Part shown: in pieces, positions 1 to 54,241 of the stretch | How positions within the stretch are numbered: the first letter of the stretch is position 1 | Layout: every line of letters begins with the position of its first letter | Assembly: GCA_016210005.1 (NCBI GenBank) | Contig: JACQVA010000207.1 | Location: 1 to 54,241 of the forward strand | Origin: Deltaproteobacteria bacterium | GTDB taxonomy: Bacteria; Desulfobacterota; Binatia; HRBIN30; JACQVA1 | Length of the DNA: 54,241 nucleotides | Reading direction: 5' to 3' | The notes under the pieces: model-generated | What the model was told of the DNA's origin: nothing | Seen by the model: only the letters and a program-made list of their open reading frames with translations | The model's database searches: none | Program-made: the position numbers and the translations under genes

Positions 1-306
1 TCCGATGTCGCCTCCCTGCGCCCGGTCCCCGGCCTTTGAGCACCCCGTGCGCTTGCCATCGAACCCCTAATCGCCCTACAATCCCCATAACACGTGGGGG
101 AGCACCGTCAGTGATCAGCGGTTCAGTTCAACGGGGCCTTTCCGCCATCCGGCGGCAACCATCACCCCATCTCGCGCGCCGCCGGAAGTCATCTGGCTCT
201 CGGTCGGGAACGCCGGGACCAACGCAATCAGACAGCTCTCCAAGACAACCGCGCTCGCATAGGGGCATTCATTACGAACGTGGAGGAGAGCTTGCTGATC
301 CTTGAG
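1..306. other. Window edge, no supported gene
   Basis: Nothing here has a ribosome binding site, recognisable protein motif or RNA fold. A plus-strand frame of 89 codons crosses it, but its Arg/Pro/Ser-rich composition is what GC-rich non-coding DNA gives. It lies downstream of the minus-strand flavoprotein gene, so it is probably that operon's 3' flank. Confidence 0.5.
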
Positions 307-2013
307 CTATCCCCCCGCGGCATGCCGTGCAGCGATGTAACCGAATGTGGTTGCCGGGCCCAGGGTCGAGCCTGGACCGGGATAGGTGCGGCCCATCGCC
401 GAGGCCGAACAGTTGCCGATTGCGTATAGGCCGGCGATTACGCTGCCACTCTCGGTGAGCACTTGCGCGTTGGCGTTGGTCTTGAGCCCGCCCTTCGTCC
501 CCAACTCGCCCGGAAACGCCTCGATCGCGTAGAACGGCGGCTTCTCGATTGGTGCCAGGCACGGGTTCGGCGTCACGGTGGCGTCGCCGTAGTAGCGATC
601 GAAGACCGTGTCGCCGCGGTGGAAGTCCGCATCCTTGCCGGTCCGCGCGTACTCGTTGAACTTGGTGATCGTCGACTTCAGCGATGCCGCGTCGATACCG
701 AACAACGCGGCCACGCCCTCGATCGTGTCGGCCTTCTTCAGATACTCCTGCTTGAGCCGCTTGGACAGGCTCCAGTCGGGTTGCACGGAGCCTTGCAGGA
801 ACGGACCGCACGGATACTTGTAGCGATAGGTGGCGTCGAAGACCAAGTACGACGGTACGCTCGGGGTGTCGGGCTTGTTGTGCGCGTACATGGCGTTGAC
901 GACATCGACGTACGGCAGCGCTTCGTTGACGTAGCGCTCGCCGCGCTTGTTGACCATGATGCTGCCGGGCAGAGACTTCTCGATCACCAACATGCGGGCG
1001 CGTGCCTCGCCGGGCACCACCGTCGTCGGCCCCCACCACGCATCGTCCATGAGATCGACGGCGGCGCCGATCTTGATGCCCAGTTCGATCACATCGCCAG
1101 TGTTGTCGGGGTTGGCGCAGGTCCATTCAGCGCGCGTCGGATTGGGCAGATACTTCTGCCGCATGGTTTGATTCGACTCGAAACCGCCGGCGCCGAGGAT
1201 CACGCCCTTGGTGGCACGGATGCGCAGGCGTTGCCCGTTGCGTTCGGCCGCAACGCCGACAACGCGCCCGTCCTGCACGATCAACTCGCGCGCCGGCGTG
1301 TGCAGCCACAATGGAATGCCGCGGTCGATCATCGACCGGCGCAGCATGGCGGCGAGCGCGTTGCCCATGGCGAGGCTGCGGTCGCGCTTCGACGTGAGGC
1401 GCCAGGGCAGGTCGAGCCAGTACCGGCTCATCAGCTTGGCGGTCAGTGCGATCCAGCCGGGCGCTCGGCAGAACAGCGTCCGCGCTTCCTTGATCGTCAT
1501 GAAGATGCGCTCGGCGATGAGCGACTGAATGGCGCTCGGGCGCAGCTGGGGAAACTCGCCGCCGAGCTCCTTGGCGTGAATGCGGCAGGGCTCGACGCTG
1601 CGTCCGCCGGCACAGTAGCCAGGCGAGCCTGGGTAGTAGTCGGGGTACTCGGTCAGGATGTCGACCTTCACCCGGGTGTGGTCGCACAAGTACTTGAGCA
1701 TCTCGGGCGCGGTCTTGATGAACGCCTGCAAGCGTTCGTCGGAGACCACTCCGCCGGTGGTCGCCCGCAGATACGCCATGGCGTCCTCGGGCGTGTCGGC
1801 GATGCCGGCAGCGGGCATGAGGTGGTTGTTGGGGATCCACAACCCGCCGCCGGACATGGCCGAGGAGCCGCCGTAGTACGCCCCCTTCTCGATCACCAAC
1901 ACCTTCATGCCGCGGTCGTAGGCGGTGATGGCAGCAACCATCGCCCCCGCCCCGGAGCCCACCACGAGTACGTCAACGGTGTCGGTCCAATCCTGCGCAG
2001 CCTGCTCGTTCAT
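307..2013 (-). CDS. FAD-dependent 3-ketosteroid-delta1-dehydrogenase-like flavoprotein
   Basis: A 568-residue flavoprotein of the fumarate reductase/KstD superfamily, which desaturates ring carbons next to a ketone using FAD. Seen: the FAD-binding glycine motif GSGAG at residues 19-23 followed by an acidic strand end (VLVIEKG), the GGSSAMSGGGLWIP segment, and near the C-terminus YPGPG (about 544-548). In characterised 3-ketosteroid delta1-dehydrogenases the Tyr and last Gly of that motif are catalytic. The segment YPDYYPGSPG near residue 115 matches the region of the other catalytic tyrosine. I chose the ATG at 2013 over an in-frame GTG 12 bases upstream because GAGGGG lies just before it. 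It is the last gene of a minus-strand operon, 18 bases after the LLM oxidoreductase gene. The substrate may be a steroid or another cyclic ketone; the family call is firm, the substrate is not. Confidence 0.85.
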   Translation of the reverse strand: MNEQAAQDWTDTVDVLVVGSGAGAMVAAITAYDRGMKVLVIEKGAYYGGSSAMSGGGLWIPNNHLMPAAGIADTPEDAMAYLRATTGGVVSDERLQAFIKTAPEMLKYLCDHTRVKVDILTEYPDYYPGSPGYCAGGRSVEPCRIHAKELGGEFPQLRPSAIQSLIAERIFMTIKEARTLFCRAPGWIALTAKLMSRYWLDLPWRLTSKRDRSLAMGNALAAMLRRSMIDRGIPLWLHTPARELIVQDGRVVGVAAERNGQRLRIRATKGVILGAGGFESNQTMRQKYLPNPTRAEWTCANPDNTGDVIELGIKIGAAVDLMDDAWWGPTTVVPGEARARMLVIEKSLPGSIMVNKRGERYVNEALPYVDVVNAMYAHNKPDTPSVPSYLVFDATYRYKYPCGPFLQGSVQPDWSLSKRLKQEYLKKADTIEGVAALFGIDAASLKSTITKFNEYARTGKDADFHRGDTVFDRYYGDATVTPNPCLAPIEKPPFYAIEAFPGELGTKGGLKTNANAQVLTESGSVIAGLYAIGNCSASAMGRTYPGPGSTLGPATTFGYIAARHAAGG

Positions 2014-2031
2014 CGCGCCCCTCACTCGCAG

Positions 2032-2955
2032 CTACTTGCGAAACGTCGGAATGATGTCCGTGGCGAACCACTCGAGCCAGTCGATGCACTCGTTGAGATC
2101 GCGCGTGCCCATGGGCAGATGGACGATCGCGCCGTTCGCGCCCGCGCGCTGCAAGCGGTCGAGCAGCTTCATAACCTCGTCCTTGGTCTTCGGGATGCGA
2201 AACCGGCTCAGGTTCAGGCGGTCCTCGGGCGGGAAGTCCGCGAGCAACATCATCAGGGCGAACGGCCCGGTGCGATTCGCCTTCGCGCGCTGCTGGTTGA
2301 TGTAGGCCATGCAGTCGGGAATCTCTTCCGGCAGCGTTAACCACGGGATCCAGCCGTCGCCGAGCCGTGCGGCGCGGCGCTGGATCGGTTTGGCGTCACC
2401 GCCGAGATAGATCGGCGGGTGCGGCTTCTGCGTCGGCTTTGGTTCGAAGATGACGTTCTCGAAGGAGTAGAACTCGCCGCGGTAGCTGGCCAGCTCGCTG
2501 CTCCACAGCTCGTGCATGATCTTCAGGTACTCGTCGCTGCGCCGGCCGCGTTCCGCGAACGACACGCCGAGGGCTTGGAACTCCTTCTGCAAGTGGCCGG
2601 AGGCCAGGCCGAGTGTCAGGCGCCCGCCGGAGAGCACGTCGACGGTGGCGATCTGCTTCGCGTACATCAACGGATTGTGATACGGAAGCACAGCGATGTA
2701 GGTCAGCAGCCGCACGCGGCTGGTGGCGCCGAGCAGTACGCCCGCGGCGCTGACAGCCTCGTAAAAGCGCGGCCCCTGGAACGGCACGACCTCGGGGATC
2801 TGCACGATGTGCTCCGACACCCAGAGGTAGTCGAAGCCGACAGCCTCGGCCCTGCGCGCGAACCTTAGGGTGTCGACAGCGGTGACCTGTGCTTCCCATG
2901 GGCTGGTGATGGACGGGTAGAGAAAAATCGCCGGAACGCGGATGGCGAACTTCAT
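2032..2955 (-). CDS. LLM class flavin/F420-dependent oxidoreductase
   Basis: A 307-residue bacterial-luciferase-like (LLM) TIM-barrel oxidoreductase, most like the F420-dependent branch. Seen: the N-terminal MKFAIRVPAIFLYP strand, EAVGFDYLWVSEHI, the VRLLTYIAVLPYHNPLMYAKQIATVD stretch (in two parts around residues 75-100), LSGGRLTLGLASGHLQKEF, and GRRSDEYLKIMHELW. These are standard LLM landmarks. The start is the ATG at 2955, preceded by GAGAGGGG; a longer frame to 2988 would overlap the upstream gene's stop at 2967. Middle gene of a three-gene operon with an NTF2-like protein (11 bases upstream) and a KstD-like flavoprotein (18 bases downstream), so it probably oxidises or reduces an intermediate of the same pathway. 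F420 rather than FMN is inferred from overall resemblance only. Confidence 0.85.
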   Translation of the reverse strand: MKFAIRVPAIFLYPSITSPWEAQVTAVDTLRFARRAEAVGFDYLWVSEHIVQIPEVVPFQGPRFYEAVSAAGVLLGATSRVRLLTYIAVLPYHNPLMYAKQIATVDVLSGGRLTLGLASGHLQKEFQALGVSFAERGRRSDEYLKIMHELWSSELASYRGEFYSFENVIFEPKPTQKPHPPIYLGGDAKPIQRRAARLGDGWIPWLTLPEEIPDCMAYINQQRAKANRTGPFALMMLLADFPPEDRLNLSRFRIPKTKDEVMKLLDRLQRAGANGAIVHLPMGTRDLNECIDWLEWFATDIIPTFRK

Positions 2956-2966
2956 GACGGCCCCTC

Positions 2967-3452
2967 TCAGCTCTGCGGGATTTCCCACATCGGCGTCTTC
3001 GCCCAGCCGTCTTCGTACGGCGTGTAATACTTGAACTCAAACTTGAGGGAGCTCAGCTTCCACGTGCCGCCGACGCGCCGGAAGCGATCCTGGTAGATGC
3101 CCATGACCCAGACGGCTTGGTTCATCGGCTGGATCGTGGTCTGCGCGGTGAGGTACCAAGACCCGGACGCCTCGTCGCCGTGCACCTCGACGACAGGGTT
3201 GTGCACCATGTGGGCCATGAAGGACGAGGCGGAGCTGACCAGCTCGCGGAAGAAGTTACCCACGATCTCCTTGCGGCCGTGGTACGAGCCGAAGAAGCCG
3301 TAGTCGCAGACCGCGTCGTCGGTGAAGAGGCCCTCTAGCTCGTTCCAGTTGCGCGCATCGACCAGGTGGCAGTATCGGGCCTTCAGCGTCTTGATCGCTT
3401 CGAGATCCTGCAACTGGCGCAGCGCGGCGCGCAGCTGGTCAAGGTTTTCCAT
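2967..3452 (-). CDS. NTF2/SnoaL-like domain protein
   Basis: A 161-residue protein with the SnoaL/NTF2 cone fold seen in scytalone dehydratase, ketosteroid isomerase and hydroxylating-dioxygenase small subunits. Seen: LEAIKTLKARYCHLVDARNW, LFTDDAVCDYG, GRKEIVGNFFRELVSS, then an HMVHNPVVEVHGDEASGSW strand and a C-terminal FRRVGGTWKLSSLKFEF. The start is ATG 3452, with an excellent AAAGGAGGATCACAC leader; a longer frame to 3608 has nothing comparable. It is the first gene of the operon, so the promoter should lie in 3453-3600. In such operons these proteins are often isomerases, dehydratases or lyases. Tyr and Asp in the first helix are compatible with a dehydratase, but no specific activity can be assigned. 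Confidence 0.82.
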   Translation of the reverse strand: MENLDQLRAALRQLQDLEAIKTLKARYCHLVDARNWNELEGLFTDDAVCDYGFFGSYHGRKEIVGNFFRELVSSASSFMAHMVHNPVVEVHGDEASGSWYLTAQTTIQPMNQAVWVMGIYQDRFRRVGGTWKLSSLKFEFKYYTPYEDGWAKTPMWEIPQS

Positions 3453-3895
3453 GTGTGATCCTCCTTTCGTTTCTGCGCCCGCAGTGACGCAGCTTGCGGA
3501 TTGCACGCCTCCAACAGGCTGGCGTGCTGTGCGTACCAGAAAAACAGCAGTGCCGTCCAGGATGTCCGCCGACGGGCAGCGTGCGACAAGCTTGTAGGTC
3601 CCCCTCACGACGCCGTCTGATCAGATCGAGATCGACCGGTCCGGCGTTTGAAACCGTGGCAACAACGGCGCCAAGCCCGCCGGAGTCTGCTCTAAAAGCC
3701 CAGTCGGAGGGAGGGCGCCCCGCCCGGTCCCCGGGCTACCCGGCCCGTCCGGGCCGGCACTGAAGCCCCGCCGCCCCGCGTACCATCTGTCGCGTCCTCG
3801 TCTCGCGCAACCGCGAGCGGAGTGCGATGTCGTGTTGTTGACAAGAGAGTAGGTGAGGCAGTACTAGAAGCGTTAAACGCGCTCCCGAGGAAGCG
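3453..3895. other. Divergent intergenic region
   Basis: This spacer separates the minus-strand KstD-like operon from the plus-strand TSP3/BNR pair. The part from 3710 to 3775 is a run of GC-rich inverted segments (CGGTCCCCGGGCTACCCGG and CCCGTCCGGGCCGG) that could fold strongly. A possible plus-strand promoter is listed separately. I see no coding motif in any frame; frames crossing it are low-complexity Arg/Pro/Ser. Confidence 0.5.
3838..3867 (+). promoter_or_regulatory. Possible sigma70-type promoter
   Basis: A consensus -35 hexamer TTGACA (3838-3843) is followed, 18 bases on, by TACTAG (3862-3867), a weak match to TATAAT. The ATG of the TSP3 protein follows at 3896. The -35 is exact but the -10 is poor, so this is only a candidate. 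Confidence 0.35.
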
Positions 3896-4276
3896 ATGAA
3901 CCTTGTTGCACGACCGGTCGTAGTCGTTGCTGTCTTCTATCTCGGCGATGTCGTCTGGCAAGCCATGCCGCGGCCCCACGAGGTCACGAGCGCGGACGCC
4001 TTTCTCGATCGGGATGGCGACGGCGTCGCCGACAGCGCGGACAACTGTCCGGACGTGCCGAACATGACCCAGCAGGACACGGACGGTGACGGCCGTGGGG
4101 ACTGGTGTGACGACGTCTGCAACGCGACGCGCGATCCGCACACCTGCACCGCGCCTCGACCAGGGTGTCCGGCGGGAGCGGTGCCGGTGAGCTGCTACGG
4201 ATGCTGGAACGGGACGTGCGTCGAGTGGGGCGTTCGTTGCGGGATCGAGGCCTGCGCGCCGATGAATCCACGCTGA
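3896..4276 (+). CDS. Small secreted thrombospondin type-3 repeat protein
   Basis: A 126-residue protein with a hydrophobic N-terminal segment ([14 protein letters not shown], residues 8-21) that looks like a signal peptide or anchor. Two calcium-binding thrombospondin type-3 motifs follow: [15 protein letters not shown] (38-52) and [15 protein letters not shown] (61-75). The C-terminal half is cysteine-rich (about nine Cys), fitting disulphides outside the cytoplasm. GAGGAAGCG precedes the ATG. It lies 53 bases upstream of the large BNR lipoprotein gene on the same strand and is probably co-transcribed with it. TSP3 repeats bind Ca2+ and act as spacers or adhesion elements in bacterial surface proteins; a 126-residue stand-alone version is unusual. 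No enzymatic function is visible. Confidence 0.65.
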
Positions 4277-4329
4277 ATAACGTCGCCGGGAGCGGACGTG
4301 CAATCCCGGGCTACAGAGGAGTCGAATCC

Positions 4330-7300
4330 ATGAGCCGACGTCGAACGCCGATGGTATTCTACCTGCTCTGCCTCCTGCCGATCGCCGCGTCCTGTCGCTT
4401 GGTGAAGCAGGAGCCGGAGCCGCACGGGCAACGGCTGGAGATAACGGAGGGAATCGCGATCCGGCGGCCGCCGCGATGGCAACCCGCGGCGGTGCGTTAC
4501 TCGAATGCCACCGAGATCGTCGTCCTGGAACCCGTGAAGGGAACGACAGCGCGTACGTTGATGACGACGGAGACACGCCGGGATCACGACGAGGCGGTTC
4601 GGCGGTTGGCTGAGATCGCGAGCGAGCGACCGGAGCGGGGCAGGTTCATCGAGGTGTGTGGGTGGCCCGCATTCGAGCGGCGCTACCGGGAGAATCTCCC
4701 GGTCCGCGGTCAAGACCGTCCGGAGTTGGGCAAGGAACAGACCGACTGGGCCACAACGGCGGTCGCGGTCGGGGAACGCGTCGTCCGGCTCGAGACGACG
4801 CTCGCTTTCGAGGCAGATCAAAACCTCATTGACGAAGCTCTGGCGATCGGGCGCGGGCTCGTGTGCAGCGCGCGGAGCGTCCCGGACGAGACGCGGCGGC
4901 GCCTCGACGATCTCCGGAAGACACCCGAGCCGGAAGACGAGCGCATGGATGCGCTCCCCTTCGATCCGACGCCCGTCAAGTTCCGTGATGAGGGCACGCC
5001 GCCCGTGGGGCTGCCCGTCAACGTGCAGAACGGTATCGGCGAGCTCGAGATCGCGGTGTCGAACAACGGACAAAACGTCGTGATCGCCGCCAACCCCGGC
5101 TACTCCTTCTCCACGAATGGGGGAGCGACGTTCACGCCCGTCGCGGGCGGGACTCCTGCGAACTTTCCGCGCGACGGCGATCCGTCGCTCGCGGTCGGCG
5201 CAAGCGGCAGATTCTATTACGGGTTCATCGGGTTCCCGAACGGCACCCCCGCGGCCGGCGGCGTGACGGGGTGTTCGACCGGCATCAGCTCCGCGACCCC
5301 ACCAGCGCTGGGTGCGTTCGCATTCCTGAACCACGCGGTCCTCTGTCCACAGAGCGGTGCTGGTCTGTGTTTCCCTGACCAAGAGCACATCGCCGCGGAC
5401 TCCCAGAACGCCGCGGCCGGGGGCGGCGACCGCGTCTATTCGGTGTGGAGGAATTTCACACCCGCTGGCCCGCCTCCTGCGACGTGCGGGGGCATCGGAA
5501 GCGGCTTCGTCACGCCGTCGATCGTCTGCTCCTCGAACGGTGGCGCCGCCTGGACGGCGCCGGCGGCCATCGCCGCGGGTGATTTCCCGAGGACCGCGGT
5601 GGCTCCCAACGGTACCGTGTATGTGGTGTACGCCAGCGGCACGAATATCATGGTGAACCGCTACAGCGCGTGTGACGCCGGTCTGACTCAGCAGACCGGT
5701 TTTCCCGTCACGGTGGCCGCGGCAGTCCCCAACGTCGTGTGCCCGCTGCCCGGGCTAGATCGCTGCAACGACGGTAACACGCTTTCGAGCCATACTGTCG
5801 CGGTGGACGATACGAACTCGAACCACGTGTACGTCGCCTACGCGACCAACACGGCAGTGGGTAACGAAAACGTCGTCGTCCGTGAATCAACGAACGGCGG
5901 GGTGACGTGGAGCGCACCAGTCACCGTGCATTCGGCGGCCACTGCCCGCCGCTTCATGCCCTGGGTGTGCAGCGAGGGCGGCAATGCGTTCGTCTCCTGG
6001 TACGACCGGCGCGCCGCGACCGCCGCGAACAACGACCGGACCAACTTCTACGTTGCGACTGCCTCGGTCGAAGGTGGAGCGTTGCAAGGTGGGCCGGAGC
6101 GCAACGTGACCGGCAATGCCGATCCGCAGTGCGCCAGTGGCTGGCCATGTCAGCCTCGCGCCATGGTGGATTCGGAGAGCTGCTCTGTCCAGCCGCAGGC
6201 AGCCGGCCGCTGCAGCGGCTCTGGGGCGCCGTGCGACTTCTCTACCCCGGCTTGCCCCGCGGGCCAAAACTGTCTCATTGGCAATGGATGTCCCAAGTAC
6301 GGTGACTACAACGGGAGCGGGTGCGGCGGGGGTCGCTTCTACAGCGCGTGGGCATCCGCGACCGCCCCTGTTGGCCTGCCTGCCGCTGCGGGAATCCGAG
6401 TGTATTCGTCGGTCCTGGCGGCGTCGGACTTCTACGTGCGCGACTGGACCGACAGCCCCACGAGTGGCGATGACGGCGCCCAGCCGTCGACCCACCCGGT
6501 CTTCTATGCGACGAGCGACGTGTGGAATCGACGCGGCCCTTCGCCCGGGACGTTCATGAACGGCCAGCCGCAGAACGAAGACGCCGGCAACGGCGCCGGC
6601 AACATCGGCGACAACTGGGCGTTCGCGCGCATCCGCCGAAATTCGGCGCCGACGTCCGGCGACGCGGCGGTGCGAGCACACTTCCTGGTGTCGAAGCTCG
6701 GAACTGGCAGCAACTACGTCGACGCCGGGTCTGGTGATCCGGACGTCTCGTCCGCCGCGCCCGATCCCGTGACGATTTTCGACCCGGGCGTCACGGGCCC
6801 GATCACGACGGTTGCCTACCCCTGGCACCTGAATGCGGTCAGCTCGATGCACTTGTGTCTCGCGGTCGAGATATCTTCCGTCGGCGATCCGTTCATTGCA
6901 CCGAGTCTGCTCGGGTTTGCACCTGGGTGGCCCGCCACCGACACCAAGATCCTCAATGACAACAACAAGGCCCAGCGGAACATGGGACTGTCGACGACGC
7001 CCGCGAGCGGCGCGTCGGGCAGCGTCGGGTTCTACGCGATCGCCCACAACGCCGCGACCTTTCCGCGCGACATGGAGATCCGCTACCGAACCGACCCGAG
7101 GTACCTCGCGGGATTCGAGGGGGCCCGCGTCGAAGTCGTCGGGGAGGATGCCCGCGCGTTCAAGCAGGATGACGTTCTCATCCTGCGCAACATGATGCCG
7201 GGAGAAAACCGATGGCTTGGACTGACGTATCGCCCGCCGCCAGGCCGGCGCGGGGATCTCGCGTTGGTACACTTCTACGAGATCGTCGACGGCGAGCCCG

Positions 7301-8019
7301 TCAACGGCTTCTCGCTCGGAGCGCGGCGCGGTTCGCTGGACGCCGTCATCGCCGACGCACGGCGCCTGGAGAACTCGATCGTGCGACGCGCGGGCGCGTT
7401 GCTCGGTCGAGAGCACACGAGCACCCTCGGGCGCGAGGGTGACGCGGTCGGGGCCATCGACGCCAGACGGTACGCCGCCGAGCTTGAGTCACGTGTTCCA
7501 GCACTCCGGGAAATCCTCGACGCGACCGTTGGCGGCGCCAAGGACGTGTTCGGGCTCCGCGAACAGCTCGAAGAGGTGCGGCGGGGGGAGGGGAGAACCG
7601 AAGATGTCGCGATGGCGCACCTCACGCTGCTCAATCGCCTGGATGCGCAGCTGACTATGCGCGAGCTGGACGACGGCGATGTGGCCGACATCCCGCAGAT
7701 GGTGCGGTGGCAGCGTCAGCTCTACGGGAGCATCGCCGCGCTCCGCAATCTTCCCTGCGCAAGACCTCTCGTCCGCGAGTCCGGCGCGTTCGTGAAGGCC
7801 TACGGCGAGCGGCGCGCGACCGCCGTCGACTATCCGAAGCTCATTCGCGCGCACCGCGCGTGCTACGAGCAGAGCGCGAAGGCGCTCGACGATCGGGCGC
7901 CCGGTCTAGAGGCGACGGTGACCCGGCTTGGCGAGGCCGGGCCATCACTCGCCGCGGTCCAGAAGGCCCATCGCGCCATGTTGATCGAGTTGCAGAACGT
8001 GGCGACGGTGCCGCGCTAG
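4330..8019 (+). CDS. Large surface lipoprotein with Asp-box (BNR/sialidase-like) repeats
   Basis: A 1,229-residue exported protein. It starts with a basic, hydrophobic leader ending in a lipobox-like IAASC (Cys22), so it is probably lipidated. ATG 4330 follows GAGGAG and is preferred to in-frame codons from 4165, which overlap the TSP3 gene. After an N-terminal domain of about 230 residues come Asp-box motifs typical of sialidase-like beta-propellers: SFSTNGGATFTP (about 258), CSSNGGAAWTAP (about 400) and RESTNGGVTWSAP (about 517). A Cys/Gly-rich stretch lies near 620-670. The last 200 residues are helical and charged, unlike a propeller. Known: Asp-boxes occur in sialidases and in many non-enzymatic propellers. 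I do not see the full arginine triad or Tyr/Glu set that would establish a sialidase, so glycan binding or an unknown role is as likely. Confidence 0.7.
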   Translation: MSRRRTPMVFYLLCLLPIAASCRLVKQEPEPHGQRLEITEGIAIRRPPRWQPAAVRYSNATEIVVLEPVKGTTARTLMTTETRRDHDEAVRRLAEIASERPERGRFIEVCGWPAFERRYRENLPVRGQDRPELGKEQTDWATTAVAVGERVVRLETTLAFEADQNLIDEALAIGRGLVCSARSVPDETRRRLDDLRKTPEPEDERMDALPFDPTPVKFRDEGTPPVGLPVNVQNGIGELEIAVSNNGQNVVIAANPGYSFSTNGGATFTPVAGGTPANFPRDGDPSLAVGASGRFYYGFIGFPNGTPAAGGVTGCSTGISSATPPALGAFAFLNHAVLCPQSGAGLCFPDQEHIAADSQNAAAGGGDRVYSVWRNFTPAGPPPATCGGIGSGFVTPSIVCSSNGGAAWTAPAAIAAGDFPRTAVAPNGTVYVVYASGTNIMVNRYSACDAGLTQQTGFPVTVAAAVPNVVCPLPGLDRCNDGNTLSSHTVAVDDTNSNHVYVAYATNTAVGNENVVVRESTNGGVTWSAPVTVHSAATARRFMPWVCSEGGNAFVSWYDRRAATAANNDRTNFYVATASVEGGALQGGPERNVTGNADPQCASGWPCQPRAMVDSESCSVQPQAAGRCSGSGAPCDFSTPACPAGQNCLIGNGCPKYGDYNGSGCGGGRFYSAWASATAPVGLPAAAGIRVYSSVLAASDFYVRDWTDSPTSGDDGAQPSTHPVFYATSDVWNRRGPSPGTFMNGQPQNEDAGNGAGNIGDNWAFARIRRNSAPTSGDAAVRAHFLVSKLGTGSNYVDAGSGDPDVSSAAPDPVTIFDPGVTGPITTVAYPWHLNAVSSMHLCLAVEISSVGDPFIAPSLLGFAPGWPATDTKILNDNNKAQRNMGLSTTPASGASGSVGFYAIAHNAATFPRDMEIRYRTDPRYLAGFEGARVEVVGEDARAFKQDDVLILRNMMPGENRWLGLTYRPPPGRRGDLALVHFYEIVDGEPVNGFSLGARRGSLDAVIADARRLENSIVRRAGALLGREHTSTLGREGDAVGAIDARRYAAELESRVPALREILDATVGGAKDVFGLREQLEEVRRGEGRTEDVAMAHLTLLNRLDAQLTMRELDDGDVADIPQMVRWQRQLYGSIAALRNLPCARPLVRESGAFVKAYGERRATAVDYPKLIRAHRACYEQSAKALDDRAPGLEATVTRLGEAGPSLAAVQKAHRAMLIELQNVATVPR

Positions 8020-8392
8020 GTCGACGCACGACGCTCAATTCGAGCGGGCGCGGAACCCAACCCGTCGTTCCGCGTCGTGCCGGCCGCGGAAGTAGCGGGC
8101 TTCCCAGCAGCGGCCGTTGCTGAGGAGTTACGCGCGGAGGTTTGCGGGCGTCGTCGCGGGGCGCGTGCCGAGGACCCCCTGGCCCAGCGCGGGAATGACG
8201 ACGCCGCCGGGGGCAGCGGCGGGCAGGCGGCCGCACCCCTCCATTCGCTTGCCGGTTGAAGGAATCTAATCTTGGGTAAATGCACCCGTTGTGGGCTGTG
8301 AGCTGAGGGGCTTGACTCTTTCGCGCCGATAAGACATCCGCAACCGACGCCGCCGCCGGAACGTTCGCACGGGATCGGAGAGGAGAACGCGC
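8020..8392. other. Intergenic region, no gene seen
   Basis: No coding frame with a credible start or motif. An 8-bp inverted repeat lies just after the lipoprotein stop (listed separately). A TTGACT at about 8311 is followed by GATAAG at a non-canonical distance, so I do not call a promoter. The end of the region carries GGAGAGGAG, the ribosome binding site of the amidohydrolase. Confidence 0.5.
8049..8074 (+). terminator. Possible hairpin after the BNR lipoprotein gene
   Basis: CGCGGAAC (8049-8056) and GTTCCGCG (8067-8074) form a perfect 8-bp stem with a 10-base loop, 30 bases after the lipoprotein stop. No T-tract follows, so intrinsic termination is uncertain; it may only protect a 3' end. 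Confidence 0.35.
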
Positions 8393-9403
8393 ATGGCTCG
8401 CCCGGATCATTTCGTTGCTCTGACCGAATGCCATTTGCTGAACGAGGCGACGCTGGCGGAGATCGGGTACTTCCCGAACTTCCACCGCTGGTGGCAGAGC
8501 GTGGATGCCGTGATGCGGACCTGGGCCGACCGGAACCTGGCCGAGGGCGGCGACATGCCTCGCCCGCGCGCGGCGGAACTGATCAAGTACATGGACCAGG
8601 CTGGCGTCGATGTGACCTTTATTCTGCGCGAGCCGGCCATGAACATCAGCGGCTACACGGCGCCGTTGTCGTCTAACGCCTTCATCATGCAGGAGATCGC
8701 GCCGTACCCGGAGCGCATGTATCTTGAATGCAACGTCGGCCCGATCCTGCGGCGCGGCGTGCAGCACGCGATCTGGGAGTTGGAGCACCTCGTGAAGAAC
8801 TGCAACGCCAAGCTGTGCAAGGTCTACGCGCCGGAAGACGACGGGCCGCTGAACGACCCGCGGCTCTGGCCGTTTTACGAGAAGTGCTGCGCGCTGGATA
8901 TCGCGGTGACGATCCACACCGGCACTGCCTACGTGCTGCCCCATCCCGACGGGCTCACCCGGCCGCTGCTGCTGGACGACATCCTGATCGACTTCCCCGA
9001 GCTGAAGGTCATCGCCTATCACATGGGCTGGCCGTACACCGAGGAGCTCATCGGCCTGGCGGGCAAACACAAGAACCTCTATCTAAGCATGTCGGGCATC
9101 GTCGGCTGGTACGCCCGCGCACCGCACCGGGGCTATCACGCCATCGGCGAGGCGTTGCAGTGGGCGGGCCCCGACAAGATCGTCATGGGCCTGGACATGC
9201 CGTTCGACGAAACCAAGCGGATCGTCGACTTCATTCGCACCCTGCAGATCCCCAAAGAGCTGCGGCAGCAGTGGGGCTATCCCGAGATCACCGATGAGAT
9301 CCGATCCAAGATCCTCGGTCTCAACCTGGCGAGGCTGGCGAAGATCGAGCCCGCCAAGCGCGTCGCCCCGCCAACGACCGCGACAGCGGCGCTATCCAAG
9401 TAG
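8393..9403 (+). CDS. Amidohydrolase-family (ACMSD-like) metal-dependent hydrolase/decarboxylase
   Basis: A 336-residue TIM-barrel protein of the amidohydrolase-2 family. Instead of the usual HxH on strand 1 it has E12-C-H14 in LTECHLLNEA, the ExH variant known from gamma-resorcylate-type decarboxylases. Other likely metal or catalytic positions are His in TIHTGTAY (about 176), His in AYHMGWP (about 209) and Asp in MGLDMPFDET (about 267). All four are in the expected order. ATG 8393 follows GGAGAGGAG. Known: ExH members of this family decarboxylate or hydrate aromatic acids rather than hydrolyse amides. It converges on the glycyl radical enzyme pair, so a shared aromatic or carboxylate pathway is plausible but inferred. 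It could also be a lactonase or hydratase. Confidence 0.75.
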   Translation: MARPDHFVALTECHLLNEATLAEIGYFPNFHRWWQSVDAVMRTWADRNLAEGGDMPRPRAAELIKYMDQAGVDVTFILREPAMNISGYTAPLSSNAFIMQEIAPYPERMYLECNVGPILRRGVQHAIWELEHLVKNCNAKLCKVYAPEDDGPLNDPRLWPFYEKCCALDIAVTIHTGTAYVLPHPDGLTRPLLLDDILIDFPELKVIAYHMGWPYTEELIGLAGKHKNLYLSMSGIVGWYARAPHRGYHAIGEALQWAGPDKIVMGLDMPFDETKRIVDFIRTLQIPKELRQQWGYPEITDEIRSKILGLNLARLAKIEPAKRVAPPTTATAALSK

Positions 9404-9511
9404 TGTCCGCGCCCGCACGCCCTCACCCAACCTTCTCGCAGAGAAAGCGGAACAGTCCTCGATCCCGGTCGATATCCTTGCCCTCGCTGCACTCGGCCTC
9501 TGCCGATGCGC

Positions 9512-10540
9512 TCAGGTGACGACTTCGCACTCGAGGCCGAGCGACTGGAAGCGATCGACGATCTTCTGCACCCGTTCGGGCGGTGGCGGTTTGAGGTCGC
9601 CGGGCTCGTAGGCTCGATCCAGCATGGCGTACTTGTTCATGCCGAAGCGGTGATACGGCAACAAATTCACCGGCACGTGCGCGCCCAGCTTACGAATGAA
9701 GCCGGCAATCGCGCTGACGTTCTCCTCCGAGTCGGTGTAGCCGGGAATCAGCGGCATGCGCGCGATCATCCGAATGCCGCGACTGACGACGTACTTGGCG
9801 TTCGCGAAAATCTGCTGGTTCGAGCGCCCGGCAATCGCCGTGTGGGCAGCGCGGTCGTGGATCTTGAGGTCGAACAGCACCAGGTCGGTGTAATCGAGCA
9901 CGCGCTCGAGCGCCCGCTTCGGCGCCGCCCCGCAGGTATCCAGCGTGGTATGGAACCCGGCCTCGTGACAGCGCTTGAACAACGCGGCCACGAAGCGCGC
10001 CTGGGCCAGCGGCTCGCCGCCGGAGCAAGTAACGCCGCCGCCCGAGTTGCGATAGTACGCCTGGTCCTTCTTGATTTCTTCCAACACCTCGTCGAGCGTG
10101 CGTTGGTCGCCGAGCACCCGCAGGGCGCGCGGCCCGCACACCTCGACGCACTTGGCGCAGTTGTCGCACAGCCTGCGGTCGATGATGACGCCGCCGGCGG
10201 AGTTGAGGGCGATCGCCTTGCGGTCGCAGACCTCGACGCAGCGGTTGCAGTGATCGCACAGCGGATCGCTGTGCCCGACTTCGGCGATGCTCAGCTGTGA
10301 TTCCGGGTTGGCGCACCAGGGGCAGAGCAACGGGCAGCCCTTGAGAAAAACCGTCGTACGAATCCCCGGGCCGTCCTCGGTGCTGAAGCGCTGGATGTTG
10401 AAGATGCGGCCGGTGACGACGCGATCTTCGAGGTCTTCGGTGAACAGTCCGTCAACCACGCGCGGGGATGGGCTGGCGGAACCGATTGGCTCCGTCGGTT
10501 GAGCGCCAGACAGTCGATACGGGCTGGTCCCCACGCTCAT
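9512..10540 (-). CDS. Glycyl radical enzyme activating protein (radical SAM activase)
   Basis: A 342-residue radical SAM protein that installs the glycyl radical on its partner. Seen: the RFSTEDGPGIRTTVFLKGC entry, the radical SAM cluster motif C69-x3-C73-x2-C76, and an inserted ferredoxin-like domain with two four-cysteine sets (C95, C98, C101, C105 and C125, C128, C131, C135) for two extra [4Fe-4S] clusters. CSGGEPLAQ is the SAM-binding GGE motif. The double-ferredoxin insert is typical of activases of the dehydratase, decarboxylase and X-succinate synthase classes and absent from PflA. The start is ATG 10540; a TTG at 10570 is possible. It has about 40 residues before the conserved core. 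It lies 69 bases after the enzyme gene, with a strong palindrome between them. Confidence 0.92.
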   Translation of the reverse strand: MSVGTSPYRLSGAQPTEPIGSASPSPRVVDGLFTEDLEDRVVTGRIFNIQRFSTEDGPGIRTTVFLKGCPLLCPWCANPESQLSIAEVGHSDPLCDHCNRCVEVCDRKAIALNSAGGVIIDRRLCDNCAKCVEVCGPRALRVLGDQRTLDEVLEEIKKDQAYYRNSGGGVTCSGGEPLAQARFVAALFKRCHEAGFHTTLDTCGAAPKRALERVLDYTDLVLFDLKIHDRAAHTAIAGRSNQQIFANAKYVVSRGIRMIARMPLIPGYTDSEENVSAIAGFIRKLGAHVPVNLLPYHRFGMNKYAMLDRAYEPGDLKPPPPERVQKIVDRFQSLGLECEVVT

Positions 10541-10575
10541 GGTTGTATCTCGGGTTGGGTTTGTCGCCAAGACGC

Positions 10576-10602
10576 GCAGGGGCGGCCGCCGGCCGCCCCT
10601 GC
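10576..10602 (-). repeat. Perfect palindrome between glycyl radical enzyme and activase genes
   Basis: GCAGGGGCGGCCG (10576-10588) is followed after one base by its exact reverse complement (10590-10602). As RNA it gives a 12-bp all-GC-rich stem with a 3-base loop. It lies 8 bases after the glycyl radical enzyme stop codon and 36 bases before the activase start. No U-tract follows on the minus strand, so it may stabilise the enzyme mRNA or reduce read-through, which would suit an enzyme needed in large excess over its activase. Confidence 0.7.
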
Positions 10603-10609
10603 GGTACGC

Positions 10610-13168
10610 TCACAGCACCTGTTCGGTGCGGCTGATGATCTCGTCCTGGACGGCCGGCGTCAGCTCGACCCAGAAGGCGCTGTAGCCGGCCACGCGCACC
10701 ACCAGGTTGCGGTACTGCTCGGGGTGTTTCTTCGCTTCCAGCAGCGTCGCCTTGTCCAGAATGTTGAACTGGACGTGGAAGCCGCCCTTGTCGAAGTACG
10801 TTCCCATCAGCTCGGCGAACTTGTGCGCGCCCTCCTTCTTCTTGAGCATGCCGGGCGCGAACTTCATGTTCAGCAGCGGGCCTTCGATGAACATGTTGTC
10901 GAGCTTGGTGACCGAGTTCATCGTTGCCGTCGGGCCTTTCACATCGCAACCTTGCTGCGGCGAGGCGGAGGCGTCGGCCAGCGAGGTGCCGGCCTTGCGC
11001 CCGTTGGGCAGCGCGCCGGTGGCCTTGCCGGCCCAGGTCGACCAGGCCGCGCCCTGGCGGAACATGGTGAAGCGCCGTCCAAACCCGTCGCGGTACGACT
11101 GGCACTTGTCGATGGTGTACTTCCACATCTTCACGTGCAGCGAATCGGGCTCGTCCTCGTCGTTGCCGTACTTCGGCGCCGCCAGCAGCGCGCGCCGCAG
11201 CGCTTCGTGCCCTTCGAAGTCGGCCTTCAGCGCCTCGAGCACGTCGGCCATGGTGGCCTTCTTGTCCTCGAACACCACCTTCTTGATCGCGATCAGCGAA
11301 TCGCTGGCGTCCTGCAAGCCGCGATCGACGAAGCACCACGCCTCGAGCTGCTGGTAACGGCCGCCGCCGCGGGTGGCGTCCTTGCCCTCGCCGACGCAGT
11401 CCTGCAGGAAGGCGGAGATGAACGGGAAGTAGTTCGAGTCCTCGTAGTACACCTTCTCGATGGCGCGGAAGTTGTTCAGGCTGTACTCGTAGAAGTGATC
11501 CACCTGCTTGCGGTAAGCGTCGTAGAGCTCGTCCCAGGTTTGGAAGCCGCGCGGATCACCGGTTTCGATCCCGAGCTTGACGCCGGTGTGGGGATCGACG
11601 CCGTTATTCAGCGTGATCTCGATCAACTTGGCGTGATTGACAAACGAGACCACGGCGTTGCGCACCCAGGCGAAGCTCTTCGGGTACGAGGTATTGATGC
11701 AGCCGGCCATCGCCCAGTCGCGGGCATCGTCCCACTGCACGCCGCGATCGAGCAGGTACTCGGTGCCGAGGCGATCGTTGAACCAGGCGGGAATGCCGGC
11801 GCCGTGATCGCGGTTGCACTCGATGCCTTTCTGCAGCAGCTCGGGCGCCATGGCGCGGTGGTAGCGGATGGAGATGTGGGGCTGATGCGTCTTGAGCTGC
11901 TTGGCCACCTGCAGGATCAGGCACGACAGCTCGTTGGCGCCGTCGCGCCCATCGCGGCCCTGTCCACCGAGAGTGACATTGGCGAAGTAGTTCGACTGGG
12001 CGATCTCCTGATGGAACCGCTTGCCGAGCAGGCCCATGAACATGAACGGCTCCATCGAGGTCCACTTCATGAACATGCAGCCCATCAGCTCGGCCGCCTC
12101 CTGGCGGGTGATGCGGCCCTCGTTGATGTCGCGGGCGTAGTACGGCCACATGTACTGGTCGAAGCGGCCGATGAAGGCGTTGGTGTTGGCCTTCTCGATG
12201 TCGTGCCCGACGGCGATGAACCAGTAGGTCTGCAGCGCCTCATGGAAGCTGCGGGCCGGATTTGCCGGCGCCCACTCGCAGGCCTCGGCGATCCGCTCCA
12301 GGTCGCGCTTGCGCTCCGCGTTCTGCTCCGTTGCCGCCAGCTCGCGGGCGCGGGCGGCATAGCGGCGCGCGTGGGCGATCATCGCCTCGACCACGATGAT
12401 CACGGATTCCAGCCACTCGATCTTCTCGTTGTCCTCGTCGCTCAGCCCGCTACCATTCACGCTGGCCTTGATGCGCGCGATGTGGTCTTGGGCTTCGCGG
12501 ATAACGCCGTTGAAGCCGATGGCCAGCACCTTGTCGTAGTCCGCGCCCGGCGTGAAGCACATCGGCGTGTACGGCTGGCACATGCCCATGCGGGCCTCGC
12601 CGACCTTCTTCCACAGCCCGCCGTCCAGCGCCGTGATGATCTCCTCGGCGCGCTTGGCGACGTACTTGTCCTTCCAGTAATCGCAGGCGGCCAGCAGCCG
12701 GGCCTTGTCTTCCGGCTCCAGCACTGCCTCGGTGGTGGGCGACGCGGTTGTTGGCGGCTCGTGCTGATTCAAGATCCACGCGAGGTTGAGCGGCGCCAGC
12801 TCGACGTTCGGCAGCGCGCCGCGCAGGTAGCGCGTCGAGCCCCCGACCAGCAGCTCGTTGTCGCGGATCGCGATGGTCATGTTCAGGAGGACATTGGCGA
12901 AAGCCTTTGCCCGCCGCTTGGAGGGATGCTCGCCGTCGGTCTGCTTGTACGACTCGAGCATGAGCCAGGCGCGCTCGCCGTCCACGCTCGGCCGGGCGTC
13001 GAAGTACGCCTGTCGCAATTGCTCGATCCTGGGGCTCAACGCGTTGAGCTTGTCGATTTCATCGAGCGGTATCCGCTCCCGGACCGCGGGCGGTTCTTTG
13101 CGCGTTGTCGGGGTGCGGTCGGGGAGAACCTTCGGAGCAATCGATTGTGCGACAGCGGTTTCCATCAT
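10610..13168 (-). CDS. Glycyl radical enzyme (PFL2-like), substrate unknown
   Basis: An 852-residue glycyl radical enzyme. Seen: the C-terminal glycyl radical loop RVAGYSA (radical Gly828), GGFHVQFNILD just before it, GRKAGTSLADASASPQQG typical of the PFL2/dehydratase-decarboxylase clade, and the active-site thiyl loop AMAGCINTSYP with Cys490. Enzymes such as glycerol/choline/hydroxyphenylacetate members carry G-C-V-E, where Glu is the base two residues after Cys. Here the position is Asn, so a Glu-dependent elimination or decarboxylation is unlikely. The length is close to X-succinate synthases (about 850-870), but the usual small subunits are not adjacent. ATG 13168 or 13165 follows AAAGGATCTGG. 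The activase follows directly. The enzyme is oxygen-sensitive once activated, implying an anaerobic phase. The family is certain; the reaction is open. Confidence 0.93.
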   Translation of the reverse strand: MMETAVAQSIAPKVLPDRTPTTRKEPPAVRERIPLDEIDKLNALSPRIEQLRQAYFDARPSVDGERAWLMLESYKQTDGEHPSKRRAKAFANVLLNMTIAIRDNELLVGGSTRYLRGALPNVELAPLNLAWILNQHEPPTTASPTTEAVLEPEDKARLLAACDYWKDKYVAKRAEEIITALDGGLWKKVGEARMGMCQPYTPMCFTPGADYDKVLAIGFNGVIREAQDHIARIKASVNGSGLSDEDNEKIEWLESVIIVVEAMIAHARRYAARARELAATEQNAERKRDLERIAEACEWAPANPARSFHEALQTYWFIAVGHDIEKANTNAFIGRFDQYMWPYYARDINEGRITRQEAAELMGCMFMKWTSMEPFMFMGLLGKRFHQEIAQSNYFANVTLGGQGRDGRDGANELSCLILQVAKQLKTHQPHISIRYHRAMAPELLQKGIECNRDHGAGIPAWFNDRLGTEYLLDRGVQWDDARDWAMAGCINTSYPKSFAWVRNAVVSFVNHAKLIEITLNNGVDPHTGVKLGIETGDPRGFQTWDELYDAYRKQVDHFYEYSLNNFRAIEKVYYEDSNYFPFISAFLQDCVGEGKDATRGGGRYQQLEAWCFVDRGLQDASDSLIAIKKVVFEDKKATMADVLEALKADFEGHEALRRALLAAPKYGNDEDEPDSLHVKMWKYTIDKCQSYRDGFGRRFTMFRQGAAWSTWAGKATGALPNGRKAGTSLADASASPQQGCDVKGPTATMNSVTKLDNMFIEGPLLNMKFAPGMLKKKEGAHKFAELMGTYFDKGGFHVQFNILDKATLLEAKKHPEQYRNLVVRVAGYSAFWVELTPAVQDEIISRTEQVL

Positions 13169-13607
13169 CCAGATCCTTTCGACGGCGCCAACGCCGCGGC
13201 AGTGCTCGTGCGAGGCGCTTAGCCAGCGACCGGATTAGAGCACTTCTTCCCTGCCGCCGTCCAAGACAATGTTCTCATGGAATCCATACAAATCGGGTAT
13301 GCAGTCCCCTCTGGAGTGCGGCGGCTCGCCGCTTTCGCGCGGGCCAAGCGACTTGCAGACCACCCCACAACCCCGGCCCAAGCGGGAGCAAGCTCCCGCA
13401 CTCCAAAGTGAGCTGACGATGGCGCGCAGGCACCAACGCCGTTGCGGTGGACGCCGTCGTTCACGAGGACAAGCGCAAGAACATCCGACCGAAGAGCAGC
13501 GCTCCTTCGTGACCGCGGCCGGATTGCCAGGCGAAGTCCGGCACAGTAAGGGGAGTACTGGTTAGGACGCGCTGCTCACCGCGGCAGCGCACCTTGTCGA
13601 CCGACGC
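13169..13607. other. Intergenic region upstream of the glycyl radical enzyme
   Basis: No gene is supported. It should contain the glycyl radical enzyme promoter, but I cannot point to a clear one. It holds a REP-like inverted pair at 13313-13404 (separate entry). Frames crossing it read through that repeat and show no conserved motif. Confidence 0.5.
13313..13404. repeat. REP/BIME-like inverted repeat pair
   Basis: Two short palindromic units face each other. The left unit starts GGAGTGCGG and continues CGGCTCGCCGC. The right unit is GCGGGAGC-AA-GCTCCCGC (13382-13399) followed by ACTCC, so the outer ends GGAGTGCGG and CCGCACTCC are reverse complements. This is the architecture of bacterial interspersed mosaic elements. 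Similar GGAGTGCGG...CCGCACTCC units occur in other GC-rich genomes; copy number here is unknown. Confidence 0.55.
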
Positions 13608-15008
13608 TTATGGCCTGGCCCAGGGAACAGACTCCACCGCGCCAACATAGCCGCCCCGTTGTAACCGATTGCTGTACACTCCTCTGAAGCCGAACAGACT
13701 CAGCAAGCTCATTTCGAGGTACCAGAGCCCAAGTCGCCAGGCGTCCTCGCGCACTTCAAAGGCGCTTAGAGACCTTGCCTTGTTGAGCTTCTCCTTGAAC
13801 TCCTCGCTCCGCTTTGGGTGCACGAGGCTGTTCCTCACGAAGGCGAACCGCTCGGGGCCGTCGGATGGTTTATCGAAGGGTAGCGCCGCGACATTGGGGA
13901 GCAGCGGTGGAACCGCCGTCGGAATACCCAGGCACGTGAGGAGTCCCCTGAGCTTCTGAGCAGCAGAGAGGGACCTGTCGAACGGTTTCTCGGGGGTGCC
14001 TTGACCCACAACGAAGTGCATCCACGACAGCAGTTCCAGTGCGACCTGTGTGCTGACAATGCTGCCTTCGAGCGAGCCTGCGTTCACGTTTGCTTCGACG
14101 TACCAGTGGATCGCAAGCCTGATAGCCTCCCTCCAGTTGGGATCGGTCCATTTGGCCATAAATCCCGGGAAAGCCCCAGCTAACGACTCCGGATGGTGCA
14201 CGTCGGTCCAAGACAGAACGGCACGATGAGGAGTGGCCCGCCCAGCGGCCCACTCGGACCAGACTCGGTAACCGCCCGCGTCGTACGCTACGCGCAAGAT
14301 CCCGGGACTCCAGAAGCCGCGGGCGAATGACAGGAAGTAGTTCAGGCCGCCCAGGAAGTCGTCCGCCTCAGTGATCGGGAAGGAGCCACCGTCCGACCGC
14401 TCGACGCTCGCGAGGTGAGTTATTGCGTAGCCGTTCTGTGCGCAGGTTGCCTCCTGAAGCTGCTCGAATCCTCGCACGGCATCCATCGTGACTTTCCATC
14501 CCTCGGCTTCCAAGACCAGTCTGTCACTCGACGAGGTCACGGACTTCGGCGTGACGCGCCTTACCGGAGTACCGATGAACTCACGAAAGTTGACGAAGTG
14601 GATGAGAAGTCGGCGAAGGCCGTTCCCAGAACCGTGGCGTACAGGGTGGAATATGTTTCCAGCAATCCGGGTACTCGCAGCCCCACGGAAGTGGTCGATG
14701 TTCGCCGGGACGCAAAGATTGATCGTTGGCCCATTGATGATCGCTGGCCCCGTGCTGAGGAATGGCGAAGCGGCCTGCGTTGTGACGGTGAATCCAATGC
14801 GAGGAAACGGGAGCCATTCGAGCCGGATCGTGCCATTCCCCTCCACGCAATTCTTACCTTGAGTGATCTGAAGGGGACCTTCGTGCAGCTTGATGGATTG
14901 GTTCGGTCGCCGGGTGCGGTACACGGGGGCCAGCGGTCGCGGCACGCCACGTAGTTTCTTCAGGGTCTCGCGTCGCACCGCATTGCGCGACCCGCGGCCG
15001 TCCTTCAT
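13608..15008 (-). CDS. HEPN-motif protein, third gene of a PIN/HEPN operon
   Basis: A 466-residue protein I cannot assign to a named family. The N-terminal half is beta-rich and resembles a sensor or binding region; the C-terminal half is helical. It contains FVRNSLVHPK, where R392-N-x3-H397 is the R-x4-H signature of HEPN ribonuclease domains, followed by a conserved WRLGLWYLEMSLLSLFGF helix. Its ATG overlaps the PIN gene's stop by four bases (ATGA), so translation is coupled. A 25-codon stretch of its 3' end is duplicated, degraded, at 16534-16608, showing that related genes existed here. Known: HEPN proteins with this layout (ApeA-like and others) are RNases in toxin-antitoxin and antiphage systems. 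A function as effector RNase is inferred; it could equally be an inactive structural HEPN. Confidence 0.65.
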   Translation of the reverse strand: MKDGRGSRNAVRRETLKKLRGVPRPLAPVYRTRRPNQSIKLHEGPLQITQGKNCVEGNGTIRLEWLPFPRIGFTVTTQAASPFLSTGPAIINGPTINLCVPANIDHFRGAASTRIAGNIFHPVRHGSGNGLRRLLIHFVNFREFIGTPVRRVTPKSVTSSSDRLVLEAEGWKVTMDAVRGFEQLQEATCAQNGYAITHLASVERSDGGSFPITEADDFLGGLNYFLSFARGFWSPGILRVAYDAGGYRVWSEWAAGRATPHRAVLSWTDVHHPESLAGAFPGFMAKWTDPNWREAIRLAIHWYVEANVNAGSLEGSIVSTQVALELLSWMHFVVGQGTPEKPFDRSLSAAQKLRGLLTCLGIPTAVPPLLPNVAALPFDKPSDGPERFAFVRNSLVHPKRSEEFKEKLNKARSLSAFEVREDAWRLGLWYLEMSLLSLFGFRGVYSNRLQRGGYVGAVESVPWARP

Positions 15009-15430
15009 TCCGGTTCCTTGGTGGGCATGAGTACCGTAAAGCCCTCTTGGGCAAAGTGGTGGTCGTTGGCCAGCACCTCCGTCACGGATTCCAACGACAT
15101 CGCGTTCATCGACACGCAGTCCGTAAGGCTGTACTGCTTGTCGAGGCGTTGCCCATACAGATCCACACCTCGGAGGAAGGAATCGCGCGACTGGGGTAGG
15201 ACTCTCACGTTGGGATTCTCCATGATCGCACGCACCATGCGCACCGCTTGCCGGCGAAGCTGCTCGCCGCCCGCGGCGAGGCTCGTCAAGAACTCGGTGA
15301 GCACCTCGTCAGTCGTCACGATGATGGCTGGCCCCAAAGCCGCGCGTGCTCGCTTGGCGGCATCCGCCCATTGATCGCCCGGTCGGACGATGGCAACCCA
15401 GTAGAGTGTGTCCGCGAACACCAGCCTCAT
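15005..15430 (-). CDS. PIN-domain ribonuclease (VapC-like toxin)
   Basis: A 141-residue PIN-domain protein. The four acidic metal-binding positions are present in order: Asp7 in LVFADTLYW, Glu46 in DEVLTEFLTS (Glu42 is an alternative), Asp104 in YSLTDCVSM and Asp123 in VLANDHHF. This is the complete VapC-type active-site set. Known: such proteins cut tRNA, rRNA or mRNA and are neutralised by a partner encoded just upstream. Its start (ATG 15430) overlaps the stop of the upstream 303-residue gene by four bases, and its own stop overlaps the start of the HEPN gene by four bases. The upstream partner is far larger than a normal VapB antitoxin. The domain call is firm; calling it a toxin is inference. 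Confidence 0.85.
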   Translation of the reverse strand: MRLVFADTLYWVAIVRPGDQWADAAKRARAALGPAIIVTTDEVLTEFLTSLAAGGEQLRRQAVRMVRAIMENPNVRVLPQSRDSFLRGVDLYGQRLDKQYSLTDCVSMNAMSLESVTEVLANDHHFAQEGFTVLMPTKEPE

Positions 15431-16338
15431 TGCCGAGGCCAGCCATAGAGATAGTGGTCCAGGTTATCGCTAAGGTCGTTTGGTAGCTTGCTCCACTCCT
15501 CGGGGGGAACCTCTGCAGCCAATCCAGCAAGCACGTCTTCAACGGGAGGCGCAGCGCTGTCATAGCTCGGCTCACTGATCGGCTGCGGATGTAGTTGGTC
15601 CACGCGCGTGATCCGCAAGACCTTGCCCTGCGCCGACACCTCTCCGCTTCCCGTTACCCGGAGCCGACGAGTCCTGTGACCCTTCAGGGCATCTGTAACC
15701 TGTTCCTCTTGATCCGGGAAAAAGGGAACCGTGACGCTGGTCCGTTCGTCCAGCCACAGCTGAAACCGTCGCTGGCGGACGTCGGCTTCGAGCACTTCGC
15801 CGGTTACATCGATGAAGCTTTCGTGCTCAGGTTCGGCGAAGCTGGCCAAGCGGGATCGCGACACGGCTGTGAACCGCGTCGGTTCTCTACCGCGCGCCGT
15901 AATCTCGACGCTCTCGTCGTCAGTGAGTCCCTGTCCCCACTTTAGGTATTCGGGGATCAGCGACCGGGGAAACTTGTCGGGGAGCGGCGCATCTCGATCG
16001 AGCGCGCGAACGACATCCCAAGCCAGCGCAATTGCCTCGTCGACCTCCGTTGGCTCACGCTCATACAGTTCGTACTGAGGTTCGTCGATCAGCACTTCCA
16101 GCGGTGCCACCGCACTGCCTTCTTCGATTCGCCGCAGGCACAAGCGAGTACGGTCTTCGAACCGTTTCGGAAGTCTCTCACGATCCGGATTGGCCGTTCG
16201 CCACAGTGCCTTGGCGGTTTCGGCGACCATCCGCTGGAACTGGGTCAACTCGGCCAGAGCCGTGAGATCCAGCGCATGATCGCGAAACCGGTCCCCCTTG
16301 AAGGTCAGCCGGACGACCTCTTTCCATTGGCCAGCCAT
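15427..16338 (-). CDS. Unknown 303-residue partner of the PIN protein (possible antitoxin)
   Basis: First gene of the PIN/HEPN operon, with AAGGGAG before ATG 16338. The N-terminal 100 residues are helical (FRDHALDLTALAELTQFQRM...AETAKALW). The middle, roughly residues 170-265, alternates short strands (ESFIDVTGEVLEADVRQRRF, then RRLRVTGSGEVSAQGKVLRI) and looks like a small OB-fold-like beta-barrel. The C-terminal 40 residues (VPPEEWSKLPNDLSDNLDHY) resemble the disordered tail by which antitoxins occlude a PIN active site. I see no helix-turn-helix or ribbon-helix-helix DNA-binding motif typical of VapB. Translational coupling to the PIN gene supports a direct partnership. Domain boundaries are my reading of composition and spacing, not a fold prediction. 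Confidence 0.6.
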   Translation of the reverse strand: MAGQWKEVVRLTFKGDRFRDHALDLTALAELTQFQRMVAETAKALWRTANPDRERLPKRFEDRTRLCLRRIEEGSAVAPLEVLIDEPQYELYEREPTEVDEAIALAWDVVRALDRDAPLPDKFPRSLIPEYLKWGQGLTDDESVEITARGREPTRFTAVSRSRLASFAEPEHESFIDVTGEVLEADVRQRRFQLWLDERTSVTVPFFPDQEEQVTDALKGHRTRRLRVTGSGEVSAQGKVLRITRVDQLHPQPISEPSYDSAAPPVEDVLAGLAAEVPPEEWSKLPNDLSDNLDHYLYGWPRQ

Positions 16339-16479
16339 GTCTCCCTTCCGCTCTAGCGCCTGCCTTGGCTATTGCCAGCAACAAGCTACGACCATAGCGA
16401 AGTCCTTACGTACCTTGCAACAACCCGCAAGGGTCGGGAAAGGGTCCGGGGGAAACCCCTCACGCTGATCACTGTTCAA

Positions 16480-16608
16480 CTAGGCCGCCACGCCTACTTC
16501 GCCGGCACCGACGAGCCCTACGACAAACTCAAGATTGCTGTAGACCCCGCTGAAGCCGACCAGCCTAAGCAAGCTTAGTTCGAGGTACCAGAGTCCAAGT
16601 CGCCAGGC
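16480..16608 (-). pseudogene. 3' remnant of a second HEPN-motif gene
   Basis: Positions 16534-16608 match 13668-13742, the 3' part of the HEPN gene, in 66 of 75 bases, same orientation. The translation keeps frame: AWRLGLWYLELSLLRLVGF here against AWRLGLWYLEMSLLSLFGF in the intact gene. It then runs into a different short end with a TAG at 16480-16482. Homology stops abruptly at 16608. The intact gene's HEPN R-x4-H region is missing, so this is debris of a paralogue. Confidence 0.8.
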
Positions 16609-16714
16609 TCCGCTCAACGGCAGGCGATTGGTCTTCGGCATCGCTCCAGGAGATGTCTCCGGTGATTTGTTTCGTCTCGTCGGCTGGGAGTGCTTCGAAT
16701 TCGGCCCGCGTCAT
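16609..16714 (-). pseudogene. 5' remnant of an unknown small gene, fused to the HEPN debris
   Basis: From ATG 16714 the minus strand encodes about 35 residues, opening MTRAEFEALPADETKQITGD and continuing with a ISWSDAEDQSPAVE stretch, before losing sense where the HEPN remnant begins at 16608. Composition and motif density look like real coding sequence. I recall similar openings in uncharacterised proteins but cannot name the family with confidence. A deletion seems to have joined its 5' end to another gene's 3' end. Confidence 0.5.
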
Positions 16715-17053
16715 GGTTTACATTATCGCCCGTCTGGGAGCCTGACTGCAACCGCCGCCAGCTTGCTACCGGGCGACTCGCTACTGTGAGGCGTGCGCGT
16801 CCTCCGCCTCTTGGAGAGGGGGAATCTCGCCGACGTGGCCCCCGCCACCGGCAAGGTCGCCATCAGTGCGATCAACCACTGCGGGGATGATGCGCCCAAG
16901 GGTCCCCTTGGGTGTCCCGGGGCAGCATGCTACTAGCGTTGCCCGACATGCCCGTTGCGAATGCGAAACAGCCGCGTTGGATATCGCCTGGGGTGCGATC
17001 CGCGCTCGCGGGTTGAGCGGTGACGGGTTGGTCGGTGGGATCGGAGGAGCGCT
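16715..17053. other. Intergenic region, no gene seen
   Basis: No frame shows a recognisable motif with a ribosome binding site. It separates the minus-strand debris from the plus-strand sulfotransferase gene, whose GGAGGAG leader lies at its right end. Confidence 0.45.
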
Positions 17054-17665
17054 ATGGAGCTACGGGTCATTGGCGCTGGACTGGGGCGCACCGGGACGAT
17101 GTCACTCAAGCTCGCGCTGGAGCAGCTGCTGGGTGCGCGCTGCTACCACATGATCGAGGTGTTCGCGCACCCGGAACACGTGCCGGCGTGGCACGCGGCG
17201 GCTCGGGGTACGATGCCCGACTGGCGGGCACTGCTGGCGGACTACGCGGCCACCGTCGATTGGCCGGCAGCGTCGTTCTGGCCCGAGCTGAGCGCCGCGT
17301 TTCCCGAGGCGCTGGTGCTGCTGTCCGCGCGCGATCCCCAGGCGTGGTGGCAAAGCGCGAGTGAGACAATTTTCCCGGTGAGCGTGCGCGAGACCGGCCC
17401 GTGGCGGAACATGATCGATGCCGTCTTCAGTACCCGCTTCACCCTGGCATTGAACGATCGCGCCGCTGCCATCGCCGCCTACGAGCGTCATTACGCCGCA
17501 GTGCGGGCAGCGGTCCCGTCCCACCGCCTGATCGAGTGGCAACCGGGAGATGGTTGGCTGCCGCTGTGCACCGCGCTCGGCGTGCCGGTGCCCGAGGAGC
17601 CGTTTCCGCGCGTGAACACCCGCGCCGAGTGGCAGGCCGGACACGGTGGTGCCGGCGGCGAGTGA
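17054..17665 (+). CDS. Sulfotransferase-family P-loop protein
   Basis: A 203-residue protein opening with VIGAGLGRTGTMSLKLAL, the 5'-phosphosulfate-binding loop of the eukaryote-like sulfotransferase_4 group (GxGRTGTxS followed by a helix). A LLSARDPQAWWQSASETIF segment corresponds to the 3'-phosphate-binding region (R-D-P...W-x2-S). PAPS-dependent sulfation of a small molecule is the expected reaction. ATG 17054 follows GGAGGAGCGCT. The length fits the short single-domain form. It precedes an APH-like phosphotransferase by 72 bases on the same strand; a functional link is possible but unproven. The acceptor cannot be predicted. Confidence 0.82.
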   Translation: MELRVIGAGLGRTGTMSLKLALEQLLGARCYHMIEVFAHPEHVPAWHAAARGTMPDWRALLADYAATVDWPAASFWPELSAAFPEALVLLSARDPQAWWQSASETIFPVSVRETGPWRNMIDAVFSTRFTLALNDRAAAIAAYERHYAAVRAAVPSHRLIEWQPGDGWLPLCTALGVPVPEEPFPRVNTRAEWQAGHGGAGGE

Positions 17666-17737
17666 GGCGTGGCTCGCCCCGCGTTGATTAAGTCGATGGA
17701 TTGGTTCTAAGAACGGAGGCGAAGAACAGGTTCGGCT

Positions 17738-18838
17738 ATGGCGCAGATGCAGCGTGCAGCGACGGCGGCCACGGATCCCCCGGAGACCATCGCCATTCGT
17801 GAGGGTGAAGATTTCGATCACGCGCGGCTGGCGGAGTACTTGAAAGGCCGTGTGCCTGAATCCGAGCGCGAGCTGGAAGTCGTCCAGTTCGCCGGCGGTC
17901 ACGCCAACCTGACGTACCTGCTGCGCTACGGCGAGGTGGAGTACGTCTTGCGCCGACCGCCGCTTGGGCCGGTGGCGCCCGGTGCGCACGACATGGGCCG
18001 CGAGTACCGCGTGCTCTCGGTACTGTACCGGGGCTACCGCTACGCCCCGCGTGCGTACGTCTATTGCGAGGATCCGACGATCATTGGTGCGCCCTTCTTC
18101 ATCATGGAGCGGCGTCGCGGCATTGTCGTGCGCCGAGCGATTCCGTCACAGTTCGGCGGCGGCGAGGATGCGGTGATCAACCGGCGGATCAGCGAGGTGG
18201 TCATCGACGCGCTGGCCGACCTGCACAGCACCGACGCGGCGGCGGTCGGGCTGCACACGCTGGGAAATCCGGAAGGCTTCATGCGCCGGCAGATCGACGG
18301 CTGGATGAGGCGTTACGAGCGCGCCAAGACGAAGGAGGTGCCACTGGCCGACGAGATGTCGCGCTGGCTAGGCGAGCACCTGCCGCCATCACCGGCGCCG
18401 GCGCTGCTGCACAACGACTGGCGGCTCGATAACATGATGCTCGATGCGCAAGACCCGGGTCGCTGCGAAGCGGTGTTCGACTGGGACATGTGCACGATGG
18501 GCGACCCGCTCGCCGACCTCGGCACGCTGCTGGTGGCGTGGCTGGAAGCCGATGACCCAATCCCCGACCCCGGCCAGGTTGTGATGCCGTCGATGGTGCC
18601 GGGTTTCATGACGCGGGGTGAAGCGGTGGAACGTTACTGCCGCCGCCGCGGCATCGACGTCGCCAACGTGCCCTACTACTACGTCTTCGGCTTGTTCAAG
18701 ATGGCGGTGGTGCTACAGCAAATCTTTCACCGCTATCACCTGGGTCAGACCAAGGACGAGCGCTTCCGCGTCTTCGAACAGGGCGCCGAGGTGTTGTTCT
18801 GGCGCTCGCAAGAAGTCAGCCGCACGCTCTCCGTGTAG
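17738..18838 (+). CDS. APH-fold phosphotransferase family protein (ACAD10-like)
   Basis: A 366-residue kinase-like protein. Seen: FAGGHANLTYLLRYGEVEYVLRR split over the glycine-rich loop and catalytic lysine region, the Brenner motif LLHNDWRLDNMML (catalytic Asp in H-x-D-x4-N) and VFDWDMCTMGDPLADLG carrying the metal-binding Asp. This is the 'phosphotransferase family' often found beside acyl-CoA genes and homologous to the N-terminal kinase of human ACAD10/11, which phosphorylates 4-hydroxyacyl-CoAs. It lies next to, and convergent with, the acyl-CoA operon at 18.9-24.4 kb, supporting a role in hydroxyacyl-CoA breakdown. Antibiotic phosphorylation is unlikely. ATG 17738 is the first in-frame start; its GGAGG is rather far upstream. 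Confidence 0.82.
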   Translation: MAQMQRAATAATDPPETIAIREGEDFDHARLAEYLKGRVPESERELEVVQFAGGHANLTYLLRYGEVEYVLRRPPLGPVAPGAHDMGREYRVLSVLYRGYRYAPRAYVYCEDPTIIGAPFFIMERRRGIVVRRAIPSQFGGGEDAVINRRISEVVIDALADLHSTDAAAVGLHTLGNPEGFMRRQIDGWMRRYERAKTKEVPLADEMSRWLGEHLPPSPAPALLHNDWRLDNMMLDAQDPGRCEAVFDWDMCTMGDPLADLGTLLVAWLEADDPIPDPGQVVMPSMVPGFMTRGEAVERYCRRRGIDVANVPYYYVFGLFKMAVVLQQIFHRYHLGQTKDERFRVFEQGAEVLFWRSQEVSRTLSV

Positions 18839-18892
18839 CCCGCGTCGCGCCGCCCAAGCGGAGCCGCAGAGCAAAGGTGGCCCCGGCGGCGC

Positions 18893-19750
18893 TTACGGCG
18901 CCGTTTGTGCCAGTGCCCGCGGTTGGTAGATCGCCGTGTGACGAATGCGCTGGAGCGGGCGGTGCGGTTCGGCGGCAACCAGGACGTCGATCACCACGAA
19001 CTGGTGCCCGTTGCGTTCGTAGCATTCGAGCACGCGGCTGCGCGCACTGACGCTGTCACCGTAGTGCGCCAGCGAGTAGTGCGTGACCTCACTAGCGGTG
19101 TGAATCCAGGGGCCGAGCTTGACGTTCTGCACCAGGACCTGATTGGCGAGACCGAGCAGCAGCGCCGGATGGGCTACGCCGTCGGGGCCGCGGTAGAGCG
19201 CGAGATCGTCGCGGACACTGCCGGCGAAAGCGGCGCACTGCACCGCGTCGAGTTCAAGCATGACGGTGCCGAGCACCTTGCCCGGAGCGAGCGCGACCGC
19301 CGAGGCTGGTGGCCGCTCGCTGGGCAATGCCGCAAGCGGGTAGTGCTCGAGTCCGGGCGGCGGTACGGCGGTGGCCGCAAATGCGGCCGTAGCGCGAGCG
19401 CAAACAGTGGCGTCGGGCCGCTCGGCTGTAAGTTCGAAGGTGATCGGTTCGCCGGGGTGGCGCGTCAGCGGCAACGCCTGGACGGTGATTTCCTCGTCCT
19501 CGTAGCAAGGTTGCAGCAAGCGCACGCTGGCGCTGCCGCGAGCTAGCCACGCCAGCCCAAAGTGCGCCACCAGCGGTCGGGTGAGATAGCCGTAGACGCA
19601 AATGCCAGGCACCAAACCGCCGGAGAAGCCGTATTGCCTGGCCACGGCGTTATCGTGAATCTTGTTCTCGGCGTGCGCGGCGATGTTGTGCGCGCGCACA
19701 CAGTAGGTGGCCAGCGGCGCGGCCAGCGAAAGGTTGACGGTCTTGGTCAT
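18893..19750 (-). CDS. MaoC-like hot-dog domain protein
   Basis: A 285-residue protein with a MaoC/hydratase-2 opening: RAHNIAAHAENKIHDNAVAR followed by GFSGGLVPGICVYGYL. In R-specific hydratases the motif is G-D-x-N-P-x-H; here the catalytic Asp position is Glu (AENKIH), with the His kept. A second hot-dog-like half follows (VLGTVMLELDAVQCAAF, later HTASEVTHYSLAHYG), so it may be a double hot dog. It is the last gene of the acyl-CoA operon, 34 bases after a desulforedoxin-like gene. Start ATG 19750 has only a weak ribosome binding site. The likely role is hydration of an enoyl-CoA or thioester binding; the substitution makes the exact reaction uncertain. Confidence 0.72.
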   Translation of the reverse strand: MTKTVNLSLAAPLATYCVRAHNIAAHAENKIHDNAVARQYGFSGGLVPGICVYGYLTRPLVAHFGLAWLARGSASVRLLQPCYEDEEITVQALPLTRHPGEPITFELTAERPDATVCARATAAFAATAVPPPGLEHYPLAALPSERPPASAVALAPGKVLGTVMLELDAVQCAAFAGSVRDDLALYRGPDGVAHPALLLGLANQVLVQNVKLGPWIHTASEVTHYSLAHYGDSVSARSRVLECYERNGHQFVVIDVLVAAEPHRPLQRIRHTAIYQPRALAQTAP

Positions 19751-19784
19751 TGTGCATCCGGGCGCCGCGGCGCCCGGCGGCCGC

Positions 19785-19904
19785 CTACTTCTTTTGCTCC
19801 ATCTCCTGGCCGCAACACTTGATCGTGCCGGCACCCGCTTTCGTGACAATGACTTGGGAGCCGCACTTGCTGCAGATGTACATTTTGCCTAGTTGGTTTG
19901 CCAT
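19785..19904 (-). CDS. Desulforedoxin-like miniprotein 1
   Basis: A 39-residue gene reading MANQLGKMYICSKCGSQVIV, then a Gly/Thr-rich turn and KCCGQEMEQKK. The spacing C-x2-C-G ... C-C-G matches desulforedoxin, a 36-37-residue homodimer binding one Fe(Cys)4 per chain, and the N-terminal domain of desulfoferrodoxin. AGAGAGGAACG precedes ATG 19904. It sits between the crotonase and MaoC-like genes in the same operon, 52 and 34 bases away. A close relative of 47 residues lies at 23168-23311. Iron or zinc binding is likely; an electron carrier or metal chaperone role is inferred. Confidence 0.85.
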   Translation of the reverse strand: MANQLGKMYICSKCGSQVIVTKAGAGTIKCCGQEMEQKK

Positions 19905-19956
19905 CGTTCCTCTCTCTACGTTCACAGCCGAACGAGTTCATCGTTCCGGCCTCGGG

Positions 19957-20727
19957 TTAATCGCCGCGAAACGCCGGCCGCCGCTTTTGCAAGAAGGCAC
20001 GCACGCCTTTGGCGCGATCGGCGGTTGTCTGTAGCAAGACATAGAGGTCTTCCTCAAGTCGGATGCCATGGTCGAGCGGGAGGTCGAGCCCGTGCAACAC
20101 CGCTTCCTTGGCATAGCGCAAAGCGATCGGACCGCGGGCGGCCAATTGCGCCACCGCCCGGCGCAAGTCGGCGGCGAAGCTGCTTGCTGCCAACACCCGG
20201 GTGGCGAGCCCGATCCGCTCGGCCTCGGCGGCCTCTACCGCACGCCCGCTGAGCAACAACTCGAGCGCACGCATGCGGCCGATGATGCGGGGAAGGCGCT
20301 GGGTGCCGCCTTGCGAGGGCAGCCGGCCGTGCGCCAACTGCGGCAGCTGCAAGCGTGCGCGCGGCGACAGGAACCGCAGATCACAGGCGAGCGCCAATTC
20401 GCAACCCTCAGCAATGGCATCGCCGTTGACGGCCGCGATGACCGGTACGCTAAGGCTGCCGATGGCCGCCACCCAGCGGCAACGCCGCTCCCACGCGCCG
20501 CCGTCCTCGACCCCAACGCAAAACGACTTGCCGGCCGCCCCCAGCACGACCAAACGAATGCTGTCGTCCAGCTCGATGGCTTCGGCCGCGCTGATCAGTT
20601 GTTGCGCCAGCGGCTGGGTGATGGCATTGCCGGCCGCCGGGCGATTCAGCGTCAGCCACGCGATGCTGTCGCGCACGCTGAAGAGCAGCGGCGCGGCCGC
20701 CGGCTTTGATGTTGCCTTACGGGTCAT
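19957..20727 (-). CDS. Crotonase-fold protein (enoyl-CoA hydratase/isomerase family), catalytic Glu absent
   Basis: A 256-residue crotonase. Seen: VPVIAAVNGDAIAEGCELALACDLRF, in two pieces, giving the oxyanion-hole Gly and CoA pocket, then PSQGGTQRLPRIIGRMRALE and the SGRAVEAAEAERIGLATRV segment. In rat enoyl-CoA hydratase the two catalytic glutamates lie in AGEKAQF and GQPE. The aligned segment here is LSPRARLQLPQ, so both are replaced (Pro and Gln). It therefore should not be a normal hydratase; it may catalyse another crotonase reaction (hydrolysis, isomerisation, C-C cleavage) or act as a non-catalytic subunit. It lies 57 bases after the acyl-CoA ligase gene. ATG 20727 with CAAGG close upstream. 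Confidence 0.82.
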   Translation of the reverse strand: MTRKATSKPAAAPLLFSVRDSIAWLTLNRPAAGNAITQPLAQQLISAAEAIELDDSIRLVVLGAAGKSFCVGVEDGGAWERRCRWVAAIGSLSVPVIAAVNGDAIAEGCELALACDLRFLSPRARLQLPQLAHGRLPSQGGTQRLPRIIGRMRALELLLSGRAVEAAEAERIGLATRVLAASSFAADLRRAVAQLAARGPIALRYAKEAVLHGLDLPLDHGIRLEEDLYVLLQTTADRAKGVRAFLQKRRPAFRGD

Positions 20728-20784
20728 CCTTGCTGTTTGTCGCTGCCCGAGTTTGCCCGAGGCTGCCGTGCTCGCTGCTCAACC

Positions 20785-22344
20785 TCAGCTCGCGAACTGA
20801 CCGCGCAAATCCTTCTTGAGGATCTTGCCCATCGGGTTCTTGGGCAGCTCGTCCATGAAGTGGATGACCTCGGGCTTCTTGAAACTGGCCAAGCGCTGGC
20901 GGCAGAACTCGGTCACCTCGCCGGCCGACAGGGTTGTGCCCGGGCGCGGCACCACTACCGCGCAGACCTTTTGTCCCCACTCGAGGTCCGGGATGCCGAT
21001 GACCGCGGCTTCCTCGATGCCCGGGTGCGAGTACAGCACCGACTCGACCTCGGCCGGGGCGATGTTTTCGCCGCCGCGGATGATCATGTCGTCCTTGCGC
21101 CCGGCCAGGAAGATGTAACCGTCGGTGTCGATCCAGCCCATGTCGCGCGTCGGCAGCCAGCCGTCCTCGACCAAGGCCGAGGCGGCCTTGGTGCCGTGAT
21201 TGGTGGCGTAGCCCTTCATCACGCGCGGCGTACGCACCCACAACTCGCCGACTTCGCCGCTCGGCAGTGGCTGACCGCCGTCATCGACCACGCGCACCTC
21301 GACGTCGGGCAGCGGCTTGCCGATCGACACCAGCCGCTTGAGGCGCAGTTCGACCTGTGCCCGCTCGCCTTCGAGGCGGTGGTCATCAGGGCCGAGCACG
21401 GTCAGGGTCGAGGTGGTCTCCGTCTGTCCGAAGGCGTTGACGAAACCGACCGTCTTGGGGAACATCTCGAGGGCGCGGCGGATGACGGGGAAAGGCATGG
21501 CCGCGCCGCCGTAAGACAGGTTCTGCAAACTCGTGAGATCATACCGGTGAAATTCGGGGTGATCTATGAGCTGCTTGACCATCGTCGGCACCAGGAACGC
21601 GTGCGTGACCTGTTCCCGCTCGACCGTCTGCAGCCACTCGGCGGCGTCGAACTGCCGCGTCAGCACCAGCTTGCGGCCGGTGAAGAGGTTGGTCATGACG
21701 TTGGTGGCGCCGGCGATGTGGTAGAGCGGCACGCACAGCAGTGAGGCCCCGCGCGGCGTGCCGTCGGCCAACTCGACGTTGGCCGTAACATAGGCGGTGA
21801 AATCGTTGAACGTCAGCATCACGCCCTTGGGCAGGGCAGTGGTGCCGCTGGTGTACATGAGGATGGTGGTGTCATCGTCCTCGATCTCACGCTCGGTGAA
21901 ATCGGGCGCGGCCTCGGCGACCAGCGTGTCGTGGTGCAACATGCCCGCCTGCCGGCTTTCGATGGCAATGCAGGTCTTGATCGTCGGCAATCTCGGCAGC
22001 ATATGCTGGGCGGCCTCGAGATAACGATCGCCGACGAACAGCACCTTGGTGTCGGCGGAGGCGAGCATGTACTCCAGCTCGGGCAGCTTGGCGCGATAGT
22101 TCACCGGAATGAACACGGCGCCGAGGGCGGCGGCGGCGAAGTAGGCCTCGACGTAGTGGGCCGAGTTGGTGTGCAGCGCCGCCACCCGATCGCCGCGGCC
22201 GACTCCGACGCTTTCGAGCGCGTTGGCCAAGCGCTGGATACGCTCCCACAACTCTCCGTACGTGCGGCGCTCGTTCTCGAAGACCAGGATCTCCTGGTCG
22301 GCAAACATCATCGCCGGAATACTGACGAAATTGGACGTGTTCAC
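20785..22344 (-). CDS. AMP-forming acyl-CoA synthetase
   Basis: A 519-residue ANL-superfamily ligase that activates a carboxylic acid with ATP and CoA. Seen: the AMP-binding loop TILMYTSGTTALPKGVML (about 168-185), YGGAAMPFPV, FGQTETTSTLTVLGP, the hinge region GRKDDMIIRGGENIAPAEVE and the C-terminal catalytic lysine in LPKNPMGKILKKDLRGQ. The length is normal for fatty-acid/aryl-CoA ligases. The start is GTG 22344 with GAGGAGG before it. It is preceded by one crotonase gene (19 bases) and followed by another (57 bases), so it feeds a short acyl-CoA pathway. Chain length or aromatic specificity cannot be read from the sequence. Confidence 0.92.
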   Translation of the reverse strand: MNTSNFVSIPAMMFADQEILVFENERRTYGELWERIQRLANALESVGVGRGDRVAALHTNSAHYVEAYFAAAALGAVFIPVNYRAKLPELEYMLASADTKVLFVGDRYLEAAQHMLPRLPTIKTCIAIESRQAGMLHHDTLVAEAAPDFTEREIEDDDTTILMYTSGTTALPKGVMLTFNDFTAYVTANVELADGTPRGASLLCVPLYHIAGATNVMTNLFTGRKLVLTRQFDAAEWLQTVEREQVTHAFLVPTMVKQLIDHPEFHRYDLTSLQNLSYGGAAMPFPVIRRALEMFPKTVGFVNAFGQTETTSTLTVLGPDDHRLEGERAQVELRLKRLVSIGKPLPDVEVRVVDDGGQPLPSGEVGELWVRTPRVMKGYATNHGTKAASALVEDGWLPTRDMGWIDTDGYIFLAGRKDDMIIRGGENIAPAEVESVLYSHPGIEEAAVIGIPDLEWGQKVCAVVVPRPGTTLSAGEVTEFCRQRLASFKKPEVIHFMDELPKNPMGKILKKDLRGQFAS

Positions 22345-22363
22345 GAAACCTCCTCTGCGGGCC

Positions 22364-23089
22364 TCAGTGGTGCGCCGGCACCATCTCCGCCAGCCGGGCC
22401 TCTAGTGCGAGAGCGGCGCTCAGCGGCTGATCGAGACCTTCGTTGACGGCGCGCTTGGTCTTTGCAACCAGCGCCGGTGCGAGCGCCGCCAGGCGATGCG
22501 CCAGCGCGAGGGCCGCGGCGCGCAACTGCGCCGGCTCTACTATGCCTGCCACCAGGCCGAACGCCAGTGCTTCTTTCGCACTCAACCGCCGCCCCGTGAG
22601 CATGAGATCAAGCGCTCGGCCCACACCGAACAGCCGCGTGGCGGTTTGAGTGCCGGCCACACCAGGAATCATCCCCAGGCCGGTTTCCGGCAGCCCGAAA
22701 CGGGCATCGGCGGCCGCGATGCAGATGTCGCAGAGCAGCGCCATCTCGAAACCGCCGCCGACGGCGTAGCCGTGGACCGCGGCGATGGTCGGTTGGGGAA
22801 GGGCTTTGAGCGTGCCCCAGACGTCGCGCTGGAAGCGCACCGCGCGCGCCACCACCGGGGACGGGGCGGCGCCGAACTCGCGCACGTCGCCGCCGGTCGA
22901 GAACGCCGGCCCGTTGCCGCGCAACACCATCACTCGCACCTCGGGGTCGTCACGCACCGCCGCCAAGACCTCGAACAAGCCGTCGCGCATGGCGACGTTG
23001 TAAGCGTTGAGCACCTCGGGGCGATTCAGTGACACGATTGCCACCGGACCGTCCTTCTCGTACAGCACCGCGGGTGTGGAAGATGGCAT
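22364..23089 (-). CDS. Enoyl-CoA hydratase/isomerase family protein
   Basis: A 241-residue crotonase. Seen: AIVSLNRPEVLNAYN, AFSTGGDVREFG (first oxyanion-hole strand), AAVHGYAVGGGFEMALLCDI (second) and RFGLPETGLGMIPGVAGTQ, whose Glu matches the second catalytic glutamate of rat hydratase. The first glutamate position (rat AGEKAQF) is Ala in AAADARF. One-glutamate crotonases are typically isomerases or other non-hydratase members. ATG 23089 is chosen over an in-frame TTG at 23158, although the ribosome binding site is weak. It lies 78 bases after desulforedoxin-like gene 2 and 19 bases before the acyl-CoA ligase. Confidence 0.85.
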   Translation of the reverse strand: MPSSTPAVLYEKDGPVAIVSLNRPEVLNAYNVAMRDGLFEVLAAVRDDPEVRVMVLRGNGPAFSTGGDVREFGAAPSPVVARAVRFQRDVWGTLKALPQPTIAAVHGYAVGGGFEMALLCDICIAAADARFGLPETGLGMIPGVAGTQTATRLFGVGRALDLMLTGRRLSAKEALAFGLVAGIVEPAQLRAAALALAHRLAALAPALVAKTKRAVNEGLDQPLSAALALEARLAEMVPAHH

Positions 23090-23167
23090 TGGGATGGTGT
23101 CCGAGAGCGCGGGGTGGCCGCCGCACCGGCAAATGCCGGCTCGAGCAGCCACGCGCAAGGGCGACCG

Positions 23168-23311
23168 TTAGTCGCTCGACGGCAGCGGCTTGGCCTCTTT
23201 GATCTTCATTTCCTGCCCGCAGCACTCGACTGCGCCCGGGCCGGGCTTGTTGCACAGCACCTCGGTGCCGCAGGCTTCGCACAGGTAGCGTTTGCCCAGT
23301 TGGTTGGCCAT
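23168..23311 (-). CDS. Desulforedoxin-like miniprotein 2
   Basis: A 47-residue paralogue of the gene at 19785, opening MANQLGKRYLCEACGTEVLC and ending in VECCGQEMKIKEAK plus an eight-residue tail. The desulforedoxin spacing C-x2-C-G...C-C-G is intact; there is one extra cysteine (EVLC). GGAGGAG precedes ATG 23311. It lies 30 bases after the YgfZ-like gene and before the crotonase gene. Two copies of this miniprotein interleaved in one acyl-CoA operon suggest a metal or redox service to its enzymes. Confidence 0.85.
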   Translation of the reverse strand: MANQLGKRYLCEACGTEVLCNKPGPGAVECCGQEMKIKEAKPLPSSD

Positions 23312-23341
23312 GAATACATCTCCTCCGCTGGTGAACGTTCG

Positions 23342-24400
23342 TTAGTCGCCTCGTCGATAGAACGGCAGGGCGGTAATGGTCAAGTGTTGGCGGCCGGCGC
23401 GTAGCACCGTCCCCGGAGCCCAGCTCGTGCGCTCAACATAGCCGAGCGCGATGACCCGGCCGAGGGCAGGCGAGTGAGCGGCACTGGTAAGGTGGCCCGC
23501 TTCCCGGTCATGGTGCAAGAGCGGGGCGCCGGGCGGCGGCACCTCACCGTCCCCGACCAGGCCGCACAGCTTACGGTTCACGTGCCCGCGCGCCGCCACG
23601 CGTTCGACCACCTCCTGGCCGAGATAGCAGCCCTTGTTGAAGCTGATCGCGGTCTCCAAGCCGGTTTCCATCACCAGCGTCTCGGCATCCATATCGACGC
23701 CATGCCATGGAATGCCGGCTTCCAGGCGCAACACATTGAGCGCGTCGAGCCCAACCGGCAACGCTCCCGCCGCCGACAACCGCCGCCACAACTCCGCGGC
23801 GTCGCCGGGCCGTCCTAGCAACCGAAACCCGGGCTCGCCCGTTTGGCTGACCGCAACGCAGCGGGCGCTTACCCCGGCAATCGTGATCTCGCTGTGGTCG
23901 AAGGGTGCCGGCTCGCCCGGCGCTTGCCCAGCGGCGGCCGCCAGCACGTCAGCGGCGTCCGGACCCTCGATCGCCAGCAGCGGCGCTAGATCGGTTTCTT
24001 CGAACTCGACGTCGTCGGCGATAATGAAATGATCGAGTGCTTCGCGTACCGCCTGGCGCCGCCAGGCCGGCACATCCAGGAGCAGCCGGTCCGCCAAGGC
24101 GTAGACGTACAGATCCGAAACGATGCGCCCCTGGATGGTGAGCAGCGCCGCGTAAACGCCTTTACCGGCGGTGCTCCGCTTCACGTCGTTGGTGATCATC
24201 CCGTGAAGGAAGGCGACCCGATCGCCGCCAATTAGCGACAGCAGTTGCCGATTACGGGCGTCGAGCACGCCGGCGCCGTGGCGCACCGCCCGCCACTCGG
24301 CCTCCGGTGCCCCAAAGCTCCGGGGCAAGCAGATGCCGAGGAAGTCAGCCGACCGCGCACCCGCTGACTGCTCTACTGTATCGAGTTCCGTCCAACTCAT
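23342..24400 (-). CDS. YgfZ/CAF17-like folate-binding protein
   Basis: A 352-residue protein of the YgfZ/GcvT family. Seen: LIGGDRVAFLHGMITNDVK, LLAIEGPDAADVLAAAAGQA, GLDALNVLRLEAGIPWHGVD, and the YgfZ signature NKGCYLGQEVVER with Cys258. Known: YgfZ/IBA57 proteins use tetrahydrofolate to help repair or assemble certain Fe-S clusters, including that of MiaB. The reading frame stays open upstream to 24868 through an unrelated GIY-YIG remnant, but ATG 24400 gives the normal family length and N-terminus. It is the promoter-proximal gene of the acyl-CoA operon, directly followed by a desulforedoxin-like gene. A mobile element ends 66 bases upstream, so that element may affect its expression. Confidence 0.85.
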   Translation of the reverse strand: MSWTELDTVEQSAGARSADFLGICLPRSFGAPEAEWRAVRHGAGVLDARNRQLLSLIGGDRVAFLHGMITNDVKRSTAGKGVYAALLTIQGRIVSDLYVYALADRLLLDVPAWRRQAVREALDHFIIADDVEFEETDLAPLLAIEGPDAADVLAAAAGQAPGEPAPFDHSEITIAGVSARCVAVSQTGEPGFRLLGRPGDAAELWRRLSAAGALPVGLDALNVLRLEAGIPWHGVDMDAETLVMETGLETAISFNKGCYLGQEVVERVAARGHVNRKLCGLVGDGEVPPPGAPLLHHDREAGHLTSAAHSPALGRVIALGYVERTSWAPGTVLRAGRQHLTITALPFYRRGD

Positions 24401-24523
24401 CGAACGCACAGGACCTAACAGAAACTCGCAGGCGAAAAAAGTTCCCCGGCGAGACTCGCCCGCGGCGGGGTGTGCGACAAATCTGTGGGTAACGTGCAGC
24501 CGACCGGGCAAATACTCACCAGT

Positions 24524-24546
24524 CTGACAGTACTGTGTACTGTCAG
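24524..24546. repeat. 10-bp perfect inverted repeat within the element
   Basis: CTGACAGTAC, a 3-base spacer TGT, then GTACTGTCAG. It lies after the 3' end of the GIY-YIG remnant (minus strand) and just inside the element's left end, so it could be a terminator stem or a structure used in transposition. Confidence 0.6.
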
Positions 24547-24564
24547 GCCGAGGCCCATGGCCGA

Positions 24565-24814
24565 AAGGGACGCAATTTGTCATCTTCCAGGCGCGGCGCC
24601 GCTTCTTCAGCTGCTTCTCCCGCACGATTGCGGTCTCTGCGCAGCCGTGCGCTTCGAAGTCGACCAGCTTGTCAACGCCGTACTTGGCCGAAAAACCCTC
24701 CACTACCTTGCTCTTATGCTGCCACACCCGCGTTGCCAGCTGTGAAGTCACCCCAAGGTACAGCGTGCCGTTCCGTTTGCTGGCCAGGATGTAAACGCAG
24801 AACTGCTTGTCCAT
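24565..24814 (-). pseudogene. Truncated GIY-YIG nuclease gene
   Basis: From ATG 24814 the minus strand encodes MDKQFCVYILASKRNGTLYL then GVTSQLATRVWQHK, KYGVDKLVDFE, AIVREKQLKKRRRAWKM: a UvrC/GIY-YIG-type small nuclease (the Y-I-L and G-V spacing corresponds to GIY-YIG, with the conserved REKQLK). The normal C-terminus after RAWK (the ELIE..NPxW..L region) is missing; the frame instead runs on without stop into the YgfZ-like gene. A second copy of the same 230-base segment at 44516-44747 ends at the same point, so the truncation predates the duplication. Confidence 0.75.
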
Positions 24815-24834
24815 AGCGCCAAAGGCCAAACTGG

Positions 24835-24854
24835 ATTCCCGCTTTCGCGGGAAT
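24835..24854. repeat. REP-like palindrome
   Basis: ATTCCCGC-TTTC-GCGGGAAT, a perfect 8-bp stem with 4-base loop. This core is a very widespread bacterial interspersed repeat, read in proteins as FPRKRES or PAKAGIQ. It often accompanies GIY-YIG genes such as the one just downstream on the minus strand. Confidence 0.75.
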
Positions 24855-24979
24855 GACGGCCATAACACCGAACCACGTTACCCACAAATTTGTCGCGCAC
24901 CCCGACGCTGGCCCCAACGGCGGGGGCGACCCGGCGGGATTGAATTGTGCCGGTAGTGACAAGCGGCTATGGTCCGCGC

Positions 24980-25399
24980 ATGCGGCGCGTGCTCTCGGCG
25001 TTTCTGGTGGTCGCGCTAGCGGGCTGCTTGTGGCGCAGCTACGGAGACATTCTGACGGTCCATGTGACGGTGCTGATACAGATGGTCGACAAGCTCAGCG
25101 CGCTGGCCGAGGCCGGGCGCACGCCGGCGGCGGCCGACATGGCCGAGTTCAACTACCCGGCGCAGCGGGGCCGTACCTTCCTGCGCCAGTTCGAGCGCGA
25201 TGCCGGCCGCGAGTCGTATCGTGCCTTTGCCGCCTTGCTCGATCGCTACCAGGCGCTGCTGCGGCAGGTGGATGCGGCCCGCGTTAGCGAGGCCGACTGG
25301 CGCGCTCTGCGCCCGGCGCTGGCGCAGGAGCAGCGCGCCTTGGCCGAACAGGCGGCCGCCATTGGGCGGCACCGAGAACAGGAGCGGCGGCAGCAGTAG
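24980..25399 (+). CDS. Small lipoprotein, function unknown
   Basis: A 139-residue protein starting MRRVLSAFLVVALAGCLWRS, a classic lipoprotein signal with lipobox LAGC (Cys16). The mature part is helical and rich in Ala, Arg, Glu and Gln, probably coiled coil (FLRQFERDAGRESYRAFAAL; LAQEQRALAEQAAAIGRHRE). ATG 24980 is preferred to an in-frame codon at 24947. It ends two bases before the start of the fused phosphatidyltransferase-glycosyltransferase gene and looks like the first gene of that operon. No family recognised. It may be a periplasmic accessory to the membrane glycosyltransferases. Confidence 0.65.
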   Translation: MRRVLSAFLVVALAGCLWRSYGDILTVHVTVLIQMVDKLSALAEAGRTPAAADMAEFNYPAQRGRTFLRQFERDAGRESYRAFAALLDRYQALLRQVDAARVSEADWRALRPALAQEQRALAEQAAAIGRHREQERRQQ

Positions 25400-25401
25400 C
25401 G

Positions 25402-27624
25402 ATGGCGGCGCGCTGTCGACTTTGGCACCATGCCGGCGATGCCCTGACGTCACTGCGGGTGGTGGTGACACCGCTGTTCGCCGTGCTGGCGTGGCGGGCG
25501 CCCGGCGCCGCCGGCGCGCGCTGGGGCGCGCTTCTGCTGTTCTTCATCATCGCTGCCAGTGATCTGCTGGACGGGCACCTGGCGCGGCGGGCCGGCGCGA
25601 CCAGCATTCGGGGCCGGGTGCTCGATCACGGAGCGGATATCTTGTTCGTCCTCACCGCGCTGGCAACCTACGTAGCGCGTGGGGTAACCCCATGGTGGGT
25701 GCCGGCGGCGGTCGCGGCCGCCTTCGGCGTCTACGCCGGCGACTTCTGGCTGAGTCAGACGAGAAATTGGCCCGCGCCCGCCGGCCGCAGCCGTATCGGT
25801 CACCGCGGCGGGGTGCTCAACTACGCGCTCATCGGCGTGCTGGTGTGCAACGACAGCGTGGCCGCCGGCCTGCTGCCGGGCGAGGTGCTGGGCGTGCTCC
25901 ACGCCTTGGTGCCGATCTATTCGGGGGCGGCGATCGTTGAGCATTTGTACCGGCGTGATCCGGCACGCGCGCGTCGGTGGTGGCGTGAGCGCGAACTGCT
26001 CTGGCTGGTGGCCGTTATCGCCGCCATTTACTGCACGCGCATCACCAGCCCGAGTCTGCGCGGCGAAGAATCGCGGCGCGCACGGGTGGCGGCCGAAATG
26101 ATGGCCACCGGCGACTGGATCGTGCCGCGCCAGCAGGGGCAGCCGTACCACGATCGGCCGCCGTTGCAGAAATGGGCGATCGCGGGCAGCGCGCGCCTGA
26201 CCGGCGGGCTCAGCCCGTTGGCGATTCGGCTCCCCAGCGTGCTGGCGGTGATCGGCACCGGTGCGTTGCTGTACGGTTGTGCTCGCGCGCTCATGGGTCC
26301 GCTCGCTGGGCTCGCTGCGGGCCTGGCGTTCGCGACGATGGGGCAGGTGCTCGAACTCGGCCGGCTCGGGGAAACCGAGGCGCTCTTCAGCTTCATGGTC
26401 AGTGCTGCGCTGCTGTTGTGGCATCTCGGCTACGTGCGCGGCTGGCCGCCGGCCGTCACCTGGATGGTCGGGTACGGACTAGCGGCGCTGGGGGCGTTGA
26501 CGAAGGGAGTGCAAGCACCGCTGTACTTCATCGGCAGCACCGGGCTCTTTCTCCTGCTCGAGGGCCGTTGGCGGTTTCTCTTCAGCCGCTCACACGCCGC
26601 CGGGCTGGTCGTCTTCGTTGCACTGCTGGCTCCGTGGCAGCTGATGCATGCGCGCGCCGTGGGTTGGGACGGTGTTCGTGCGATCTGGTTCAACGAGGTC
26701 GGCATACGCTTCACCGAGGCCGGCGTCGCGCGCATTGCCGGCCACGGCATCAGCTTTCCGCTGGAAGTGCTGGTTTCCACGTTGCCGTGGTCGGCTCTGC
26801 TCGCCTGCTACGTGGTGCCCCGCGCGCGGGCGGAGCTGAGCGCCAGCCTGCCCCAGGCGCGCTTCTTACTGCTGGCCCTGACGCTCGCGTTTGTCACCTG
26901 CTGGCTGCCGCCGGGGGCGCGGCCGCGCTACCTGATGCCGCTCTATCCGATCGCAGCGCTCTTGGCCGCCGTGGTGGTGGAGCGGGCGGGCGCGCAGGCA
27001 ACATGGGCGGCCTCGGCTTGGCAGCGCTTCGCTCGCATCATGACGGGCGGCATGGCGCTCTGCGGTGCCGCGGTATTGGGAGTCAGCCTGGTTACGACTC
27101 CCGCGCTCTTCCGTTGGGCGCAGCCGTGGCCGCTGGCCCTGACGTACGCGGCGTTCTGCGCGGCGGCGGCGGCGGTGATGCGCAAGACGACGCGCGGCGG
27201 CGCGCCGCCACGCCTGGCTGCGCTGGTCACGGTGGCGCTCTTCCTCGGCCTGAGCTACACGGGCGTGGTCGTGAACGCTCTCGCCAACACTAGCGTTGAC
27301 ACGGAAGCGAGCGTGGCGCGGCTCAAGCAGCAGTTGCCGCGCGGCCATCGGCTGCTCAGCCTCGGGCCGATTCATCACCTGTTCGCGTACTACTACCGCG
27401 ACCCGATTGCGTTGCTGGAGTGGTCCGACCCCGGGGTCGCGGCTGAGCTGGCGAAGCCTGAAACGTTCTTCTGCTTCTACCGGTCAGACGACCGCCGGAT
27501 CGAGCCGAGCTTCGCCTGGCAACCGGTGGCGGTGATTTCCGTGGCGCGCAGCCGCGACCGGGCCGCCGAGATGCAGGTGATCGTCGGCCGCCTGAGCGGG
27601 GACGGGGCGGCACCGCCGCGATGA
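25402..27624 (+). CDS. CDP-alcohol phosphatidyltransferase fused to a GT39-type membrane glycosyltransferase
   Basis: A 740-residue membrane protein with two enzymes. Residues 1-190 hold a complete CDP-alcohol phosphatidyltransferase motif, D54-x2-D57-G-x2-A-R62-x8-G71-x3-D75-x3-D79, the di-metal site that exchanges CMP for an alcohol on CDP-diacylglycerol. From about residue 205 it is an ArnT/PMT-like (GT39) transferase: GEESRRARVAAEMMATGDW, then RPPLQKWAIA, with many transmembrane segments and a periplasmic C-terminal domain. Known: GT39 enzymes use lipid-phosphate-linked sugars. The fusion suggests one chain makes or modifies a lipid and glycosylates it or an acceptor nearby. No stop or frameshift separates the parts. 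Its stop overlaps the next gene's start by four bases (ATGA). Confidence 0.85.
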   Translation: MAARCRLWHHAGDALTSLRVVVTPLFAVLAWRAPGAAGARWGALLLFFIIAASDLLDGHLARRAGATSIRGRVLDHGADILFVLTALATYVARGVTPWWVPAAVAAAFGVYAGDFWLSQTRNWPAPAGRSRIGHRGGVLNYALIGVLVCNDSVAAGLLPGEVLGVLHALVPIYSGAAIVEHLYRRDPARARRWWRERELLWLVAVIAAIYCTRITSPSLRGEESRRARVAAEMMATGDWIVPRQQGQPYHDRPPLQKWAIAGSARLTGGLSPLAIRLPSVLAVIGTGALLYGCARALMGPLAGLAAGLAFATMGQVLELGRLGETEALFSFMVSAALLLWHLGYVRGWPPAVTWMVGYGLAALGALTKGVQAPLYFIGSTGLFLLLEGRWRFLFSRSHAAGLVVFVALLAPWQLMHARAVGWDGVRAIWFNEVGIRFTEAGVARIAGHGISFPLEVLVSTLPWSALLACYVVPRARAELSASLPQARFLLLALTLAFVTCWLPPGARPRYLMPLYPIAALLAAVVVERAGAQATWAASAWQRFARIMTGGMALCGAAVLGVSLVTTPALFRWAQPWPLALTYAAFCAAAAAVMRKTTRGGAPPRLAALVTVALFLGLSYTGVVVNALANTSVDTEASVARLKQQLPRGHRLLSLGPIHHLFAYYYRDPIALLEWSDPGVAAELAKPETFFCFYRSDDRRIEPSFAWQPVAVISVARSRDRAAEMQVIVGRLSGDGAAPPR

Positions 27625-28916
27625 CCACAGCGCCGGAGAGTCGCAGTCTGCGGCAAGCATTGCTCCTGCCGCTGGCCGGGGTGGTCTTCTTTGTGATCTA
27701 CGGCTTCGTCTTCATGCACCAGCCGGAACAGAGCCAGTGGTACAGCTGCTTCGTGCGCGCCGCCCGGGCGCTGCGCGCCGGTGAGCCGATCCACGGTGAG
27801 GGTTACATGTACCCGCCCGCCATGGCCATGCTGGCTGTCCCCTGGGCGGGCTTGTCACCGGCAGTGTCGCTGTTTATTTGGTACCTGGTCAACATCGTCG
27901 CCACCATCGCGGCATTCGTTTGCGTCTGGCAGCTCGCCGGCGGCCCGAGTCTGCGGCGTCCGCTCCCGCCGCCGTGGCCGGCGATCTGGTTGCTCGGCTT
28001 CGCTCTCGCCGCGCGCTTCTTCGTGGCTCCGCTCGAAAATCAGCAGTTCGACATGGTCATCGCGGCGTTGCTGTTCGTAGGCTGCCGGCGGCTCTGGCGC
28101 GGTCATGAAATCAGCGGCGCCGTCTGCCTCGGCCTCGCCGCCGCCATGAAGGGCCCGCCGCTTTTGTTTGCTCCTTACCTGGCCTGGCGTGGCTACCGCC
28201 GCGCTGCCGCCGTGCTCGTCACGGTGGCGGTCTTGCTGAACCTGATGCCAGACGTGTTGTGGCCGCAAGCGAACGGCCGGCTCTACCTTGCCGATTGGTA
28301 CTTCAACTGCCTGAGTTCGGGGCAGTGGGCGGCCGGGCACTGGTTTACCGACGTATTGCTCAACCAATCGCTGGCGGGCTTCTTCAATCGCCTGCTGCGC
28401 TTCGGTCTGCCGCTGTCGAGTCAAGTGCTCGAGGCACGGCCTGCGATCGCGCCAACTCACGGGAGCTGGGCCGCGGTCTTGAGTTACAGCACCGGTGCGC
28501 TTCTGCTCGCCCTCAGTGCGTGGAGGTTTCGGAAGCCGGCCGCTCTGGTGGCGCGCCCCGCTGCGGCTGAGCGAGCGCCGCGCGCGTTCGGCGAAATCCG
28601 GTTGGGGATCGAGGCCGGGGCGGTCGTCTGTCTCATGCTGCTGCTCAGCCCCCAGAGCAGCAAGGCGCACTACGTGGTCGTGCTGCTGCCGGCATTCATC
28701 ATCGCCCGGCTCGTGGTGGAGCGATGGAACTTGTGGTTGGGCGCGCTTCTGACCGGGTTGCTGATAACCGGCCCACTGACGGCTAAGGGTGTGATCGGCA
28801 AGGCGCTCGGTGATCTGACCCTGGCTTGGGGGCTGCCGGCGTGGTTCGCGCTGTTATCTCTGGCCGGCATGTGGGTGGCGGTCGGGGTACAGCGGGAGGA
28901 GCGGTGCTCGCGGTAG
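27621..28916 (+). CDS. GT87 (DUF2029)-type membrane glycosyltransferase
   Basis: A 431-residue polytopic membrane protein. Seen: YMYPPAMAMLAVPWAGLS, the family's Y-P-P-hydrophobic turn; PLENQQFDMVIAALLFVG (the NQ-x-x motif seen in GT87); AAAMKGPPLLFAPYLAWRGY; and LLSPQSSKAHYVVVLLPAF, the S-P-x-S-x-x-H-Y motif. Together these fit the DUF2029/GT87 polyprenyl-phosphate-mannose-type transferases. It is translationally coupled to the upstream fused gene and overlaps the next gene by 13 bases, so the three glycosyltransferases probably act on one glycan or glycolipid. The sugar is unknown. Confidence 0.8.
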   Translation: MTTAPESRSLRQALLLPLAGVVFFVIYGFVFMHQPEQSQWYSCFVRAARALRAGEPIHGEGYMYPPAMAMLAVPWAGLSPAVSLFIWYLVNIVATIAAFVCVWQLAGGPSLRRPLPPPWPAIWLLGFALAARFFVAPLENQQFDMVIAALLFVGCRRLWRGHEISGAVCLGLAAAMKGPPLLFAPYLAWRGYRRAAAVLVTVAVLLNLMPDVLWPQANGRLYLADWYFNCLSSGQWAAGHWFTDVLLNQSLAGFFNRLLRFGLPLSSQVLEARPAIAPTHGSWAAVLSYSTGALLLALSAWRFRKPAALVARPAAAERAPRAFGEIRLGIEAGAVVCLMLLLSPQSSKAHYVVVLLPAFIIARLVVERWNLWLGALLTGLLITGPLTAKGVIGKALGDLTLAWGLPAWFALLSLAGMWVAVGVQREERCSR

Positions 28917-30553
28917 AGCCGGCGCCGCGGCCAGTCGCGCGCGAGCGCCTCAGCTGGCCGGCCGCGCTGCTCATAGTGGCCTACGGCGCCGCGCTTTACC
29001 TGATCATTCTCGCCGGCGGCCGGACGCTCAGTGCGCACGAAGTCTGGCTGGCGCAACCGGCAAAAGAGATGCTGGCCACCGGGCGCTGGCTGGTGCCGAC
29101 CTTTGCCGGCGTGCTCTGTGGTCACAAGCCGCCGCTGATGCACTGGGCCATCGCGCTGGCAATGGCGCTGTTCGGTAGTCACAGTGAGTGGGTGGCGCGG
29201 CTGCCGAGCGCGGTGGCGGCGGTGGTGGCGGCATTAGCCGTCGCAAGCCTGGCGGCGCGCTGGTTGGGGAGTCGCCCGGCGCTGCTGGCCGGCGTGGTGC
29301 AGCTGACCACGGTTTACTCGCTGAAGCTGGGGGCCGATGCCACTCCCGACATGCTGCTGTGCGCCGCGGTGGCTACGGCGCTATCGGTGTTTGCGCGCGC
29401 CAACCTCGTCAAGGTGGAAACGCCGGGCGAGTACCGCGCCCGACCGTGGGCGGCGCGGGCGTTCTATCTTGCCAGCGGGCTCGCTTTTCTCGCCAAGGGC
29501 CCGATCGGCCTCGCCTTCATCTGGATCCCGGTTGGGCTGCTGGTGTTGCGACAGCGCCGGACGGCGCGCTTCCTGGTCGATCCCGCCGGTCTGGCGCTGG
29601 CCGGGGTGCTTCTGGGCGCGTGGCCGATCTTGGCCTACCGGGAGCAGCCGGCAGTGCTCGAGCGCTGGCTGCGGGACAACTGGGGCCGCTTCCATGGCGC
29701 AATGGGCGGCGAGTCGTCCCCGCTCTTTTACTTGTACACCGTGCTGTGGCTCATGCTGCCGTGGACGGTGTTCTGCGCCATCGGCTACTTCGCGCTGCGC
29801 CGCGACTCGCAGCGGCGGGAGCTTCTCGGCTTTCTCAATGCCTGGTTCATCTCCGGGTTGGCGCTCGTCACTGCGAGTGCGTTCAAGCACTGGCACTACC
29901 TGGCGCCGGCGTTGCCGCCACTGGCGGTGCTCGCCGGCCAAGGGGTGAGCGCGTACGCCGCCTGGCGCCAGCGCGAGGCCCGGCCGCGGCTCGCGCTCCA
30001 GTTGCTGGTGATAGCTTGCGGTAGCGCGGCCGGAGTCACCGCGGTCTATGGGCTACTGCCGGCGGCGCTCGCCGGCCGCGCTGCTGCTGTTGTCGGGCTG
30101 GTTGCCATCGGCTTGGTGGCGGCGCTGTTTCTGGAGCGGCGCGGCCAAGTACACTGGCAGCTGGCCACCTGGTTCGCCACCGCCGGGTTGGCCGGCGTCC
30201 TCGTTCAGGGCTGGTTGATGGCCGCGCACGACTCGTGGCGGCCGTACGCCGAGCTGGCCGAACGCGCCAACCGGATCATTCCACCCTCGCAACCGCTGTA
30301 CCTGGTGCAGCTGCCGGAGCATCAGATCGCGTACTATCTGAACGCGCCGCTCGTGCGCACGGATGCCGTTGACGGGTTCGAGGCCGCCATCCGTGATTCA
30401 GCCGCGGCCACCACCTACGTCATGGCGCCGCAGTCCGTCGCCGAGAGGCTGGGTGCTCGCCATCGCGTCGAGGTTCTCGACCGCTGTGCCGCCCTGCGCC
30501 GCGGTATGCACGAGGCCGAGCGCCTAGCGCTGATGGCGGTCGGCGAGAAGTGA
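28904..30553 (+). CDS. ArnT/GT39-family membrane glycosyltransferase
   Basis: A 549-residue polytopic protein. Seen: RTLSAHEVWLAQPAKEMLAT and GRWLVPTFAGV...GHKPPLMHWAIA, the periplasmic-loop signature of ArnT-like enzymes (D/H-E...W.vP...kPPL..W), then FLAKGPIGLAFIWIPVGLL and KHWHYLAPALPPLAVLAG. These enzymes move a sugar from a polyprenyl phosphate to a lipid or protein outside the inner membrane. I chose GTG 28904, which follows GGGAGGA and overlaps the upstream stop; a longer in-frame form from 28826 would overlap by 90 bases. About 11-12 hydrophobic segments. Last gene of the glycosyltransferase operon. Confidence 0.8.
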   Translation: MLAVEPAPRPVARERLSWPAALLIVAYGAALYLIILAGGRTLSAHEVWLAQPAKEMLATGRWLVPTFAGVLCGHKPPLMHWAIALAMALFGSHSEWVARLPSAVAAVVAALAVASLAARWLGSRPALLAGVVQLTTVYSLKLGADATPDMLLCAAVATALSVFARANLVKVETPGEYRARPWAARAFYLASGLAFLAKGPIGLAFIWIPVGLLVLRQRRTARFLVDPAGLALAGVLLGAWPILAYREQPAVLERWLRDNWGRFHGAMGGESSPLFYLYTVLWLMLPWTVFCAIGYFALRRDSQRRELLGFLNAWFISGLALVTASAFKHWHYLAPALPPLAVLAGQGVSAYAAWRQREARPRLALQLLVIACGSAAGVTAVYGLLPAALAGRAAAVVGLVAIGLVAALFLERRGQVHWQLATWFATAGLAGVLVQGWLMAAHDSWRPYAELAERANRIIPPSQPLYLVQLPEHQIAYYLNAPLVRTDAVDGFEAAIRDSAAATTYVMAPQSVAERLGARHRVEVLDRCAALRRGMHEAERLALMAVGEK

Positions 30554-30703
30554 GGTTATCGAGTGATTGGTCGCCTGACCACCCGGTAGCGAACTGCCCG
30601 ATTTCGACCAGCCGATGACGCCGCTCGCCAGCTCGCTGTGTCGGCGGGCGGCGCAAAAGCCTGCGCACATCATCCGGCATGGGTGCTGCTGCTGGCTAGC
30701 CGC

Positions 30704-32722
30704 ATGAGCCTGCGTCCCTTTCGCTCGATTGCCCACCCGTGTGTCCGCCTCATGCTGTTGGGGCAGGTGATGTGCGCAGCGGCGGGGGTGGCGGCCGCGG
30801 CTGGACCGCGGCCCGAGATGCTGTTGTTTGAAGAGCCGCAGGTCACCGCCGCGGCCAAGCACAGCCAATCGCTGGCTGAAGCGCCGGCCTCGGTGACGGT
30901 CATCACGCGCGCCGAGATTCGCCGCTTTGGCTACCGCACGCTGGCCGAGGCCCTGCGCTCGGTGCGCGGCTTCTACGGCAGCTACGACCGCAACTACAGC
31001 TACATCGGCGCCCGCGGCTTCTTGCGCCCGAGCGACTACAACAACCGCATCTTGATTCTGGTCAACGGCCACACTTACAACGACGACGTTTACGGCATGG
31101 GCTACGTCGGCCCGGAGTTCGGCATCGATCTCGAAGCGGTCGAGCGCATCGAAGTCGTGCGCGGCCCGGGCTCGGCGCTCTACGGCGGCAACGCCGTGTT
31201 TGCCGTGGTCAACGTCGTTACCGCCACCGGCCAGGAGCAACCCGGTGCGCACGCGGTGGTGGAAACCGGCAGCCTCGGGCGCAAACGCGGCCAGGTCTCC
31301 CTCGGCCACGTCTTCAGCAACGGCCTCGACGTGTTCGCCAGCGGCTCGGTGCTCGAACTCGACGGCAACCGGCAACTCTATTACCCGGAGTACAACGACC
31401 CGACGACCAACAACGGCGTGGCGCGCGAGGCCGACGCCGAGCGCGCCCTCAATTTCTTCCTGAGCGCGCGCTCGGGCAACTTGTCGCTGCAAGGCGGCGT
31501 CAACCGCCGCGACAAGTATCTCCCGACCGGATCGTACGCGGCGACCTTTAATGACCCGGACAACCAGACCGTCGACGGGCGCGACTTTGCCGAGTTGCGC
31601 TATACCCAGGAGCCGGGGTTCGGCGTGCTGGTCACCAGCCGCGTCTTCTACGATGGGTTGCGTTACCACGGCACCTACGCCTATGGCAGCGGTGCCGACC
31701 GTGTCACCAGTGAGGACTTCGGCACCAGCCACTGGCTGGGCGGCGAGGTGCAAGCGCAACGCGAGCTATTTCCCGGTAACTCGTTGATCGCCGGCAGCGA
31801 GTTCACCTACCATCCGGCTGCGACGATGGAGAACTTCGTGCTGCCCTCGGGTGAGCACTTCGTCGATGACCGCCGCTCGCTGACCACCTGGGGCTTGTAT
31901 GCCCAGGATGAATTCGTCGTGCTGCCCCAGCTCACTCTTGTCGGCGGGCTGCGCTTCGACCGCTATTACGACCGTTTGGAGGAAGTCAGCCCCCGCGCCG
32001 CCGCGCTGTGGAGTCCGCTGGCCGACACCCGCTTCAAGCTGCTCTATGGGCGCGCTTTCCGGCCGCCGAGCGTCTACGAGCAGTACTTCGAAATCCTCAG
32101 CCAAGACTACGGCTATCTCAGCAACCCGCAACTCAAGCCGGAACGGATTACCACTTACGAGGTGATCTGGGAGCAAACGCTGTGGCGGCGCACGCAGGCC
32201 ACTGTCGACCTTTATCACTACGACATGTCGGACCTAATCGACCAAGCCTACGTCGACACCGGTGATCCCAACCTGGTGCGGGTGCAATTCCAGAATCTCG
32301 CCTCCGCCCGCGCCAACGGCGCCGAGTTCGAGCTGCGCGTGCCGCTGAGCGATGCCGTCAACCTGCGCGCCAGCTACAGCCTGCAAGAGGTGCGCGCCGC
32401 CGGCGGTCAGCTGTTGCCGAATTCGCCCAAGCACCTGGGCAATGTCGCCGCGTTGTTTACGTGGCCGGCCGGAATCGACACCGGTTTCGAGCTGCAGTTG
32501 CTCGGGCCGCGTCAAACGCTGGCCGGGCGCCAAGTCGGCACTGCCGCCGTTGCCAACCTACACCTGCGCTACCAGACGCCGGTGCGCGGCCTTGGTGTCG
32601 GCGCTGGTTTCTACAACCTCTTTGACCAGCGCTACTCCGACCCGGGCGGATCGGAACACGTGCAGGATCGGATCCGACAAGACGGCTTCACCTTCCGCCT
32701 GCAACTGGAATACGGCTTCTGA
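30704..32722 (+). CDS. TonB-dependent receptor
   Basis: A 672-residue outer-membrane receptor. ATG 30704 opens a signal peptide ending near AAAGVAAAAG. Plug domain: APASVTVITRAEIRRFGYRT, LVNGHTYNDDVYG and VERIEVVRGPGSALYGGNAV, all standard. The barrel ends in the typical aromatic FTFRLQLEYGF, C-terminal Phe. FRPPSVYEQYFE and NPQLKPERITTYEVIWEQ are barrel landmarks. The length is short-to-normal. Only eight bases separate it from an ABC-type binding-protein gene, followed by a hybrid kinase, so it may import or sense a small ligand (vitamin, siderophore or nucleobase-like). No N-terminal signalling domain and no riboswitch were seen upstream. Confidence 0.92.
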   Translation: MSLRPFRSIAHPCVRLMLLGQVMCAAAGVAAAAGPRPEMLLFEEPQVTAAAKHSQSLAEAPASVTVITRAEIRRFGYRTLAEALRSVRGFYGSYDRNYSYIGARGFLRPSDYNNRILILVNGHTYNDDVYGMGYVGPEFGIDLEAVERIEVVRGPGSALYGGNAVFAVVNVVTATGQEQPGAHAVVETGSLGRKRGQVSLGHVFSNGLDVFASGSVLELDGNRQLYYPEYNDPTTNNGVAREADAERALNFFLSARSGNLSLQGGVNRRDKYLPTGSYAATFNDPDNQTVDGRDFAELRYTQEPGFGVLVTSRVFYDGLRYHGTYAYGSGADRVTSEDFGTSHWLGGEVQAQRELFPGNSLIAGSEFTYHPAATMENFVLPSGEHFVDDRRSLTTWGLYAQDEFVVLPQLTLVGGLRFDRYYDRLEEVSPRAAALWSPLADTRFKLLYGRAFRPPSVYEQYFEILSQDYGYLSNPQLKPERITTYEVIWEQTLWRRTQATVDLYHYDMSDLIDQAYVDTGDPNLVRVQFQNLASARANGAEFELRVPLSDAVNLRASYSLQEVRAAGGQLLPNSPKHLGNVAALFTWPAGIDTGFELQLLGPRQTLAGRQVGTAAVANLHLRYQTPVRGLGVGAGFYNLFDQRYSDPGGSEHVQDRIRQDGFTFRLQLEYGF

Positions 32723-32729
32723 GGCAACC

Positions 32730-33671
32730 GTGCGCTGGCGTGTGAGCAATCTGGTGCTGCTGGCGATGGTGCTGGCGGCGCACGTGGGGCTGGCTGACCT
32801 CTTTCCGCGCATTGCCATCATCAAGAGCAGTTCGGTCCTACCTTTCAACCAGGCCACGGACGCCGTGTTGGAAACGGTTCGGCGTGGGTTGCCGGCGCCC
32901 GAGATCATCACCTTCGACCTCGACGGCGACGAGGCCGCGGCGGCGGCATTGCTGGCCGAGGTGCGCCGCGCCAATCCCCGGCTGATCATCACCATCGGCT
33001 CGCAGGCGACGGCGGCGGCCCTGGCCGAGGCGACCAGTACACCCATCATCTTCTCGATGGTGCTCTACCCGGAGCAGAGCGGATTCACGGCTGCCGGCGG
33101 GCGTAAGCTGAGCGGCGCCACACTGGACGTGCCCCTGGCGGTGCAGTTCACCCAACTGCGGCGGGTGTTTCCCGGCGCGCGTCGGGTCGGCGTGCTCTAT
33201 CATCCGGCCGAGACCGGGCCGATCATCGAGGCCGCGCGCGTCGTCGCCGCTCAGCAGGGCTTTAGCCTGGTCGCGCTGCCGGTCGAGGATTCGGCCCGTG
33301 CGGTGGCCGCTCTCAACACCTTGATGGAGCAGGTCGAGGTAATTTGGAGCGTGGCCGACAGCCACGTCTTCACGCCACAAACGACCTCACCGCTCATCTT
33401 GGAGGCGCTGCGGCACCGGGTGCCGTTGTTCGGGCTGTCGACCGCCCACGTGCGCGCCGGGGCGCTGGCGGCGCTGACCTGCGACTACGCCGACATCGGA
33501 GCGCAGACCGGCGAGAGCGCGCTGCGTGTGTTGCGCGGCGAGGATGCCGCCAGCATTCCCGCAACCGTGCCGCGCAAGGTGGCGCTGGCGCTCAATCTGC
33601 GCAGCGCACGCCATTTGGGGATCACCCTTCCCGCCGCCGTCGAGGCGGAAGCCAGCGAGGTAGTGCGGTGA
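32730..33671 (+). CDS. ABC-type substrate-binding protein (TrpX/YtaB-like)
   Basis: A 313-residue periplasmic binding protein. The GTG at 32730 follows GAGG and opens a hydrophobic leader ([15 protein letters not shown]). Seen: [93 protein letters not shown] and [20 protein letters not shown]. This is the 'ABC transporter substrate-binding protein' family related to tryptophan/tyrosine-binding TrpX. No permease or ATPase gene is present; instead it overlaps a hybrid histidine kinase gene by four bases. In such gene pairs the binding protein may present ligand to the kinase rather than to a transporter. Confidence 0.85.
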
Positions 33672-35758
33672 GCCTGCGGTGGTTGCCGGGCTGGGTGGGA
33701 TCGCATTGGGGCTTCGCGCCTCGTTTGGCGTTGGCCATATCCGCCCTGCTGGTGGCGGCCTGTAGCGTGCTGAGCTGGATGCTGGTCGAGCGCGAGCTCA
33801 CCGAGCTGCACAACCGGCTGGTCGTGCGCGGGGAAACGATGGCCGAATACATCGCTTACGATGCCGAGCTGGGCATTCTCAGCGGCGACGTTGACAGCTT
33901 GCAACAACTCGGCGAACGCGGGCGCAGCCAGCGCGATGTCGTGTATTGCAGCTTCCTCGACGCCGCCGGCGTGCACCTTGCCTCCGTTGGCCCCGTTCCC
34001 GCCGGTCCATCCCAGGCGGCCGCGCCAGCAGCGGCGCCGGACGGGCAGCGCAGCCTCGGCGCCCTGGTGTGGCAATTCGAAGCGCCCGTCTACACCGCGG
34101 CCGCTCGGCCGCAGCGGGAAGAACTCGGCTTCTTCAGCGGCCGCACGTCCACCGGGGCCACGGCCGAGCAGCACCAGATCGGCACTGTACTGCTGGGGTT
34201 ATCGACAGCGTCGTTGCACCAGATTCGCCGCCGCGTTGTTGTCACCGCCATCTCGGTTACCCTGCTGATCACCGCCATCGGCATTCTCAGCGCGGCGTGG
34301 TTGGCCACCGCGGTCACCCGCCCGCTCAAGCTGCTGGCGCAAGCCGCCGAAACCATCGCCGGCGGCGAGCTGAACACGCGGGTCAAGATCGCTTCGTCGG
34401 ACGAGTTCGGCGCCTTGGCGGGTGCGTTCAACACCATGGTGGCGAGTCTGGCGCGCAGCCATGCCCAACTGGAAAGCCACGGCCGCACGCTGGAAGACCG
34501 GGTGCGGGCGCGCACCGAAACCCTCGAAGCCGTCAACCGCGAACTGATCAAGACCAAGACCGCCGCCGAGGCCGGCAACCGCGCCAAGTCGGAATTCCTC
34601 GCCAACATGAGTCATGAGATCCGCACCCCGATGAACGGCATCCTGGGCATGACGGAGATGTTGCTCGAATCTTCGCTGAGCGAAGGGCAGCGCGAGGATC
34701 TGCTCACCATCCGCGACAGCGGCCATGCCCTGCTCGCGATCGTCAACGACATCCTCGATTTTTCCAAGATCGAGGCCGGCCGCTTCGAGCTGGAGGCGTA
34801 CCCGTTCTCCCTGCGCGAGCTGGTGGCCAGGACCGTCAAGATGCTGCGCGCACGCGCCGAGGAGAAGGGATTGGAGCTGCGCGAGGAGGTGGCGGCTGCG
34901 CTGCCCGACCGCTTCGTGGGGGACGCCCGCCGGCTGCGTCAGGTGCTCGTCAACCTCGTCGGCAATGCCATCAAGTTCACCAACAGCGGCGTCATCGTGG
35001 TACGCGCCGAACCCGCACCGGCGCCGGCCGCTTCGTCGCGCCTCCACTTCAGCGTCACCGACAGCGGGATTGGTATCCCCCCGGAAAAACACCAGGCGAT
35101 CTTCAATGCCTTCGAGCAAGTCGACGGCTCGACGGCGCGCAAGTACGGCGGCAGCGGCTTGGGACTGGCCATTTCCGCCGAGTTGGTGACCCTGATGGAC
35201 GGGCGGATCTGGGTCGAGAGTGAGGTCGGCCGCGGCAGCACGTTCCATTTCGCCGTGGCCGTGTCGCCCGCCGGCGCGGAGCTGGCTCCACCCGCACCCC
35301 GCGCCGCCCCGCCGCTCGGTGCGGCCCAGGCGGCGGCGCGGCTGCACATCCTGTTGGCCGAAGATAACATCGTCAACCAACGCCTTACCGTGCGCCTGCT
35401 GGAAAAGCACGGCCACTCGGTGGCGCTGGCCGGCGACGGCAGGCAGGCATTGGCGGCGCTGGAGCGCGAGACGTTCGACCTCGTGCTGATGGACGTGCAG
35501 ATGCCGGGGATGGACGGCCTTGAAGCTACCGCCGAGATCCGCGCCCGCGAACGGGCCACGGGCCAGCACCTGCCGATCGTCGCGCTCACCGCCCACGCGC
35601 TCAAAGGCGACCAAGAACGCTGCCTTGCGGCCGGCATGGACGCCTACGTTTCCAAGCCGATCGAGACCCAAGCACTCTTCGATGCCATCGAGCGACTGGT
35701 AGCGCAGCCCGCCGCCGCGGAGCCCAACCACGCGTACCAGCCGGCGCATGAAGGGTGA
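33668..35758 (+). CDS. Membrane hybrid sensor histidine kinase/response regulator
   Basis: A 696-residue kinase. Order: transmembrane segment ([19 protein letters not shown]), a periplasmic sensor of about 150 residues, second transmembrane segment ([18 protein letters not shown]), HAMP ([20 protein letters not shown]), coiled coil, HisKA with H316 in [16 protein letters not shown], HATPase_c ([38 protein letters not shown]) and a C-terminal receiver with phospho-acceptor Asp609 in [13 protein letters not shown]. There is no HPt or DNA-binding output domain, so the phosphate must pass to a separate protein. The start is GTG 33668, overlapping the binding-protein stop (GTGA). The sensor domain is unassigned; the neighbouring binding protein is its best candidate partner. 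Confidence 0.92.
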
Positions 35759-35763
35759 GGCGC

Positions 35764-36651
35764 TTACCGGCTCAGCTTGAGAAACTCCACGATCGCCCGT
35801 GCCTGCGCCTCGCTGAGCGTCCAACGGTAGTGAGGCATCGCCGGCTTCTGCTGGGCGAGCATGTGCCAGGCTCGGCTGCGCAGTTGCTCCGGGTCGCGCT
35901 GCTTGAAGTATTGGCGGTCGAAGACCACTTCGGGCAGCTTGATGACCTCGCCGAGGTTCTTGACCCCGCGCCCATCGTCGCCATGGCAGTTGGCGCAGCT
36001 GCGCGAGTACTCGGCAAAGCCGGGCGAGAGCACGCGCACGAAGGCGGCCAGCAGCTTCGCCTCCGCCTCCGTCACCTGCGGCGCCAGCGCCGGCATGCCT
36101 TTGCGCCCGTGGCGAACCACCACCGCCAGCTGCCGGTCGCTGAGCGAGCGCTGGTAAGCGGGATCGGATAAGTCGCGCGGCGGGTGAACCCCGGGCGGGA
36201 GCGTGGCCCCCGGCCGGCCGGTCTGGCCGTGGCAGATCTCGCAGCGCTCCACGTACAGCTGCCACCCCGGCTCGACTCGCGGCCAGTCGATGGCCGGCAA
36301 GCGGCGTAAGTGAGCGACGACCTCCTCGACCGCGCTGGCCCGCGCCCGCAGCGCGGTCGGGTCGAACGCCAAGTTGAGCGCCCGCCCCTCGCGTATACGC
36401 TCGACCAGCTCGTCGGTGGCATACTTCCCCAAGAAGCCTTCGTGTAGATTGCGCGGCGCGGCGGCGAAGATGACGGCATCCGGCCCATCCCCCTTGCCCT
36501 GCGGCCCGTGACACGAGGCGCAATAGAGCCGATATAGCCGGGCGCCATCGGTTTCCGCGCCGGGCGCACTCGCTGCCGCCGCCAGAACCAGACCTATGGC
36601 TCCTATCGCGAGCAGACCGGACCACCGGCGGCGCTGCCCTACTGGCCTCAT
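35764..36651 (-). CDS. Triheme cytochrome c
   Basis: A 295-residue exported cytochrome with three heme c sites: CASCH (44-48), CEICH (137-141) and CANCH (219-223). Each is followed by a methionine-containing segment (for example GMPALAPQVT) that could supply the distal ligand. A signal peptide ends near AAASAPGAE. The start is ATG 36651; a frame to 36840 would overlap the upstream divergent gene region and adds no signal-like sequence. The three cytochrome c domains resemble c-type subunits of alcohol/aldehyde dehydrogenases or terminal-oxidase donors. It is divergent from the pyruvate:ferredoxin oxidoreductase gene and ends five bases from the kinase stop (convergent). The electron partner is unknown. 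Confidence 0.88.
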   Translation of the reverse strand: MRPVGQRRRWSGLLAIGAIGLVLAAAASAPGAETDGARLYRLYCASCHGPQGKGDGPDAVIFAAAPRNLHEGFLGKYATDELVERIREGRALNLAFDPTALRARASAVEEVVAHLRRLPAIDWPRVEPGWQLYVERCEICHGQTGRPGATLPPGVHPPRDLSDPAYQRSLSDRQLAVVVRHGRKGMPALAPQVTEAEAKLLAAFVRVLSPGFAEYSRSCANCHGDDGRGVKNLGEVIKLPEVVFDRQYFKQRDPEQLRSRAWHMLAQQKPAMPHYRWTLSEAQARAIVEFLKLSR

Positions 36652-36843
36652 GCCGCCCGTGTTAACTGGCCACCGCCGCCAGTACAAGCCCGGATTCTTC
36701 CCGCGCCTGCGAAGACGGTGGAGCGGCAGCGGAGCGAACCCTAAGAAATCAAGCGCCTCACCCGCGGGCACGATTAGCGCACCTGCACAGCGCGCCGGAA
36801 TCTGATAGTGGAAAACCCAGCGGGGCAGAAGAGGCCGCACACG
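36652..36843. promoter_or_regulatory. Divergent promoter region between cytochrome c and PFOR genes
   Basis: These 192 bases must drive the cytochrome (minus) and the oxidoreductase operon (plus). I see no confident -35/-10 pair. AGAGG lies upstream of ATG 36844 as its ribosome binding site. Confidence 0.4.
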
Positions 36844-40425
<3,582 letters not shown>

Positions 40426-40456
40426 GGGAGGGCGCGCCGCTCACGAAGGAGAAGCC

Positions 40457-41455
40457 ATGGATCTATCCACGACCTACCTCGGCTTGGAACTACCCCACCC
40501 GCTCATGCCCGGCGCCTCGCCGCTGGTGGACGACCTCGACACCGTGAAGCGCCTGGAAGACGCCGGGGCGGCGGCGATCGTGATGCACTCGCTGTTCGAG
40601 GAGCAGATCGAGCAGGACCAGCTGGGCTTTGTCCACCACGTCGAGTCTTACGCCGAGTCCTACGCCGAGGCGCTGTGGTATTTTCCTCACCCCGACGAGT
40701 ATTCGCTTGGCCCCGAGCGCTACCTCAACCAAGTCCGGCGGATCAAGGAAACGGTAGCCGTGCCGGTCATCGGCAGCTTGAACGGTCACAGCGCGACCGG
40801 CTGGCTGGAGTATGCGCGCCTGATCGAGCAGGCCGGGGCCGATGCGCTCGAACTCAACGTCTACCACGTCGCCACCGATCCGGCCGAGACCAGCGAGAGC
40901 GTCGAGCAGCGGGTGTACGAGATCGCCGGCACGGTGAAGGGCGAGGTCAGCATCCCGGTGGCGATCAAGCTGGCGCACTTCTTCTCGGCCATCCCGCATC
41001 TGGCGCGCAAGCTCGACCAGTTGGGTGTCGATGGCCTGGTGCTCTTCAACCGCTTCTATCACCCGGACATCGACCTCGAGGAGTTGGACGTGATTCCGCG
41101 CCTGCACCTCTCCGAGCCCTACGAGCTACTGTTGCGCCTGCACTGGCTGGCGATTCTGTCGGGGCGGGTGCGCGCCTCACTGGCAGTGACTGGAGGAGTG
41201 CATTCGGCGGAGGATGCCCTCAAGGCGGTGATGGCCGGGGCGCACGCGGTGCAGTTGGTCTCGGCGCTGTTGCGGCACGGCCCCGCGCATCTGGGCGTAG
41301 TGCTCAGCGGCATGCGCCAGTGGCTCGAAGCTCACGAATACGAATCGCTGGCGCAAATGCGCGGCAGCATGAATCTCGAGCGCTGCCCCAACCCCGGCGC
41401 CCTCATGCGCGGCAACTACATGCGCGTGCTGCAGAGCTGGCGGCCGCGAGCGTGA
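40457..41455 (+). CDS. Dihydroorotate dehydrogenase-like flavoprotein
   Basis: A 332-residue FMN TIM-barrel protein. Seen: TTYLGLELPHPLMPGASPLV, VPVIGSLNGHSATGWLEYAR, ADALELNVYHV, VAIKLAHFFSAIPHLARKLD and LAVTGGVHSAEDALKAVMAG with the phosphate-binding glycines, then the GAHAVQLVSALL strand. This subgroup is routinely found behind NifJ-type oxidoreductases and is distinct from true PyrD; its substrate is not established. GAAGGAG precedes ATG 40457. Probably co-transcribed with the PFOR, from which it may receive or to which it may deliver electrons. Confidence 0.88.
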   Translation: MDLSTTYLGLELPHPLMPGASPLVDDLDTVKRLEDAGAAAIVMHSLFEEQIEQDQLGFVHHVESYAESYAEALWYFPHPDEYSLGPERYLNQVRRIKETVAVPVIGSLNGHSATGWLEYARLIEQAGADALELNVYHVATDPAETSESVEQRVYEIAGTVKGEVSIPVAIKLAHFFSAIPHLARKLDQLGVDGLVLFNRFYHPDIDLEELDVIPRLHLSEPYELLLRLHWLAILSGRVRASLAVTGGVHSAEDALKAVMAGAHAVQLVSALLRHGPAHLGVVLSGMRQWLEAHEYESLAQMRGSMNLERCPNPGALMRGNYMRVLQSWRPRA

Positions 41456-41500
41456 AGCATGGCCCAACGCCAGCCACCGCGGAGAAGCTTAAGAAAGCGG

Positions 41501-42394
41501 CTACGACCCGTGCCGGCTTGTCGGGCTGGCCACCAGCCACTTGCCGCCCAAGCCCTCGATGCGGCAGTCGCTCCGCACTACCCCCTCGTGCTGCAAGCTG
41601 GCGACGGCGCGGGTGGCGAGCTGGCGGCTTGCCAGCACCCCGGCCAAGTCATTGAAGCTAGCGTAGACGACTGCCTGGAGGTAGCGGCGGGCGAGGGCAA
41701 CCGCAGCCGCCTCCAGTCCGAGCCGCCGCGCCGGAGCCACACGCTCGCCGTAGCGCCGCGCCACCAGGTCCCAAACGTAGGTGAAGGGATCGTAGCGCAC
41801 CTCGCGCATCGACACATACAGCCGCTGTTGCAGCTCGGCCATGGCGGCATCGAAAACGCGCCGCTGGCGTGGGCGTGCCAGGTTGCTCGCCAGCTTGAGG
41901 GCAAAGGTGTCTTGCGGACCATCGCGGTCGAGCGAGTCGAGCACGGCCTTGGCCGCCGCCGACAGCAACCCGTCGCGGTACGCCCGCAGATAGTCTTGTT
42001 CGGGCCCGAAGAGCCGATAGACGGCCGGAAAGATGTCCCAGGCCACGAACGTGGGTTTCTTGCGGATCAACTTGCCGTAGAACACCTTGCCGGCCGCCGG
42101 CAGCTGGTCCTTCAGCTCCCAGGCCAGGCCCACCTCGCTATCGTGGTGGCTGTGCTGCGGGAACCGCGGGTCGCGCCGCCCACACACCGCCACCCACAAG
42201 CAGGGCAAATTCAAGCTGCGGGCGGCAAACAACGAGGCCAAGCCGACCTCCTCGATGAAGCCCAACGCCCGCCGGGCGCTGCGCACCTGCAACGCCGGCA
42301 GCCGCCTAAAGCTGCGATCGCGCCGCGCCTCGAGTGCTTCCAGGGGGATGGCCGCCACAGTGGCGTGCCGGGCTGCATGAAAATTCGCCGGCAT
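41501..42394 (-). CDS. AlkZ-related protein
   Basis: A 297-residue protein resembling AlkZ-related proteins, distant relatives of the winged-helix DNA glycosylases AlkZ/YcaQ that unhook interstrand crosslinks. Seen: LPCLWVAVCGRRDPRFPQHS followed by an HHD motif, GLAWELKDQLPAAGKVFYGK, KPTFVAWDIFPAVYRLFG, LKLASNLARPRQRRVFDAAM and YDPFTYVWDLVARRYGE. The glycosylase QxQ/QxD motif of true AlkZ is not evident, so glycosylase activity is doubtful. ATG 42394 lies only 49 bases from the divergent citrate synthase ATG. Identification rests on remembered family resemblance. Confidence 0.65.
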   Translation of the reverse strand: MPANFHAARHATVAAIPLEALEARRDRSFRRLPALQVRSARRALGFIEEVGLASLFAARSLNLPCLWVAVCGRRDPRFPQHSHHDSEVGLAWELKDQLPAAGKVFYGKLIRKKPTFVAWDIFPAVYRLFGPEQDYLRAYRDGLLSAAAKAVLDSLDRDGPQDTFALKLASNLARPRQRRVFDAAMAELQQRLYVSMREVRYDPFTYVWDLVARRYGERVAPARRLGLEAAAVALARRYLQAVVYASFNDLAGVLASRQLATRAVASLQHEGVVRSDCRIEGLGGKWLVASPTSRHGS

Positions 42395-42443
42395 AGTTGT
42401 CCTGTCCTTAAAACACAGTAAGAGTAAGGTAAAGGAGGTTGCG

Positions 42444-43733
<1,290 letters not shown>

Positions 43734-43861
43734 CGCTGCTTTTCACAAGTGGTGAGGGGATCAGCGGCGGGGCAACGCTGCCCGCCGGCAGCTCCGTCTC
43801 TGCCGCCCCCGGAACTCGGTTTCCGGCGGACGCGGCGTGGAGCCACAGCGGCGCATGACCT
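43734..43861. other. Spacer after citrate synthase
   Basis: A short inverted repeat, CCGGAA-CTCGGT-TTCCGG (near 43807-43824), might be a weak terminator for gltA. Nothing coding is seen. Confidence 0.35.
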
Positions 43862-44005
43862 CCGGGCCTCGCCGAAGTTGAGCAGAAACCCCAGCTGTCA
43901 CTGCGTCAGGCGCAAGCAGGGCTGGATCTGTTCGCGGCGAGCGGCCGTGGCATGCGCCACGGACTTGAGCTCGAGGATGACCGTCCCCTCAACCACGGGG
44001 TCCGC
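43862..44005 (-). pseudogene. Remnant of a GxxExxY-family protein
   Basis: The minus strand reads ADPVVEGTVILELKSVAHAT, ARREQIQPCLRLTQ, an in-frame TGA (43898-43900), then QLGFLLNFGEAR. This is the C-terminal part of GxxExxY proteins (a PD-(D/E)xK-like fold with the V-I-L-E-L-K strand and the L-x-x-Y-L-x-L-T/S ... G-x-L-x-N-F ending). The N-terminal half is missing and a stop interrupts the rest, so the gene is dead. Confidence 0.65.
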
Positions 44006-44101
44006 CCGGCGGCGGCGCGGCCAGGCAGGTCTCACCTTCACACGATGCCTCGGGCGTGCCCCTTGTGACGAATCGACGTCGCCGCATTCGTGCGATGGTC
44101 T

Positions 44102-44401
44102 CTAAGCAGCCTTGACTCCCCAGCGCCGCGTCAGCTCAATCAACTGCTCCGCATGCTGGGGCCAATCATGCAACGTCTCGGGGTCGAAGTCGGCACCATT
44201 CGGCCACACCAGCGTGTGGACCTCGGGATCGATGCGCACCTGCCTGAACACCGCCTGATCAAGGAGTGCCTGATAGATCTCACCAGCGAGGACCGGCTCG
44301 AAGTTGATCGTCTGTTCGGTCGCGTCGTCGAATCGAACGCGCAGCGTGTACGGACCGACGATCTCGAACGAGTCGACGCGACAAATGCGATGCTCCATCA
44401 T
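44102..44401 (-). CDS. DUF2442 domain protein
   Basis: A 99-residue DUF2442 protein. Seen: GPYTLRVRFDDATEQTINFE and HTLVWPNGADFDPETLHDW, the family's two diagnostic blocks. The start is ATG 44401 (or 44398) after AGGGAAG. DUF2442 genes usually pair with DUF4160 genes in toxin-antitoxin-like modules, and such a partner should sit just upstream; none is found, and a GIY-YIG remnant lies there instead. It is probably the surviving half of a module, with the other half lost to rearrangement. Function is unknown. Confidence 0.8.
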   Translation of the reverse strand: MMEHRICRVDSFEIVGPYTLRVRFDDATEQTINFEPVLAGEIYQALLDQAVFRQVRIDPEVHTLVWPNGADFDPETLHDWPQHAEQLIELTRRWGVKAA

Positions 44402-44515
44402 TTCTTCCCTACGCCAGGGGCGCAATCGGCCGCGGCCTGCGCCCAGCTTGAAGCAACTGCCAGTCCGCCAGCAATTCGGCCTGATGGAGTTCCGCCCACG
44501 CCTCGACCAAGCGTC

Positions 44516-44747
44516 GTTTACATCCTGGCCAGCAAACGGAACGGCACGCTGTACATTGGGGTGACCTCAGAGCTGGCAACGCCGGGTGTGGCAGCATAAG
44601 AGTAAGGTAGTGGAGGGTTTTTTCCCAAGTATGGCGTTGACAAGCTGATCTACTACGAAGCGCAGGGCTGCGCAGAGACCGCAATCGTGCGGGAGAAGCA
44701 GCTGAAGAAGTGGCGCCGCGCCTGGAAGATGACAAATTGCGTCCCTT
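44516..44747 (+). pseudogene. Frameshifted second copy of the truncated GIY-YIG gene
   Basis: This matches the minus strand of 24565-24796 nearly base for base: YILASKRNGTLYIGVTSELA, then an extra C (ACGCCGGG for ACGCGGG) shifts frame into a TAA. One base is lost later in the T-run (GGTTTTTTCCC), restoring KYGVDKLIYYE and AIVREKQLKKWRRAWKM. It ends at the same point (GCGTCCCTT) as the other copy. Neither the 31-bp terminal repeats nor the REP palindrome is present here. Confidence 0.85.
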
Positions 44748-44769
44748 GCCGTGACCGAGCTTGAGTTCG

Positions 44770-45112
44770 ATGGACACCGTGTAAGCGGCGCGATTTGGTT
44801 CGGCGACTCCGCGCCCTTGGTTTCGACGGACCGTATGCGGGCACGCGCCATCACTTCATGGTCCATGGCGAACATCGCCTGGCCGTGCCCTCAAACGCCG
44901 AGTATTCCGTGCCGCAACTTCGCATGCTGATTGCTGAGATCGAAGCGATCATGGGGCGCGAACTCTCGGGAGGAGAGCGGCCTCGGCTCTGTGCCAGTTC
45001 GTTGCCGATTGCCCACCTGCCTACTGCCCTCTGCCTACTGCGTGCGTACTGTCTCCTCCCCCGCATCCCGTCAGCGCGTTGTTCACGGCCCGCACCAGTT
45101 CATCCACGGTGA
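44770..45112 (+). pseudogene. HicA-like toxin gene with disturbed 5' and 3' ends
   Basis: The frame reads TPCKRRDLVRRLRALGFDGP, YAGTRHHFMVHGEHRLAVPS, LRMLIAEIEAIMGREL: a HicA-type dsRBD-like toxin with its K-R-R...L-R-x-L-G-F and G-x-x-H-x-F-M (catalytic His) motifs. The natural start would be ATG-ACA-CCG, but the sequence has ATGGACACCG, one extra G, so the ATG at 44770 runs out of frame into TAA. Only a TTG at 44795 could start the remaining frame. After GREL the frame continues into low-complexity sequence overlapping dockerin copy A. No HicB-type antitoxin gene is seen. Possibly still functional from TTG, more probably decayed. Confidence 0.65.
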
Positions 45113-45215
45113 CGCTGCTGCTGTCGTCAGTGTCGAAAGACGGGCAATCATCCAGCGGCTGCTGGCCGAGGGCGATGTTGCCGCCCTCGGCCAACTCGGC
45201 GGCGGCTGACTTGGT
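45021..45215 (-). pseudogene. Dockerin-like C-terminal fragment, copy A
   Basis: The minus strand encodes [20 protein letters not shown] then [20 protein letters not shown] and a short tail to a stop at 45021. This is one complete and one degraded EF-hand-like repeat of a dockerin-type module (D-x-D-x-S-x-V-T-V-D-E-L). No start codon, signal peptide or upstream gene belongs to it. Three further copies lie at 46016, 47272 and 48478, all on the same strand. Confidence 0.75.
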
Positions 45216-45242
45216 GTTGCGGAAGCTTGTCCCAAAACCTGT

Positions 45243-45260
45243 ATGGGTATAGCATACCAT
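45243..45260 (+). promoter_or_regulatory. Palindromic operator/promoter of tumE-tumA
   Basis: ATGGGTATAGCATACCAT is an imperfect 18-bp palindrome (central GGTAT-AGC-ATACC exact) ending four bases before the TumE ATG. It contains TATAGC, a fair -10, with TTGTCC 15 bases further upstream. No ribosome binding site fits between it and the ATG, so the mRNA may be almost leaderless. The site suits autorepression by the winged-helix antitoxin. Confidence 0.5.
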
Positions 45261-45264
45261 CAAA

Positions 45265-45564
45265 ATGATCGACCTCTCCGAAGGGCCCTTCCATCGCAAG
45301 GTTCAGCTCACGGACGACCTTCTGTTGGAGGTGATCATTCGAGAGGTGCGCGGTGGTCCGCATTATCCGCAGGGAATTCGCTACCGCTGCTATTTGGGAA
45401 ACCCGAAGACGAACGACGTGATTGTCCTCTACGACATCCATCCCGGCAAGTCCCACCATCGTCACGTAAGGGGCCGGCAGCGGCGGTACCGGTTCACGAC
45501 CCCCGCGCAGCTCTGGGACGATTTCGTGGCGGACGTAGAGGCAGTATTGCGAGGCGAGTTATGA
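45265..45564 (+). CDS. tumE: TumE-family toxin (DUF6516-like)
   Basis: A 99-residue protein matching the TumE/DUF6516 toxin pattern: KVQLTDDLLLEVIIREVRG, IRYRCYLGNPKTNDVIVLYD, then IHPGKSHHRHVRGRQRRYRF with the conserved P-H/G-K-x-H-H-x-H cluster, and LWDDFVADVEAVL. Known: TumE toxins pair with a TumA antitoxin encoded downstream. Here the order and the four-base overlap (TTATGA at 45560-45564) match. It has intact start, stop and motifs, unlike its decayed neighbours. It begins 50 bases from dockerin copy A. Confidence 0.8.
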   Translation: MIDLSEGPFHRKVQLTDDLLLEVIIREVRGGPHYPQGIRYRCYLGNPKTNDVIVLYDIHPGKSHHRHVRGRQRRYRFTTPAQLWDDFVADVEAVLRGEL

Positions 45565-45950
45565 AAGTGCGCCGCATCAAGATCGGCATCAAAGACTGGG
45601 CGGAAAACAAGCGAGAACTCCGGGACGTGTTCAGACGCCTCGGAGCCGGCAAGAAACCGCCGGCTGAGGACGCGCTCTACTTTCGGGACATTGCCACCTT
45701 TCGGCGATGTCTGACTCCAAAGCGGCTCGAACTGCTGTGGGTGATCGGGGAGAAGCGGCCGCAGTCGGTCCGGGAGCTGGCAGCGATGGTGAAGCGCGAG
45801 CCCAAGAACGTCAACGAAGACCTCGGCTATCTCGCGAGCGTCGGCCTCGTGGAGTTTCGCCCGAGCGGCGCGCGCGGCAAAGCGAAGGCTCCGGTTGTTC
45901 CCTATGATCGGGTAGATCTCAGCCTGGAACTCCGCGGTGAGGCCGCGTAG
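45561..45950 (+). CDS. tumA: TumA/HVO_A0114-type winged-helix antitoxin
   Basis: A 129-residue DNA-binding protein. Seen: ALYFRDIATFRRCLTPKRLE, LLWVIGEKRPQSVRELAAMV, KREPKNVNEDLGYLASVGLV and a C-terminal VVPYDRVDLSLEL strand: the winged helix of HVO_A0114-family putative DNA-binding proteins, the usual TumE partner. ATG 45561 overlaps the toxin's stop. It is expected to neutralise TumE and bind the palindrome at 45243-45260. Confidence 0.8.
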   Translation: MKVRRIKIGIKDWAENKRELRDVFRRLGAGKKPPAEDALYFRDIATFRRCLTPKRLELLWVIGEKRPQSVRELAAMVKREPKNVNEDLGYLASVGLVEFRPSGARGKAKAPVVPYDRVDLSLELRGEAA

Positions 45951-46015
45951 TAGCCTCCAGCCCCGGCAGCCTCCGTCACCCGACACCGAGCACGCGACCG
46001 GTTTCGTCACCCCCC

Positions 46016-46185
46016 TCACACACTCAGCGCGTTGTTCACCGCCTTCACCAACTCGTCGACGGTGACGACGTCGTCGCCGTTGCCGTCGAATACGGGACAG
46101 TCGCCGAGGTCGGTGTTGACGCCTTTGACCAGCTCGTCGACCGTGACCATGTTGTCCGCGCTGCAGTCGCCGATGCAATTCGGTG
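46016..46185 (-). pseudogene. Dockerin-like C-terminal fragment, copy B
   Basis: Minus strand: [20 protein letters not shown] then [20 protein letters not shown] and VNNALSV before a stop at 46016. It holds two full EF-hand-like repeats, more diverged from the other copies (second loop DGNGDDVVT). No start or upstream domain belongs to it; the sequence behind it is a ClpB fragment on the opposite strand. Confidence 0.75.
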
Positions 46186-46191
46186 TGGCCG

Positions 46192-46415
46192 GCGTGCTGG
46201 AGCTGACCGATGCGGCGCGCGAATACTTCGCCCGCACCGGCTACGATCCGTCGTGCGGCGCCCGGCCGCTCAAGCGGTTGCTGCAGCGGGAACTAGAGAC
46301 GGCGCTCGGCCGCAAGATCTTCGCAGGCGAGGTGCGCGACAACAGTCGCGTGCTCATCGACTGCGCCGGCGATCAGTTGCGCTTCGAGAGTCAGCCGCTG
46401 GCGGAGGCGGCATGA
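46192..46415 (+). pseudogene. 3' fragment of clpB
   Basis: The plus strand encodes VLELTDAAREYFARTGYDPS, CGARPLKRLLQRELETALGR and KIFAGEVRDNSRVLIDCAGD to a stop at 46413-46415. This is the D2 small domain of the ClpB/Hsp104 disaggregase, with the sensor-2 G-A-R-P-L-K-R motif. A full ClpB has about 850 residues; only the last 70-75 remain. Upstream sequence is dockerin copy B, so the junction near 46190 is a recombination breakpoint. Confidence 0.85.
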
Positions 46416-46501
46416 GAACGCGCGCACATCGCCGGTTTGACAACCGCGAATCCGGCGAAGGAGAATGGCACCGTTGCCGAGAGGACAAACAGCCATACCG
46501 C

Positions 46502-46531
46502 TTGCCGCTGGTCCTGGCCAGCGCTTATACT
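46502..46531 (+). promoter_or_regulatory. Candidate promoter for the AF2212-like/retropepsin pair
   Basis: TTGCCG (46502-46507), 18 bases, then TATACT (46526-46531), a 5/6 match to the -10 consensus. The small gene's ATG lies at 46585 after GGAGAGG. Position and spacing are good; the -35 is moderate. Confidence 0.45.
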
Positions 46532-46584
46532 GTGTTGTGTACGATCCCAGGAGATCGATCAAGCCACACCCGGAGAGGTTGCAT

Positions 46585-46800
46585 ATGAGTGTCATCGCAA
46601 TTGAGGGCGTCGTCGACCACGGGCTGATCCGTCTGACAAGCACCACCGCCTTGCCGGACGGCGCGAGGGTATACGTCATCGTCCCGGACGCGGCATCTGC
46701 TACGGCACCACGGATGCTGAGCCCTCGCCTTGCGCACCCTGAGGACGCAGCTGACTTCACAATGGAAGTGACTGGAACGCGATCCGATGCCCGCGTATGA
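46585..46800 (+). CDS. Small AF2212/DUF104-like antitoxin-type protein
   Basis: A 71-residue protein opening MSVIAIEGVVDHGLIRLTST and continuing LPDGARVYVIVPDA. The pattern I-x-A/G-x-V-x-x-G-x-I-x-L...LPDGxRVxVxV is that of the AF2212-like/DUF104 family, short beta proteins (AbrB-like or VapB-type antitoxins) normally encoded before a PIN toxin. The C-terminal 30 residues look flexible and acidic, suited to partner binding. GGAGAGG precedes ATG 46585. Its stop overlaps the next gene by 14 bases, but that gene encodes a retropepsin-like protease rather than a PIN protein. Family assignment is tentative. Confidence 0.65.
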   Translation: MSVIAIEGVVDHGLIRLTSTTALPDGARVYVIVPDAASATAPRMLSPRLAHPEDAADFTMEVTGTRSDARV

Positions 46801-47179
46801 CCACAACCGCTTCGTACCTCCTGCGCCGGTTGCGGAGGTCGATCTGAGTCATGGCGAAACCGGCGCGACCTGGGCGAGGGTGCCTATGCTGCTTGACTCG
46901 GGGGCTGATGTTACGTTGATTCCGCGTGCCGCTGCGACTCGGCTGGGTGTTGCGCACATTCCCGGTAAGCAGTACGAGCTTGTCGGTTTCGATGGAAGGA
47001 CGAGTTTCGCCTCCGCGGTGCACTTGAAGCTCACCCTCATGGAACGTACGTTTCGGGGGCAGTTCCTGCTGATCGACCAGGAGTACGGTATTCTCGGTCG
47101 CAACATTCTCAATATCCTTCCAATCGTGCTCGACGGTCCACGGCTCCAGTGGAGTGAGTTGGAGCAGCCGCAGGCGTAG
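46787..47179 (+). CDS. Retropepsin-like aspartic protease
   Basis: A 130-residue protein with the aspartic protease core VPMLLDSGADVTLIPRAAAT (catalytic Asp37 in D-S-G-A-D), a flap-like ELVGFDGR segment and the second hydrophobic-Gly signature YGILGRNILNILP (100-112). One D-S/T-G per chain and about 130 residues mean it should act as a homodimer, as in retroviral protease. ATG 46787 overlaps the preceding small gene by 14 bases, strongly suggesting a two-gene module. Known: bacterial single-lobe retropepsins exist (for example in Rickettsia) but their cellular roles are mostly unclear. A toxin-like function here is inference from context. Confidence 0.8.
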   Translation: MPAYDHNRFVPPAPVAEVDLSHGETGATWARVPMLLDSGADVTLIPRAAATRLGVAHIPGKQYELVGFDGRTSFASAVHLKLTLMERTFRGQFLLIDQEYGILGRNILNILPIVLDGPRLQWSELEQPQA

Positions 47180-47271
47180 AATTCCTGCGAGAGGACGGGC
47201 ACCAGCGTTCACTGTGACGAGCCCGAAGAGCCCCCCCGGGAGCGGCTCGTGCAACTCCTAGCCCAACTTCC

Positions 47272-47463
47272 TCACAGACATTCGCTCATCGCGTTGTTCA
47301 CGGCCCGCACGAGTTCATCCACGGTGACGGTGCCGCTGTCGTCAGTGTCGAAAGACGGGCAGTCGGAGAGCAGCAGCGAGCCGAGGGCGATGTTGACGCC
47401 CTTCACCAGCTCATCGACGGTGACGGTGTTGCTGGAGCCATGGTCGCCGATGCACGCCGACAC
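47272..47463 (-). pseudogene. Dockerin-like C-terminal fragment, copy C
   Basis: Minus strand: [20 protein letters not shown] then [20 protein letters not shown] and [13 protein letters not shown] to a stop at 47272. At DNA level 47290-47424 matches 48499-48633 (copy D) with about 11 mismatches in 135 by eye, far closer than to copies A and B. It stands alone, so it appears to be a recent duplicate of the copy D gene end. Confidence 0.8.
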
Positions 47464-47583
47464 TCGACACCGGCGTGATCATTGGCGTCGGGGTTTATCC
47501 ACGGAATGGCTGCCACAGAGGGGATGCTGGTGGCCGTGAAAGATGCCGTTGGCGTGCGGGATGATCCTGGGCTTGTGCCCCAC

Positions 47584-47940
47584 TCACAGCGGCAGGAACA
47601 CGATCTTGCCATCCCACTCGTTGGCGGCTGTGGCCTCGGCGATAAGCGCGAGGTCGTCGATAGCGCGGCCGATTGGGTACTCCTGCGGGACGAGAACGAG
47701 ACCGGTCATGGGCAGCTGGCGGCCAAGCCGCTCTTCAGCGCGTGCTCGCATCGTTCGGTGGTCGTGAGAGACGAGCACCCGACGTTTCGCTGCGGCCCAC
47801 TGCAGGACATCGGCGTCCGGCGCTTGTGCGAGGCCCGCGGTTTGCACGGTCTGTGCGTCGAGGCGCGGCGCCCGCCGATGTAGACCGCGGACAATCCTTC
47901 CGTTGAAGTCCTCGTCGAATAGATACCGGACCGCGCTCAC
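47584..47940 (-). CDS. DUF5615-family PIN-like protein
   Basis: A 118-residue Mut7-C/DUF5615-type PIN-like protein. Seen: VRYLFDEDFNGRIVRGLHRR with the paired acidic residues (D-E-D-F-N) that open the family, APDADVLQWAAAKRRVLVSH, then HDHRTM with the later catalytic Asp. It starts at GTG 47940, overlapping the stop of the DUF433 gene (GTGA). Known: DUF433-DUF5615 pairs are toxin-antitoxin modules, with DUF5615 the putative RNase. Length and motifs are intact, so the module may be active. Confidence 0.85.
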   Translation of the reverse strand: MSAVRYLFDEDFNGRIVRGLHRRAPRLDAQTVQTAGLAQAPDADVLQWAAAKRRVLVSHDHRTMRARAEERLGRQLPMTGLVLVPQEYPIGRAIDDLALIAEATAANEWDGKIVFLPL

Positions 47941-48281
47941 GCCGCGTGTGCCTGGGTGCGCCGGCGCGCCAGCATGCGCCGCCGCAGATCCGCGAGGAAG
48001 CCGCGGTGCTGCCGTTTGAGCCGTCGCCGCAGCCGCTCCGCAACCCGGTGTTCCTGTTTGAGATACCGATCAAGCTCCAAGCGGTGAGACAAGTAGTACG
48101 CGACCACGGCGTATACCTGGCCGAGGGAGAGGGAGGGGAAATCCTGGCACATCTGCTCCGGGGTAGCGCCGGCCCAAAACCCGTGGATAACACTCGCAGC
48201 GGACACCCGGGTACCGGCCAAGCGCCACGTCCCTTCCGGGGTGCAGGTGAAAAGCTCCGCGGGAAGCTCCAGCGACTTCAT
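47937..48281 (-). CDS. DUF433 antitoxin
   Basis: A 114-residue DUF433 protein. Seen: WRLAGTRVSAASVIHGFWAG then ATPEQMCQDFPSLSLGQVYA and VVAYYLSHRLELDRYL: the family's winged-helix-like pattern (I/L-x-G-T-R-I-x-V...G-x-S-P-E-E-I...Y-P-x-L-x-x-x-Q-V/I-x-x-A-L-x-Y-Y). The start is ATG 48281; longer in-frame forms to 48338 lack a better ribosome binding site. It precedes and overlaps the DUF5615 gene by four bases, the usual order, and should be its antitoxin and autoregulator. Confidence 0.85.
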   Translation of the reverse strand: MKSLELPAELFTCTPEGTWRLAGTRVSAASVIHGFWAGATPEQMCQDFPSLSLGQVYAVVAYYLSHRLELDRYLKQEHRVAERLRRRLKRQHRGFLADLRRRMLARRRTQAHAA

Positions 48282-48477
48282 CCCGAGCAAGGCTACCGGT
48301 TCACTTCGGGCCAGGCAAGTGCGGCCACGATCCCACAATCCACGCCTTCAATTTGCCGACCGCATCGCCCTGATCCCCATCACCCTTCACCTGTCTCCCT
48401 TGCCCCTTCCGCTTGCCGACTTACGTGCCTCGCCAGTAGCCGGCACCCATCGCCCGACGCCGAACGCCAGACCTTCT
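48282..48477. other. Spacer between the DUF433 gene and dockerin copy D
   Basis: Low-complexity C/T-rich sequence (CACCTGTCTCCCTTGCCCCT and similar) resembling that beside dockerin copy A (CCTACTGCCCTCTGCCTACT). Such stretches may mark cassette joints. No gene seen. Confidence 0.4.
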
Positions 48478-48999
48478 TCACCCCCCGCATCCAATCAGCG
48501 CATTGTTCACCGCCCGCACGAGTTCATCCACGGTGACGGTACCGCTGTCGTCAGTGTCGAAAGATGGGCAATCAGAGAGCAGCAGCGAGCCGAGGGCTAT
48601 GTTGACGCCTTTGACCAACTCGTCGACGGTGACCTGTTCATCGTCATCGCAGTTGCCGACGCAGGTGCTCGCAGGGGGCCCGGTTGCGGTCGGTGTCGGC
48701 ATGATCGTTGGTGTCGATGTTACCGTGGTGGTGGCGATCCACGTCGGCGAGGGCGTGTGCGTAACGGTCCCTGTCTCCGTCGCTGCCGGCGTTTCGGATG
48801 GCGATGGCGGCGGGGTCGGTTCTTCGATCGTGATTGCACCCGGACCGCAAGTGACGGGCACGAGGTTGCCGAACTCGTCCACCGCCTCGCATTGATCGGT
48901 AATCGGGTACGAACCGGGCGCCGCCGCCGGTTCCACCGCGAAACAGCACTGCAGCAGACCCGCAGCCGGCAGCGGCGCGACCGGCTCCGTGTGCGTCAT
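48478..48999 (-). CDS. Dockerin-like C-terminal ORF, copy D
   Basis: A 173-codon frame. After about 60 residues of a compact domain ([20 protein letters not shown], then [20 protein letters not shown]) comes a Thr/Pro linker and a two-repeat dockerin-like module: [50 protein letters not shown]. Its ATG (48999) overlaps the stop of the 1,699-residue gene (ATGA), and its frame stays open further upstream inside that gene's repetitive tail. It lacks a signal peptide, so alone it could not be exported. It may be the true C-terminus of the large protein displaced by a frameshift, a coupled gene, or the remnant end of another secreted protein. Confidence 0.55.
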
Positions 49000-51900
49000 G
49001 CCTGAGGACTCGGCGTTGCCGTCGGGGTTCGTGTTGGCGTGCAGGTGCCATGGGCGGTTCCACAGTAGCCAACGAACGTGCGCGTCGGCGTTGCGGAAGG
49101 CCGGCGGGTCCACGTGGCCGTCTGCGTAAACGTGGGCCGGCGAGTCCACGACGGCGTTGGGGTTGGCGACGGGCGTCGTGTGTTGGTGGGCCCGGGCGTG
49201 CAAGTCCCTCGCGCCTGCCCGCAGAACCCGAAGGGCGTTCGTGTCGCGGTAGGTGTGCGGCTCGGTCGTCGACTTGGCGTGAGCGTGGGCGTCATCGACG
49301 GCGCCCGTGTGTGGGTTGCCGTAGGCGTGCGAGTCGGCGTCGAAGTCGGGCGCTTCGTTGCAGTCCGCGTCGGTGTTGCCGATGGCTTGGAGGTGAACGT
49401 CGGCGTGTGTGTCCGCGTGGGGCGCAGAGTGAACGTGGGCGTACGACTTGGCGAAGGGATTCGCGTCGCAGTGATCGTGCGTGTCAAGGTCGAGGACGGT
49501 GTCGGCGTTGGCGTGCGGGTGCCTGTCTGGGTTGGCGTGTTCGTCCTCGTGCGGGTCGATGTTGGAGACTTTGTGGGGGTTCTTGTCGACGTAGCGGTCG
49601 GAGTGGTCGTGGGCGTTCTCGTAAACACGGCCGTGGGAGAGTTGCTGGGCGTTCGCGTCGCTGTTGGCGGTGACGTCGGCGACGGGGTCAGAGTGGGGGT
49701 GGGAGAAGCCGCCACTCCTGTTCCGTTCAGGAGCGCAATCTGCGGGCTGCCCGGTGCATTGTGGTTGATTGTGACGCTGGCGCTGCGGCTACCAACAGTT
49801 CCCGGTAGGAACCGTACGCTCAGTGCGCAGCTGCCACCCGGCGCAAGGTTCGCCGCTGAGCAGCCATTCGTGACGATTGAGAAATCTCCTGGATTGCTCC
49901 CCCCGAGCGCCACGGTGCCGATGTTCAACGTCCCGTTGCCGGTGTTCGTTACGATCAACGACTGGGGCGCGCTGGCCGTGCCCACCAGTTGGGTACCGAA
50001 TTGCAGCGCGCTCGCGTTCAAGGTTGTAGCTGGAGTGAGAGGCAGAGTGATGCGGCCAATCTTGCCAACGCCCTCGGTAAACCAAATATTCCCATCGGGC
50101 CCGCTGGTGATTCCAAGCGGGTTGCTGTTGGTAGTGGGAATCTGGAACTCCGCCAGTTGCCCATCCGGTGTAAGACGACCGATGAGATTCGCTTCCTGTT
50201 CGGTGAACCACACTGCGCCGTCTCGCCCTGACGCGATCCCAAGCGGGCTGCTCAGGTATGGCGAGACGAGCGAGACTGGGAACTCGGCGAAACTTCCGTC
50301 GGGCGTAATCCGGCCCACGTTTCCCGGAGACTGGCCCTGCTCAACAAACCAGACGTTCGCATCTGGACCCAAGGTGAGAGCGTGGGGCCCACCCTGCGCC
50401 CCGGGAAGGGGAAACTCATCGATCGTGCCGCCGGTCTTGATGCGACCAATCTTCTTCGCTCCCTGCTCGCCAAACCAGATGTCGCCATCGCTGCCGAGCG
50501 CAATCCCTGCCGGGTTCGCGCCTCCCGTTGGAATCGAGAACTCGGTGATCACCCCCGATGTTGTAATGCGTCCAACCCGGTTCCCGAAGCCCTCGGAGAA
50601 CCACAGGTTCCCGTCTGCACCGGTGACGATGAACCTTGCTCCACTGCCGGCAGTAGGCAAATCGAGCTTTGTGACCGCACCAAACGGAGTAACGCGACCA
50701 ATCTGGGCGCAGTTGTCGTCCGTGAACCACAGATTCCCGTCGGGGCCAGTAGTAATGGAGCAGGGGAACCCGGTGCTCGCCCGCCCTGGGCAATCAGCCA
50801 ACGTGGCAAATTCGACAACGCTGCCACTCGGCGTGATCCGCCCAATCTTGTTGGCGTCGGCTTCCGTAAACCAGAGATTTCCGTCGGGGCCGGACGTGAT
50901 GCCGAAGGGTTTGGCGCTCGAAGTGGGGACAGGAAATTCCACTACTGGGCCAGTGGTAACGGGGGATGTCCCCATTCCAGTCAGCTGAAGATCTTGAGGG
51001 CTATCTGGGGCGTCATCCGTCATCGTCAAAAAGGCTGTCCGCGGCCCTGAGCCGGTCGGCGTGAATCGTACGTCAAGCGAGCAGGTCACACCCACACCGA
51101 ACGTCGTTGGTGGGGTGACCCAGCCGCAGTTGTAGGTGTAGAAGGAAACACTGAAGTCGCTAGTGTTGGCTCCGGTCAGCACCATGCTCGTGATGTGGAG
51201 GGGCGACAGGCCGTTGTTGGTGAGGTCGAAGCGCTGGATCCTGCTCATGCTGCCAACCGGCTGACCGTTGAAGTCTAGGCTCGGCGGACTGAGTGTGGCC
51301 GCTGGGTTTCCAGGCAGTGTGCCGGTTCCACTCAACCGAATTGAGTGCGGGCTCCCACTGGCATTGCTCTCGAAGATGAGGTTCGCGCTGCGCGTTCCGC
51401 CTGCTTGAGGTCGAAAGCGAACGCCCATGGTGCAAGTCGCGTTCGGGGCCCAATTGCCCATGCAATTTGGATCCCGATCGAAGTCCGTCGGGTTCAGACC
51501 GGCAGGATAGATGTTCGTAATGCGCAACTCGGCGGTGCCGGTGTTCCTGACCGTAATGTTCTGCGTACCACTCGTTGTTCCAACCAGCTGACTGGCGAAG
51601 GCCAGACCACTCACGCTGAAGGTGATGGCTGGCGCAGGGGCCGACGGTCCGGCGATTCCGGTCCCACGAACAGGCAAACTTACCGTTTGCGGCCCACCGC
51701 CTGGGTTGTAGGCGACCGTGATGTAACCGCTCCGAACGCCCATAGCTTGCGCCGTGAATACCACCCCGAAGGTTGCTGCGCCGCCGGAAGGGAGCGACAG
51801 CGGCAAGGTGGGTCCGTTCGTGACATCGAAGTCCGGGTCGCCCGCCCCGCGAAAGATGTTTACGATCGTCATAGTGCTCGCCGTGACATTGCGCACCGTG

Positions 51901-54095
51901 ACGGTCTGGGTCGGGCTTGTGGTCCCCACTTCCTGATCACCGAACCCGAGGCTTGTTGGAAACAGCGTCACCGCGGCCCCCGTCGGGCTCGTACCCGTGC
52001 CTGTCAAAGCGACCGACCGTAGGCCACCCGGCGCGTTATCGGAGAACTGAAGTGCAGCAGTCCGATTCCCGATGACGGTAGGAACGAAGATCGCCGCAAC
52101 CGAACAAGCTGCCCCAACGTTGATCGTCGAGCCGGTGCAGGTATCGAAGGTCTTCTGAAAGTCACTGACGTGCGTGCCGACGATAGTAGCTTCCGTCACA
52201 GCCAGCGGGAGTGTACCAACATTCCTGACGACCACCGTTTGTGCCGCGCTTGGTGTACCGATTTGCTGATTCCCGAAGGTGAGCTGCGAACTGCTCAGGC
52301 TAACCTGCGGTCCCGCTGGCGCCACACCGCTCCCGCCCAACGACACGTGGTCCGGGCTAGTCGCCGCGTTGCTGCTGATCGTCAACGTGCCAGTGCGGTA
52401 GGTGGCTGTCTTGGGCAAAAACTGCAGCGCAATACGGCATGTGTCCTGCAGTGAGATCGTGCGGCCGGAACATGCATCAGCCGCCATGAGGAAGTCCCCG
52501 GTGTTGGTCAGGCTCACTCCGTCGATCTGCAGATCCGCGGTGCCGACGTTCGTCACCTGGACTATCTTCAATGCGCTCGCGGTATTCACGACCTGCGCAT
52601 CGAAGATGATTGAGCTGCGATCTAGCTGGACCACCGGAACGCCGGGGCTTGGTGGCGGCGAAGGGTAGGACCAACCCCAGGTGGTCTCGCTCCAGAGGTC
52701 GACGCCGTCTACCACGACGTGGACCCGATATAGGAAGCGAGTTGGTTGAGTGACACCCGGCGCGGTGATTGTGCTCAGAAACAGTCCGGGCGATTGCGGG
52801 TTCTGCTCGGTCGCCTGTGACGTTGTGTGGCATCCAGGCGTGACAGAGTCGGAACACGGGGCATTCGGGTCTGCAGGATCCGCACCTGAAGCCGCGGTAC
52901 TCCAATGCACATCAGCGTGGGTTACCCAGCGTCCCCAGTTGACGCGCCAACCCACGTCGTAGTGATGGCCAGCCACCATCGAGCGGAAAGGTGGTCGATT
53001 CTGCCACAGGACAGGCCGGGCATTGCGGAGGTCCTCTTCCAGCCAACTGAAGACGCCTGGACACCTCTTGGAAGGCAGCTCGTTGTGGTCGCAATCTTGG
53101 AACTCGCGGCTCTGCATGATCGGCCAAGTGCGAAATGTCGCACTCTCGATTGGTACGGCCCCATCGGTGTCGAAGTAGAGGTAGCCTAGACCCGGCGGGA
53201 AACCCCATCCAAGCCACAGGCTTCCCTGCTGCAGATCACCAGAGAAGTTGGTTGATTCGGCTCCGTAGGCCACGATCTTTGAGTAGAATCCATCGTCTCC
53301 GTTGCACGCTGCGCTCGTGTCATCGAAGCGATGGATAGAGGAGTGATTGTTCAAGCAACGAAGCCAGTCGTTCGTGCCCAGAACCTGCACCAGGTCGTAT
53401 TCGTCCCAGCGCATATCGGCCAGGAATCCCTGTCCAGCCCCGAAGAGCCGATTCTGCGCAGGCCCCGCGGCATAGCCGAAGTTCGCCAGTGGCGTGCCAT
53501 GGTGCGGCGTGCCCAGGGTGATTAGCCGCAGGGTCCTTACCCCGCCAGGGTCCGTTTCGGTGAAGTGCTGTTCTTGCATGAACGACCGCGCGACAAGACC
53601 GCCCATGGAATGTGCGACGATCACCATGGGGCGTTCCTTGAATCCGTACGGGACGGCCGGTTGATCGAACGCGACGATTTGCCTTAGCAGGGACGCCCCC
53701 AACTCGCCGATGTGTTGGGGATCGCTGGGAAGCAAGGCCCCGCCAGGAAAGCCAGGAAAGAGGGGGTCAACCGTGTCATAGGCGAAGAAGTACACCTTGT
53801 AGTCGTCGAGTAGGCGTGTGTCATTGTGAAGGTAGGTGACAAAGTCGTCCCACACGCGTTCGTAGGCCTGCGCGCCGACATACGACAGGCCGTGAATGAG
53901 GACGAGCGGGGTTCTAACGCCCAGCGGCTGCGTGTCACCGGACCACGGGAAGAGTCTCGGTGGGCTCGCTATCGCTACCTGCGAGAAGAGCAGAAGGGCG
54001 AACACCAATGCCGCACAGGAGTGGGTCAGCCGGGAGCTGACCCTGCCCGACTTGTGGCCTCTGGACACGGAGGTTGGATTGCGGTAGACGTACAT
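48996..54095 (-). CDS. Giant secreted protein: lipase-like, HYDIN/ASH-like and Vgb-propeller domains with a Thr/Pro tail
   Basis: A 1,699-residue exported protein. A signal peptide ends near VAIASPP (44). Residues about 60-330 are an alpha/beta hydrolase: oxyanion region [10 protein letters not shown] and nucleophile elbow [13 protein letters not shown] (Ser163). Then come several HYDIN/ASH-like 'choice-of-anchor D' domains, each with V-R-N-x-G-T/L and F-x-P motifs (for example [20 protein letters not shown]). About seven virginiamycin-B-lyase-type propeller blades follow ([20 protein letters not shown]; the G-P-D-G-N-L/I-W-F-T-E blade recurs), then another ASH-like domain ([20 protein letters not shown]). 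From about 1458 to the end it is Thr/Pro/Arg-rich ([20 protein letters not shown]). Likely a surface-attached enzyme. The start ATG 54095 has a weak ribosome binding site. The stop overlaps the dockerin ORF. Confidence 0.8.
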
Positions 54096-54241
54096 GCGTG
54101 ACGGCGGTGGTGGAAGCGGCGGGGTTGGTTTTTCCGGTCGGTGCGATCGATGCGATTCTGATTCGGATGGAGGCGGAGCCCATCATGGTTCGGTCCGGTT
54201 TGTGGCGTATGGTGTGCGAGGACCTCGATTTTCGTTTCTCA
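54096..54241. other. Window edge, no supported gene
   Basis: Upstream flank of the giant gene. A plus-strand frame may begin near 54184 (ATGGTTCGGTCCGG) and leave the window, but too little is present to judge. Confidence 0.4.

What the first reader, a model, noticed from the sequence alone, without database searches (positions are those of the whole stretch)
13608..16338. Coupled operon of OB-like protein, PIN RNase and HEPN-motif protein
Three genes are joined by two four-base ATGA overlaps. The PIN protein has a full acidic site; the last protein has R-N-x3-H, the HEPN signature, and a beta-rich N-terminal half. The first protein is three times the size of a usual VapB, lacks a visible DNA-binding motif and has a barrel-like middle. 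Two different RNase folds under one coupled operon suggest a defence or stress system with a sensor, rather than a plain VapBC pair.
Basis: partly seen in the sequence, partly recalled or inferred. Interest (0 to 1): 0.73.

Follow-up and report, generated by a model that had tools for sequence, protein, structure and literature searches.

The report
Toxin-antitoxin pair plus borrowed HEPN gene
Two of the three genes look like a toxin and antitoxin pair whose antitoxin carries an elaborate sensor-like head and a short reusable tail that probably silences an RNA-cutting toxin, while the third gene is a separate RNA-cutting defence-type protein that has settled behind them in this genome.

Summary
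In detail: three minus-strand ORFs (303, 141, 466 aa) joined by two ATGA overlaps, a PIN protein with four acidic residues, R-N-x3-H in the last. Models support an OB barrel in the first and, less firmly, a HEPN bundle in the last. The reading as one three-gene system is not supported: in 6 of 6 other loci with the first protein the PIN follows, but in the 5 with at least 3 kb held behind it no such HEPN gene does; in 13 of 13 other loci of the HEPN family this PIN family is absent. The core is a VapBC-like pair. Its antitoxin is a hybrid: head and OB barrel of phage-defence candidate PDC-M32A, with the usual C-terminus and partner replaced by a ~46-residue tail and a VapC20-like PIN. The tail recurs on other heads before the same PIN family, and alone in Microcystis phages. 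The pair lies in or beside restriction or methylase genes in 3 of 6 relatives. The third gene is a YopA-family (phage SPbeta) protein found elsewhere in BREX or restriction loci; a 3' stub of a second copy lies upstream. New variant of a known kind; mechanism inferred.

The parts
15427..16338 (-). Gene 1, antitoxin/sensor protein P0001 (303 aa): PDC-M32A-type head and OB barrel plus C-terminal tail
   Evidence: ORF; PDC-M32A 9.7e-43 over residues 6-249, positions 4-250 of a 375-position profile; AF2 model from a two-sequence alignment, mean pLDDT 66.7
15574..15825 (-). OB-fold barrel, residues 172-255 of P0001
   Evidence: secondary structure; VIA-align best Z 9.1, rmsd 4.2, 80 aligned; Foldseek alone gives no match below E 0.038
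15430..15567 (-). Portable PIN-antitoxin tail, residues 258-303 of P0001
   Evidence: tail HMM (P0001's tail is one of the 10 it was built from) with 9 new tail ORFs
15005..15430 (-). Gene 2, PIN-domain RNase P0002 (141 aa), VapC20-like
   Evidence: profile A5 hits VapC20 at 2.2e-14; acidic residues invariant; P0002 itself has no Pfam hit at E<=1, but 4 of 4 relatives scanned pass the Pfam PIN cut-off
13608..15008 (-). Gene 3, YopA-family HEPN-motif protein P0003 (466 aa)
   Evidence: SPBc2 yopA 26% identity over 92% of the query, 8e-33
13695..14180 (-). HEPN-like helical region, residues 277-438 of P0003
   Evidence: block pLDDT 73-92 except 62 at 271-280 and 55-65 at 331-350; the VIA rows on this part are HEPN toxin 8xdj_C Z 6.2 and Csm6 6tug_H Z 4.3
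13818..13835 (-). RNSLVH, the R-x4-H motif (R392, N393, H397)
   Evidence: invariant in 9 of 9 rows
15015..15019 (-). AAGGA, ribosome-binding-site-like, 6 bases before the gene 3 ATG
   Evidence: read from the sequence
16341..16347 (-). AAGGGAG, ribosome-binding-site-like before the gene 1 ATG
   Evidence: read from the sequence
16498..16614 (-). 3' stub of a second copy of gene 3 (remnant)
   Evidence: 67% identity to residues 421-459, E 1.8e-8; 76-base direct repeat at 88%

Best explanation
Genes 1 and 2 are a type II toxin-antitoxin pair used for defence. The PIN protein is an RNase toxin, by kinship most likely cutting 23S rRNA of the ribosome. The antitoxin neutralises it through its C-terminal ~46-residue tail; its helical head and OB barrel, shared with phage-defence candidate PDC-M32A, act as a sensor (the OB barrel probably for nucleic acid) whose engagement during infection frees the PIN and stops translation. 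Gene 3 is a YopA-family HEPN RNase, an independent, mobile defence effector that was captured behind the pair in this genome and is translated with it. Shown: ORFs, overlaps, homologies, recurrence of the tail before this PIN family, defence-gene neighbours of relatives. Inferred: neutralisation by the tail, sensing by the head, the RNA targets, RNase activity of gene 3, any joint action.
For: Pair conserved: in 6 of 6 other loci with a gene 1 relative of full length (L001, L026, L027, L028, L049, L060) the PIN follows with an ATGA overlap. Tail as a module: a tail-only query found 3 plasmid ORFs of 102 aa, each directly before a PIN-length ORF; the two whose PIN I compared are 44% identical to P0002. 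Nine further tail ORFs in class relatives: full PIN of this family behind 6 (in L061 after a 175-base gap), truncated PIN behind 2, sequence ends in 1. PDC-M32A relatives of the usual kind give no tail hit, and the ORF behind them is PDC-M32B in 3 of 3 scanned. Defence context: pair between type III Mod and Res ORFs in L026, between HsdS and an HsdM piece in L028, directly behind an N6/N4 methylase ORF in L071. The PIN family's only PDB match at E<=0.01 is VapC20, described as cleaving the 23S sarcin-ricin loop unless bound by VapB20 (PMC7891357, passages). Gene 3 family in BREX, type I restriction loci and beside ApeA.
Against: No toxicity, neutralisation or phage data. Restriction or methylase context in 3 of 6 relatives; L001 lies between trpA-like and rhomboid-like ORFs (by reading), L027 has a YchF-like GTPase downstream and L049's neighbours scanned have no Pfam hit. 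In this window 10 further ORFs within about 15 kb have no PADLOC hit and the three nearest are metabolic types. A VapC20 match does not fix the target RNA. Tail confidence in the model is low (pLDDT 31-65). P0002 itself misses the Pfam PIN model.
Confidence: 0.6

Rival explanations
1. A genuine three-gene defence system: the antitoxin holds both the PIN and the HEPN effector in check and releases both on infection.
For: Two ATGA overlaps and a ribosome-binding-site-like AAGGA at the end of the PIN gene; lowered GC3 in all three genes (0.67-0.78, against 0.82-0.91 in 5 of 6 other window ORFs and 0.71 in the sixth); both halves have defence-linked relatives.
Against: No second case in 5 other pair loci with enough sequence or in 13 other HEPN-family loci; besides the window's own genome, 1 of 148 class genomes has matches to both profiles, on different contigs.
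Confidence: 0.17
2. A plain stress or addiction VapBC-like pair with no defence role; the HEPN gene is a passenger.
For: VapC20-like PIN; the tail also sits on short, ordinary-looking antitoxins; toxin truncated and antitoxin kept in L064 and L065, as expected of addiction modules; no defence genes found near it in this window.
Against: PDC-M32A head; position in or beside restriction or methylase genes in 3 of 6 relatives.
Confidence: 0.18
3. The pair is a guard of restriction operons, freed when a phage disables them, in the manner of PrrC (recalled comparison).
For: Position between Mod and Res (L026), between HsdS and an HsdM piece (L028), behind a methylase (L071).
Against: No restriction genes found beside it in this window (13 ORFs scanned) or, by reading, in L001.
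Confidence: 0.05

Closest known systems
VapBC type II toxin-antitoxin (VapC20 branch)
   Same: PIN toxin with four acidic residues, VapC20 the only PDB match of its profile at E<=0.01; overlapping antitoxin gene upstream; neutralising C-terminal tail inferred
   Different: Antitoxin is ~300 aa with a PDC-M32A head and OB barrel; no DNA-binding domain found by Pfam
PDC-M32 (PADLOC phage-defence candidate, A+B)
   Same: Residues 6-249 of P0001 match PDC-M32A at 9.7e-43
   Different: C-terminus and partner replaced: tail + PIN instead of the M32A C-terminal part + M32B
YopA family (Bacillus phage SPbeta yopA)
   Same: P0003 aligns over 92% of its length, 26%, 8e-33
   Different: Located behind a PIN pair; other loci are phage, BREX-like, restriction or plain contexts
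ApeA
   Same: Beta-rich N-terminal half and helical C-terminal half with Rx4H; a YopA-family gene lies beside a true ApeA in L056
   Different: No match to ApeA models at E<=0.1 for P0003; profile comparison with one ApeA insignificant
Panacea (PanA) antitoxins
   Same: Modular antitoxins with a putative sensor domain and swapped toxin partners (PMC10440598, passages)
   Different: A different domain as far as known; no sequence comparison made here

Membership tests
VapBC (type II TA) | PIN toxin with conserved acidic site | tested here: met
VapBC (type II TA) | Adjacent upstream antitoxin gene, overlapping or close | tested here: met
   ATGA overlap in the window and in 6 of 6 other loci
VapBC (type II TA) | Small antitoxin with DNA-binding N-terminus | tested here: not met
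   303 aa; M32A head and OB fold, no DNA-binding Pfam hit. So VapBC-like, not filed as a standard VapBC
VapBC (type II TA) | Toxicity and neutralisation | not testable with these tools
   needs an expression assay
PDC-M32 | PDC-M32A protein over its full length | tested here: not met
   only positions 4-250 of 375 match
PDC-M32 | PDC-M32B partner | tested here: not met
   P0002 has no PADLOC hit at E<=1
YopA family | Near-full-length homology to SPbeta YopA and to proteins NCBI names 'YopA family protein' | tested here: met
   6 of the 10 E. coli records listed bear that name; family HMM
HEPN superfamily | Rx4-6H motif conserved | tested here: met
   9 of 9; motif as given in PMC3710099, passages
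HEPN superfamily | HEPN helical fold | tested here: inconclusive
   the only VIA rows over 288-442 are HEPN proteins, but Z is 6.2 and 4.3; Foldseek gave no match with E below 0.1
ApeA | ApeA_NTD1 and HEPN_Apea profiles | tested here: not met
   no hit for P0003; one of 9 family members at E 0.17
BREX / restriction accessory | Core BREX or restriction genes beside it in this window | tested here: not met
   none among 3 nearest ORFs (Pfam) and 10 further ORFs (PADLOC); the rest of the window was not scanned

The most novel reading that the evidence does not exclude
A portable ~46-residue antitoxin tail is a plug-in by which one VapC20-like PIN RNase family is put under the control of many different heads (PDC-M32A/OB, OB only, HicB-like, RHH-like, GIY-YIG-like, nearly bare), turning phage-defence candidate heads into PIN triggers; and Microcystis phages LMM01 and MaMV-DL carry the bare tail as a free antidote against such host PIN toxins. 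By the same logic PDC-M32 would itself be a head-plus-adaptor toxin-antitoxin system with M32B as the toxin.
Probability: 0.3. Interest if true: 0.75.

Novelty: new variant of a known kind. Interest (0 to 1): 0.55.

Why it matters
It ties an uncharacterised phage-defence candidate head (PDC-M32A) to a toxin type whose chemistry is known, which makes its trigger testable. It shows antitoxin heads and toxins being recombined through a short tail, points to a possible phage antidote, and gives the YopA family of phage SPbeta a predicted HEPN nuclease role and recurrent places in BREX and restriction loci.

Tried and rejected
Three-gene system: looked for and not found elsewhere. From gene size I first took the ~140-aa neighbour of the plasmid homologues (L012-L014) for the PIN; it is PDC-M32B, and checkpoint note 1 carries that early error. 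PDB match 9hnh to P0001 (E 0.00023) is two weak repeats of about 11 bits each and was dropped. PDB profile matches of A1 and A3 are insignificant. VIA rows at P0003's N-terminus (Hcp-like, PilZ and others; Z up to 6.8) rest largely on low-confidence residues and are not used. Foldseek for P0003 gave no match with E below 0.1. HEPN families not listed by VIA are not excluded. ApeA: profile comparison with one ApeA sequence, probability 0.2%. Sigma-70 promoter scan of 13200-17100: none found; terminator-like sites at the shuffled rate. Relatives of the phage ORF P0005 on plasmids by tblastn: none at 0.1. Viral contigs, 7 scans: no relative of P0001's family and one locus each of P0003's family, none. 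DNA search of 39 relatives with the operon: outside the own genome only two short matches of 68 and 26 bases, not pursued.

Literature: no paper found for 'YopA family protein', for two of yopA/SPbeta/HEPN, for yopA with PIN domain, HEPN and defense or with BREX and accessory; yopA with Bacillus subtilis and prophage gave one paper, seen in the listing only. PDC-M32: one paper, PMC12429752, passages seen. 'Phage defence candidate' with PADLOC: 4 papers, listing only. Ma-LMM01 with antitoxin: 9 papers, 8 listed; passages of PMC5780444 seen, none on this ORF. VapC20: 39 papers, 8 listed; passages of PMC7891357 seen. PMC3710099 and PMC10440598: passages. These searches cover one open-access library, so absence is weak.
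Full report
What is there. On the minus strand of the window three ORFs follow one another: P0001 (15427-16338, 303 aa), P0002 (15005-15430, 141 aa) and P0003 (13608-15008, 466 aa), with ATGA overlaps at both junctions. By reading, P0001 has AAGGGAG and P0003 has AAGGA at ribosome-binding distance before their ATG and P0002 has nothing similar, as expected of a coupled gene (sequence). P0003's ATG start gives about 20 residues more than most relatives have before the conserved part, so an internal start is possible; the AAGGA favours the overlapping start. The three nearest neighbours are a PFL-like glycyl-radical enzyme, a sulfotransferase and an APH-type kinase; ten further window ORFs between 4195 and 28916 have no PADLOC hit at 1e-5.

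Gene 2 is a PIN RNase. P0002 itself has no Pfam or PADLOC hit, but 4 of 4 relatives scanned pass the Pfam PIN cut-off, and the profile of six family members finds only VapC20 (two sequences) in the PDB at E<=0.01 (2.2e-14). D7, E46, D104 and D123 are invariant in 6 of 6 rows and by reading each aligns with an acidic residue of VapC20. VapC20 is described as cleaving 23S rRNA in the sarcin-ricin loop within the ribosome unless bound to VapB20 (PMC7891357, passages).

Gene 1 is a hybrid. Residues 6-249 match PADLOC's PDC-M32A profile at 9.7e-43, but only positions 4-250 of 375. The model (two-sequence alignment, mean pLDDT 66.7) has a helical head and a beta-beta-beta-alpha-beta-beta barrel; the VIA-align rows lie over about 171-257 and are nearly all proteins I know as OB folds (PriB, SSB, RPA, OBodies), best Z 9.1, while Foldseek alone gives no match below E 0.038. 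PDC-M32A relatives on plasmids (L012, L013, and by alignment L014) continue with another C-terminal part, and the ORF behind them is PDC-M32B in 3 of 3 scanned, not PIN. In L029 and L050 the following ORF resembles M32B by eye only.

The tail. The last ~46 residues of P0001 are shared with proteins that otherwise differ. The P0001 search brought in L002, where a 113-aa ORF shares only this tail and precedes a PIN. A tail-only query against plasmids found 3 records, all cyanobacterial, each with a 102-aa ORF directly before a PIN-length ORF that matches this PIN family's HMM; two of the three are near-identical Stanieria sequences. An HMM of 10 tails (these, L002 and six of the pair) was then used. 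In the window's class, 12 of 148 genomes, the own one included, matched the pair's antitoxin profile, six of them over the tail alone. Of the 11 new loci bear the tail: full P0001 type (L060), OB plus tail without the helical head (L061, L062), short leaders (L064-L066), an RHH-like leader (L069; Pfam RHH only at E 0.085) and a GIY-YIG/T5orf172-like head (L067 and L068, nearly the same protein; T5orf172 E 0.0017, just below its cut-off). A full PIN of the family follows in 6 of the 9 (L060, L061 after 175 bases, L062, L066, L068, L069); in L064 and L065 only about its first 29 residues remain; L067 ends 65 bases behind the tail. 'HicB-like' for L057 and L058 is my reading (Pfam UPF0150-like at E 0.014 for L058, nothing for L057).

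A phage copy. P0001's search of phage records gave only Microcystis phages (4 records, E 9e-4). The match is a 61-aa ORF that is little more than the tail. The tail HMM, built without it, scores it at 6.7e-15 among 4503 ORFs. Behind it lies a Bro-N/KilAC protein, no PIN of the family lies in the 6.2 kb held, and tblastn with one such PIN (P0009) finds none in the phage collection at 1e-3. A phage-borne antidote is a natural reading; nothing here tests it.

The pair across genomes. Of 395 genomes spread over the phylum, 8 (own included) match the antitoxin profile; 5 match over its whole length, tail included, and 3 only over the M32A part. The whole-length loci other than the window are L001 (a Phycisphaerae contig), L026 (G164), L027 (G093), L028 (G198), L049 (G397) and, from the class search, L060/L071 (G436, profile 6-299, a more diverged tail, E 4.2e-7). 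The PIN follows with an ATGA overlap in 6 of 6. The YopA-family HMM finds nothing in any of them, but behind the PIN only 366 bases are held for L060/L071, so the test counts 5 of 5 loci with 3.0-7.0 kb. In L026 the pair lies between a type III methyltransferase and a ResIII ORF; in L028 between HsdS and an HsdM piece, with an HsdR C-terminal piece and a transposase-like ORF upstream; in L071 it starts 71 bases behind an N6/N4 methylase ORF, with a Schlafen-AlbA_2 ORF before that. L001 shows no defence gene by reading; two neighbours of L049 have no Pfam hit and one of L027 is a YchF-type GTPase.

Gene 3 is a YopA-family protein with a HEPN motif. It matches SPbeta (SPBc2) yopA over 92% of its length, 26%, 8e-33, and 6 of 10 E. 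coli records listed name the relative 'YopA family protein'. R392, N393 and H397 are invariant in 9 of 9, fitting the Rx4-6H motif that PMC3710099 gives for HEPN (passages). The model (three sequences, mean pLDDT 61.7) is confident mainly in the helical part; there the only VIA rows are an AMPylated HEPN toxin (8xdj_C, Z 6.2, 114 aligned, 3.2 A) and Csm6 (Z 4.3). These Z values alone are middling. It is not an ApeA by profile.

Where gene 3 relatives live. Thirteen other loci were collected (L007-L011, L030-L032, L046, L053-L056; L046 and L055 are both SPbeta-like, L047 is a second E. coli copy of L011's gene). None has this PIN family or the tail within the 1.1-7 kb held on each side; other PIN families were not sought. 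L030 is BREX by PADLOC: BrxC, PglXI, [YopA family], BrxHI, PglZ, BrxA. L031 has a methylase, [YopA family], an SNF2-type helicase and PglZ by Pfam; L053 looks alike by eye. L009 has an annotated methylase ahead and a sigma factor and SNF2 protein behind, L010 a methylase-like protein ahead and a helicase behind; L011/L047 have HsdM and HsdS behind; L056 has a true ApeA behind and an ADP-ribosyltransferase-like ORF ahead. L007, L008, L032, L054 and the SPbeta-like phages show no such partner by annotation or by eye; they were not scanned. One further relative, L070, lies in a genome that also has an M32A-type match, on another contig.

History at this locus. A 76-base direct repeat at 88% (13667-13742 and 16533-16608) is the 3' end of gene 3 present a second time upstream of gene 1, on the same strand; the stub spans 16498-16614, and a local alignment of the intergenic stretch to gene 3 finds only that piece. 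GC3 of the three genes is 0.67, 0.78 and 0.72; of six other window ORFs computed, five lie at 0.82-0.91 and one (48996-54095) at 0.71, so the hint of recent arrival is mild. I infer that this spot once had a YopA-family gene and that the pair, with the present copy, was inserted or exchanged there.

How it most likely works. Antitoxin tail on the PIN: inferred from the tail being the constant partner of this PIN family across different heads. Head and OB barrel as sensor: inferred from PDC-M32A kinship and the OB fold. Release on infection, ribosome cleavage and growth arrest: inferred from VapC20 kinship and the restriction-gene neighbours of relatives. Gene 3: an independent RNase effector, co-translated here. 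Modular antitoxins with a sensor-like domain and swapped toxins have a precedent in Panacea antitoxins (PMC10440598, passages).

Verdict. The pair is a VapBC-like toxin-antitoxin with a defence-type head (new variant of a known kind) and an accessory HEPN-motif gene behind it. The tail's reuse on other heads and in a phage is the most interesting part.

Noticed in passing
L048:3055-3240 (Microcystis phage MaMV-DL02; also in LMM01): 61-aa phage ORF that is nearly only the antitoxin tail; a PIN of that family was not found in the phage collection. Possible free antidote.
   Followed up: partly
window 16498-16614 (-): 3' stub of a second YopA-family gene upstream of gene 1, 88% identical over 76 bases to the intact copy's end.
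   Followed up: yes
L064:1355-1746 and L065:1283-1710: Tail antitoxin intact while the PIN keeps only about its first 29 residues: toxin lost, antitoxin kept.
   Followed up: yes
L067:916-1647, L068:709-1554: The tail fused to a GIY-YIG/T5orf172-like head; in L068 a PIN follows.
   Followed up: partly
L030:22-14945: YopA-family gene between PglXI and BrxHI of a BREX operon.
   Followed up: partly
L056:4285-7889 (viral contig): ADP-ribosyltransferase-like ORF, YopA-family gene and a true ApeA in a row.
   Followed up: no
window 13302-13415: Imperfect inverted repeat (28-nt arms, 75% complementary) between the operon and the PFL-like gene.
   Followed up: no
window 10610-13168 (-): PFL-like glycyl-radical enzyme (Pfam 2.1e-161) next to the operon.
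   Followed up: no
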